Origin: Sphingomonadales bacterium
Lineage (GTDB): Bacteria > Bacteroidota > Bacteroidia > NS11-12g > UBA955
Direction: 5' to 3'
DNA length: 41,156 nt
Assembly (NCBI GenBank): GCA_016872175.1
Contig: VHBA01000017.1
Span: forward strand, 1 to 41,156
This document shows positions 1-41,156 of this stretch, piece by piece (the first letter of the stretch is position 1; every line of letters starts with the position of its first letter). The notes under the pieces were generated by a model. It saw only the letters and a list, made by a program, of their open reading frames with translations, was not told the origin of the DNA and did no database searches. The position numbers and the translations under genes are program-made.

Positions 1-355
1 TGGCCACCACGTGCACCACGGTTATGCCGCGCTCTTTCATCCAGGGCGTCCATGTAGCAGGGTTTCCGGCGCTTGTAAACACGATTTTCACGCCTTCTTC
101 GGCAATGATGTTCATGTGCTCCTCGATGTTGGGATACAACAGAGGAACATTCACGCCAAAAGGCTTATCTGTATGGGCTTTGCACTGCTGAATATGGTAG
201 CGCAGGATATCGGGATACATGCTGCCGCTGCCGATGAGTCCGAGTCCGCCGGCATTGCTGACCGCCGATGCCAGTTCCCAGCCGCTGCACCAAATCATTC
301 CGCCTTGTATGATGGGAAATTCAATGCCAAGAAGCCGGGTGATGCTGTTTTCCAT
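1..355 (-). CDS. Nitronate monooxygenase / FabK-like flavoprotein, partial
   Basis: The minus-strand frame opens with ATG at 355 and stays open to the window edge (118 codons). The N-terminus carries FPIIQGGM, then NAGGLGLIGSGS, then PFGVNVPL. These are the phosphate- and FMN-binding loops at the start of the nitronate monooxygenase (2-nitropropane dioxygenase) TIM barrel, a fold shared with the enoyl-ACP reductase FabK. Known members oxidise alkyl nitronates with FMN; FabK instead reduces enoyl-ACP with NAD(P)H. The catalytic region lies beyond the edge, so I cannot choose between them. The start is 1 nt past the pyrF stop, so the two genes are almost certainly co-transcribed. The family is confident, the exact reaction is not. 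Confidence 0.85.
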   Translation of the reverse strand, partial: MENSITRLLGIEFPIIQGGMIWCSGWELASAVSNAGGLGLIGSGSMYPDILRYHIQQCKAHTDKPFGVNVPLLYPNIEEHMNIIAEEGVKIVFTSAGNPATWTPWMKERGITVVHVVA

Positions 356-356
356 G

Positions 357-1172
357 TTAGTGCTTTATATCGGCCAGGTGTTGGGCCATTACCGTCTGCA
401 GTTTGCGGGCTTCTTCAGCGGCGGCCTCCGCAAAATCTTCGCCAGAAGAGGCATATAAAATACCGCGGGAACTGTTTACCAGCAAACCCGCATCCTTGTT
501 GAGTCCGGCCCGGCTAATATCGGACAAACTGCCGCCCTGGGCACCCACACCGGGCACCAGCAGAAAATGTTCGGGTATTGTTTTTCGGATTTCTGCCACA
601 TAATCTGCGCGGGTAGCCCCCACCACAAACATCAGGTTGTCAGGGTTTCCCCACTTGCAAACCGTTTCTATTACACGTTCGTAAAGCTTTTTACCTTCAT
701 ACCCTTGCATCTGAAAATCCGCATGTCCGGGGTTGCTGGTGAGTGCGAGACAAATGATCCATTTGTCCTTGAATTCCAGAAAGGGCCTCAAGCTGTCTTT
801 GCCCATGTAAGGCGCCACGGTAACCGCATCAAAACTGAGGGCTTCGAAAAACGCCCGTGCATACATGGTGCTGGTATTTCCAATGTCGCCGCGTTTGGCG
901 TCGGCAATTCGAAAAACAGACTTTGGTAAATAATCCAGGGTTTGTTCCATCCACTCCCAGCCGCGGGCACCATACTGCTCATAAAATGCGGTATTTATTT
1001 TATAGGAAACGCTGTATGGCAATGTAGCATTGATAATCTGCCGGTTAAACTCCACCATGGCATCGCCGTTTTTGGGCAGATGGATAGGCAGTTTTCCCAT
1101 TTCCGTATCCAGTCCGGTACAGAGGTAGCTGTTTTTTGAAAAGATTTGGTATACCAGTTCTTCGCGGGTCAC
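357..1172 (-). CDS. pyrF: Orotidine 5'-phosphate decarboxylase, type 2 subfamily
   Basis: This enzyme decarboxylates OMP to UMP, the last step of de novo pyrimidine synthesis, in the cytosol. The 271-residue protein has the long type-2 form: an N-terminal TGLDTEMGKLP stretch and the catalytic DAKRGDIGNTS segment with its Asp-x-Lys-x-x-Asp charge network, then VAPYMGKDSL and a C-terminal phosphate-binding VPGVGAQGG. The start is GTG at 1172; an in-frame TAA four codons upstream leaves no earlier option. A near-consensus -7 box (TAACTTCG, 1177-1184) ends 4 nt before the GTG and overlaps a small hairpin (GTTACG/CGTAAC, 1181-1200). The FabK/NMO-like gene follows 1 nt after the stop. A TonB receptor lies 102 bp upstream on the same strand, with a palindrome between them. 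Confidence 0.96.
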   Translation of the reverse strand: MTREELVYQIFSKNSYLCTGLDTEMGKLPIHLPKNGDAMVEFNRQIINATLPYSVSYKINTAFYEQYGARGWEWMEQTLDYLPKSVFRIADAKRGDIGNTSTMYARAFFEALSFDAVTVAPYMGKDSLRPFLEFKDKWIICLALTSNPGHADFQMQGYEGKKLYERVIETVCKWGNPDNLMFVVGATRADYVAEIRKTIPEHFLLVPGVGAQGGSLSDISRAGLNKDAGLLVNSSRGILYASSGEDFAEAAAEEARKLQTVMAQHLADIKH

Positions 1173-1207
1173 GATGCGAAGTTACGGAGTATTTCGTAAC
1201 GGATGCC

Positions 1208-1239
1208 AGACCTACCAGGTCTTAAGACCTTCTAGGTTT
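1208..1239. repeat. 32-bp imperfect palindrome between TonB-receptor gene and pyrF
   Basis: A perfect 14-bp core AGGTCTTAAGACCT (1217-1230) is extended by flanks that pair at 6 of 9 positions, giving 13 of 16 pairs overall. There is no T-tract on the minus side, so it is a poor intrinsic terminator. It could be a dispersed intergenic palindrome, an mRNA-stabilising hairpin after the receptor gene, or a dyad protein site. Confidence 0.6.
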
Positions 1240-1274
1240 TCGTTCAGGCGCGCACGCGCGAAGCTCCAAACCCA

Positions 1275-3233
1275 TCAACGCCCTACTGCCGCTGTAATGC
1301 CGGCCTTTATCCAACACCCCGGCAACTGCAAATTGCCCAGGTCCATCATGGGGCTGTCAAATACGTTGGTGACTTCGGCAAATAATTTTAGCTTTTTTAC
1401 GGTAGCCGTAAGCCGCAAATCCATGGCAAATGCATGCGGATAGGCCGTTTCTATCGTAGCTCCCGGTTTTTTATATCCGCCCATCCGCTTTTGCAAATAT
1501 CCCAGCGTTGTCAGGTTGATGTTCTTGTGCAGTTTCCAGTCAGCCTGCAAGGTATATTTTTGGCCAATAAAGTCCAGTGCATAAAAACTCTGAAATCCAT
1601 CGCTTTTTTTATCGGCATTCATAACAAGAAATCCGGCACCAATCTTCTGTAAAACCCCAGCCAGCGGCTTTTTGGGCACGTATTCCCAATAACCATCAAC
1701 ACCGAAATAAAACACCTGCGTGAGGTTTGCCGCTGAATCCACATTGCTGCCATTAAAGCGCACCCAGTCTATCAGATTTTTGCCATCGCGGGCAAATCCG
1801 GCAATTCTGAAATTATGCTTTTTATACATGAAGCGTGTTCCCAGTTCGTAGCAAACCGCCTCTTCGGGTTTCAGCAGTTTACTGCCTTTAGCACCCCCAA
1901 TGTTGTAATATAAATCGGTGTAGGTTGGCAGCCTGAAACCCTTGTTGGCAGAGGCAAAAATATAAACAGGCACTTTTTTGAGTGTTTTGACCACTTCAAT
2001 TCCCGGAAAAACACCATTGCCAAAGGCAGAATTGCGGTTTATCAAAATACCGCCGGACACTACCCAGTTGTTCCATTGTATTTTGTCTTCCAGGTAAACA
2101 CTCCAGTTTTCGCGCCTTGCGCTGCGTGTAAACCGCGCACCATCGGACCCGAATGGCACTTCCAATGTATCGCCCGGCTCACCAAGCACGTTGCTGCGCA
2201 CAAATTCCGAACGGTATTCCAGGCCAATGGATACATTGTGCACACCCAATCTCCGTGAAATGTTGTTCATTCCGCCCCGGGCTATGCTTTGGTGGTAGTT
2301 GTGTCCTGCATACCAGGCAGGGGTTGTGTCGGTGCCTCGCACATAGCGTTTTCCACTTCGCTGATACCGCCCTTCACCTTCACGGTAAAGTTCAAACCGA
2401 TCGTGGTTGTAGCGGTAATAGGAATTTCCCACCCACTGCCATTTACCCCAGTAATATTCCCAGTTCACGGTAATCAGGCGGGTTTGGGTGTATTCCTGCT
2501 GCAAGGGAAAGCGGCTGCTGTAAAAATTCTGTGCACCAAAGCGCTTGTTACCAATTCCCGCATTCATCCATATTTTGCCTGCCTTATCCTTGCGGTAAAG
2601 CTGACCAAATAAGCTGTTTTGTTCCATATCGGTATTGGTTGTAAAGCCATTGTGAGAAAGGGTTTGGCCAGAAATACCCGCTCCCCATCCTTTGTAGTAA
2701 CCGGAAGCACCGGCAGCCAGCCGTTTAAACCCGTTTTCCCCGCCAAATACAGAAGCAATTGCACTGTTTCTGTCGGGAAGCTGTGTTGTGAAATTTACCG
2801 CACCCGACATGGCTTTTGGGCCGTAAATACGGGATGCTCCGTTTGCGCTGATTTCCATGCTGCCATACATTTCCGGGGGTAAGAGCAGATTTAGGTTATG
2901 GTGGCCGGTCTGTGCATCGGTCATGGGTACACCGTCAAGCATGATGAGGGTTTGCTCGTAATTGCCGCCACGAATGCTCAAATCTCCTTGTACGCCCATG
3001 TTTCCACGGCTGCGCAAATCCAGCCAGGGAAGATAATCGAGGAAGTCTTCCACACTATGGACAGGGGCCTGTTGCAGGGTTTTTGCATCAATGCGGGCAA
3101 TGGAACTGCTTTGGGAAAGGGGACCGCGGGTTCTGCCGTCAAAAATCAGCAGGGTGTCTATGTTTAAGGTATCCTGAGCTGTTGCAGCAAGATTGCAAAT
3201 GGCCATTAATCCCAATAAGAGTTTTTTGATCAT
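1275..3233 (-). CDS. TonB-dependent outer-membrane receptor (BtuB-like)
   Basis: This is an outer-membrane active transporter energised by TonB. From the ATG at 3233 it is 652 residues: a signal peptide (MIKKLLLGLMAICNLAATAQ), then directly a plug domain (about 42-150) with DLSIRGG, TLIMLDGVPM and GASRIYGPKAMSGAVNF, then a barrel rich in alternating aromatic strands. It lacks the N-terminal carboxypeptidase-like domain of SusC proteins and has no SusD neighbour. This fits the small BtuB/siderophore class rather than glycan uptake. The substrate (cobalamin, iron chelate or other) cannot be read from sequence. An upstream in-frame ATG at 3254 would put seven residues before the signal peptide and overlap the promoter box, so 3233 is preferred. 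It ends in Arg rather than the usual aromatic residue. I see no partner ABC genes. Confidence 0.9.
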   Translation of the reverse strand: MIKKLLLGLMAICNLAATAQDTLNIDTLLIFDGRTRGPLSQSSSIARIDAKTLQQAPVHSVEDFLDYLPWLDLRSRGNMGVQGDLSIRGGNYEQTLIMLDGVPMTDAQTGHHNLNLLLPPEMYGSMEISANGASRIYGPKAMSGAVNFTTQLPDRNSAIASVFGGENGFKRLAAGASGYYKGWGAGISGQTLSHNGFTTNTDMEQNSLFGQLYRKDKAGKIWMNAGIGNKRFGAQNFYSSRFPLQQEYTQTRLITVNWEYYWGKWQWVGNSYYRYNHDRFELYREGEGRYQRSGKRYVRGTDTTPAWYAGHNYHQSIARGGMNNISRRLGVHNVSIGLEYRSEFVRSNVLGEPGDTLEVPFGSDGARFTRSARRENWSVYLEDKIQWNNWVVSGGILINRNSAFGNGVFPGIEVVKTLKKVPVYIFASANKGFRLPTYTDLYYNIGGAKGSKLLKPEEAVCYELGTRFMYKKHNFRIAGFARDGKNLIDWVRFNGSNVDSAANLTQVFYFGVDGYWEYVPKKPLAGVLQKIGAGFLVMNADKKSDGFQSFYALDFIGQKYTLQADWKLHKNINLTTLGYLQKRMGGYKKPGATIETAYPHAFAMDLRLTATVKKLKLFAEVTNVFDSPMMDLGNLQLPGCWIKAGITAAVGR

Positions 3234-3241
3234 GTGTTGGG

Positions 3242-3249
3242 CAAAAATA
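3242..3249 (-). promoter_or_regulatory. -7 box of the TonB-receptor gene
   Basis: TATTTTTG on the minus strand matches the Bacteroidota -7 consensus TAnnTTTG. It ends 8 nt before the ATG, which supports the start at 3233 and implies a near-leaderless transcript. No good TTTG sits at -33. Confidence 0.5.
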
Positions 3250-3285
3250 GGCAAACGGTTTATTTACCTCCCTAAGGTTTCCAAT

Positions 3286-3335
3286 AAAAAAAGGGCTCGA
3301 AGAGGGTACCAATCCGCTTCGAAAAGCCCTTTTTA
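3286..3335 (-). terminator. Rho-independent terminator of katG
   Basis: On the minus strand, 19 nt past the katG stop, GGGCTTTTCGAAG pairs with CTTCGAGCCC (one bulge) across a 14-nt loop and is followed by seven T residues. The A-rich 5' flank means it could also act on plus-strand transcripts. Confidence 0.85.
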
Positions 3336-3353
3336 TCATAAAACCTAATAATT

Positions 3354-5926
<2,573 letters not shown>

Positions 5927-7141
5927 ATGCTGTCGGGAAAGAATATCATTTTCAGCAGATGGTTTTTAGTCGCCATATATGCCTTGCTGGCGACCTTTAT
6001 CAGCATTCGTGGATATTATGCTCCGGGAAAAGACATGCCCGGATTTGAAGGAAAAGTTACAGCGTATAATAATTACATCGTTTTCAGCAATAGTTTTTAT
6101 CACTTATTGGACGGTAAAAACCTATATGCACAATATCCCGAAACGCACTCTTTTATCTGCCCGGCACAATACGATGTATTTAAGTACTCGCCCACATTTG
6201 CCCTGTTTTTTGCGCCGCTCTCCTTATTGCCGCTAGGAGTTGGACTCACACTTTGGAACCTGCTGAATTTGCTGGTATTTCTCTTTGCCATAAAAAAGTT
6301 GAAGCTACCACCCGTTCGTGAGCTGGGATTTGGCTTGCTGTCCATTCCTGAAATTTTTACCACCACCACCAATAGCCAGAGCAATTTACTGATAGCCGGA
6401 CTTCTGATACTGGCTTATATACATTTGGAAAAAGGCAAAACGCTTTTGCCGGTATTTTTTATTGCGCTCACTGTTTTTATCAAGCTGTTCGGCATATTGT
6501 TTTTTGCCCTTGTTTTACTGTATCCGCAACGCCTGAAAGCCTTGCCTGCAGCGGCAGCTGTGATGCTTGGATTGTTTGTTTTGCCCCTACCCTTTGGCGG
6601 CTGGGAAAGACTTATTCAGCATTACCGCGAATATTTCGGACTCATTTCCGGCGACCACGGCTTTTTTGTTAAATACAGCGTCATGGGATGGCTTAAAAGC
6701 TGGTTTGGCTGGCAACCCGATAAAAATGGTATCGTGCTGGGCGGGCTTCTCCTCCAATTTATTCCATTGTTGTTTTGGAAACGATTCAGTGATCGCAGTT
6801 TCAGAACCATTTATGCCGCATCCTGGCTTATCTGGCTGGTTATATTTAACCATATGGCTGAAAGCGCTACATTTATTATTGCGGTAGCGGGTGTGTTTTT
6901 GTGGTATTTTACGATTGCCGAAAGGAAAACGTGGCATACTGCCATCTTGGTTACGGTGATGATCTTCACCTGCCTTGGACCTTCAGATATTTACCCAAAA
7001 GCCTTGCGTATGCTCATTGTAGAAACCTGGCAACTCAAAGTGTTTCCCTGCATCCTAATCTGGATGATTTGTATGTACCAGCTTCTCGCAGATAAAGTTA
7101 AAACCAGCGTTTCTTCAGCACAAACGCCAGCCGCACCATAA
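5927..7141 (+). CDS. Polytopic membrane glycosyltransferase, GT87/DUF2029-like
   Basis: The 404-residue protein has about nine to eleven hydrophobic segments. After the first comes a periplasmic stretch with YNNYIVFSNSFYHLLDGKNLY and then KYSPTFALFFAPLSLLP. That layout (short first loop with a conserved acidic or polar motif, then Y-x-Y/S-P-P-x-F-x-LLxxPLxLLP) is typical of GT87/DUF2029 polyprenyl-phosphate-sugar mannosyltransferases in the GT-C fold. Known relatives add mannose to lipid-linked or cell-wall glycans; the acceptor here is unknown. ATG at 5927 is chosen because earlier in-frame TTG codons fall inside the terminator hairpin. A near-consensus TTATTTTG lies 7 nt upstream. The last 44 bp overlap the convergent ACR3 gene. 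Confidence 0.75.
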   Translation: MLSGKNIIFSRWFLVAIYALLATFISIRGYYAPGKDMPGFEGKVTAYNNYIVFSNSFYHLLDGKNLYAQYPETHSFICPAQYDVFKYSPTFALFFAPLSLLPLGVGLTLWNLLNLLVFLFAIKKLKLPPVRELGFGLLSIPEIFTTTTNSQSNLLIAGLLILAYIHLEKGKTLLPVFFIALTVFIKLFGILFFALVLLYPQRLKALPAAAAVMLGLFVLPLPFGGWERLIQHYREYFGLISGDHGFFVKYSVMGWLKSWFGWQPDKNGIVLGGLLLQFIPLLFWKRFSDRSFRTIYAASWLIWLVIFNHMAESATFIIAVAGVFLWYFTIAERKTWHTAILVTVMIFTCLGPSDIYPKALRMLIVETWQLKVFPCILIWMICMYQLLADKVKTSVSSAQTPAAP

Positions 7142-8132
7142 GAATTAACACCGGCACTTCCACCAGCGGACCGATTACCCCGGCAAACGCCTGTCCGCTG
7201 TTCAAACCAAAAACACCAACCGCAACGGCAATGGCTAGTTCAAAATTATTGCCGGCAGCAGAAAAGGAAACCGATGCTGTTTCCGGGTAGGCAGCCCCCA
7301 GTTTTTTGGCTACAAAAAACATCAACCCAAACATGATGCAGAAATACAACACCAAGGGAATGGCTACGCGAACCACATCCAGCGGAAGTTTAACCATGAG
7401 TTCTCCTTTTAAGGAAAACATTAAAACGATGGTAAGAAGTAAGGCTGTTAAGGTAATAGGCGAAATTCGAGGAATATATTTCTGATTAAACCATGCCTCT
7501 CCCTTTAATGCAATCAAGCCGTAACGGCTAACCACACCCATTAAAAAAGGTATTCCCAGGTAAATGCCCACCGTTTTGGCAATTTCACCAATGCCGATAA
7601 CTACCTGAATGGAATTCCGACCAAAAACTGTTGGCAGTTTTCCCAGAAAAAACCACGCGTAAATACTGAAGAGCAACAACTGCAACACACTATTTATTCC
7701 CACCAGCGCAGCAATGTATTCACGGTTACCATCTGCCAGTTCATTCCATACAATTACCATGGCAATGCAGGGTGCTATTCCAATTAAAATCAGGCCTGAC
7801 ATGTATTCAGGATAATCGTTTAGAAACAGTCCGCTGAGGAAGAACATGAGCAAGGGACCCACCACCCATGTGATAATCATGTTGGACAAAAACAAGCCCT
7901 TATTGGCAAACAAAGCCGGAATTTTCTCATAGCGCACTTTCGCCAGCGGCGGATACATCATTAAAATGAGTCCAATAGCCAGCGGTGAGTTAGTGGTGCC
8001 GTCTCCCATTCCCTGAATAAGTTCGGGAACTGAAGGGAAAACAACACCTATGCCTACACCTGCTGCCATGGCAAGAAAAATCCATAAAGTGAGATAACGG
8101 TCTAAAAATCCAAGTCTTTTATTGCCGGGCAT
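7098..8132 (-). CDS. arsB: Arsenite efflux permease, ACR3 family
   Basis: This inner-membrane transporter expels arsenite and completes detoxification after arsenate reduction. The 344 residues form about ten membrane segments in the BART/ACR3 fold. The conserved Cys of the fourth segment is in IGIAPCIAMVIVWN. The Glu in GNNFELAIAVAVGVFG is the other hallmark of ACR3 proteins. The sequence is unrelated to the E. coli ArsB fold; the symbol is used in the broad sense. The start is 4 nt after the arsC stop, so the three ars genes form one transcript. The 3' end overlaps the convergent GT87-like gene by 44 bp, and no terminator is visible in between. Confidence 0.96.
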   Translation of the reverse strand: MPGNKRLGFLDRYLTLWIFLAMAAGVGIGVVFPSVPELIQGMGDGTTNSPLAIGLILMMYPPLAKVRYEKIPALFANKGLFLSNMIITWVVGPLLMFFLSGLFLNDYPEYMSGLILIGIAPCIAMVIVWNELADGNREYIAALVGINSVLQLLLFSIYAWFFLGKLPTVFGRNSIQVVIGIGEIAKTVGIYLGIPFLMGVVSRYGLIALKGEAWFNQKYIPRISPITLTALLLTIVLMFSLKGELMVKLPLDVVRVAIPLVLYFCIMFGLMFFVAKKLGAAYPETASVSFSAAGNNFELAIAVAVGVFGLNSGQAFAGVIGPLVEVPVLILMVRLAFVLKKRWF

Positions 8133-8136
8133 GTTT

Positions 8137-8565
8137 TCAAATGTTTATGTGTTGGTTTATAAATTCCCTGCAATAGGTTTTAATCAGGTTACGGGTGTGT
8201 TCGAATGCTTTGTGGACTTCCTCTTCCGAGCCTTTGGCCCTGGCCGGATCCGGAAAATTTTCATGGAAAAGAACAGCCCTGTTGGGAAACCAGGGACACC
8301 GCTCTTTGGCATGGTCGCAAACCGTAATTACATATTCAAATTCAATGTTTCTGTATTCATCCAAATGGTTACTGGTGTGACCGCTGATATCAATGCCGTC
8401 TGCTTCCATAATGGATATGGCTTTGGGATTTACTCCGTGGGTTTCCACACCGGCGCTGTAAACATCCACTTTTTCGTTACCCATAATCACCAAGTAACCA
8501 TGTGCCATCTGGCTCCGGCAGGAGTTGCCCGTGCACAACACCAAAATCTTCTTTTTCGTCAGCAA
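8137..8565 (-). CDS. arsC: Arsenate reductase, low-molecular-weight phosphatase type
   Basis: It reduces arsenate to arsenite in the cytosol using a cysteine relay recharged by thioredoxin. The 142-residue protein has the P-loop CTGNSCRSQMA (nucleophile C11, then C16) near its N-terminus. C83 and C90 in VCDHAKERCPWF correspond to the redox pair of the plasmid pI258-type enzymes. The start is the rare TTG at 8565: it directly follows an in-frame TGA, and no ATG occurs before the P-loop. It begins 8 nt after the arsR stop and is followed by ACR3 after 4 nt, so expression is governed by the arsR operators. Confidence 0.95.
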   Translation of the reverse strand: MLTKKKILVLCTGNSCRSQMAHGYLVIMGNEKVDVYSAGVETHGVNPKAISIMEADGIDISGHTSNHLDEYRNIEFEYVITVCDHAKERCPWFPNRAVLFHENFPDPARAKGSEEEVHKAFEHTRNLIKTYCREFINQHINI

Positions 8566-8573
8566 TCAGGGGG

Positions 8574-8891
8574 CTAGTCCGGGTCAAAGGTTTTAAAGAA
8601 TTTTTTGAATGTCTTATTCATTTTTTTCCAGTTCTCAGCATCGATACAATAACAGATTTTGGAACCTTCAATTTCACCTTTAATGAGACCGGCAGATTTG
8701 AGTTCTTTCAGGTGTTGGCTAACGGTACTTTGCGATAAGGGAATTTCTTCCACGAAGTCTCCGCATACACATTTTTCTCTTTCTGCCAACACCCGCAATA
8801 TGGCAATTCTCGCCGGATGAGCAAGGGCTTTGGCAAAATCAGCAATGCGATTGTCGCGTACGCTAAATTCTTCAGATTTGGTTGTTCCCAT
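8574..8891 (-). CDS. arsR: ArsR-family metal-responsive repressor
   Basis: This is the dimeric winged-helix repressor of the operon, released from DNA by As(III)/Sb(III). The 105 residues contain the DNA-binding helices in SQSTVSQHLKELKSAGLI and, just before them, EKCVCGDFVEE. That CxC pair in the alpha3 region is the classic trivalent arsenic sensor; further cysteines (KICYC) lie in the wing. ATG at 8891 is preferred over a non-canonical extension upstream, which would run into the operators. Two operator palindromes lie immediately upstream. It is the first gene of arsR-arsC-ACR3. Confidence 0.94.
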   Translation of the reverse strand: MGTTKSEEFSVRDNRIADFAKALAHPARIAILRVLAEREKCVCGDFVEEIPLSQSTVSQHLKELKSAGLIKGEIEGSKICYCIDAENWKKMNKTFKKFFKTFDPD

Positions 8892-8900
8892 GATTATATA

Positions 8901-8916
8901 ATCGCAATAATACGAT
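8901..8916. promoter_or_regulatory. ArsR operator, proximal copy
   Basis: ATCGCAATAATACGAT is an imperfect palindrome of the type ATCGyAATATTrCGAT. It lies 10 bp upstream of the arsR ATG and covers the likely -7 region (TATTATTG on the minus strand). Repressor bound here would block the operon promoter. Confidence 0.75.
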
Positions 8917-8920
8917 AGAT

Positions 8921-8936
8921 ACCGCAATATTACGAT
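8921..8936. promoter_or_regulatory. ArsR operator, distal copy
   Basis: ACCGCAATATTACGAT is a second copy, 13 of 16 bases identical to the proximal one and in the same orientation. It starts exactly 20 bp away, about two helical turns, so two repressor dimers could sit on the same DNA face. Confidence 0.72.
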
Positions 8937-8950
8937 AAATTAATTATTAA

Positions 8951-8983
8951 CAAAAAAGACCGCTGTGAGAGCAGTCTTTTTTG
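8951..8983. terminator. Bidirectional terminator after pnp
   Basis: AAAAAAGACCGCT pairs with AGCAGTCTTTTTT (one mismatch) across a 5-nt loop, with A- and T-runs on the two sides. It sits 17 bp past the pnp stop and just upstream of the ars operators, isolating the ars operon from pnp readthrough. Confidence 0.85.
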
Positions 8984-9000
8984 TTTGGTAATCTGTATGG

Positions 9001-11220
9001 TTATGAATCCCTTCTGGGTCCACGATCATCGCGATGCTCGCGACGGGGCCCGCGATCTCCGCCACCTTCACGGCGCTCACGCGGTGCAGGCTCCACATAG
9101 CCTTCAGGCTTTGAAAGCAACACCTTGCGGCTGAGACGGAACTTACCGGTCTTCTTGTCAATTTCGATAAGTTTCACATCCAGCTTATCGCCTTCTTTCA
9201 GCACGCCTTCCATGCTACCGAGACGTTCCCAGGTAATTTCGCTGATGTGCAGCAAGCCGTCTTTGCCGGGCATAAATTCCACAAATGCACCGAAATCCAT
9301 GATATTTTTCACAGTTCCATGGTAGGTCTCCCCTACTTCAGGCACGGCTACAATAGCCCTTACCATGCCGCTGGCGATGCGCATGGCCTCGCCATTGCTG
9401 GAGAATATTTCCACAAATCCTTTGCCGTCGCGCTCTTCTATGGCCACTTTGGCTCCGGATTTAGCCTGAATATCCTGTACTACCTTACCACCCGGACCAA
9501 TTACGGCACCGATGTATTCTTTTTCAATCTCTATTACTTCTAGACGGGGTGCATGGGGCTTCATCTCAGCACGTGGGGCGGTAATTGCCTTGCCCATTTC
9601 TCCCAAAATGTGCAGTCTGCCTTCGCGGGCTTGTTGCAGTGCCTGGTAAACCATGTCCCACTTCAGACCATTAATTTTGATATCCATCTGGCAAGCGGTG
9701 ATACCTTCGGTTGTACCTACTACCTTAAAGTCCATATCGCCCAGGTGATCTTCATCGCCCAGGATGTCGCTGAGAATTGCATATTTATCAGAACCTTCCT
9801 TGCTGATCAGGCCCATGGCGATTCCACTCACCGCTTTTTTGATGGGAATGCCGGCATCCATAAGGGCCATAGAACCAGCACATACGGTAGCCATAGAGCT
9901 GGAACCGTTACTTTCCAGAATGTCGCTCACAATGCGCAGTACATAAGGAACATCGTTGGGCACCATCTTCTTGATACCGCGCAATGCCAGGTTACCGTGG
10001 CCAATTTCGCGGCGGCCGGGGCCTCTGTTTGGGCGAACTTCACCAGTAGAAAAACCGGGGAAATTGTAGTGCAGCATGAAACGGCTGTAGCCATAAAGCA
10101 TAGGTGCATCCAACAACTGCTCATCCATTTTGCTGCCCAGTGTTACGCTGGTCAGCGACTGGGTTTCACCGCGGGTAAACACCGAACTGCCGTGCGCTGC
10201 GGGGAGGTAATCCACCACGCAGTTGATAGGACGAATCTGGGTAGAACTTCTGCCATCGAGGCGGCGGCCGGTTTCCAGTATCATGTCGCGCATTACGTGG
10301 TATTCGGCCTCGTGGAAATATTTCTTTACCAAGCTCTTTTTCAGATCAGCATCTTCTGCACCTTCAAAGCGGGTAAGGTACTGATCCAAAATGGCACGGA
10401 AAGCCTCGTGGCGGTCGCTTTTGGCACTGCCGCTCTCGGCCACTTTACGAAGTTCAGCACTGCAATCGGCAATAACCTGCTTGCGCAGTTCTTCGTCGTT
10501 GGTTTCGTGGTTGTACTCGCGGGCTTGCTTGCGACCACCCAGCATTTCCACAAACTTGATCTGCTCGGCGCACTGGTGCTTGATGGCATTATGACCGAAT
10601 TTCAGGGCTTCCAGAAAGTCGGCCTCAGAAACTTCGTCCATTTCACCTTCCACCATGTTGATGTCGTGGGCGGTACCACCAACCAGCATGTCGATGTCTG
10701 ATTTCTCCAGTTCTTCTTTGGTAGGATTGATCACAAACTTACCATCGATGCGGCCTACACGCACTTCGCTGATGGGGCCCTGGAATGGAATGTCGGTCAA
10801 CATCAAAGCGGTACTGGCGGCAAGGCCCACATAAGTATCGGGCAGAATGTTCTCATCGGAACTAATAAGGAACAGGTTCACCTGGGTATCACCGTGGTAA
10901 TCCTCGGGAAACAACGGGCGCAGACAACGGTCCACCAGGCGTGAAATCAGCACCTCATAATCGGTGAGTTTGGCTTCGCGGCGGTGAAAACTGCCGGGGA
11001 TGCGGCCTACTGCGGCAAATTTTTCCTGGTAATCAACACTCAGCGGTAAAAAGTCAATGCCTTCGCGGGCATCGTAGTTGCTTACTACCGTAGCCAGAAT
11101 CATGGTTTTGCCTACTTTCAGTACGCAGCTGCCATGGGCTTGGCGGGCCAGACGACCGGTTTCTATTTCGATGATTTTACCATCGCCGGTGTCAAATTGG
11201 GTTTTTTGTATATTTAGCAT
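9001..11220 (-). CDS. pnp: Polyribonucleotide nucleotidyltransferase (PNPase)
   Basis: PNPase degrades RNA 3' to 5' with phosphate to give nucleoside diphosphates, as a ring-shaped trimer. The 739 residues contain two RNase PH cores (about 10-220 and 320-540), the second with EIGHGNLALRG and GSSSMATVCAGS, separated by the helical domain. A KH domain (about 555-620, VIGPGGKVVQDIQ) and an S1 domain (about 624-697, GTVKNIMDFGAFVEF and DGLLHISEI) follow. The last 40 or so residues are a low-complexity Arg/Gly/Asp tail, which may add RNA contacts. The gene follows rpsO, as in many bacteria, with an intrinsic terminator between them. No separate promoter is obvious, so some expression may come from readthrough. 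Confidence 0.98.
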   Translation of the reverse strand: MLNIQKTQFDTGDGKIIEIETGRLARQAHGSCVLKVGKTMILATVVSNYDAREGIDFLPLSVDYQEKFAAVGRIPGSFHRREAKLTDYEVLISRLVDRCLRPLFPEDYHGDTQVNLFLISSDENILPDTYVGLAASTALMLTDIPFQGPISEVRVGRIDGKFVINPTKEELEKSDIDMLVGGTAHDINMVEGEMDEVSEADFLEALKFGHNAIKHQCAEQIKFVEMLGGRKQAREYNHETNDEELRKQVIADCSAELRKVAESGSAKSDRHEAFRAILDQYLTRFEGAEDADLKKSLVKKYFHEAEYHVMRDMILETGRRLDGRSSTQIRPINCVVDYLPAAHGSSVFTRGETQSLTSVTLGSKMDEQLLDAPMLYGYSRFMLHYNFPGFSTGEVRPNRGPGRREIGHGNLALRGIKKMVPNDVPYVLRIVSDILESNGSSSMATVCAGSMALMDAGIPIKKAVSGIAMGLISKEGSDKYAILSDILGDEDHLGDMDFKVVGTTEGITACQMDIKINGLKWDMVYQALQQAREGRLHILGEMGKAITAPRAEMKPHAPRLEVIEIEKEYIGAVIGPGGKVVQDIQAKSGAKVAIEERDGKGFVEIFSSNGEAMRIASGMVRAIVAVPEVGETYHGTVKNIMDFGAFVEFMPGKDGLLHISEITWERLGSMEGVLKEGDKLDVKLIEIDKKTGKFRLSRKVLLSKPEGYVEPAPRERREGGGDRGPRREHRDDRGPRRDS

Positions 11221-11234
11221 AGTTTTATTTACGT

Positions 11235-11272
11235 AAAAAGCCCCGATACGCCGGAAGGCGTGCGGGGCTTTT
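11235..11272 (-). terminator. Terminator between rpsO and pnp
   Basis: AAAAGCCCCG, a short bulge and ACGCC pair with GGCGT, a bulge and CGGGGCTTTT around a tight 4-nt loop. It lies 35 bp after rpsO and 14 bp before the pnp ATG. It would attenuate pnp or be cleaved, as the rpsO-pnp spacer is in E. coli. Confidence 0.85.
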
Positions 11273-11307
11273 CTTATTAAGGGGTCAAAGGTGACGAGGC
11301 GGGAATA

Positions 11308-11577
11308 TTACTTCCTGATGCCTAGTTCCTTGATGAGTGCGCGATACTTAAAAATGTCTTTCTTGGCCAGATAATTCAGCAGACTGCGACGCTTACCTAC
11401 CAGGGTTATCAGGGCGCGCTCGGCACTTTTGTCCTTGCGCTGACCTTTCAAATGGCCGCTGATGTAGTTGATACGCTCGGTAAACATGGCAACCTGTGCT
11501 TCGGTGCTGCCGGTATTCTTTTCATTACCGCCGAACTTGGCAAAGATTTCTTTTTTCTGTTGGGTTGTCAGATGCAT
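11308..11577 (-). CDS. rpsO: 30S ribosomal protein uS15
   Basis: S15 is a primary 16S rRNA-binding protein that organises the platform of the small subunit. The 89 residues match the family length. Hallmarks are GSTEAQVAMFTERINYISGHL in the N-terminal half and LVGKRRSLLNYLAKKDIFKYRALIKELGIRK to the end. The ATG at 11577 is preceded by no Shine-Dalgarno site. The 117-bp upstream spacer has a weak TATATTAA box and a strong hairpin (11650-11682) closer to gmd. Followed by a terminator and then pnp. Confidence 0.98.
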   Translation of the reverse strand: MHLTTQQKKEIFAKFGGNEKNTGSTEAQVAMFTERINYISGHLKGQRKDKSAERALITLVGKRRSLLNYLAKKDIFKYRALIKELGIRK

Positions 11578-11649
11578 GTGTTCGTAAAATGGGCTGCGAA
11601 AATAATGCTTTTTTCTTAATATAGCGCACTGCAGGTATATTTTTTTGCA

Positions 11650-11682
11650 AGATTTGACAACTTTTGCAAAGTTTTCAAATCT
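11650..11682. other. Long hairpin between gmd and rpsO
   Basis: AGATTTGA-C-AACTT pairs with AAGTT-T-TCAAATCT around a 5-nt loop: 13 of 14 pairs. It is 12 bp past the gmd stop and lacks a T-tract on the minus strand. It could protect the gmd 3' end, terminate weakly, or act on rpsO transcription. Confidence 0.6.
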
Positions 11683-11694
11683 CTATCCCCGCCA

Positions 11695-12831
11695 TTATTC
11701 AAAATAATTGCGTGTATAGAAGCCCCCTTTGCGCAGGTAATCTTCTTTTTTCATGAGCTGCAAATCGCTCTGCATCATGTCTTTTACAAGGTCGTCCAAC
11801 GAATGGCGGGGTGTCCAGCCAAGTTTCTCTTTGGCTTTGGTGGCATCCCCCAGCAGCAAATCCACTTCGGTGGGTCTGAAATAGCGGGGATCCACGCATA
11901 CCAGTTCTTTTCCGGGCCTCAGATAGGCAGTATCAAGGCCGCAAGCCGAAGCTTTTTGTTCGTCTACAAAACCCAAAACGCCTTTTTCTTCCGCGCCATT
12001 GCCATGAAATTCAATACCCAAACCCACTTCGCTGAAAGCTTTGCGCACAAAATCACGGATTTCTGTGGTTTGTCCGGTGGCTATGACAAAATCTTCGGGA
12101 TTATCCTGTTGCAGAATCAGGTACATGGCCTCTACATAATCCTTGGCATGGCCCCAGTCGCGTTTACTGTTTAAATTTCCCAGATATAGTTTTTCCTGCA
12201 ATCCCAGTGCAATTCGTGCCGCAGCCCGGGTGATTTTGCGTGTTACAAAAGTTTCTCCGCGGATGGGACTTTCATGGTTGAACAAAATACCATTGCAGGC
12301 ATACATCTTATAGGCCTCGCGGTAGTTAACCGTAATCCAATAGGCGTACATCTTGGCTACAGCATACGGACTACGCGGATAGAACGGCGTGGTTTCACTC
12401 TGCGGAACAGCCTGTACCAAACCATACAACTCAGAAGTACTGGCCTGGTAAATACGGGTTTTGTTGGTCAATCCCAAAATACGCACAGCTTCCAGAATGC
12501 GCAAGGTTCCCAGTGCGTCACTGTTGGCTGTGTATTCCGGGGTTTCAAAGCTCACCTGCACATGACTCTGTGCTGCCAAATTATAAATTTCATCAGGTTG
12601 TACTTCCTGTATGATGCGGATGAGGTTGGTAGAGTCGGTAAGATCGCCATAGTGCAGGTGCATTTTAGCCCCCGGCATGTGTGGATCCTCATAAATATGA
12701 TCTATACGCTCAGTATTGAACAGCGAGCTTCGACGCTTTATACCATGTACGGTGTAACCTTTTTTCAGCAAAAATTCGGCGAGGTAGGCGCCATCCTGTC
12801 CGGTTATCCCGGTAATGAGTGCAGTTTTCAT
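11695..12831 (-). CDS. gmd: GDP-mannose 4,6-dehydratase
   Basis: It converts GDP-D-mannose to GDP-4-keto-6-deoxy-D-mannose, precursor of GDP-fucose, GDP-rhamnose and related surface sugars, with tightly bound NADP. From ATG at 12831 it is 378 residues, the family norm. The Rossmann motif is [12 protein letters not shown]. The catalytic set is Thr/Ser-x-Glu in [10 protein letters not shown] plus YxxxK in [31 protein letters not shown] is a Gmd signature that includes the tetramer-forming loop. A TAnnTTTG box ends 6 nt before the ATG, excluding a longer N-terminus. The usual partners (fcl, mannose phosphate genes) are not in the window, so the final sugar is unknown. Confidence 0.97.
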
Positions 12832-12837
12832 GCGCAG

Positions 12838-12845
12838 CAAAAATA
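12838..12845 (-). promoter_or_regulatory. -7 box of gmd
   Basis: TATTTTTG on the minus strand, ending 6 nt before the gmd ATG. TTTA about 22 bp further upstream is a weak -33 candidate. Confidence 0.5.
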
Positions 12846-13018
12846 CAACATGAGCAGCGTTGTTGGATAAACGAAAAATCAAGGTATAAATCACCCCAAA
12901 AAAATGAAAGAAAACAAATGACAATAAAATGACTTTTGCAACATGTTGATGTTCATCACATTGTTGCTCATGCTGAGCATTGCGAGATAGGGGAAATATC
13001 AATAGTGTGGCTTTTGCT

Positions 13019-13026
13019 TATATTTG
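13019..13026 (+). promoter_or_regulatory. Possible -7 box of the arylsulfotransferase pseudogene
   Basis: TATATTTG fits TAnnTTTG exactly and lies 22 bp before the ATG at 13049. No TTTG is found at the proper -33 distance. A TGCTCA/TGAGCA dyad with a 3-nt centre (12965-12979) lies upstream in the 217-bp divergent spacer with gmd. Confidence 0.4.
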
Positions 13027-13048
13027 AAAGAGAAGAGCGAGAACGAGG

Positions 13049-14707
13049 ATGAATTACTACTCCAAAAAAACAAGGCTTGCTGTGGGCCTTTTTGATTGCT
13101 TTCGCAATCAAAATTAAATCGCAGCAACGCACGGTTGGTTTAACAAAACACCAGGAAACCAATCATCAAAAAGGGTATTACTTGTTGTCGCCTATGGTAA
13201 ACCAGGCTAAAAACTCATACTTGCTGGATGATTGCGGTCGGGTTGTGAAGACATGGGAGGGTGGCGGCATGCCAGGAACAGCCTGTATACTTGGCCGCGA
13301 TGGCAGTTTAATACGTACAATTTCGGTCTTTAATCCATACATGGCGCTGGGTTGTGGCGGAGTCATCGAAAAATTTGACTGGGCCGGCAACCGTATATTG
13401 CGCTGGGCTCTTACGGACAGCAATGAGTCCCTTCACCATGATATTGCAGAATTGCCCAATGGAAATATTCTGGCTATTGTATGGATTAGAAAAACCGCTG
13501 CTGAGGCCGAAGCACTTGGAAGGACTTTTCCACTGGGCAAAACAGATATTTTTTTGAGCGTATAATAGAAATCCAACCCAAAGACACCAATGATGCAGAT
13601 ATTGTGTGGGAATGGCGTTTGTGGGACCAAACCATACAAAACACAAGTTCTACGAAACCCGGATATGGCTCTCCTGACGAGCATCCCGAGCTGCTGGATA
13701 TAAATTACTACGATGCAGCGGATATTGGCCGCGACTGGCTCCACCTAAATGGCATTGACTATAATCCCGGACTTGACCAAATTGTAATTATTTCAAGAAG
13801 TCTGGGCGAATTTTATGTTATTGACCACAGCACTAACCTGATTGAAGCGAGCGGACATTCCGGCGGACGCTGGGGTAAGGGTGGCGATTTTCTGTACCGA
13901 TGGGGCAATCCTGAGGCATATGGCAGGGGAACTCCTCAGGAACAAAGACTGTATGTTCCTCACCACGCCCATTGGATTAAACAAGGCTTGCCTCATTCCG
14001 GTAAGTTTTTGGTGTTCAATAACGGGCAAGGTAGACCCGGAGGGCCGTACAGCACCGTCGACATGGTGGCACCTCCATTAGACATTAACAACAAATACAC
14101 CATACAACCCGGTAAAGCATATCTACCTGCATCCGGAATTGAAAAATACAAGGCAACAAATCCTACCTCATTCTATTCCGCTGTGGTTTGCGGAAGCTAT
14201 CTGCTTAAAAACGGCAACCTGCTTACTACACATGGATTAAAAGGAACTGCCATAGAAACAGACAGCATCAACAATACGGTGTAGTCATATGTCAACCCCT
14301 TCAGCAGTGCGGGATTATTGGCACAAGGTAATGCCCCGGGAACCAACACTGTTTTTCGCTATGAGTTTTACCCTACTGACTTTTCAGGTTTTACGGGCAA
14401 GGATTTAACTCACGGTGTGGAATTGGAGAAAAATCCTTATTCAAAAAGGCTTTGCGAGAACAATAACATTGGCATAAAGCCATTGGAATCGAAAAATTCT
14501 TTTATCAACCCCAACCCGGCAGGAGATTTTGCGTTTGTGCTTGCCGAAACAGTTGAAAACGGCCGTATTTACAATACTGCTGGGCGCTGCGTGGGAACTT
14601 TTAATGGCAACCGAATAAATTTGTCCAGATTTAAGCCGGGAATATTTACGGTTACTTTTACTGCCGATGGAAAACACCAACAGGAGAAATTGCTGAAGGT
14701 AGAATAA
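13049..14707 (+). pseudogene. Broken arylsulfotransferase (ASST family) with T9SS sorting tail
   Basis: Intact relatives are secreted proteins that move sulfate between phenolic compounds, or uncharacterised ASST-like propellers. Three reading-frame pieces join into one protein. The first frame (ATG 13049, MNYYSKK) leads into a good signal peptide if the A7 run at 13064-13070 were A6. The second piece (QQRTVGL to GKTDIF, including SLHHDIAELPNGNILAI) joins the third (ERIIEIQPKD onward) if the T7 run near 13549-13555 were T8. An in-frame TAG at 14282-14284 then sits where TGG would give VWSYVNP. The end (SFINPNPAGDF to the C-terminus, with RIYNTAGR) is a type A T9SS sorting domain. Family assignment rests on propeller-like motifs and is good but not certain. 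Confidence 0.8.
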
Positions 14708-14774
14708 GCAACAGGTTCTTATATTGTTAAGCTGCTAAGTACAAAATAACGACCAAAGCCCTTAATTTGCGTTG

Positions 14775-15698
14775 ATGTTTGTCCGCGGCATCATAGCTTT
14801 TTTGGTTTGCTCGTTGTTTGCAGGTCATGGTCAGGTACAAGCCACGCAAGCACCCAAAGACACAGCTCAACAACCCCATCCGGTTGAATTTCCGGCCTTA
14901 AAACTCGGTCAACACATCGTTTACCACACCGGATTTGCGCTGGTTTACAACGAAGAACACGAACAGGCCGACTGGGTGGCCTATGAACTCACCGCCGAAG
15001 AAACCCAAAAATCGTTTGAAAGGGGCGATGTTTTTATGAAGGACCCGCTGGTAACCACAGGCACCGCCGCCGATGAAGATTACCTGCACTCGGGATATGA
15101 CCGCGGACACCTGGCGCCCGCCGCCGATCTGGGCTATTCGCTTTCTTCCATGGCAGAATCGTTTTACTACAGCAATATGAGCCCGCAGGTTGCCGCCTTT
15201 AACCGCGGCGTGTGGAAACGGCTGGAAGGACAAGTGCGTGTGTGGGCCCGCAACAATGGTGCTGTTTATGTGGTGACCGGCCCGGTGTTAAAACCCGGCC
15301 TGCCCGCCATAGGGGCTAACAAGGTTTCAGTACCTAAACTATACTACAAGGTCATACTGGATTACCGCATGCCCGAATACAAGGCGCTTGGATTTGTATT
15401 GCCCAATGCAGGCTCTTCGCTGCCGCTGACGCAATTTGCCGTTACCATCGACAGCGTGGAGCGCCTTACAGGAATAGATTTTTTCCCCGCCCTGCCCGAC
15501 AAAGATGAAAACACACTCGAATCCAATATTTGTCTGCCCTGCTGGAAATGGAGCACAAGCACACAATCCGGCGGAAAAAAGCCCACTGCTAAGGCGGGCG
15601 ATGCAGTACAGTGTGGTGCTTCCACAAAAAACGGAGGACGGTGCACACGCATGACCAAAAGCCCGAACGGAAACTGCTGGCAACACGGTGGAGATTGA
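14775..15698 (+). CDS. Secreted DNA/RNA non-specific endonuclease (NUC1 family)
   Basis: NUC1 enzymes cleave single- and double-stranded DNA and RNA with one Mg2+ ion in a beta-beta-alpha-metal site. The 307-residue protein begins with a signal peptide (MFVRGIIAFLVCSLFAGHGQVQA), so it acts in the periplasm or outside. The catalytic motif is DRGHLAPAAD, with the metal-ligand Asn likely in NMSPQVAAFNRGVW. VYVVTGPVL and LPNAGSSLPLTQFAV are further family landmarks. The final 30 residues add a compact Cys/His unit (C-x9-C-x10-C-x2-H) that looks like a small zinc ribbon. ATG at 14775 is preferred over an overlapping TTG one codon earlier; TTAATTTG lies 5 nt upstream. It probably serves nucleic-acid scavenging or biofilm turnover. 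Confidence 0.93.
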   Translation: MFVRGIIAFLVCSLFAGHGQVQATQAPKDTAQQPHPVEFPALKLGQHIVYHTGFALVYNEEHEQADWVAYELTAEETQKSFERGDVFMKDPLVTTGTAADEDYLHSGYDRGHLAPAADLGYSLSSMAESFYYSNMSPQVAAFNRGVWKRLEGQVRVWARNNGAVYVVTGPVLKPGLPAIGANKVSVPKLYYKVILDYRMPEYKALGFVLPNAGSSLPLTQFAVTIDSVERLTGIDFFPALPDKDENTLESNICLPCWKWSTSTQSGGKKPTAKAGDAVQCGASTKNGGRCTRMTKSPNGNCWQHGGD

Positions 15699-15748
15699 TA
15701 CGGGTGAATGATTTATATCGGGTATAATTAAAGCAACAGTTTAATAAT

Positions 15749-17101
15749 TTGTTTCCGGCTGCCTTTATAAAATCCCTGCAATCTACCCATCCGAAAGAAG
15801 AGGTAAATGCATTGTTAGAGGCTCTGCAAACGCCTGCACCGGTAAGCATTCGGGTAAATACCCAAAAAACCGGGCTGAAACCAACATCCGCATCCGCTGT
15901 TCCCTGGTGTGAGCACGGCTATTACCTTCCCGAAAGGCCTTTGTTTGCTGCCGATCCTGCCTTTCATGCCGGGCATTACTACGTGCAGGAGGCGGCCAGT
16001 ATGGTGGAAGGCAGCATTGTAAAGGGCTTGCTTGCTGCCTTGCCCGAAACCGCTATAATCCTGGATTTGTGCGCTGCTCCTGGCGGTAAAAGCACGCACG
16101 TGGCTTCAGTGCTCAGGGAGGGCGATATCCTTGTGGCAAATGAAGTGATCGGCACGCGCACGCCCATACTGTCCGAAAATCTATGCAAATGGGGTGCTGC
16201 CAATCATATCGTTACAAAAGCGGATGCATCGCGTTTTGGAAATAGCGAAGCCCACTTTGATATTGTGGTAGCCGACCTACCCTGCAGTGGCGAGGGGATG
16301 TTTCGCAAAGACCCTGCCGCCATCAATGAATGGAGCGAAAACAACGTAAAACTTTGCGCCGAAAGGCAACAGCGCATTGTAACCGATATATGGCCGGCCA
16401 TAGCCCCGGGCGGTTACTTGATATACAGCACCTGCACCTTCAATACCGCTGAAAACGAAGACAATGTAAACAAACTGGCCGCAGACCTTGGAGCAAACAT
16501 CCTGCAGCCCGATTTTTTGGGCAAGGAGGCCTTTTATTCGCTGCAAGAGGGAATGTACAGGGCGTTGCCACACAAGACAATGGGCGAGGGTTTTTTTGTG
16601 GCTGTGATGCAAAAAACCGGGGCGGGCTCAAAAGCAAAATCGCACGGAAAACAACGGATAAAAGCGACCTCCGCCACGTTTGCCGGATTGCCCCAAAACA
16701 TGCACGCCGTGGAAACCCCGCAAGGCCTTTGGGGCATGTTCACCCCAAACCCGGATGCATGGCATCAACTGTTGGCAGAGCTGCCGGGCATTTATGCCGC
16801 AGGAACACCCATAGGACAGGTGTTTCATGGAAAATGGAAACCGGATACAGCCGTGGCGCTTTTGCAGCATGGTAAATCCGGTGAATGGCCTGAATTAATC
16901 CTCAATAATGCTGAAGTGATGGCCTTTCTGCGACGCGAATCCCTGCCCAACACAAATAGGAAAGAGGGTTTGCACCGGGTGGTGTGGAACGATGTCTCTA
17001 TGGGTTTTGTGAATGCCAACCGCCACCAATGGAACAACCTATGGCCCATGGAATGGCGCCTTAGAATGCGGGTGTCTGAGCCTGTTAGGGTTATTTGTTG
17101 A
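15749..17101 (+). CDS. RsmF-like rRNA (cytosine-C5) methyltransferase
   Basis: This is a SAM-dependent enzyme of the NOL1/NOP2/Sun family, most like RsmF, which makes m5C in 16S rRNA. The 450 residues start with the short RsmF-type N-domain (PAAFIKSL, then SIRVNTQKT). The SAM motif is LDLCAAPGGKSTHVAS. The two cysteines of the m5C mechanism lie in DLPCSGEGMFRKDP and YSTCTFNTAENEDNV. The C-terminal third (about 300-450) corresponds to the PUA-like domain of RsmF. The start is TTG at 15749: an in-frame TAA lies eight codons upstream with no ATG between, and the N-terminus aligns from there. It ends 17 bp from the convergent menA stop. The target cytosine cannot be read from sequence. Confidence 0.9.
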   Translation: MFPAAFIKSLQSTHPKEEVNALLEALQTPAPVSIRVNTQKTGLKPTSASAVPWCEHGYYLPERPLFAADPAFHAGHYYVQEAASMVEGSIVKGLLAALPETAIILDLCAAPGGKSTHVASVLREGDILVANEVIGTRTPILSENLCKWGAANHIVTKADASRFGNSEAHFDIVVADLPCSGEGMFRKDPAAINEWSENNVKLCAERQQRIVTDIWPAIAPGGYLIYSTCTFNTAENEDNVNKLAADLGANILQPDFLGKEAFYSLQEGMYRALPHKTMGEGFFVAVMQKTGAGSKAKSHGKQRIKATSATFAGLPQNMHAVETPQGLWGMFTPNPDAWHQLLAELPGIYAAGTPIGQVFHGKWKPDTAVALLQHGKSGEWPELILNNAEVMAFLRRESLPNTNRKEGLHRVVWNDVSMGFVNANRHQWNNLWPMEWRLRMRVSEPVRVIC

Positions 17102-17118
17102 TATTCACAGGCCTGTGC

Positions 17119-18072
17119 CTACCCCACAAACAGCCACACCGTGAGAGCATACATGGTCACCAGCAGCAATATGGTAAGGCTGAGGTTTTTAAGTTCCGCA
17201 TTCCAAGGCGCACGGGCTTCAGGGGTTGTGGGTGCTATTTGATTATTCAGTTCAGAAACCCGGTTAGTATGGCGCGTAAGCAACAAGATAACTGGGGCAT
17301 ACACCAGCAACAACAGCATGGGTTCAGTAAGGTTTGGACGGATTTGCAAACTACCTCCTTCGCTCAAAAAACTGGCAAATACGAAAATAAAACCCAGCAA
17401 AACCAAGGCTTTATGGTACATCAAAGACAGGCGCTTACCCATCCGCAAGGCCAGGGTAAGTTTACCCGACAGGTTATCTGTTTCGGTGTCGCGCATGTTG
17501 TTTACATTTAATACAGCCGCACTCAGCAAACCCATACCCATAGCCGCCAGCCAAATCTGGGGCATCAGGATGCCTGCCATGAGGTAAAATGTGCCGCATA
17601 CAGCTACAGGACCAAAAAAAATAAACACCACCACATCTCCCAGCCCGGAGTAACCAAAGGCACGTTTGCCCAGGGTATAACCCAACGCGGCCAGGATGCC
17701 TAAGATACCGAGGGCAAGGAAAATTCCGAAGGATTGCAGGTTGGGCAAGTATATATAAAGCAGTAATAATCCAAGTACCAGCGCCACCAATCCATTGACC
17801 ATTAGCGCGGTTTTCATTTGCTGCGGGGCAATACTGCCCGAGGTCAGGGCTCGATCGGTACGGTTAGCGGCCTTATCGGTGCCCTTCATAAAATCACCGT
17901 AATCGTTGGCCAGGTTGCTGAGTATTTGCAAACTCACGGCCGTGAGCGATGCCAACAGAAACACAATGCTGCTAAACTTGCCGTGCATGCCAGCCAGGGC
18001 AGCACCAAGGGCAATACCGCTCACTGCCAGGGGAAGGGTTTTCAGCCGAAATGCTTGTATCCAGGATTTCAT
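17119..18072 (-). CDS. menA: 1,4-dihydroxy-2-naphthoate polyprenyltransferase
   Basis: MenA joins a polyprenyl chain to 1,4-dihydroxy-2-naphthoate in the inner membrane, giving demethylmenaquinone for respiration. The 317-residue UbiA-fold protein has about eight to nine membrane helices. The first Asp-rich prenyl-diphosphate motif is NLANDYGDFMKGTD (residues 53-66) and the second is NNMRDTETDNLSGKLTLA. DRALTSGSI and FIFFGPVAVCGTFYL are further MenA landmarks. The gene starts 5 bp after the stop of the SDR gene, so they are co-transcribed. Menaquinone as the main quinone fits Bacteroidota. No other men gene is present here. Confidence 0.95.
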   Translation of the reverse strand: MKSWIQAFRLKTLPLAVSGIALGAALAGMHGKFSSIVFLLASLTAVSLQILSNLANDYGDFMKGTDKAANRTDRALTSGSIAPQQMKTALMVNGLVALVLGLLLLYIYLPNLQSFGIFLALGILGILAALGYTLGKRAFGYSGLGDVVVFIFFGPVAVCGTFYLMAGILMPQIWLAAMGMGLLSAAVLNVNNMRDTETDNLSGKLTLALRMGKRLSLMYHKALVLLGFIFVFASFLSEGGSLQIRPNLTEPMLLLLVYAPVILLLTRHTNRVSELNNQIAPTTPEARAPWNAELKNLSLTILLLVTMYALTVWLFVG

Positions 18073-18077
18073 GCGGT

Positions 18078-18854
18078 TTACAGGCAGGCAGTACGGCCTC
18101 CGTCTACCACCACGTTGGTTCCGTTGATATAGGAGGCTTTGTCAGAGGCCAAAAAACAGATGGCATTGGCAACTTCCTGGGGTTTGCCAAAACGGCCAGC
18201 TGGAATTTCGTGCAGCATCTCGGCCTTTACTGCATCGATTTCGGTGCCGGTTTTAGCACTTTTATTTTCGATTATGCTGCTCAGGCGCTCGGTTTCCGTA
18301 GCTCCGGGCAATACATTGTTTACAGTAATGCCGAAGGCAGCGAGTTCATTGGCCAAGGTTTTTGACCAGTTGCCCACGGCACCGCGAATGGTATTGCTCA
18401 CACCCAGGTTTGGCAAGGGCACCTTGACGCTGGTGCTGATAACGTTAATAATGCGGCCGTATCCGGTGGCTTTCATACCCGGTATAAAAGCTTGTGAAAG
18501 GTTGTGGTTGTTGATGAGGTGGTTCTGAAACGCCTCTATAAAAGCAGCGGTGTGGGCGGTGTGGGCGGGCCCTGCGGGCGGACCACCGGTGTTGTTTACC
18601 AAAATGTGAACGGTATGTTCCGAAGCAATGCGCCCTGCAGTTTCGGCTACCTGTGCATTGTTGCTGAAATCGGCAATGGCATAGCTATGGCCAGTGCCGG
18701 GCAGTTCAGCAAGGGTTTGCTTGAGTTTTTCTTCGTTGCGGGCCAATAGAATCACGGAGGCTCCGGAGGCCGCCAGTTCCATAGCTGCGGCTTTACCGAT
18801 GCCGGCGGTGCTTCCACATACCACAGCTGTTTTGCCCTTGATGTCGATAATCAT
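18078..18854 (-). CDS. Atypical short-chain dehydrogenase/reductase-like protein
   Basis: The 258-residue Rossmann protein has the nucleotide motif CGSTAGIGKAAA (13-24), NNTGGPPAGP (87-96) in place of the usual NNAG, the catalytic-region Ser in INVISTS, and the C-terminal GRFGKPQEVANAICFLASD and YINGTNVVVDGG typical of FabG-like SDRs. The expected YxxxK is replaced by S153-N-T-I-R157. This pattern is found in a FabG-like subgroup known to lack the canonical catalytic tetrad, so neither substrate nor activity can be assumed. It is upstream of menA with a 5-bp gap, which hints at a link to quinone or lipid metabolism but does not prove it. A TAnnTTTG box ends 4 nt before the ATG, implying a leaderless message. 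Confidence 0.9.
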   Translation of the reverse strand: MIIDIKGKTAVVCGSTAGIGKAAAMELAASGASVILLARNEEKLKQTLAELPGTGHSYAIADFSNNAQVAETAGRIASEHTVHILVNNTGGPPAGPAHTAHTAAFIEAFQNHLINNHNLSQAFIPGMKATGYGRIINVISTSVKVPLPNLGVSNTIRGAVGNWSKTLANELAAFGITVNNVLPGATETERLSSIIENKSAKTGTEIDAVKAEMLHEIPAGRFGKPQEVANAICFLASDKASYINGTNVVVDGGRTACL

Positions 18855-18858
18855 GGTG

Positions 18859-18866
18859 CAAATGTA
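18859..18866 (-). promoter_or_regulatory. -7 box of the SDR-menA operon
   Basis: TACATTTG on the minus strand matches the consensus exactly and ends only 4 nt before the ATG. A CACAAC/GTTGTG dyad (18894-18914) lies upstream and could be an operator or the end of the preceding transcript. Confidence 0.5.
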
Positions 18867-18968
18867 AGGCAGAGCTATGCAATTGTGGGTTTACACAACC
18901 CTGCCGGAGTTGTGGAACATCATGGCCCTGTTTGACTGAGTGTCAGGGAAAATGGCATACTGTGGCTA

Positions 18969-20111
18969 TCAAAACCATACACACATGGCCACACTCACCA
19001 CATCCAGGTTATCGCGGTAGCCAAGATCAAAAGGATATATGGAAATGGCATCACTGTTGGTAAAAAAACGTCGGTATTCCAAGCGCAGCAAAGCGTGCTC
19101 TTCCACTTTTCTATTCAGGCAAAACCCATAGCTACCTGTTCGGTAGCCCTTATCAGCATGATACAGTGGTGTTTGAAAAATATTGTACCCGTCACTAAAC
19201 CATTCCACCCGGCCCGACAATGATATTTTGGAGGTAAATGCGTATTTCAGCTGTGCATTCGCATTCCACCATGTTTTAAATCGAAAACTGCCATGATCGG
19301 GTGGCGGCATAAGGCTGTCATACCTATAGTTGGAGTAGCGCTGCCTGCCCGCATAAACACAGACAGAGGCATCCCATTTTTTGCCGAACCTTCCAATCCA
19401 GTATAAATCGGTAAAAAACCGGGTATCGAATTGCGGTTGTGCCTGGCTTTCTTCGTTACCAATGTAGGTGTTCCAGTTGATAAGATGGTTTTTACCCACC
19501 TGCCATTCCAACTGGGTTCCCAGGGCCAAATGGGCGTTGTTGTCTTGAATCTGCTGCCAACCATTGATGATGTAGGTGTAAAAACGCACATTCTTCCGCA
19601 ACGGCAATCCCAGTTTTACGCCGCTGAGGTAATACGGCGAATTCTCGGCCGATAGCGACCTTGTATACATAATCTGGTCTTTGCTCACGGGATTTTCGTT
19701 GGTATATGGCGAACCCAAAATACCGGCATCCATCCACAGGTTGTGTTTTTTTGACAAACGCACTCCCACACTGGCCTCAAGCAGGTTTTTTAGTGTACCG
19801 GGTTCGTTGGCCAGGTTGGCATTCATATATGTCCCAAAAGCGGGCACCAGCCGCGCCCGAATTCCTGCTGTCTGGTAGCGAATATCGAGCATGGCAAGGT
19901 TTACGGCAAATGTGTTGTTATTAGCAGAAGAAACCATATACGGCAAAGTATTCCCTGCCCCACTGCTGTTGGCATACACGTCCACACAGGCACCCAGGGT
20001 AATCTTACCCAGGTGTTCACCGCCGGCAGTATCTACGAAACCCGTATTCACTACCTGTGCCCTCAGGGCAAGGACAGACAGGGATAGCAGTAAAAAGGAG
20101 AGAAATTTCAC
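18969..20111 (-). CDS. Outer-membrane beta-barrel protein, OmpL-like putative porin
   Basis: The 380-residue protein has a signal peptide (MKFLSFLLLSLSVLALRAQ) and then barrel-type alternating strands with many Trp and Tyr residues, ending in Phe, the usual last residue of outer-membrane barrels. The layout (GACVDVYANSS near the start, IRARLVPAFGTYMNANLA, a long central segment with IINGWQQIQDNN, ending LEYRRFF and DNLDVVSVAMCVWF) resembles the Bbp2/OmpL-like putative porins. The substrate is unknown. The start is GTG at 20111, 12 bp after the dioxygenase stop, so it is likely the last gene of that transcript. I see no downstream terminator. Confidence 0.8.
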   Translation of the reverse strand: MKFLSFLLLSLSVLALRAQVVNTGFVDTAGGEHLGKITLGACVDVYANSSGAGNTLPYMVSSANNNTFAVNLAMLDIRYQTAGIRARLVPAFGTYMNANLANEPGTLKNLLEASVGVRLSKKHNLWMDAGILGSPYTNENPVSKDQIMYTRSLSAENSPYYLSGVKLGLPLRKNVRFYTYIINGWQQIQDNNAHLALGTQLEWQVGKNHLINWNTYIGNEESQAQPQFDTRFFTDLYWIGRFGKKWDASVCVYAGRQRYSNYRYDSLMPPPDHGSFRFKTWWNANAQLKYAFTSKISLSGRVEWFSDGYNIFQTPLYHADKGYRTGSYGFCLNRKVEEHALLRLEYRRFFTNSDAISIYPFDLGYRDNLDVVSVAMCVWF

Positions 20112-20123
20112 GCCGGTTTAATC

Positions 20124-20654
20124 CTACACAAACCGCGGATCCGCTTCCATTACATGTCCGCAGGTTTTACAGGTACGCAAATACTCGGAACCATAATAAT
20201 GCTTAAAATGGGGCAGAAAATCAGTTTCTATATTCTGTAATTCAAAATAGGTTTCGTGCAGCTTGGTGTTGCATTTATCGCAAAACCATAGCAACCCATC
20301 TTTATAGCCTTTGTTTTCGCGCACGCGCTCAATAACAAGCCCCACGCCCCCGGCCATGCGCCCGGGACTGTGCGGCACACCGGCAGGATGCAGGTACATA
20401 TCGCCTGCCTTCAGCGGCACTTCCACGCATTTACCATCCACCTGAATTTTGATAAGGGCTTCGCCTTCCAGCTGGTAAAACAGCTCTTCGGTTTCATTGT
20501 AGTGGTAATCTTTGCGGGCATTTGGACCTCCCACAATCATCACGATGTAGTCGGTGCCTTCGGGATACAGGTTTTTGTTGGCCACCGGTGGTTTCAGCAG
20601 GTGCTTGTTTTCCTCAATCCACTGGTTCAGGTTAAAAGGCATGCGTATGTTCAT
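20124..20654 (-). CDS. nbaC: 3-hydroxyanthranilate 3,4-dioxygenase
   Basis: This cupin enzyme opens the ring of 3-hydroxyanthranilate with O2, giving the precursor of quinolinate (de novo NAD) or of further catabolism. The 176-residue length and residue numbering match the bacterial enzyme. The Fe(II) ligands are H51, E57 and H95, with substrate-contacting R47 and R99. The C-terminal rubredoxin-like iron site is C125-x2-C128 (FCDKCN) and the later CKTCG. The kynurenine-pathway partners are not in the window. A -7 box TAAGTTTG ends 7 nt before the ATG. A palindromic 36-bp element lies just upstream of that box and covers where the -33 element would be. Confidence 0.97.
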   Translation of the reverse strand: MNIRMPFNLNQWIEENKHLLKPPVANKNLYPEGTDYIVMIVGGPNARKDYHYNETEELFYQLEGEALIKIQVDGKCVEVPLKAGDMYLHPAGVPHSPGRMAGGVGLVIERVRENKGYKDGLLWFCDKCNTKLHETYFELQNIETDFLPHFKHYYGSEYLRTCKTCGHVMEADPRFV

Positions 20655-20661
20655 GGTATTG

Positions 20662-20669
20662 CAAACTTA
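20662..20669 (-). promoter_or_regulatory. -7 box of the 3-hydroxyanthranilate dioxygenase gene
   Basis: TAAGTTTG on the minus strand, ending 7 nt before the ATG at 20654. Confidence 0.45.
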
Positions 20670-20674
20670 CCCGA

Positions 20675-20710
20675 TTTATTTGGAAAATTCGGTAATTTTT
20701 CGTATATTGA
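20675..20710 (+). repeat. 36-bp promoter-like palindromic element, copy 1
   Basis: It reads TTTATTTGGAA, then a GAAAATT/AATTTTTC dyad, then TTCGTATATTGA. It is 28 of 36 bases identical to 27405-27440 in the same spacing, including TTTG, 20 bp and TATATT. No gene follows on the plus strand. It may be an antisense promoter, an operator for the dioxygenase gene, or a dispersed repeat. Confidence 0.55.
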
Positions 20711-20712
20711 GA

Positions 20713-21276
20713 TTAGCCGGGTTTGTACGCCTCAATAACCGCGTGCTGCATGGGTTGTATCTTTCCCGCGATGATGCGGTCCGGCTCTTCCTCTGTTTGG
20801 GTGGTGATTTTTTCAAAACCGTGTTTTGACAACAATTCTTCCAAGTCTGAAATTTCGTAAAGCGTAAAACCAAATTGGGTAAAAGGGATAGCCTGCATAT
20901 AGGTTTTGGGGCGATACCCCAGCATTAGCATGCCGCCTGGTTTTAGTACCCGCATGATTTCGGCAAGTTCCTTTTCGGGGTTTTCCCATAAATACACCAC
21001 ATTGATGCCAAAACAAACATCAAATGTTTGGTCTGTAAACGGCATAGTGGCAACTTCCCCCAACAAAAAGCGGGCTCCGGGAATGTTTTTGGAGGTAGCC
21101 ATGGCCACCATTTCATATGAAAAATCGATACCGTTGTAATGCAGTGATTTATTCTGCTGATATAGTATTTCAGGCACAAGGCCTTCACCAAAACCTATTT
21201 CCAGTAACTGTTTTTCTTTTTCTGGCAAAAGCAATTTAACCACATGTGCATACAGCGCCCCGTTTAGTTCACGCAT
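20713..21276 (-). CDS. Class I SAM-dependent methyltransferase, N-terminus interrupted
   Basis: The 187 residues from ATG at 21276 contain the SAM-binding motif LLEIGFGEGLVPEIL, the acidic NGIDFSYEMVAMA strand, MPFTDQTFDVCFGINVVYLW and MRVLKPGGMLMLGYRP. This is a Methyltransf_11-type enzyme of unknown substrate. In the same frame, an ATG at 21360 (12 bp after the hflX stop) encodes MPFPFTP, then a TAA at 21337-21339, then QQAEQLRKPHGEGAEAIAAY leading into the ORF. That lost segment matches the QLxxPxGE start usual in this family. The gene may therefore be recently disrupted, or shortened and weakly active. It sits in an hflX-methyltransferase-dioxygenase-porin series. Confidence 0.8.
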   Translation of the reverse strand: MRELNGALYAHVVKLLLPEKEKQLLEIGFGEGLVPEILYQQNKSLHYNGIDFSYEMVAMATSKNIPGARFLLGEVATMPFTDQTFDVCFGINVVYLWENPEKELAEIMRVLKPGGMLMLGYRPKTYMQAIPFTQFGFTLYEISDLEELLSKHGFEKITTQTEEEPDRIIAGKIQPMQHAVIEAYKPG

Positions 21277-21371
21277 ATAGGCAGCGATGGCTTCAGCGCC
21301 CTCTCCGTGCGGTTTTCGCAGTTGTTCGGCTTGTTGTTAGGGTGTGAAGGGGAATGGCATAAGATTCTATA

Positions 21372-22556
21372 TTACTCCCTCAACTTCAGCAGCAACTCCG
21401 TCAGTCCTTTTTTCAGCGCATCCACATTGTCTTTGCCGGTGGCAGAAATAAATACCGCAGGTGCGTTCTCCTTGGCTATCCAGCCTTTTTCAAATTGTGT
21501 GGCGGTGAGACCGGTTTGTCCTACATAAAAATCATCTGGGGCGCCGCGGAAAGCATCAATTTTATTGAACACTACCAGCTCGGGTTTGTTGCCCGCACCA
21601 ATGGCCAGCAGGGTTTCCTTCACCGAGCGCATCTGCTCCTCAAAATGCGGACTGCTGATGTCTACCACATGCACCAGTAAATCGGCCTCCAGTGCCTCTG
21701 CCAGCGTGCTTTTGAAGCTTTCTACCAGCTGCGTGGGGAGTTTTCGTATAAATCCTACCGTATCGCTTAGCAGGATAGGCATGGTTTTCAGTTCGTCCGT
21801 GGGGTGTGGCAATACAAGTTTTCGCACCGTGGCATCCAGCGTGGCAAACAGCTTGTTTTCTACCAGTACTTCGGCTTTGCTCAGCAGGTTCATGATGGTG
21901 CTTTTGCCCACGTTGGTATAGCCTACCAAGGCCACACGGTACATGCCTTCTCTGGATGCACGCTGTGTTCTGGATGTTTTTTCAATATGCGCCAGTTTTT
22001 CCTTCAGTACGCTGATTTTGTTGCGCAGCGCACGGCGGTCGGTTTCAATTTCAGTTTCACCGGGACCTCTCAGCCCGATACCCCCTTTCTGACGGCTCAA
22101 GTGTGTCCACATGCGGGTAAGGCGGGGCAGCAGAAACACGCTCTGGGCAAGTTCCACCTGTATTTTGGCCTGCGCTGTTTTGGCATTGCGGGCAAATATG
22201 TCCAGAATCAGATGGGTGCGGCTTAGTACCTTCACATCGGGCATATCCTGCTCCAGGTTGCGAATCTGGCTGGGGCTCAGTTCATCGTCAAACACAACCA
22301 TATCCACGTTGTGTTCTTTCACCCACAGCACCAGTTCTTCCAGCTTGCCTGTGCCCAGATAGGTTTTGGGATGGGGATGGGGCAATTTTTGGGTAAAGCG
22401 CTTCCGTGTGATGGCACCGGCCGAGGAAACCAACTGCTCCAGTTCATCGAGATATTCGTGCAAACGGCCTTCCTGAGCAGGAAAATCCACTCCTACCAGC
22501 ACAGCATACTCCTGTTTTTTCTCGGTAGAATGAAGGGTTTCCTTGTTTTTGCCCAT
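21372..22556 (-). CDS. hflX: Ribosome-associated GTPase HflX
   Basis: HflX binds the 50S subunit and splits stalled or stress-idled ribosomes using GTP. The 394-residue protein has the N-terminal HflX domain (VGVDFP, PHPKTYLGTGKLEEL, VVFDDELSPSQIRNLE), a coiled linker with GGIGLRGPGETEIETDRR, and the GTPase domain from about residue 205: G1 GYTNVGKST, G3 DTVGFIRKLP, G4 NKID. The ATG at 22556 follows a TAATTTTG box by 9 nt; an earlier in-frame codon would run through that box and into the divergent promoter. The methyltransferase, dioxygenase and porin genes follow on the same strand. Confidence 0.97.
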   Translation of the reverse strand: MGKNKETLHSTEKKQEYAVLVGVDFPAQEGRLHEYLDELEQLVSSAGAITRKRFTQKLPHPHPKTYLGTGKLEELVLWVKEHNVDMVVFDDELSPSQIRNLEQDMPDVKVLSRTHLILDIFARNAKTAQAKIQVELAQSVFLLPRLTRMWTHLSRQKGGIGLRGPGETEIETDRRALRNKISVLKEKLAHIEKTSRTQRASREGMYRVALVGYTNVGKSTIMNLLSKAEVLVENKLFATLDATVRKLVLPHPTDELKTMPILLSDTVGFIRKLPTQLVESFKSTLAEALEADLLVHVVDISSPHFEEQMRSVKETLLAIGAGNKPELVVFNKIDAFRGAPDDFYVGQTGLTATQFEKGWIAKENAPAVFISATGKDNVDALKKGLTELLLKLRE

Positions 22557-22565
22557 GATTATGGG

Positions 22566-22573
22566 CAAAATTA
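22566..22573 (-). promoter_or_regulatory. -7 box of hflX
   Basis: TAATTTTG on the minus strand ends 9 nt before the hflX ATG. It lies back to back with the promoter of the divergent gene at 22623. Confidence 0.45.
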
Positions 22574-22582
22574 CCCTTTTGG

Positions 22583-22614
22583 TTTGGCAATGCCGCATGG
22601 GAACGCGAATTTTG
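22583..22614 (+). promoter_or_regulatory. Promoter of the secreted hypothetical gene
   Basis: TTTG (22583-22586), a 20-bp spacer and GAATTTTG (22607-22614) fit the Bacteroidota pattern with one mismatch in the -7 box. The box ends 8 nt before the TTG at 22623, which supports that start over the ATG at 22590 inside the spacer. Confidence 0.6.
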
Positions 22615-22622
22615 AAATCAGG

Positions 22623-24068
22623 TTGATACGCATAATCGCAATATGGTTTCTATTGGGCTCGGCAAATCTTTTGGCGCAAAAGGTCACGCTGAACGCCTTG
22701 CCGGGTGGAAAGTCCATATACAGCCATTATCGTGTGGTGGGGGAAAATGCCGCGGGTATTTACCTAATGAATTACCGCGATGCGGATATGCGAAAAAATT
22801 TTACGGTAATCCGGGTAAACCACAGCCTGGAATACCTGCAGGAAAAGCCCATAGAGCTTGGTAAGCGTGGCCGCCTAATCAAACTTTTCACCTGGGATAG
22901 TGGTATTTGTATGCTGTATCTGGAGAGGATTAAACAACAGACATTTCTGCAATACAGAATGATCTCACCCGGCCTTGATAAGGAATTTGCCGGCAGTTTG
23001 GGCATAGTTCCCGGCCTGGAATCGGCAGAAGCCGTTACCGCCGAGTACAGCATAAACAGGCAATGGTGCGCCATTTGGACCGAGCAGGTATCGGAACAGG
23101 GATTGCAAAAATTGGGAATCACCCTTTTTCACCTGCCAACACACCAAAAATGGCAACAGGAGTGCCTGATTCCATTCAGCAGCAGGCTGGTGAACGTACA
23201 GGAAGCTTCGCTTGGAAACGAAGGGCAGCATGCCTGTGCAGTAACGTTTGATGATGAATCCGGCCGTCGCTCACCCATTCGTTTTTTCGCTGCCTTTGGC
23301 GATAAAGAGCGGTTTAAACCGCTTTTTCCCATCAATGCCTCCTCCTTTCACATAAATGGCGAGGAACTGGTTAGGGATGAATTTGCAAACAGGTTTGTTT
23401 TTAGCGGGTTTTGGGATGAAAACAAAGAAGAAAGAAGTGGTGGAACCCTGATCTTATCGCTGCACGACACCATTCAGGAAGGGCGCACTGAACTGCTTGC
23501 CCGTACCACCTTTTCGTCGGGCCTTGTAAGCGAACTTATAGGCGCATCGGCTCAGGAAAAAGGCCGAATTCCGGAAAATATGTTTATTCGGAAAATTGTG
23601 CCACGCAGCGATGGAGGAAACCTAATTATTGCAGAAAAGTTTTATATCACCCAGCATCTGGAAACCTTCTACATCAATGGTATTCCCCAAACCAGCAGCA
23701 AAAATGTATATCACTACGATGATGTATTGCTATTGTCCACGAATGCCATGGCAGAAATGGAGTGGTTTCGGGTGATTCACAAACGTCAAAGCGGTTTTGC
23801 AGGTGCAGGATTTTATAATGGAATTGCCATTTATGTTTGTGATAGCACTGCGCAATTGTTGTATAATGATAATGCCACACAAAATAATAGGGTAATGCAT
23901 TTGAGTGTAGACCAAAAGGGTGCAATTTTGCAGAAGGTATTGTTCAACAGCGATGAGGTATATACAGGATTCATTCCGCAGGAAGGAAGGCAGGTTGGCT
24001 ATAACCGTTTTGTAGTATCGCTGAATATGGATAAACAACTGATGCTGATGAAAGTTACTGCGGATTAG
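22623..24068 (+). CDS. Secreted protein of unknown function
   Basis: I do not recognise this family. From TTG at 22623 it is 481 residues with a compact signal peptide (MIRIIAIWFLLGSANLLAQ), so it is exported. The mature part alternates beta-like stretches and polar turns (YSHYRVVGENAAGIYLMNYRD, IKLFTWDSGICMLYLER, FVFSGFWDENKEERSGGTLI, YHYDDVLLLSTNAMAEMEWF). This suggests a beta-propeller-like or repeated-sheet protein. It has no lipobox and no T9SS tail. The alternative start, ATG at 22590, adds eleven residues but sits inside the likely promoter. Its stop overlaps the GTG of the next gene by one base, so the two are translationally coupled. Confidence 0.75.
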   Translation: MIRIIAIWFLLGSANLLAQKVTLNALPGGKSIYSHYRVVGENAAGIYLMNYRDADMRKNFTVIRVNHSLEYLQEKPIELGKRGRLIKLFTWDSGICMLYLERIKQQTFLQYRMISPGLDKEFAGSLGIVPGLESAEAVTAEYSINRQWCAIWTEQVSEQGLQKLGITLFHLPTHQKWQQECLIPFSSRLVNVQEASLGNEGQHACAVTFDDESGRRSPIRFFAAFGDKERFKPLFPINASSFHINGEELVRDEFANRFVFSGFWDENKEERSGGTLILSLHDTIQEGRTELLARTTFSSGLVSELIGASAQEKGRIPENMFIRKIVPRSDGGNLIIAEKFYITQHLETFYINGIPQTSSKNVYHYDDVLLLSTNAMAEMEWFRVIHKRQSGFAGAGFYNGIAIYVCDSTAQLLYNDNATQNNRVMHLSVDQKGAILQKVLFNSDEVYTGFIPQEGRQVGYNRFVVSLNMDKQLMLMKVTAD

Positions 24069-25048
24069 TGCTAAAGTATTTCAAACATATTGGTCCCTCT
24101 GCAGTTTTTGCGGTATTTGTAGGCGCATTACTTCTGCGTATACCTGCTGTTGCATTCACGGTAAGCAGTCCGGAACCTTTGAATGGCGTGGTATTTGGGC
24201 ATTTTTTCAATGCTGTTAGACAATGGCCCTGGTTGTCTCTGTTACTGGGATTTTTGGTAGTTTTTACACAAGCCATGATATTTAACAAGCTATGTAATGA
24301 ACATGATGTGCTTTATACACACACATTCATGCCTGCATGGCTATTTATTTTGGCCAACAGCATCTTCCCTGAAAACCTGCACATCAACCCCCTAATGGTT
24401 TCTAATTATTTTGTCATTGGTGCCTTTGTCTTTCTTTTTCGCATGCACCAAAGTGACCGAAGCCCGACATTGCTTTTCTATGCCACAGCATTGCTAACGT
24501 TAGGTTCATATTTTGTTACCGAATATCTGGGAGCGCCAATCATGTTGCTGGTCGCAACGATAATATTTAAAAATGTGGGTCCGCGCGATCTTCTTGCTAT
24601 CATTACCGGAACGCTTATTCCGCTTGGAATGATCTGGTCATTTCATTTTCTAACCGATCAGCCATTTGATTTTCCAATACCTAAATACAATTTGAATATC
24701 AAGCTGGACAAGGCGTTTATGCGTTATGTGGCGATGACGTTCTTTTTTCTGCTAACCTTTGCCGGACTGCTGAAATCCGGATTAAACTATTTCAAAAACA
24801 ACATTAAAACCCGCCGTATCAACCTTGTATCCATAGCCTTTTTTGCCTTCGCTATTTTTATTATCCTGATTAAATATGACCATTTGCGGCATTATATTAC
24901 CATTGCAAACAGCGGTATGGCCCTGTATGCCGCATATTTTTTGCTGGGTGAAAAAGGACAGCGGATTAAAGGACTGCTCCATAGCATTCTGCTGATATTG
25001 CTATTGCTCTCTCTGTATGGCAATCAGCTCAAAGACTGGCTTTTATAG
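24068..25048 (+). CDS. DUF6427-like integral membrane protein
   Basis: The 326-residue protein has about eight to ten hydrophobic helices spread over its length and no soluble domain. It resembles the DUF6427 proteins of Bacteroidota, whose function is unknown: an N-terminal helix ending at LLLRIPA, then FNKLCNEHDVLYTHTFMPAWLF, and a central GAPIMLLVATIIFKNVGPRDLLAIITGTLIP. The start is GTG at 24068 within TAGTG, sharing its first base with the preceding stop. Coupling to a secreted protein of unknown role suggests a joint envelope function. It ends 2 bp from the stop of the convergent PorV-like gene. Confidence 0.75.
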   Translation: MLKYFKHIGPSAVFAVFVGALLLRIPAVAFTVSSPEPLNGVVFGHFFNAVRQWPWLSLLLGFLVVFTQAMIFNKLCNEHDVLYTHTFMPAWLFILANSIFPENLHINPLMVSNYFVIGAFVFLFRMHQSDRSPTLLFYATALLTLGSYFVTEYLGAPIMLLVATIIFKNVGPRDLLAIITGTLIPLGMIWSFHFLTDQPFDFPIPKYNLNIKLDKAFMRYVAMTFFFLLTFAGLLKSGLNYFKNNIKTRRINLVSIAFFAFAIFIILIKYDHLRHYITIANSGMALYAAYFLLGEKGQRIKGLLHSILLILLLLSLYGNQLKDWLL

Positions 25049-25050
25049 GG

Positions 25051-26154
25051 TTATTTGGCTTGCCCGTTAATGCCAATACTCAGGGATATTATATTGCTAT
25101 AGAGCCCGGTACCTGAGGCACCAAAACCTGCCAGTGCATAATCCAGTTTAAGTCTGTCTATTTCAACACCAATACCCGTGCTGGGTTGCAGGGTGAGGCC
25201 ATAAGTACCGTTACTGCGAGTTTCGCGCTGAAACTGAGAAACACCGGCGCGCACCATCAGGCGGAATTTTTTGGCATCTTCCCTAATGCCTGCCTCAATT
25301 CCGAGGCGAGGATCTGCACTGATTAATCCTGTTTTTAGTAGCGTATTCCTTTTACCATCGGTAGTTATATCCAGGTTGGCTTCTCCAAGCAACTCAAATT
25401 TATTTTTTGTAAACCGATAAAAACCGCCCGCATTAAGTCGTGGCAATGCGAGTTCCAGGCTGTTTTTGGGTATGGTATTTCCTGTCAGGTACAGAATATC
25501 TTTCTGGTTGTTGGTAAATGTAAAGTTCCAGCTGTTGAAGGTGGTAGTAATATCCTTTGCATTGACCCCAAATCCCCATTTACCCTTGTAATCGCGGATT
25601 TTGAAGCCTGCATCCAGCCCAAAACCCCATGCTGTGGCAAATTCTCCCACCTTTCGGTGAATGAGTTTTACATTGCCGCCCCAGCTCACCAGCACATCTG
25701 TCTTGCGCACCGGTCTTGTCTGCTGGGCATAGGTACCAATAAAGGCATAATCTGAGGCCGAAAAAGTGGTAACCCGGTCGTAGTTGATTTCTCCGTTGCG
25801 GATAAGATCCAGGGTGTTTAGTATGCCGTCCACGCCAAAACGCAATACAGAAAAGCCAAACACCTTGTTTTTTGAAGATTTAATTCCCAGGGTTAGGTAA
25901 TCAAAGTTGGCAATGTTCTGAAAATAGAAATTGTGCATAAAGCCCACCTGAATTTTATCGGTCTGCTCTGCCAGTCCCGCCGGATTCCAGTAGGTGCTGT
26001 AAACATCTGAAGTGCCGGCAGCACCGGTTTTGCCCATGCCAAACTGCCTTGCACCTGCTCCTACATGCATAAACTCGTTCACATACTTACGGCTGCTCTG
26101 TGCCGAAAGCTGCTGGGATAAAATCAGCAAAAGCCATAAACCAATGTATCTCAT
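25051..26154 (-). CDS. PorV/PorQ-family outer-membrane protein
   Basis: The 367-residue protein has a signal peptide (MRYIGLWLLLILSQQLSA) and the family opening FMHVGAGARQFGMGKTGAAGTSDVYSTYWNPAGLA. It shares this with PorV and PorQ, FadL-like 14-strand barrels of the type IX secretion system. PorV shuttles cargo from the translocon to the attachment complex. This copy looks like a paralogue (PorV2-type) rather than the core PorV, because no porU or porZ is adjacent. The start overlaps the acpH-like stop by 4 nt (ATGA), so the two are translated together. Two T9SS cargo genes in the window show the pathway exists in this genome. Confidence 0.82.
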   Translation of the reverse strand: MRYIGLWLLLILSQQLSAQSSRKYVNEFMHVGAGARQFGMGKTGAAGTSDVYSTYWNPAGLAEQTDKIQVGFMHNFYFQNIANFDYLTLGIKSSKNKVFGFSVLRFGVDGILNTLDLIRNGEINYDRVTTFSASDYAFIGTYAQQTRPVRKTDVLVSWGGNVKLIHRKVGEFATAWGFGLDAGFKIRDYKGKWGFGVNAKDITTTFNSWNFTFTNNQKDILYLTGNTIPKNSLELALPRLNAGGFYRFTKNKFELLGEANLDITTDGKRNTLLKTGLISADPRLGIEAGIREDAKKFRLMVRAGVSQFQRETRSNGTYGLTLQPSTGIGVEIDRLKLDYALAGFGASGTGLYSNIISLSIGINGQAK

Positions 26155-26813
26155 GACATTTCCTCCATCAGACGGGGCATGGTCACAAAAATAAGACTTT
26201 CTGCTTCATCCAAAACTGATTGAACTCCAAGGTTTTGCTGCTCTGTCCACTCCGGGCTCACACGGGCATACATATAGATTCGGCTCAGCGAGAAGGCAAA
26301 TGCCGGATTGTGCACATACTGCATGAGGTATCGAAGCTCGCAAAAACGCTGCAGGCGTTTGTTAAATTCTTCGGTAGTGTTAATGTTAAGCGATATCAAG
26401 TACGCATCAATTACCTCAGGCCGGGTTTGCTCCAGTTCTTTATAAAACCGGGCAATCAAATCCGTTTCCTGTTTAATCAGAATGCGGTCTATCATCAGCT
26501 CTGCAATCAAATGGGCGGCAAACCAGGTGCGGGGTATGTTGTGCTCCTCAAAAACCGGTTTGATGATTTTGCCTATTTCAGGGATAATGTCTTTGAAAAA
26601 GCCTGATTGGTGGAAGCGTTTATCACGCTCAACATGTTTAAGGGTTCCCAGATGAAGAGAATTTGTTTCGGGGTAGTCATGGCCGGGAAACCGTTCCGGT
26701 TGCAGCCGCATACCGGGAAGAAAATTTCGCACAAAGTCGGGTGTCAGCAAGCCCAGGTTGTGGTGCACTTCTCCGGGCCGGTGATCAAAATAGTAATGTG
26801 CGAAATAATTCAA
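26151..26813 (-). CDS. Acyl-carrier-protein phosphodiesterase-like (AcpH/DUF479)
   Basis: AcpH of E. coli hydrolyses the phosphopantetheine arm from ACP; family members belong to the HD-like helical fold. The 220-residue protein starts MNYFAHYYFDHRPGEVHHNLGLLTPDFVRN, which matches the family's NxLAHxxL and LGNLLxDFVRG opening, and keeps LGTLKHVERDKRFH and AAHLIAELMIDRIL in the order expected for metal-binding His and Asp residues. The match is real but distant, and the activity is inferred. The start is TTG at 26813; no ATG exists upstream in frame, and a TAACTTTG box ends 8 nt before it. It is coupled to the PorV-like gene. Confidence 0.72.
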   Translation of the reverse strand: MNYFAHYYFDHRPGEVHHNLGLLTPDFVRNFLPGMRLQPERFPGHDYPETNSLHLGTLKHVERDKRFHQSGFFKDIIPEIGKIIKPVFEEHNIPRTWFAAHLIAELMIDRILIKQETDLIARFYKELEQTRPEVIDAYLISLNINTTEEFNKRLQRFCELRYLMQYVHNPAFAFSLSRIYMYARVSPEWTEQQNLGVQSVLDEAESLIFVTMPRLMEEMS

Positions 26814-26821
26814 TTTGTTTA

Positions 26822-26829
26822 CAAAGTTA
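26822..26829 (-). promoter_or_regulatory. -7 box of the acpH-like/PorV-like operon
   Basis: TAACTTTG on the minus strand ends 8 nt before the TTG start. It is one of two outward-facing boxes in the 77-bp spacer with msrB. Confidence 0.45.
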
Positions 26830-26868
26830 ATCCTGGAGAATTAAAAACCTTTCGGCTGCCGGTGTTGT

Positions 26869-26876
26869 TAATTTTG
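26869..26876 (+). promoter_or_regulatory. -7 box of msrB
   Basis: TAATTTTG on the plus strand ends 14 nt before the msrB ATG. No TTTG is found at the usual -33 distance. Confidence 0.4.
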
Positions 26877-26890
26877 TAAATAATTGAAGC

Positions 26891-27397
26891 ATGCGTTTTT
26901 GCCTGATACTATGCTGCGGTTTAGCGCTTTTTGCCTGCGGATCGGGGAGAAACCCTGCTCAATCTAATACCACAGCCATGCAGAACGAAACACCCGATAC
27001 ATTACTGCCGGTTCCTGCTACCGAGGAGGAATGGAAACAGCGCTTAACACCCGAAGAATACAGGATATTGCGCCAAAAAGGAACGGAAAGACCGTTTAGC
27101 AGCCCGTTTGAGCAGGTATGGGACAGCGGGACCTATGTGTGCAAGGGTTGTGGCAATGAACTGTTTCGCAGCGAAACCAAGTTTGACGCAGGCTGTGGCT
27201 GGCCAAGTTTTTATGAGGCCATGGATAAAAGCAGGGTAAAAGAAATCGTGGATTACAGCCACAGCATGATTCGCACCGAGGTGGTTTGTGCCCGCTGTGG
27301 CGGTCACCTTGGGCATGTTTTTAACGATGGCTATGGTCAACCTACCGGCTTGCGCTATTGTATCAATGGTGTGAGCCTGGGTTTCCGTAAAAAGTAG
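26891..27397 (+). CDS. msrB: Lipoprotein methionine-R-sulfoxide reductase B
   Basis: MsrB repairs oxidised proteins by reducing Met-R-sulfoxide. The 168-residue protein begins with a lipoprotein signal; C16 in LFACGSG would be acylated, so the enzyme is anchored in the envelope and faces the periplasm. The catalytic Cys is C157 in [12 protein letters not shown], and the zinc ligands are C84, C87 (CKGC), C133 and C136 (CARC). C102 (AGCGWPSF) may be the resolving Cys. [17 protein letters not shown] is the usual MsrB opening. With KatG it suggests investment in peroxide defence, though the two genes are not linked. The 5' neighbour diverges. Confidence 0.97.
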
Positions 27398-27404
27398 CGC
27401 TCTT

Positions 27405-27440
27405 TTTATTTGGAATTTTCAATAAAATTCCGTATATTCA
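27405..27440 (+). promoter_or_regulatory. 36-bp promoter-like palindromic element, copy 2
   Basis: It contains TTTG (27409-27412), a 20-bp spacer and TATATTCA (27433-27440). The spacer is filled by a perfect GGAATTTT/AAAATTCC dyad with a 4-nt centre (27412-27431). It starts 7 bp after the msrB stop and points at the OmpA-type gene, leaving a leader of about 50 nt. A near-identical copy is at 20675-20710. Confidence 0.65.
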
Positions 27441-27496
27441 CGTTAAGGTGACATCATTTCACAAAAGAGCCTCATAAATTTAACCCTATTTCACCA

Positions 27497-29167
27497 TTGA
27501 ATAAACAAATCCTCTGGGTATTCATAGCCCTTTTTTGCTGTCAGGGTATGCTATGGGGACAATGTAAAAAAACCACACAGACCCTCGACGGCGGCACTGC
27601 CACAGGCACTTTATGCAAGCAAAAAATAAAAGCTTCCTACGGTGGATGGATGATTCAGGAATACAGAAAGGGAACCTGGAATTTTACCAACGACGACGGA
27701 AAATTATTCAAAACCGGCAACTATGTGGCCGAAGATGGTGTCGGATACCGAACAGGAGACTGGACATGGTACAATGAAGAAGGTAAACCCTTTGTAGTGG
27801 TTAACTATTTTAGAGATAAAAAATCTAAATTAACGGTACTGGACAGTGGCTGGGCCAGAATGGGGGATGATTCCATGTTTGTGACTGGGGCAGATGATTC
27901 TCATGTAAATCTGTTTTTTACCGACGGAAAAACACACATTGATTATTGCAAAATCGCACCCGGGTTTGCCATTGATTTAAATAAAATAAAAAATAAAACC
28001 GTTGATTCTGCAACCATTAAACCAATACCCGGAGTAATTGGAATTAATACCAGTGCACTGAGAGGTCAAACCAACGTTACAACTAAAAAGGAAAATATTA
28101 TCTGGAAAGACGCCACACTTATAACTATGTTTCCGGGTTTAGCGGGGCTTACCGGGCAAAATGCAGAACCAATAGCTGAGGAGCAAAATCTGATTATAAA
28201 TCCGGGATTTAATACCATTAAAAAAGACGATGGTGTTGGGAAATTGTTTTTTCACGATGCCCTGATGAAAGGCTGGGGTGTTGCCAATGAATCACCCGAC
28301 TATTACCGTGAGTTTGGATTGCAGTTTTTAGGCTTTCGTGCAGGCGGTGTCAATTATGAGGTAATTCGAGGCACACTGAAAAAGAAGCTGGTAGCAGGCA
28401 AAACATATTGTTTTCGCTACCAGGTAAAACTGAAATATGATGATAATTACGCTATAAACAGTGTAGGCGCGGTTTTTACTGACACCAAGCTAAATAAAAT
28501 ATTCTCGCGTGATTTATTGGCTGATATGCCTTCAAAGGTTTTATCACCCCAGGCCCTCCCCATGGCGCTCAGAGACTCATGGATGACGATATCAGGTTCA
28601 TTTGTGGCAACAGGTGGGGAGGAATTTGTTTACATTGGGCAGTTCAGCCACAAGGCCAACACCAAATTTTGGCCTTTGGATTCCCTCTTTACCGGATTAA
28701 CCTCCGGCGAAATTTATTACTACTTCCAAAATCCTGTGCTGATGGAAAAAGGGGCCGGCACGAACTGTCCATGTAATACTGACGAATGTGTTCCTGATTC
28801 CGCATTTACTGAACAAGCAGAAACACGGGAGAGCTTTGTCTTACGTGATGTACAATTTGCCACGGGTAGTGCTCGCTTGTTGCCGGAGTCTTTCCCTGTG
28901 CTGGACAGCCTAGCAGAGCAACTGATGGAGAATACTGTCTGGAAACTTGAAATTACGGGTCATACAGACAATCAGGGGCAAGCGGATGATAACCTCAAAC
29001 TATCGGTCAGGCGTGGTAAGGCCGTGTATGATTACCTTTCAGGAAAGGGGGTTTCAACAGTTCGAATGAAATTCAACGGCAAAGGCGATACTGAACCTGT
29101 GGAAGACAATGAAACCGAGGATGGGCGGGCCATAAACCGCGGGGTAGAATTTGTTATTCTCAGATAA
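27497..29167 (+). CDS. Multidomain OmpA-family outer-membrane/peptidoglycan protein
   Basis: The 556-residue exported protein (signal MNKQILWVFIALFCCQGMLWG) has three parts. Residues about 45-110 carry MORN-like repeats (GTWNFTNDDGKLFKTGNY, GDWTWYNEEGKPF). Residues about 235-410 form a jelly-roll-like unit that starts LIINPGFN and contains GGVNYEVIRGTLKKKLVAGKTYCFRY, a layout common in Bacteroidota surface proteins. The C-terminal 120 residues are an OmpA domain (VQFATGSARLLPESFPVLDSL, ITGHTDNQG, LSVRRGKAVYDYL, NRGVEF) that binds peptidoglycan. The start is TTG at 27497, since no in-frame ATG or GTG lies upstream. It ends exactly against the stop of the convergent ABC gene. Confidence 0.85.
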   Translation: MNKQILWVFIALFCCQGMLWGQCKKTTQTLDGGTATGTLCKQKIKASYGGWMIQEYRKGTWNFTNDDGKLFKTGNYVAEDGVGYRTGDWTWYNEEGKPFVVVNYFRDKKSKLTVLDSGWARMGDDSMFVTGADDSHVNLFFTDGKTHIDYCKIAPGFAIDLNKIKNKTVDSATIKPIPGVIGINTSALRGQTNVTTKKENIIWKDATLITMFPGLAGLTGQNAEPIAEEQNLIINPGFNTIKKDDGVGKLFFHDALMKGWGVANESPDYYREFGLQFLGFRAGGVNYEVIRGTLKKKLVAGKTYCFRYQVKLKYDDNYAINSVGAVFTDTKLNKIFSRDLLADMPSKVLSPQALPMALRDSWMTISGSFVATGGEEFVYIGQFSHKANTKFWPLDSLFTGLTSGEIYYYFQNPVLMEKGAGTNCPCNTDECVPDSAFTEQAETRESFVLRDVQFATGSARLLPESFPVLDSLAEQLMENTVWKLEITGHTDNQGQADDNLKLSVRRGKAVYDYLSGKGVSTVRMKFNGKGDTEPVEDNETEDGRAINRGVEFVILR

Positions 29168-29854
29168 TTACTGGGCGTTGTTCTCAATTACACCATCCCT
29201 CACCCGCACCATACGCTTGGCATAGCGGGCAATATCTTCTTCATGGGTTACCAGTATAATGGTGTTTCCCTTTGCATGAATTTCATCAAACAAAGCCATG
29301 ATTTCCTTGCTGGTATTGGTGTCCAGGTTTCCGGTAGGTTCATCGGCCAGCAGTATGCTGGGATTATTGATGAGGGATCTTGCCACAGCTACACGTTGAC
29401 GTTGTCCTCCGCTTAGCTCATTGGGCTTATGACTCATACGGTCGCTAAGTCCTACATCATTTAGAGCCGCTTTGGCGCGTTCGGTGCGTTCCTTTTTGCT
29501 AACACCGGCATACACCAGGGGTAAAGCCACATTGTCAAGCGCTGTTAGCCTTCCCAGCAGGTTAAAGGTTTGAAACACGAAGCCAATTTCCATATTGCGG
29601 ATATGGCTGAGTTCGCCATCTGACATACTGCTAACCTCTTTGCCGTTGAGGATATAGGTTCCGGCTGTGGGAGTGTCCAGACAGCCTATGATATTCATCA
29701 GTGTACTTTTACCCGAACCACTGGGGCCCATCAATGCAACATATTCACCCCTTATTATTTCCAGGTTGATATCGCGCAGTGCATACACAATCTGTTCGCC
29801 CAGTTCATAGCGTTTTTGAATACCGGTTAGGGATATAAGGGCATTGTCCGGCAT
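29168..29854 (-). CDS. ABC transporter ATPase, LolD/MacB-like
   Basis: The 228-residue cytosolic ATPase has Walker [11 protein letters not shown]-loop FVFQTFNLL, signature [15 protein letters not shown], Walker [13 protein letters not shown] and switch His in VTHEEDIA. The phrase [14 protein letters not shown] and the compact size place it with the LolD/MacB/FtsE group. These power MacB-type permeases that move lipoproteins or substrates across the envelope without true membrane channels. No permease gene is next to it, so its partner must be encoded elsewhere. The ATG overlaps the gatC stop by one base (TGATG), so it is the last gene of the DUF4199-plsC-gatC operon. Confidence 0.93.
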
Positions 29855-30150
29855 CAGTCAGTTTGGCCGATTACTTTGGGCACGCGGAAGAAATCGCTGT
29901 CTTTTTTGGGTGCATTTTTCAGCGCTTCCTCGTGGGTTATTTCCTGCTCCACTTTGTCTTCACGAAGGTTGTTTACCCTGTCTGTCATGTATATCAGGGG
30001 TTCTACACCATCGGTGTTTACTTCATTCAGTTTTTCACACATCTCCAGGATGTTTTCCAGATCCCGGCGCATTTTTTCAGCTGTCTCACCTTCAAATTTC
30101 AGGCGACATAAAGCCGCCAGTTCCTGTACTTTTTCGGGCGTTATTTTCAT
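29854..30150 (-). CDS. gatC: Asp-tRNA(Asn)/Glu-tRNA(Gln) amidotransferase subunit C
   Basis: GatC is the small subunit that wraps GatA and GatB in the enzyme converting Glu-tRNA(Gln) to Gln-tRNA(Gln). The 98-residue length is typical. Family features are the N-terminal [17 protein letters not shown], the amphipathic [23 protein letters not shown], and the C-terminal [11 protein letters not shown]. The start overlaps the plsC stop by 4 nt and the stop overlaps the ABC ATPase start by 1 nt. gatA and gatB are not in the window, so the subunit is expressed with envelope genes rather than with its partners. Confidence 0.95.
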
Positions 30151-30881
30151 GCGTAAACCTTTCTCTTTTTTAGGTTGGTATCCATCACATCAAAAACAGT
30201 TTGTTCCAGTTTGCCTGCATCCTCCGCACCCATGCCGCGGGTATCAATGGCTTCGTGGATATTCATACGCATCAAGCCGGGAAACGCTATCCATGAATAC
30301 ACATCCATTCTTTTGTGATTGTCAGGCAAAGTTACGGGAATTATCACGGCTTCCTGCTCAATTGCAAGACGGAACGCACCCGGTTTAAACTTATGTAATT
30401 TTGGGGTATCGGTCGGAATTTTACCTTCGGGAAAGATAATCATGTGCGCACCGTTGCGCATTTTTTCTGCAGCCAGGTGAAAGGCAGTGTGCGAACTGCG
30501 CAGATTTTCCCGTTTCACGGGCACATCCAATGTATCAAACCATTTGCTGAACAAGGGAACCTGGCTTAGTTCCATTTTAGCCATGAAAAAATTAAATCCC
30601 GGTAAATACGTGCCGCAGGTTAGGATATCGAGGTAACTGCAGTGGTTGGCGCAATAAATAATACGCCGGCCTTTTGGGATTTCTGCCTCACGGGTAATGA
30701 CTGGAATCAGGCCTGCGGGAACACAGGTAAGCACACCCCATACCCTGCGAAGTCTGTGCGCTACGGGATATGTTTTTTTAAATGAGAGAAAGACATAAAA
30801 TAATGGCCACATTGCCAGAAATAGAGACGCGAACCACAGTCCGGCCCAGCCCAGCCATATTTTACCCGCAATTTTCTTCAT
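30147..30881 (-). CDS. plsC: 1-acyl-sn-glycerol-3-phosphate acyltransferase-like protein
   Basis: PlsC-family enzymes acylate lysophosphatidic acid at the membrane to give phosphatidic acid. The 244-residue protein starts with a hydrophobic hairpin (WLGWAGLWFASLFLAMWPLFYVFL). The acyltransferase blocks follow in order: NHCSYLDI (the catalytic His and Asp), FMAKMEL, DVPVKREN, IIFPEGKIPTD and VIIPVTL. The FPEGK in block III, for the usual FPEGT, is a small variation. ATG at 30881 is chosen because it overlaps the DUF4199 stop (ATGA) and starts just before the first helix. Other acyl acceptors cannot be excluded. Confidence 0.88.
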   Translation of the reverse strand: MKKIAGKIWLGWAGLWFASLFLAMWPLFYVFLSFKKTYPVAHRLRRVWGVLTCVPAGLIPVITREAEIPKGRRIIYCANHCSYLDILTCGTYLPGFNFFMAKMELSQVPLFSKWFDTLDVPVKRENLRSSHTAFHLAAEKMRNGAHMIIFPEGKIPTDTPKLHKFKPGAFRLAIEQEAVIIPVTLPDNHKRMDVYSWIAFPGLMRMNIHEAIDTRGMGAEDAGKLEQTVFDVMDTNLKKRKVYA

Positions 30882-31396
30882 GCATTTCGCCCACTGCGCA
30901 CAAATACCAGCAGCGCAATTACCACGCCCGTACTCAAACACATCTGTATCTGAGAAACACTGATTGACATAGGATCAAGCTGCTTGCTTATGTAGGCATT
31001 GGCCTCCTCTATTTTGGCTGCCTGTTCTTCTTTTTTAAATTCTTTTTCTATGCGGGCAGTCTGGTGCTTCATGGCAATAGCTGTATATGCTTTGATTTTG
31101 CCGGGTTCGTTTTTCAAAACATGTTGCAGCCCCGCCACTGTGCACATTGCAACCAGCAAGGAAGTAAGCAAGCTGCCAAAAAGCGCTTTACCCAAATTAA
31201 CAGGAGATACAGAATCTTTTTTCAGCTGTTTGAGAAACTGCCAAACTGCCAGACCAGTAAAAACAACGTTTCCCAGCAAGGGCAGTACTGCACCAAAAGA
31301 CGAGGTAAGGTACAAGTCCCTGTACCAGTATATTAGGTGCATGGCGGTAGCCGCCGATCCGTAGGCAAGTCCATACAAAGCAATTTTCTTAAACAT
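30878..31396 (-). CDS. DUF4199-like membrane protein
   Basis: The 172-residue protein has four hydrophobic segments: about residues 5-22, 35-50, 70-90 and 148-165. Between the third and fourth is a charged, coiled-coil-like stretch (QTARIEKEFKKEEQAAKIEEANAYI). This layout and size fit the DUF4199 family common in Bacteroidota, of unknown function. The DUF assignment is from memory of the layout and is only moderately sure. ATG at 31396 is used; CATCTTTG, one base from consensus, lies 5 nt upstream. The stop overlaps the plsC start by 4 nt, making it the first gene of DUF4199-plsC-gatC-ABC. Confidence 0.72.
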   Translation of the reverse strand: MFKKIALYGLAYGSAATAMHLIYWYRDLYLTSSFGAVLPLLGNVVFTGLAVWQFLKQLKKDSVSPVNLGKALFGSLLTSLLVAMCTVAGLQHVLKNEPGKIKAYTAIAMKHQTARIEKEFKKEEQAAKIEEANAYISKQLDPMSISVSQIQMCLSTGVVIALLVFVRSGRNA

Positions 31397-31409
31397 GACT
31401 GCAAAGATG

Positions 31410-31442
31410 CATAAAATAAAGTGCCAGGGCGCCTGTTGGCAC
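31410..31442 (-). terminator. Weak terminator after the PUR-family gene
   Basis: On the minus strand GTGCCA and TGGCAC enclose a GC-rich centre and are followed by TTTATTTTATG. It lies 25 bp after the DUF3276 stop and just before the DUF4199 promoter region. Confidence 0.45.
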
Positions 31443-31467
31443 CTAATCATTCTACAAAAGCAGTGAA

Positions 31468-31782
31468 TTATTCGCTGTCTTTTGGCTCTTCCGAATCCCT
31501 GCTTAGGTATTCGTCAAAATCATACTCAGGCAGCAGATTGGTTTTCACGTGGCCTATGGTCTCATGGAGTGCATCCCTGAATTTGTGAAAATCCTCTTTG
31601 TACAAGTGAATTTTCGTTTTGATGAAGTTGCCATCATCAAATTTGCTACGCTTGCTCTCCGTGATGGTGATGTAATAGTCGCTGTTGCGGGTGGCTTTTA
31701 CATCAAAAAAATAGGTTCGTTTGCCTGCTCTGATTCGTTTTGAAAAAATTTCTTCTTGTTCGTTGCGGTAGTCTTCTCCCAT
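31468..31782 (-). CDS. PUR-family nucleic-acid-binding protein (DUF3276)
   Basis: The 104-residue cytosolic protein is a bacterial Pur-alpha-like single-domain protein, known to form dimers that bind single-stranded DNA or RNA. The core is EIFSKRIRAGKRTYFFDVKATRNSDYYITITESKR, then HLYKEDFHKFRDALHETIGHV, giving the whirly-like four strands and one helix. The tail is acidic (DEYLSRDSEEPKDSE). Unlike most genes here it has a clear Shine-Dalgarno site (AAGGAG, 10 nt before ATG) and a full promoter with a roughly 30-nt leader. This suggests strong, regulated expression. A weak terminator separates it from the DUF4199 operon downstream. Confidence 0.92.
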   Translation of the reverse strand: MGEDYRNEQEEIFSKRIRAGKRTYFFDVKATRNSDYYITITESKRSKFDDGNFIKTKIHLYKEDFHKFRDALHETIGHVKTNLLPEYDFDEYLSRDSEEPKDSE

Positions 31783-31817
31783 ATATTGTGTATCTCCTTA
31801 TTTTCAAGTGCTTAGGA

Positions 31818-31849
31818 CAAATGTATGGGAATGAAACGAAGATTTCAAA
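31818..31849 (-). promoter_or_regulatory. Consensus promoter of the PUR-family gene
   Basis: On the minus strand TTTG (31846-31849), a 20-bp spacer and TACATTTG (31818-31825) match the Bacteroidota sigma-A consensus in full. It is the best promoter in the window. Confidence 0.8.
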
Positions 31850-31893
31850 ATTATTTTTTTTGTGTAAAATATAATTATTGTAACCGTAAAAAA

Positions 31894-33663
31894 TTATTGG
31901 CCATGGCCTTGCAGCTGATGCAATTCTGTGAAACTGCCGCCAGCTTTAACCAGATCGGCAAAAGTTCCCTGCTCTTCGATAACACCATCATTTAGCAGAA
32001 TGATATGATCTGCGGCCTGCAGCGATGCCAGCCGATGGCTGATGATAATGGCCGTTTTCCCCTCGAGCTTGCTGGTGAGGGATTGTATGATTTCTTTCTC
32101 TGTGTCGGCATCCACCGCACTCAGGCAATCGTCAAAAATATACAAATCAGCGTCCTTGATGAAGGCTCTGGCAATGGAAACCCGCTGTTTCTGACCCCCG
32201 GAAAGCAAAACACCTCTTTCTCCCAGCAGGGTTTTCAACCCAAGCGGAAATTGTGCTATATCCCGCCCCAAACCGGCCATCATGGCGGCTTCGGTTATTT
32301 TTTCCTCCGATTCTTCACCCTCTGCAACACCAAAGGCAATGTTGCCGGCCAGTGTATCGCTGAACAAAAAAACATCCTGGGGCACATAGGCAATGTGCCG
32401 GTTAAAATCGCTGCGTGAAATATCCAGAGGGGGCACATCATCAAAAAGGATTTTTCCGCTGTCGGGTACAGACTGACAGCTTAGTAACTGGGCCATGGTG
32501 GTTTTTCCGCAGCCCGTTTTTCCGGTTATGCCCAGAATCTTCCCTTTTGGAATCACCAGGTTAATATCCGTCAATGCCGGTTTCCTGGCCCCCGGATAGG
32601 TAAATGTCACGTTCTGCCAGGTAATCTGATGATGGAATTGAAATGGCAGGATATGGTCAGACTCTACTTCTACAGGATAGTCCAGAAATTCATTGATACG
32701 TTTCTGACTTGCCGCTGCCTTTTGCACCAGTGCAGTGGTCCAGCCAAGGCTGGCTACGGGCCAGATCAGCATATTCAGGTACAAGATAAATTCTGCAATA
32801 TTTCCTGCACTGAATGTGCCCGCCTCAACAGCCTTACCGCCCAGAAACAATACCATCAGTGTACTAATACCAACCAGCAATATCATCAGTGGGAAAAACA
32901 GGCTGTTTACCACAGCCAGTCGCATATTCAGCCGGCGGTATTCTTCTGTTTTGGCCGAAAAATCCTCGAAAAATGAACGTTCCGAGCCAAAAGATTTGAT
33001 AACCCGAATACCTGCAAATGTTTCCTGTGAAGCGGTGGTAAGCACGCTTAGCTGGCTTTGTATATCGGCATTACGGCGGTTTATAATTTTACTGACGTGG
33101 TAAATACTGTAGCTAAGCAGAGGCAGTGGAATGAGCACCCATAGCGTTAATTCCGTGTTGACCATCATCATTTGCGTGATTACCGTAATGAATGTAAAAA
33201 TGATATTTGCAAAATACATCACGGCCGGCCCCACATACATGCGCACATTGCTTACATCTTCGCCAATACGGGCCATCATATCGCCTGTAAAATGCGCGCG
33301 GTAAAACGACACTCCCAGCCGCTGATATTGGTTGTAGATGTCGTTTTTAAGGTCAAATTCAACCTTGCGGCTCACTACCACTATACTCTGCCGCATCAGG
33401 TACATAAATACACCTTTCAGTGCAGCCGCCAGAAGCAGCAATACCACAAAGCCCGCCGCTGAGGCATACACAATACCTATTAGGGCTTCACCCCCAAGTC
33501 CAGAGGCTGTGCGGCTATGCACTACCGCTTCGTTCAGTCCTTCGCGCACAAAAACGGCCACATAAACGCCCACCATGTTGCTCAGTACGATACAGAAAAC
33601 GCCAAACAGCATTTTGCCTGCATAACGCTTAAAGTAAATATTGAGTGCAAGCAATTCCTTCAT
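31894..33663 (-). CDS. ABC exporter half-transporter (MdlA/MsbA-like)
   Basis: The 589-residue protein fuses a six-helix type I exporter domain (about 1-310) to an ATPase domain (about 340-589). Motifs: Walker A ITGKTGCGKTTMAQ, Q-loop YVPQDVFLF, signature LSGGQKQRVSIARAF, Walker B LYIFDDCLSAVD, switch His IIISHRLASL. The residue after Walker B is Asp, not the usual catalytic Glu, as in MdlA-type subunits that pair with a fully active partner. No partner gene is adjacent, so it may act as a homodimer or with a distant partner. Substrates could be lipids, drugs or peptides. A TACCTTTG box ends 10 nt before the ATG. Confidence 0.92.
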   Translation of the reverse strand: MKELLALNIYFKRYAGKMLFGVFCIVLSNMVGVYVAVFVREGLNEAVVHSRTASGLGGEALIGIVYASAAGFVVLLLLAAALKGVFMYLMRQSIVVVSRKVEFDLKNDIYNQYQRLGVSFYRAHFTGDMMARIGEDVSNVRMYVGPAVMYFANIIFTFITVITQMMMVNTELTLWVLIPLPLLSYSIYHVSKIINRRNADIQSQLSVLTTASQETFAGIRVIKSFGSERSFFEDFSAKTEEYRRLNMRLAVVNSLFFPLMILLVGISTLMVLFLGGKAVEAGTFSAGNIAEFILYLNMLIWPVASLGWTTALVQKAAASQKRINEFLDYPVEVESDHILPFQFHHQITWQNVTFTYPGARKPALTDINLVIPKGKILGITGKTGCGKTTMAQLLSCQSVPDSGKILFDDVPPLDISRSDFNRHIAYVPQDVFLFSDTLAGNIAFGVAEGEESEEKITEAAMMAGLGRDIAQFPLGLKTLLGERGVLLSGGQKQRVSIARAFIKDADLYIFDDCLSAVDADTEKEIIQSLTSKLEGKTAIIISHRLASLQAADHIILLNDGVIEEQGTFADLVKAGGSFTELHQLQGHGQ

Positions 33664-33673
33664 GACCGGGCCG

Positions 33674-33681
33674 CAAAGGTA
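33674..33681 (-). promoter_or_regulatory. -7 box of the ABC exporter gene
   Basis: TACCTTTG on the minus strand fits TAnnTTTG and ends 10 nt before the ATG at 33663. It supports that start over an in-frame codon nine residues upstream. Confidence 0.5.
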
Positions 33682-33735
33682 ATCGAACAAAGGCGCTGAT
33701 AAGGAATAACAGCGGTATTAATCCTTAAGAGTCTG

Positions 33736-35718
33736 TCAGTTCTTAATCCACTTTTCAGCAGCTACATAGCTGCCGTTATGGCTAACAAGCAACATGTAGC
33801 AACCCTGAGAAAGCCCAGCAGTGTTGATTTTTACTGAAGTATTGCCGGGGGTGATTTCCTGCTCAGATATAGTTCTTCCGGTAAGGTCGGTAAGGCTCAC
33901 TTTCCATCCTTTGTCTGCCACTGCAGCCAGGGTAACCTGCATTTCGGCAAAGCCCGGATTGGGGTGAATGCTGATTCCCCTCAGTTCCGCAGAAACAACA
34001 CGGCTTGTATTTAAGTGGTTCACATTCACAAAAGCCCCTGAACCCAAGTTATACCAAGTTCCTGAAGCAGTTGTCTCCAGGCGAATGGCCCTTGCGGTGT
34101 AGGTGTTTTTACCATTATTAAAATTGGAACTGTCATTATAGAATGTATCTTTAATGATAAAGTTTTTATTCACCCTAAAATAGGTATTTGCCGCCGTATC
34201 ATAGCGGTAAACCACGTATCCGTCATGCTTACCCAAAGCCTTGCTCCAGTTGAGTTTTACCAAATTGTTTTGGCTGGTGGCATTTACCTTGGCAACAGGT
34301 GCCAGGTGTCTCATTTTCAGTGTAGGATCACCGAGCAGTGCCATATGAACTTTATTATCACTCATATTGAAACCACCATTCCAGTAATCCGTTACGTTGT
34401 TCATAGAGAGTTTTGCACCATAACCAATATTTTTACCCAAGGCCATGTGATGCACATACCATTTGGGAATGCCGCCCCAGGCGCTGGTTAGGGCGCTATT
34501 GCAAAGGGGAGCTCTCAGAATATTGTTCTGCTGATCCCAGTCGCCAAAGTAGGAGCCGGCCAGCATGGTAAATATATTCCGCATGGAATCGGCTACAAAG
34601 CTCGAAGTGGTGCCGATGCCGCTGCAGGAAGTATTGGAACCGCCCCCACAACCATAACTCCAAAGATAGGCGTTGCTTTTCATGGTACTGATATAATCGC
34701 GGTTTTCAAAAATACTGTCAACGGGAAACATGCAGCTAAAATTCTGAAAACCGGTGCTGGTAAGGTTCAGCGAACCAAAATTGTCATCGATTAATGCTCT
34801 TTCCACAGTGGTAAGGCGGTTGGTTCTCCATAACATATTACGGCGCAGGTACTTGCGAACCAATAGTGTGTCGTTGTTGCTGAAAGCCGGCATATCGAAC
34901 AAGTCAATACGGCCCACTTCCAGTTCCACAGTTCCCGGGAATTTGGTAGGGTCAAACTTACCATCTCCGGGTTTATTGTGGTTTCGGGTTTGACCTGCAG
35001 TGTTGGTAACACTCGCATCAGTCCAAACACCGTCCATATCACCATAATATCCATCTGCAGGCCAGGCTCCGGCGTGATCGGGATGCCCGTCGGGTGGATA
35101 CACCTGACCTGTGGCAGCCAGATAATTACCACTGTAGGGCACAGGCACCCTGCCAATAATCATGAGTGTTTTAACAGCGCTATTTCTGCGGTTGTATTCC
35201 GCAATGATGCGGTTGCGCACCGTCTGTGCACTTTCTTTCCTACCTGCCGAAAGCGTTGAAACAACCCATCCTTCTTCTTTCAATTGTTTCTGCAAAGCAG
35301 AAATTTCTGTGGCCAGTGACTTGAGATAAGCACTGTCAAGCAACAGGATGATGCCACCCAGCGAGGGTGTCTCGGGAACCAGGTTTCCCGCCCAGATATA
35401 TCCGAGTGAAGATGTGCTACCCCCGCTGGTCTTTACGAGCAAATACTCGTAACTCTCGCCCTTTTTGGTGGCGTTGTCAGTCCATGTATTAGCGGTTCCT
35501 ACCAGGCTTGTTAAAGCATTACCCCAGGATGCTGTTCCAAGCGTTCTGCGGTAAATATCAAATGTACCGGACCAGTTTTCTGCCGGCCATTTTAGGCCTA
35601 TGGTTCCGTTGGCATTGGCTGTGGCATTAACCATCACAACCTGTGATTTTCCGGTTTGTGATTTTGCCGCTTGAAAGCCCAGAAAAACAGCAATGAGTAG
35701 CAGTAGCGTTTTCTTCAT
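33736..35718 (-). CDS. T9SS-exported gingipain-fold (C25-like) protein, probably non-catalytic
   Basis: The 660-residue protein has a signal peptide (MKKTLLLLIAVFLGFQAAKS), an N-terminal fibronectin III-like domain (about 25-115), a caspase/gingipain-like core (about 115-470), a second fibronectin III-like domain (about 470-570), and a type A T9SS sorting domain (ISIHPNPGFAEMQV to the end). In the core, GGIILLLDSAYLKSL, the AVKTLMIIGRVPVPY strand, EVGRIDLFDMPAF and MALLGDPTLKMR follow the C25 order. Where gingipains have a GHG His and an xxxCxxGxFD Cys, this protein has SYGCGGGS and LAGSYFGDWD. I infer a surface protein that keeps the fold but lost protease activity. The function is unknown. 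It is monocistronic. Confidence 0.78.
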   Translation of the reverse strand: MKKTLLLLIAVFLGFQAAKSQTGKSQVVMVNATANANGTIGLKWPAENWSGTFDIYRRTLGTASWGNALTSLVGTANTWTDNATKKGESYEYLLVKTSGGSTSSLGYIWAGNLVPETPSLGGIILLLDSAYLKSLATEISALQKQLKEEGWVVSTLSAGRKESAQTVRNRIIAEYNRRNSAVKTLMIIGRVPVPYSGNYLAATGQVYPPDGHPDHAGAWPADGYYGDMDGVWTDASVTNTAGQTRNHNKPGDGKFDPTKFPGTVELEVGRIDLFDMPAFSNNDTLLVRKYLRRNMLWRTNRLTTVERALIDDNFGSLNLTSTGFQNFSCMFPVDSIFENRDYISTMKSNAYLWSYGCGGGSNTSCSGIGTTSSFVADSMRNIFTMLAGSYFGDWDQQNNILRAPLCNSALTSAWGGIPKWYVHHMALGKNIGYGAKLSMNNVTDYWNGGFNMSDNKVHMALLGDPTLKMRHLAPVAKVNATSQNNLVKLNWSKALGKHDGYVVYRYDTAANTYFRVNKNFIIKDTFYNDSSNFNNGKNTYTARAIRLETTASGTWYNLGSGAFVNVNHLNTSRVVSAELRGISIHPNPGFAEMQVTLAAVADKGWKVSLTDLTGRTISEQEITPGNTSVKINTAGLSQGCYMLLVSHNGSYVAAEKWIKN

Positions 35719-35804
35719 GGTAGATTATTACAAATAAATACAATATTTAGCACAAATAAAAACTGCCTGGCTCAGGAGATTGTTATTTAAATCAACAAAC
35801 CAGC

Positions 35805-38234
35805 ATGGTGCAAAAAACAAATATAGAAGATGTATACAACAGTTGGTTTGTTGCCAAAGACTGGCAGTGCTTCCCATTTCAACAGCAGTGTGCAGATGCA
35901 TACTGGAAAGGAAAAAGCGGTTTACTGAATGCCCCCACGGGAAGTGGTAAAACCTATGCGCTCTCTATTCCCGCCATGCTTGAACACAAATTTGTATCTT
36001 TTGGCATAAAAGGACTCTATTTACTATGGATTACACCGCTGAAGGCGCTAAGTGCCGATATTAGAACAGCGATACAAACTGCAGCCGATGAGCTTCAAAC
36101 AGGCTGGGTCGTGGGCCTGCGCAACGGCGATACCGACAATGCTGAAAGGGCAAAACAAAAGAGAAATATGCCGCAATGCCTGGTCATCACGCCCGAAAGC
36201 CTGCATGTGTTGCTTGCCTCCAAAGGTTACTCGGATTTGTTTAAAAACCTGGGAGCCATGGTGGTGGATGAATGGCACGAACTGCTGGGAAGCAAGCGTG
36301 GTGTGCAGGTGGAACTGGCACTAAGCCGCCTGCGAGCCATCAGGCCTGAATTGAAAGTATGGGGAATCAGTGCCACTATCGGCAATATGGAAGAGGCCGC
36401 CCGCGTATTGCTGCCGCCACCGACACAACCTGTCTTTATCCAAAGCCAAACTCCCAAAAGACCGGAAGTACATACGGTTTTCCCCGACACCATCGAAACC
36501 TTTCCCTGGGCCGGGCATCTTGGCATTTCCATGCTGGACAAAGTAATTCCAGTCATCGAAAACAGCAACACCTGCCTGATATTTACCAACACACGCAGCC
36601 AAAGTGAAATCTGGTATCAACGGTTGTTGGAAGCGCAGCCATCACTGGCGGGTCGCATGGCGATACACCACGGAAGCCTTACCCGCGAAGTGCGCGACTG
36701 GGTGGAAGAAAACCTGCACAGCGGTTTGCTAAAAGCAGTGGTATGTACCAGCAGCCTCGATTTGGGCGTGGATTTCAGGCCTGTAGATACCGTCATCCAG
36801 ATTGGCAGCCCCAAAGGCGTTGCCCGTTTTGTGCAGCGTGCCGGGCGCAGCGGACACCGCCCAGGCGAAACCAGCCATATCTGGTTCGTTCCTACCCATA
36901 GCCTGGAATTACTGGAGGCGGCCGCGCTTAAAATGGCCGTTGCCGAAGATCGCGTAGAATCGCGTATTCCGGTGGTGAGGGCTATGGATGTGCTCATCCA
37001 ATACCTGATGACACTGGCGGTTTCCGAAGGTTTTTTTACGGACACCCTCTACAACGAAATCATTCAAACCCATGCTTTCGAATCCCTTACCCGCGAAGAA
37101 TGGCAATGGATGCTGTCTTTCCTTACCACGGGCGGTTCGGGCCTGCAGCAATACGACGATTTTCACAAGGTGATCGTGGATGAGAACGGTTATTACAAAG
37201 TCATCAGCCGCCGCATTGCCATGCAGCACCGCCTTTCTATCGGCACCATCGCCGGCGATACGAGTGTATCCGTTAAAATATTGGGTGGCGCCAGACTGGG
37301 AAGTATTGAGGAATACTTTATCAGCAAGCTGAAAGAAGGCGATGTGTTTGTGTTTGCAGGCCGTATGCTGGAATTTATAAGGCTGGAAGGCAATACGGCG
37401 TTGGTTCGTAAAAGCAATAAAACCAAAGGACTGGTCCCCAGCTGGCAGGGCGGCAGAATGAGCCTGACCAGCGAATTGAGTTTTGCCCTCAGGCAAAAAA
37501 TAGAAACCCACAGCAACCCCGAAGATGACGAGGTAAAAGCCCTGAAACCCTTGTTTGAACTGCAACAGGAAAGAAGCCACATTCCTGCAAACAATGAATT
37601 GCTGATTGAATATTTTGAGAGTACCGAGGGTTTTCACCTTTTTGTTTTTCCGTTTGAAGGCCGCATGGTGAATGAGGGAATGGCTATGCTACTGGCCTAC
37701 AGGCTGGGACAAATCAAACCGGCGTCGTTCAGCATTGCCATGAACGATTATGGTTTTGAACTGCTGTGTCCGGAACCCATACCCTGGGAAGAAGCCCTGG
37801 AAGAGGATGTTTTCAATACGCAAAACCTGATTTCAGACCTTTACAGCAGCACCAACTACACCGAAATGTGCAGAAGAAGATTCAGCGATATTGCCCGCAT
37901 CAGCGGACTGGTATTCAAAGGCACAGCCGAAAAACCCGTGAAAGGCAGGCACCTGCAAGCCAATGCCCGATTGTTTTTTGAGGTTTTTAAGGAATACGAA
38001 CCTGAAAATCTTTTATTGCGGCAAGCCGAAGAAGAAGTGCTGTATAACCAGCTGGAAGAACACCGCCTGCGTGCGGCACTGAACAGGGTAAATCAACAAA
38101 AAATTACCGTGAAACGGTTGAATAAACCCACGCCTTTTTCCTTTCCAATTATGGTAGACCGCCTTCGTGAACAAATGAGCAACGAATCATTGGAAGCGCG
38201 CATTGAAAGGATGCTGAAAAAAGCTACTTCCTGA
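35805..38234 (+). CDS. Ligase-associated DEXH-box helicase, Lhr-like
   Basis: This 809-residue superfamily 2 helicase belongs to the group named for linkage to an ATP-dependent DNA ligase and thought to act in DNA repair. Motif I is NAPTGSGKTYA, motif II is the unusual DEWH in VVDEWHELLGSKRGVQVEL, motif III is GISATIGN. Motifs IV to VI are in LIFTNTRSQSEIWYQ, TSSLDLGVDF and VQRAGRSGHRPGE. The C-terminal half (about 430-809) is the Lhr-specific winged-helix and beta region. The usual partner genes (ligase, exonuclease-like, PdeM-type phosphoesterase) are absent on both sides. Three envelope genes follow on the same strand. Confidence 0.93.
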   Translation: MVQKTNIEDVYNSWFVAKDWQCFPFQQQCADAYWKGKSGLLNAPTGSGKTYALSIPAMLEHKFVSFGIKGLYLLWITPLKALSADIRTAIQTAADELQTGWVVGLRNGDTDNAERAKQKRNMPQCLVITPESLHVLLASKGYSDLFKNLGAMVVDEWHELLGSKRGVQVELALSRLRAIRPELKVWGISATIGNMEEAARVLLPPPTQPVFIQSQTPKRPEVHTVFPDTIETFPWAGHLGISMLDKVIPVIENSNTCLIFTNTRSQSEIWYQRLLEAQPSLAGRMAIHHGSLTREVRDWVEENLHSGLLKAVVCTSSLDLGVDFRPVDTVIQIGSPKGVARFVQRAGRSGHRPGETSHIWFVPTHSLELLEAAALKMAVAEDRVESRIPVVRAMDVLIQYLMTLAVSEGFFTDTLYNEIIQTHAFESLTREEWQWMLSFLTTGGSGLQQYDDFHKVIVDENGYYKVISRRIAMQHRLSIGTIAGDTSVSVKILGGARLGSIEEYFISKLKEGDVFVFAGRMLEFIRLEGNTALVRKSNKTKGLVPSWQGGRMSLTSELSFALRQKIETHSNPEDDEVKALKPLFELQQERSHIPANNELLIEYFESTEGFHLFVFPFEGRMVNEGMAMLLAYRLGQIKPASFSIAMNDYGFELLCPEPIPWEEALEEDVFNTQNLISDLYSSTNYTEMCRRRFSDIARISGLVFKGTAEKPVKGRHLQANARLFFEVFKEYEPENLLLRQAEEEVLYNQLEEHRLRAALNRVNQQKITVKRLNKPTPFSFPIMVDRLREQMSNESLEARIERMLKKATS

Positions 38235-38313
38235 ATTTGTGTAATATTAAAGTCAGGGTTTTTATCCTTCTTCTTTTGATTATTCAATAAAAAGGAGCAA
38301 ATTGCACATCTTC

Positions 38314-39411
38314 ATGAGAATTATTACTTTTCTATTCATTTTCTTCCTTGGAGGCGCCGCGTTTGCTCAAACCGACACGCTGAAAACTCCTACAGACACT
38401 GCCGCTGAAGAGGACTTTTCCCTTTACGACAACCTGGTACCCGAAGAAACAGCCGCCGCACCCTGGGCCAGCACCAAAATTTTTGATTTGTCGCCCCAAA
38501 AACTCATCTCTATTGGTTATGATGTACAGGGAGCGTATGATATCAACATGAAAGTAATGCCGGGATTTCCGAAGGTAGCAGCTGATACCGTTGGAACATT
38601 ATTTACCAAAGGCAGTCAGGGTTTGCGGCTTGGATTTAATATTCCGGTTATTTCCAAAAACCGCCTCACCTGGACCATCGCGGGAAATTATCTGGCAAAC
38701 AACTATAGGGGAACCGGCTACCCGACTACAATGGTAGTTCGAAACACAGATTACCTCGTGGGCGCATTAAATCAGGGATTGATGAGTGCAGGCCTTGCCA
38801 CCACGCTGTTTGTTCCTTTGGATGCCAAAAGATTTATACTCATGCAGGCACAGGGCGATGTGAACGGCAATTTCGGACTTTCGGAGATTGGCGAGTACCT
38901 CAATAAAACCAGGGTTTCCGGCGCTGTAGTTTATGGAAAACGCCCACACGACCGCTTGCAGTGGGGTTTGGGTATTTCCCGCACGTATCGTGTTGGCGAA
39001 CTGAATTATGTGCCCGTGTTGTTTTACAATTACACCTACCCCAACCGCAAATGGGGCATCGAGGCTTTATTTCCCGCAAGGGCAGCCGTTCGCAGAACGT
39101 TCAATTCCAGAAACCTGCTGCTGTTTGGCTACGAACTGGAAGGGCAAACCTATTTTCTTCGGTCAACCTTTGCAAACAGGGCAGATTCTGAACTCCGCCG
39201 TGGCGAAGCCCGGTTGCGTTTCACCTATGAAAAATCCCTTTCCGGCTTTATTTGGATGAGCCTGCAGGCCGGATACCGCATCAATACCGCATTCAACATG
39301 GATGAGAATGAGTTTTTCCGCGGACCCTTCGGTACACAACCCTATATCATGGAGAACAAGGCAGGTAATGCGCCCTATATCATGTTCTCCATCAACCTTG
39401 TAAGTCCTTAA
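38314..39411 (+). CDS. DUF6268-like outer-membrane beta-barrel protein
   Basis: The 365-residue protein has a signal peptide (MRIITFLFIFFLGGAAFAQ), a Thr/Glu-rich linker, and then a barrel of paired beta strands (LGFNIPVISKNRLTWTIAGNYLANN, RLQWGLGISRTYRVGELNYVPVLFYNYTYPNRKWGIEALFP). The RKWGIEALFPA region is typical of DUF6268 proteins, outer-membrane barrels of unknown role in Bacteroidota. It ends SINLVSP rather than in an aromatic residue. ATG at 38314 is preferred over a TTG 12 nt earlier, although an AGGAG at 38293-38297 is better spaced for the TTG. The next gene starts 14 bp later. Confidence 0.78.
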   Translation: MRIITFLFIFFLGGAAFAQTDTLKTPTDTAAEEDFSLYDNLVPEETAAAPWASTKIFDLSPQKLISIGYDVQGAYDINMKVMPGFPKVAADTVGTLFTKGSQGLRLGFNIPVISKNRLTWTIAGNYLANNYRGTGYPTTMVVRNTDYLVGALNQGLMSAGLATTLFVPLDAKRFILMQAQGDVNGNFGLSEIGEYLNKTRVSGAVVYGKRPHDRLQWGLGISRTYRVGELNYVPVLFYNYTYPNRKWGIEALFPARAAVRRTFNSRNLLLFGYELEGQTYFLRSTFANRADSELRRGEARLRFTYEKSLSGFIWMSLQAGYRINTAFNMDENEFFRGPFGTQPYIMENKAGNAPYIMFSINLVSP

Positions 39412-39425
39412 ATTTGAATTATACC

Positions 39426-39929
39426 ATGAAAAAACTACTGTTACTATTCACTGCAGCAATGCTATTCGGTGCTTGCGGTAAGCAAACCAAAGACAACATT
39501 ACCCTCGACATTACCTTCAAAAGTGATGGACCATTTTTTGAGGCATCGCCTGAATCGCTGCAGCATCAGCTTTCAGAAGAGTTGGCTGCTTTCATGAAAC
39601 AACACCAGGCCACTGAAGCCAATATAGAAGCCGTTAAATTGATTTCGGCATCGTTTACAACTGTAGATTCCGCCGGATTTGCTGATTTTAGCAGTCTTAC
39701 CCTGAACATGATGGCAGGTGGTGACAGCAAAGCCAAAGAAATTGCGGTACAAAATCCGCTGCCAAAAGGAAAAACCTTTACAGCACAACCCGCCGGAAAG
39801 GCGGATCTCTCCGCACATTTTAAAAACAAGGAGAAATTTCTGGTTTGTGATCTGACTCCAAAAGCGGACAGGGAAAAGCCTTTCGAAATAAAGGCCAAGC
39901 TAACATTTGAATTTACATTTAAAGATTAA
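39426..39929 (+). CDS. Small lipoprotein of unknown function
   Basis: The 167-residue protein has a lipoprotein signal (MKKLLLLFTAAMLFGACGKQ, lipobox FGAC). The mature part is a predicted beta-sandwich-like domain with a helical insertion (SLQHQLSEELAAFMKQHQ) and two strand-rich halves. I do not recognise the family. The middle part (ISASFTTVDSAGFADFSSLTL) recalls proteins found beside outer-membrane barrels. It sits 14 bp after the DUF6268-like gene and 4 bp before the DUF2147-like gene, so the three probably work together at the envelope. Confidence 0.75.
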   Translation: MKKLLLLFTAAMLFGACGKQTKDNITLDITFKSDGPFFEASPESLQHQLSEELAAFMKQHQATEANIEAVKLISASFTTVDSAGFADFSSLTLNMMAGGDSKAKEIAVQNPLPKGKTFTAQPAGKADLSAHFKNKEKFLVCDLTPKADREKPFEIKAKLTFEFTFKD

Positions 39930-39933
39930 TCAT

Positions 39934-40386
39934 ATGAAAAAAATCAGTATTGTTTTAGGCGCTGCCCTCATGTGTGTGCTCATGGCATTTGCGCCTGCCA
40001 GTGGCGATCGCCTGCTGGGTGTATGGCAGTCAGGCAGCGGAAAAGCCGGTGTGAAAATTGAAAAAATCGGCACCAAATATTACGGAAAAATTGTTTGGCT
40101 GAAAGAACCCATAGACCCTGCTACCAGTAAGCCCAAGGTGGACAAAAACAACCCTGACGAAAAAATGCGTACCGTGCCGCTGAAAGGCTATCGGATTTTG
40201 AAAGACTTTACCTACAAAGACAACGATGAGTGGGGCGATGGCACCATTTATGATCCTGAAAACGGCAGCACCTACAAGTCTGTTATAAAAATGAAGGACA
40301 ACAACACCCTCGATATCCGCGGCTACATTGGTGTTCAGGCACTCGGCAGAACCGATACTTGGAAGAGGATGAAGTTGGGTAAATAA
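39934..40386 (+). CDS. DUF2147-family secreted protein
   Basis: The 150-residue protein has a signal peptide (MKKISIVLGAALMCVLMAFAPASG) and a DUF2147 domain. That domain is a lipocalin-like barrel seen in many Bacteroidota and Proteobacteria, with unknown ligand. Hallmarks: LLGVWQSGSGKAGVKIEKIGTKYYGKIVWL, GYRILKDFTYKDNDEWGDGTIYDPENG, and a terminal GYIGVQALGRTDTWKRM. ATG at 39934 is chosen over an upstream TTG because it directly precedes the signal peptide. It is the last gene of the helicase-to-DUF2147 run on the plus strand. Confidence 0.92.
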   Translation: MKKISIVLGAALMCVLMAFAPASGDRLLGVWQSGSGKAGVKIEKIGTKYYGKIVWLKEPIDPATSKPKVDKNNPDEKMRTVPLKGYRILKDFTYKDNDEWGDGTIYDPENGSTYKSVIKMKDNNTLDIRGYIGVQALGRTDTWKRMKLGK

Positions 40387-40394
40387 GTTTTTAA

Positions 40395-40598
40395 TTTGCC
40401 CTCTCCAAAATTGATTGGGGCCATGTTTTTGCGCCAAATATGTGTTTGTAATAGTTTGATTATGAACACTGAAGCGTAACGTTTTCGGGCTTTGCGTTCG
40501 GGCGGGTTTCGGAGCACAAAACTGTCAACCAGCACAAACTTTGATAGATGCACAAAGCTTGATTTAACCACTGAACCGCCACTTTTGGGTAGGTGCTG
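40395..40598. repeat. Repeat-like intergenic segment at the right junction
   Basis: This convergent spacer contains near-duplicated 13-mers CACAAACTTTGAT and CACAAAGCTTGAT, preceded by a related AGCACAAAACT, plus GCGTAACGTTTTCGGGCTTT and GCGTTCGGGCGGG. The arrangement looks to me like an intergenic repeat type seen in flavobacterial genomes; this is from memory and unverified. No coding frame or clear terminator is visible. It ends at the SulP stop codon, where base composition changes. Confidence 0.45.
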
Positions 40599-41156
40599 TT
40601 AGTGGCTGGTTTCCTTCGGCTTTATTTTATTGAAAACATATTTCACTATAAAATAAATAATAAGTGCCGACAACACACCGGTTAAAAAATCAGTGACCGG
40701 CACCATAACTGCTGTATAAAGCATCATTGAAAACTCAAATTTTCCGAGACGCTTTATTTCTTTAATCTCTGCGGGTTTTATCATATTGCTTGCTACCCAT
40801 ACTAATATACCGCCAATACAAGCCATAGGAACTAATTCCAAATATTGAGCTAAATAAAACGCCATTACCAGTTTTAAAATGGCTTTAAAATATCCTGCCA
40901 TCGGGGTTCTTGCTCCCGATTTAATACTTGTTGCGGTACGTGCCAATGCACCTGTGCAGGGAAATCCTTGCACCAATGGAACAAAAATTTGCACCATTCC
41001 TTGCCCGAAAAATTCTTTGTCAGGATTAACCGGTGTTTTATCGTTTTTAGCTAACCTATCTGCCATTGAAGAACACAAAATACTTTCCACCCCTGAAACA
41101 AATACAATTGCAAAAACAAAATAGCAGATATCGTAAATTACGCCACCTGTTATTTC
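40599..41156 (-). CDS. SulP-family anion permease, C-terminal part
   Basis: The frame stays open to the window edge: 185 codons, so the N-terminal half is missing. SGVESILCSSMADRL, FFGQGMVQIFVPLVQGFPCTGALARTATSIKSGARTPMAG and the following helices match the second half of the SulP transporter core, which moves sulfate, bicarbonate or similar anions. The protein ends soon after the last helix (FNKIKPKETSH), so it lacks the usual C-terminal STAS domain. Short SulP proteins without STAS are known, often linked to carbonic anhydrase. G+C is clearly lower than in the rest of the window (about one third by eye), hinting at recent transfer. An internal GTG at 41090 is not the start. Confidence 0.88.
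   Translation of the reverse strand, partial: EITGGVIYDICYFVFAIVFVSGVESILCSSMADRLAKNDKTPVNPDKEFFGQGMVQIFVPLVQGFPCTGALARTATSIKSGARTPMAGYFKAILKLVMAFYLAQYLELVPMACIGGILVWVASNMIKPAEIKEIKRLGKFEFSMMLYTAVMVPVTDFLTGVLSALIIYFIVKYVFNKIKPKETSH

Follow-up and report, generated by a model that had tools for sequence, protein, structure and literature searches.

An arylsulfotransferase gene in three readings

We identified a single arylsulfotransferase (ASST) gene at positions 13049-14707 of the window, which is the whole contig C17 (41,156 bases) of its own genome G000 (2.26 Mb in 91 contigs, 98.68% complete). The gene lies in three readings on the plus strand and is flanked by gmd, encoding GDP-mannose 4,6-dehydratase (11698-12849, minus strand), and by a gene for a DNA/RNA non-specific endonuclease (14772-15695, plus strand). 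The main frames of the window are open. On the plus strand upstream of the ASST gene, the sequence TATATTTG (13019-13026) resembles the -7 element of Bacteroidota, with the consensus TAnnTTTG; the place aligned with it in G005, a genome of the same genus, reads TATCTTTG. The ATG start codon (13049-13051) is common to G005 and to a second genome of the genus, G006, and the frame that opens with it closes after 22 codons. Three-frame translation showed that a second frame is protein-like from about 13074 to 13562, and that a third frame runs from about 13550, is interrupted by a TAG at 14282-14284 and is then open to the stop codon at 14705-14707. The N-terminal piece (13074-13547) contains most of the signal peptide and is 84% identical to G005 at the amino acid level, the central piece (13556-14281) contains the putative catalytic region and is 83% identical, and the C-terminal piece (14285-14707) includes a type A sorting tail for the T9SS and ends with the stop codon.

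A MAFFT alignment with G005 and G006 placed three lesions in the gene: a net gain of one base in an A-rich stretch (13064-13073, including seven A at 13064-13070), a net loss of one base at a run of seven T (13549-13555), and a TAG (14282-14284) where both relatives have TGG. The exact place of the first lesion is uncertain, as a blastn alignment starting at 13069 puts the first extra base at 13093. The original prediction held that the protein rebuilds from signal peptide to T9SS tail only with three corrections, that the reading past each lesion is still protein-like, and that the third lesion is a base substitution and not a homopolymer error; the translation, the alignment and the domain matches described below agree with it on each of these points. 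In G005, G006 and in G001, a third genome of the genus, the orthologue is open as one frame. A TTG at 13077 was considered as an alternative start after the first lesion and rejected as not conserved, since G005 has CTG for this Leu, which is part of the signal peptide.

Both frame changes had been read as changes of run length, A6 to A7 and T8 to T7. The A7 and T7 runs are real in the window sequence and the net changes were found as predicted, but the base gained in the first lesion could be other than an A. Around the second lesion, G005 and G006 have ATCCTATTTGAG and ATTCTATTCGAA, which encode Ile-Leu-Phe-Glu; the Leu codon is CTA in both of them and TTG in G001. Judged from these sequences, loss of a base from the Leu codon would be at least as simple as shortening of T8 to T7. 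One base lost from such a codon leaves exactly the present T7, and the run may thus be the result of the frame change and not its cause.

The presence of a run of seven A or T at both frame changes had also led to the suggestion that slippage makes the gene a phase-variable on/off switch. A secreted product would suit such a switch, as most phase-variable genes encode environment-exposed products according to a published study (PMC3711429). We nevertheless consider a switch very improbable, because neither run is present at these sites in G005, G006 or G001, because the third lesion is a substitution that cannot slip, and because both runs and the stop would have to change together. Moreover, runs of exactly seven are common (120 in 231 unflagged genes of the genome comparison described below), and the deletion itself may have created the T7 run.

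Programmed frameshifting was considered for the second break. Heptamers of the T TTT TTG type can slip, and positions 13550-13556 read T TTT TTG in the upstream frame, so that a -1 slip there leads exactly into the frame that follows and is in register to connect the first piece with the second. G005, G006 and G001 have a continuous gene and lack the heptamer, and such a slip would repair neither the stop nor the first break, for which a shift in the other direction is required; a role for frameshifting therefore seems highly doubtful. Equally remote is a reversible or partly readable state, in which slippage at A7, -1 frameshifting at T TTT TTG and stop codon readthrough would together yield traces of a full-length secreted sulfotransferase. 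If such a state were real, the frame breaks would tune the amount of an exoenzyme.

Family assignment and predicted function

The ASST pieces score 26.8 and 39.5 bits against PF05935 (curated cut-off 24.2), covering positions 5-110 and 132-341 of the profile, and the open orthologues reach 75.6 to 82.3 bits. The C-terminal piece matches the T9SS tail (PF18962/TIGR04183), with a TIGR04183 score of 29.5 bits at 14507-14698 against a cut-off of 23. PF18962, the Pfam model of the tail, stays below its cut-off in G005 and G006, and G005 passes TIGR04183. G000 contains 80 matches to T9SS tails, 78 of which are over the cut-off, and SprA is present but split by a tandem duplication.

A profile built from 27 homologues and compared with solved structures ranked E. 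coli AssT (PDB 3ELQ; PF05935) first (E 6.8e-07), while a search of solved structures (PDB) with one protein as query gave no match at E up to 1. The active-site residues of AssT are His252, His356, Asn358 and His436, as given in PMC13426309. His356 and Asn358 align, in a significant stretch, with a conserved His and Asn that are kept in the central piece of the window copy. AssT is a remote relative, however: the stretch around its His252 aligns at an insignificant score only (0.2 bits), and in the profile alignment its sulfated His436 is displaced by one residue from the conserved His, whose codon is 13961-13963 in the window. The window gene further differs from AssT in its added T9SS tail and in being broken. 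The intact members are probably PAPS-independent sulfotransferases. An intact gene, as in the sister species, would give a product that is exported by its signal peptide and then carried across the outer membrane by the T9SS, and, by analogy with the family, the enzyme would move sulfate groups between phenolic compounds via a histidine intermediate. The broken gene could still give a 22-residue peptide or fragments; it should not give an active enzyme.

Orthologues in the genus and the conserved locus

A match to the central piece was found in 28 of the 58 genomes searched, the window's own included. Three genomes of the same genus contain an open ASST frame without stops: G005 (557 codons, 83% identity to the window copy), G006 (551 codons, 77%) and G001 (545 codons, 65%). 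In a fourth, G003, the gene is cut by a contig end and is 82% identical over the part on its contig. The alignment with the closest intact homologues, which the original prediction had proposed as a check, thus placed all three lesions against open genes.

The locus is conserved. Synteny at the DNA level with contig C4 of G005 extends from position 1 to 14683 of the window in four blocks at 74-80% with short gaps, synteny with G006 and G001 is found upstream, and G003 is syntenic across 13727-17058. In G005, G006 and G001 the ASST gene is located at the same place beside gmd, and the order in G006 is gmd, ASST and a frame that we take to be superoxide-dismutase-like. In G002 (2703-2803), gmd lies about 100 bases from this superoxide-dismutase-like frame, with no ASST between them, and in the fetched locus of G004 another frame is located beside gmd and ASST is absent. 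No ASST was found in G002 or G004 (98% and 99% complete), either by homology or by PF05935. From these locus comparisons it follows that only some species of the genus have ASST, and the two genomes of the same genus without it indicate that the gene is dispensable in the genus.

A search of G000 for intact paralogues, by PF05935 or PF14269, found no second ASST. No second genome of the same species was found. Many homologues of the window ASST are located near another gene related to it, with both on one strand, whereas the window genome gave a single copy.

Conserved positions and branch-specific changes

To define conserved positions, 109 loci that matched the G005 protein were collected, and in 91 of them the expected strand carried a frame. 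From these, 88 frames were at least 430 residues long and 70 were within 430 to 1000 residues; 66 of the latter together with G005, G006, G001 and G003 made up an alignment of 70 rows (69 distinct). The TAG at 14282 replaces a Trp found in all 70 of the aligned homologues, and this stop counts for decay. Apart from the stop, the window has Gln in the central piece where His is kept in 69 of 69 homologues, and Leu in the N-terminal piece where Trp is kept in 68 of 69. In a leave-one-out comparison over 47 near-invariant columns, the window copy departs at three, stop included; among the homologues, 66 of 70 depart at two or fewer such columns and 14 of 70 at two or more. Given the latter number, the two missense changes by themselves carry little weight, and they are within the range of other homologues. 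The window copy may have begun to lose conserved residues.

Synonymous and nonsynonymous changes were counted per branch in place of dN/dS, as synonymous sites are saturated for most pairs. With G006 as outgroup the G000 branch has 95 synonymous and 55 nonsynonymous changes, compared to 105 and 52 on the G005 branch (Fisher p = 0.55), and with G001 as outgroup the counts are 94/48 and 80/57 (p = 0.22). The comparison with G003 gave 54/38 and 60/40 with G005 as outgroup (p = 0.88), and 67/34 and 49/33 with G006. The branch counts thus indicate no excess of nonsynonymous change on the G000 ASST branch. Since nonsynonymous change is not raised, the breakage, if real, is recent, as had been predicted and as the open orthologues at the same locus also suggest; the absence of an excess equally fits an intact gene with consensus errors.

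Quality of the assembly

It is conceivable, although we consider it unlikely, that the gene is intact in the cell and that all three lesions arose in the assembly, by errors of sequencing or consensus or by mixing of strains. Two observations speak for such errors: downstream of each lesion the conservation is about equal to that of the intact relatives, and G000 does contain frame-breaking duplications in genes that should be functional, one of them being SprA, although 78 T9SS tails of this genome pass the cut-off. The kinds of frame breaks in the assembly were determined by setting 839,103 bases from G000 against 858,950 from G005. For 258 G005 frames a G000 counterpart was found, and 27 of these were flagged mechanically, 13 with a frame change. 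The reverse direction gave 12 flagged genes, three with a frame change, in 265 frames, so the rate is higher in G000. The 13 frame-change genes were read at the DNA level, and the 14 stop-only genes were judged by eye from the printed context; the latter mostly look like upstream extensions or antisense frames. Looser flagging gave many more window frames with stops, by eye of the same kind. The frame-change test misses breaks near gene ends, for example the first ASST lesion.

Five of the 13 frame changes fall at perfect tandem duplications, namely C2:20420 (20420-20477), C8:1025 (1025-1077), C8:20273, C8:30825 and C8:34182, and C8:26444 is a 23-base insertion. At C2:23066 one extra T in a run of six lies near the frame start, beside the promoter-like TAACTTTG, and this site may be non-coding. 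C21:21957 and C21:31908 are also close to frame ends, C2:11515 has two extra bases, and the C9 case is of low identity. SprA, on contig C19 of G000, is broken by a 20-base tandem duplication (8279-8318), and another gene broken in this way is presumably a UvrD-like helicase. Perfect tandem duplications with a unit of at least 16 bases (16 to 62) number 12 in the 839 kb of G000, mostly in C2 and C8 and none in C17, compared to one in the 859 kb of G005, and they are probably an assembly artefact. A literature search on short tandem duplications and assembly error gave no occurrence of 'short tandem duplication' among the matches listed. SprA on contig C1 of G006 is also split in two frames (around 1486-1496), at a place different from that in G000. 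Decay of the whole T9SS is not claimed, as short open frames at tails also occur in G005 and G002 (by eye, among the matches listed).

The commonest artefact seen in G000 is therefore tandem duplication and not the single-base indel found twice in ASST. Homopolymer error, which the original prediction had allowed for the first two lesions, became less likely in the comparison with G005: the 258 compared genes contain 159 homopolymers of at least seven, and two are within 40 bases of a detected frame change. One is the ASST T7; the other is an A7, read as T7 on the plus strand, and belongs to the gene at C8:11487. Both genes also have an in-frame stop. The latter gene (C8, 11487-12334), which we take to be short-chain-dehydrogenase-like, resembles the ASST gene in its lesions: besides the in-frame stop, its frame breaks close to the 3' end, next to the A7. 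The occurrence of lesions of different kinds together in both genes favours decay over random error. The stop substitution in ASST is not a homopolymer error. Furthermore, ASST is the only flagged gene among the 29 window genes compared with a G005 counterpart, the other 28 being unflagged, and the chance that three random lesions among those 29 genes share one gene is 0.002, which makes three errors within one gene improbable.

A probable recent gene inactivation

Lesions in the assembly, open orthologues and a conserved locus are all observed, and the disabling lesions stand out against intact orthologues. We infer that the lesions are also present in the living cell, not only in the consensus, and likewise infer which function was lost. 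The ASST gene is thus likely a pseudogene of recent origin, whose intact form would encode a secreted arylsulfotransferase that is independent of PAPS and belongs to the T9SS cargo. In this lineage a gene dispensable in the genus would have taken two one-base frame changes and a nonsense mutation. It is similar to the singleton frameshifted genes and pseudogenes described in PMC3711429 in that its frame breaks are backed by homologues and are not found in close relatives. According to the same study, a singleton validated by BLASTp should more often reflect a sequencing error than a true indel; ASST differs from such singletons in combining three lesions of two kinds in one gene. A literature search on arylsulfotransferase pseudogenes in flavobacteria gave no mention of arylsulfotransferase among the matches listed.

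The frame breaks in the G000 assembly are of two kinds, and those due to tandem duplication call for support by reads before they are interpreted biologically. The finding is of modest use for the annotation of T9SS cargo. For the genus, in which the gene is open, missing or broken depending on the species, it points to a probable ongoing loss of a secreted sulfotransferase.
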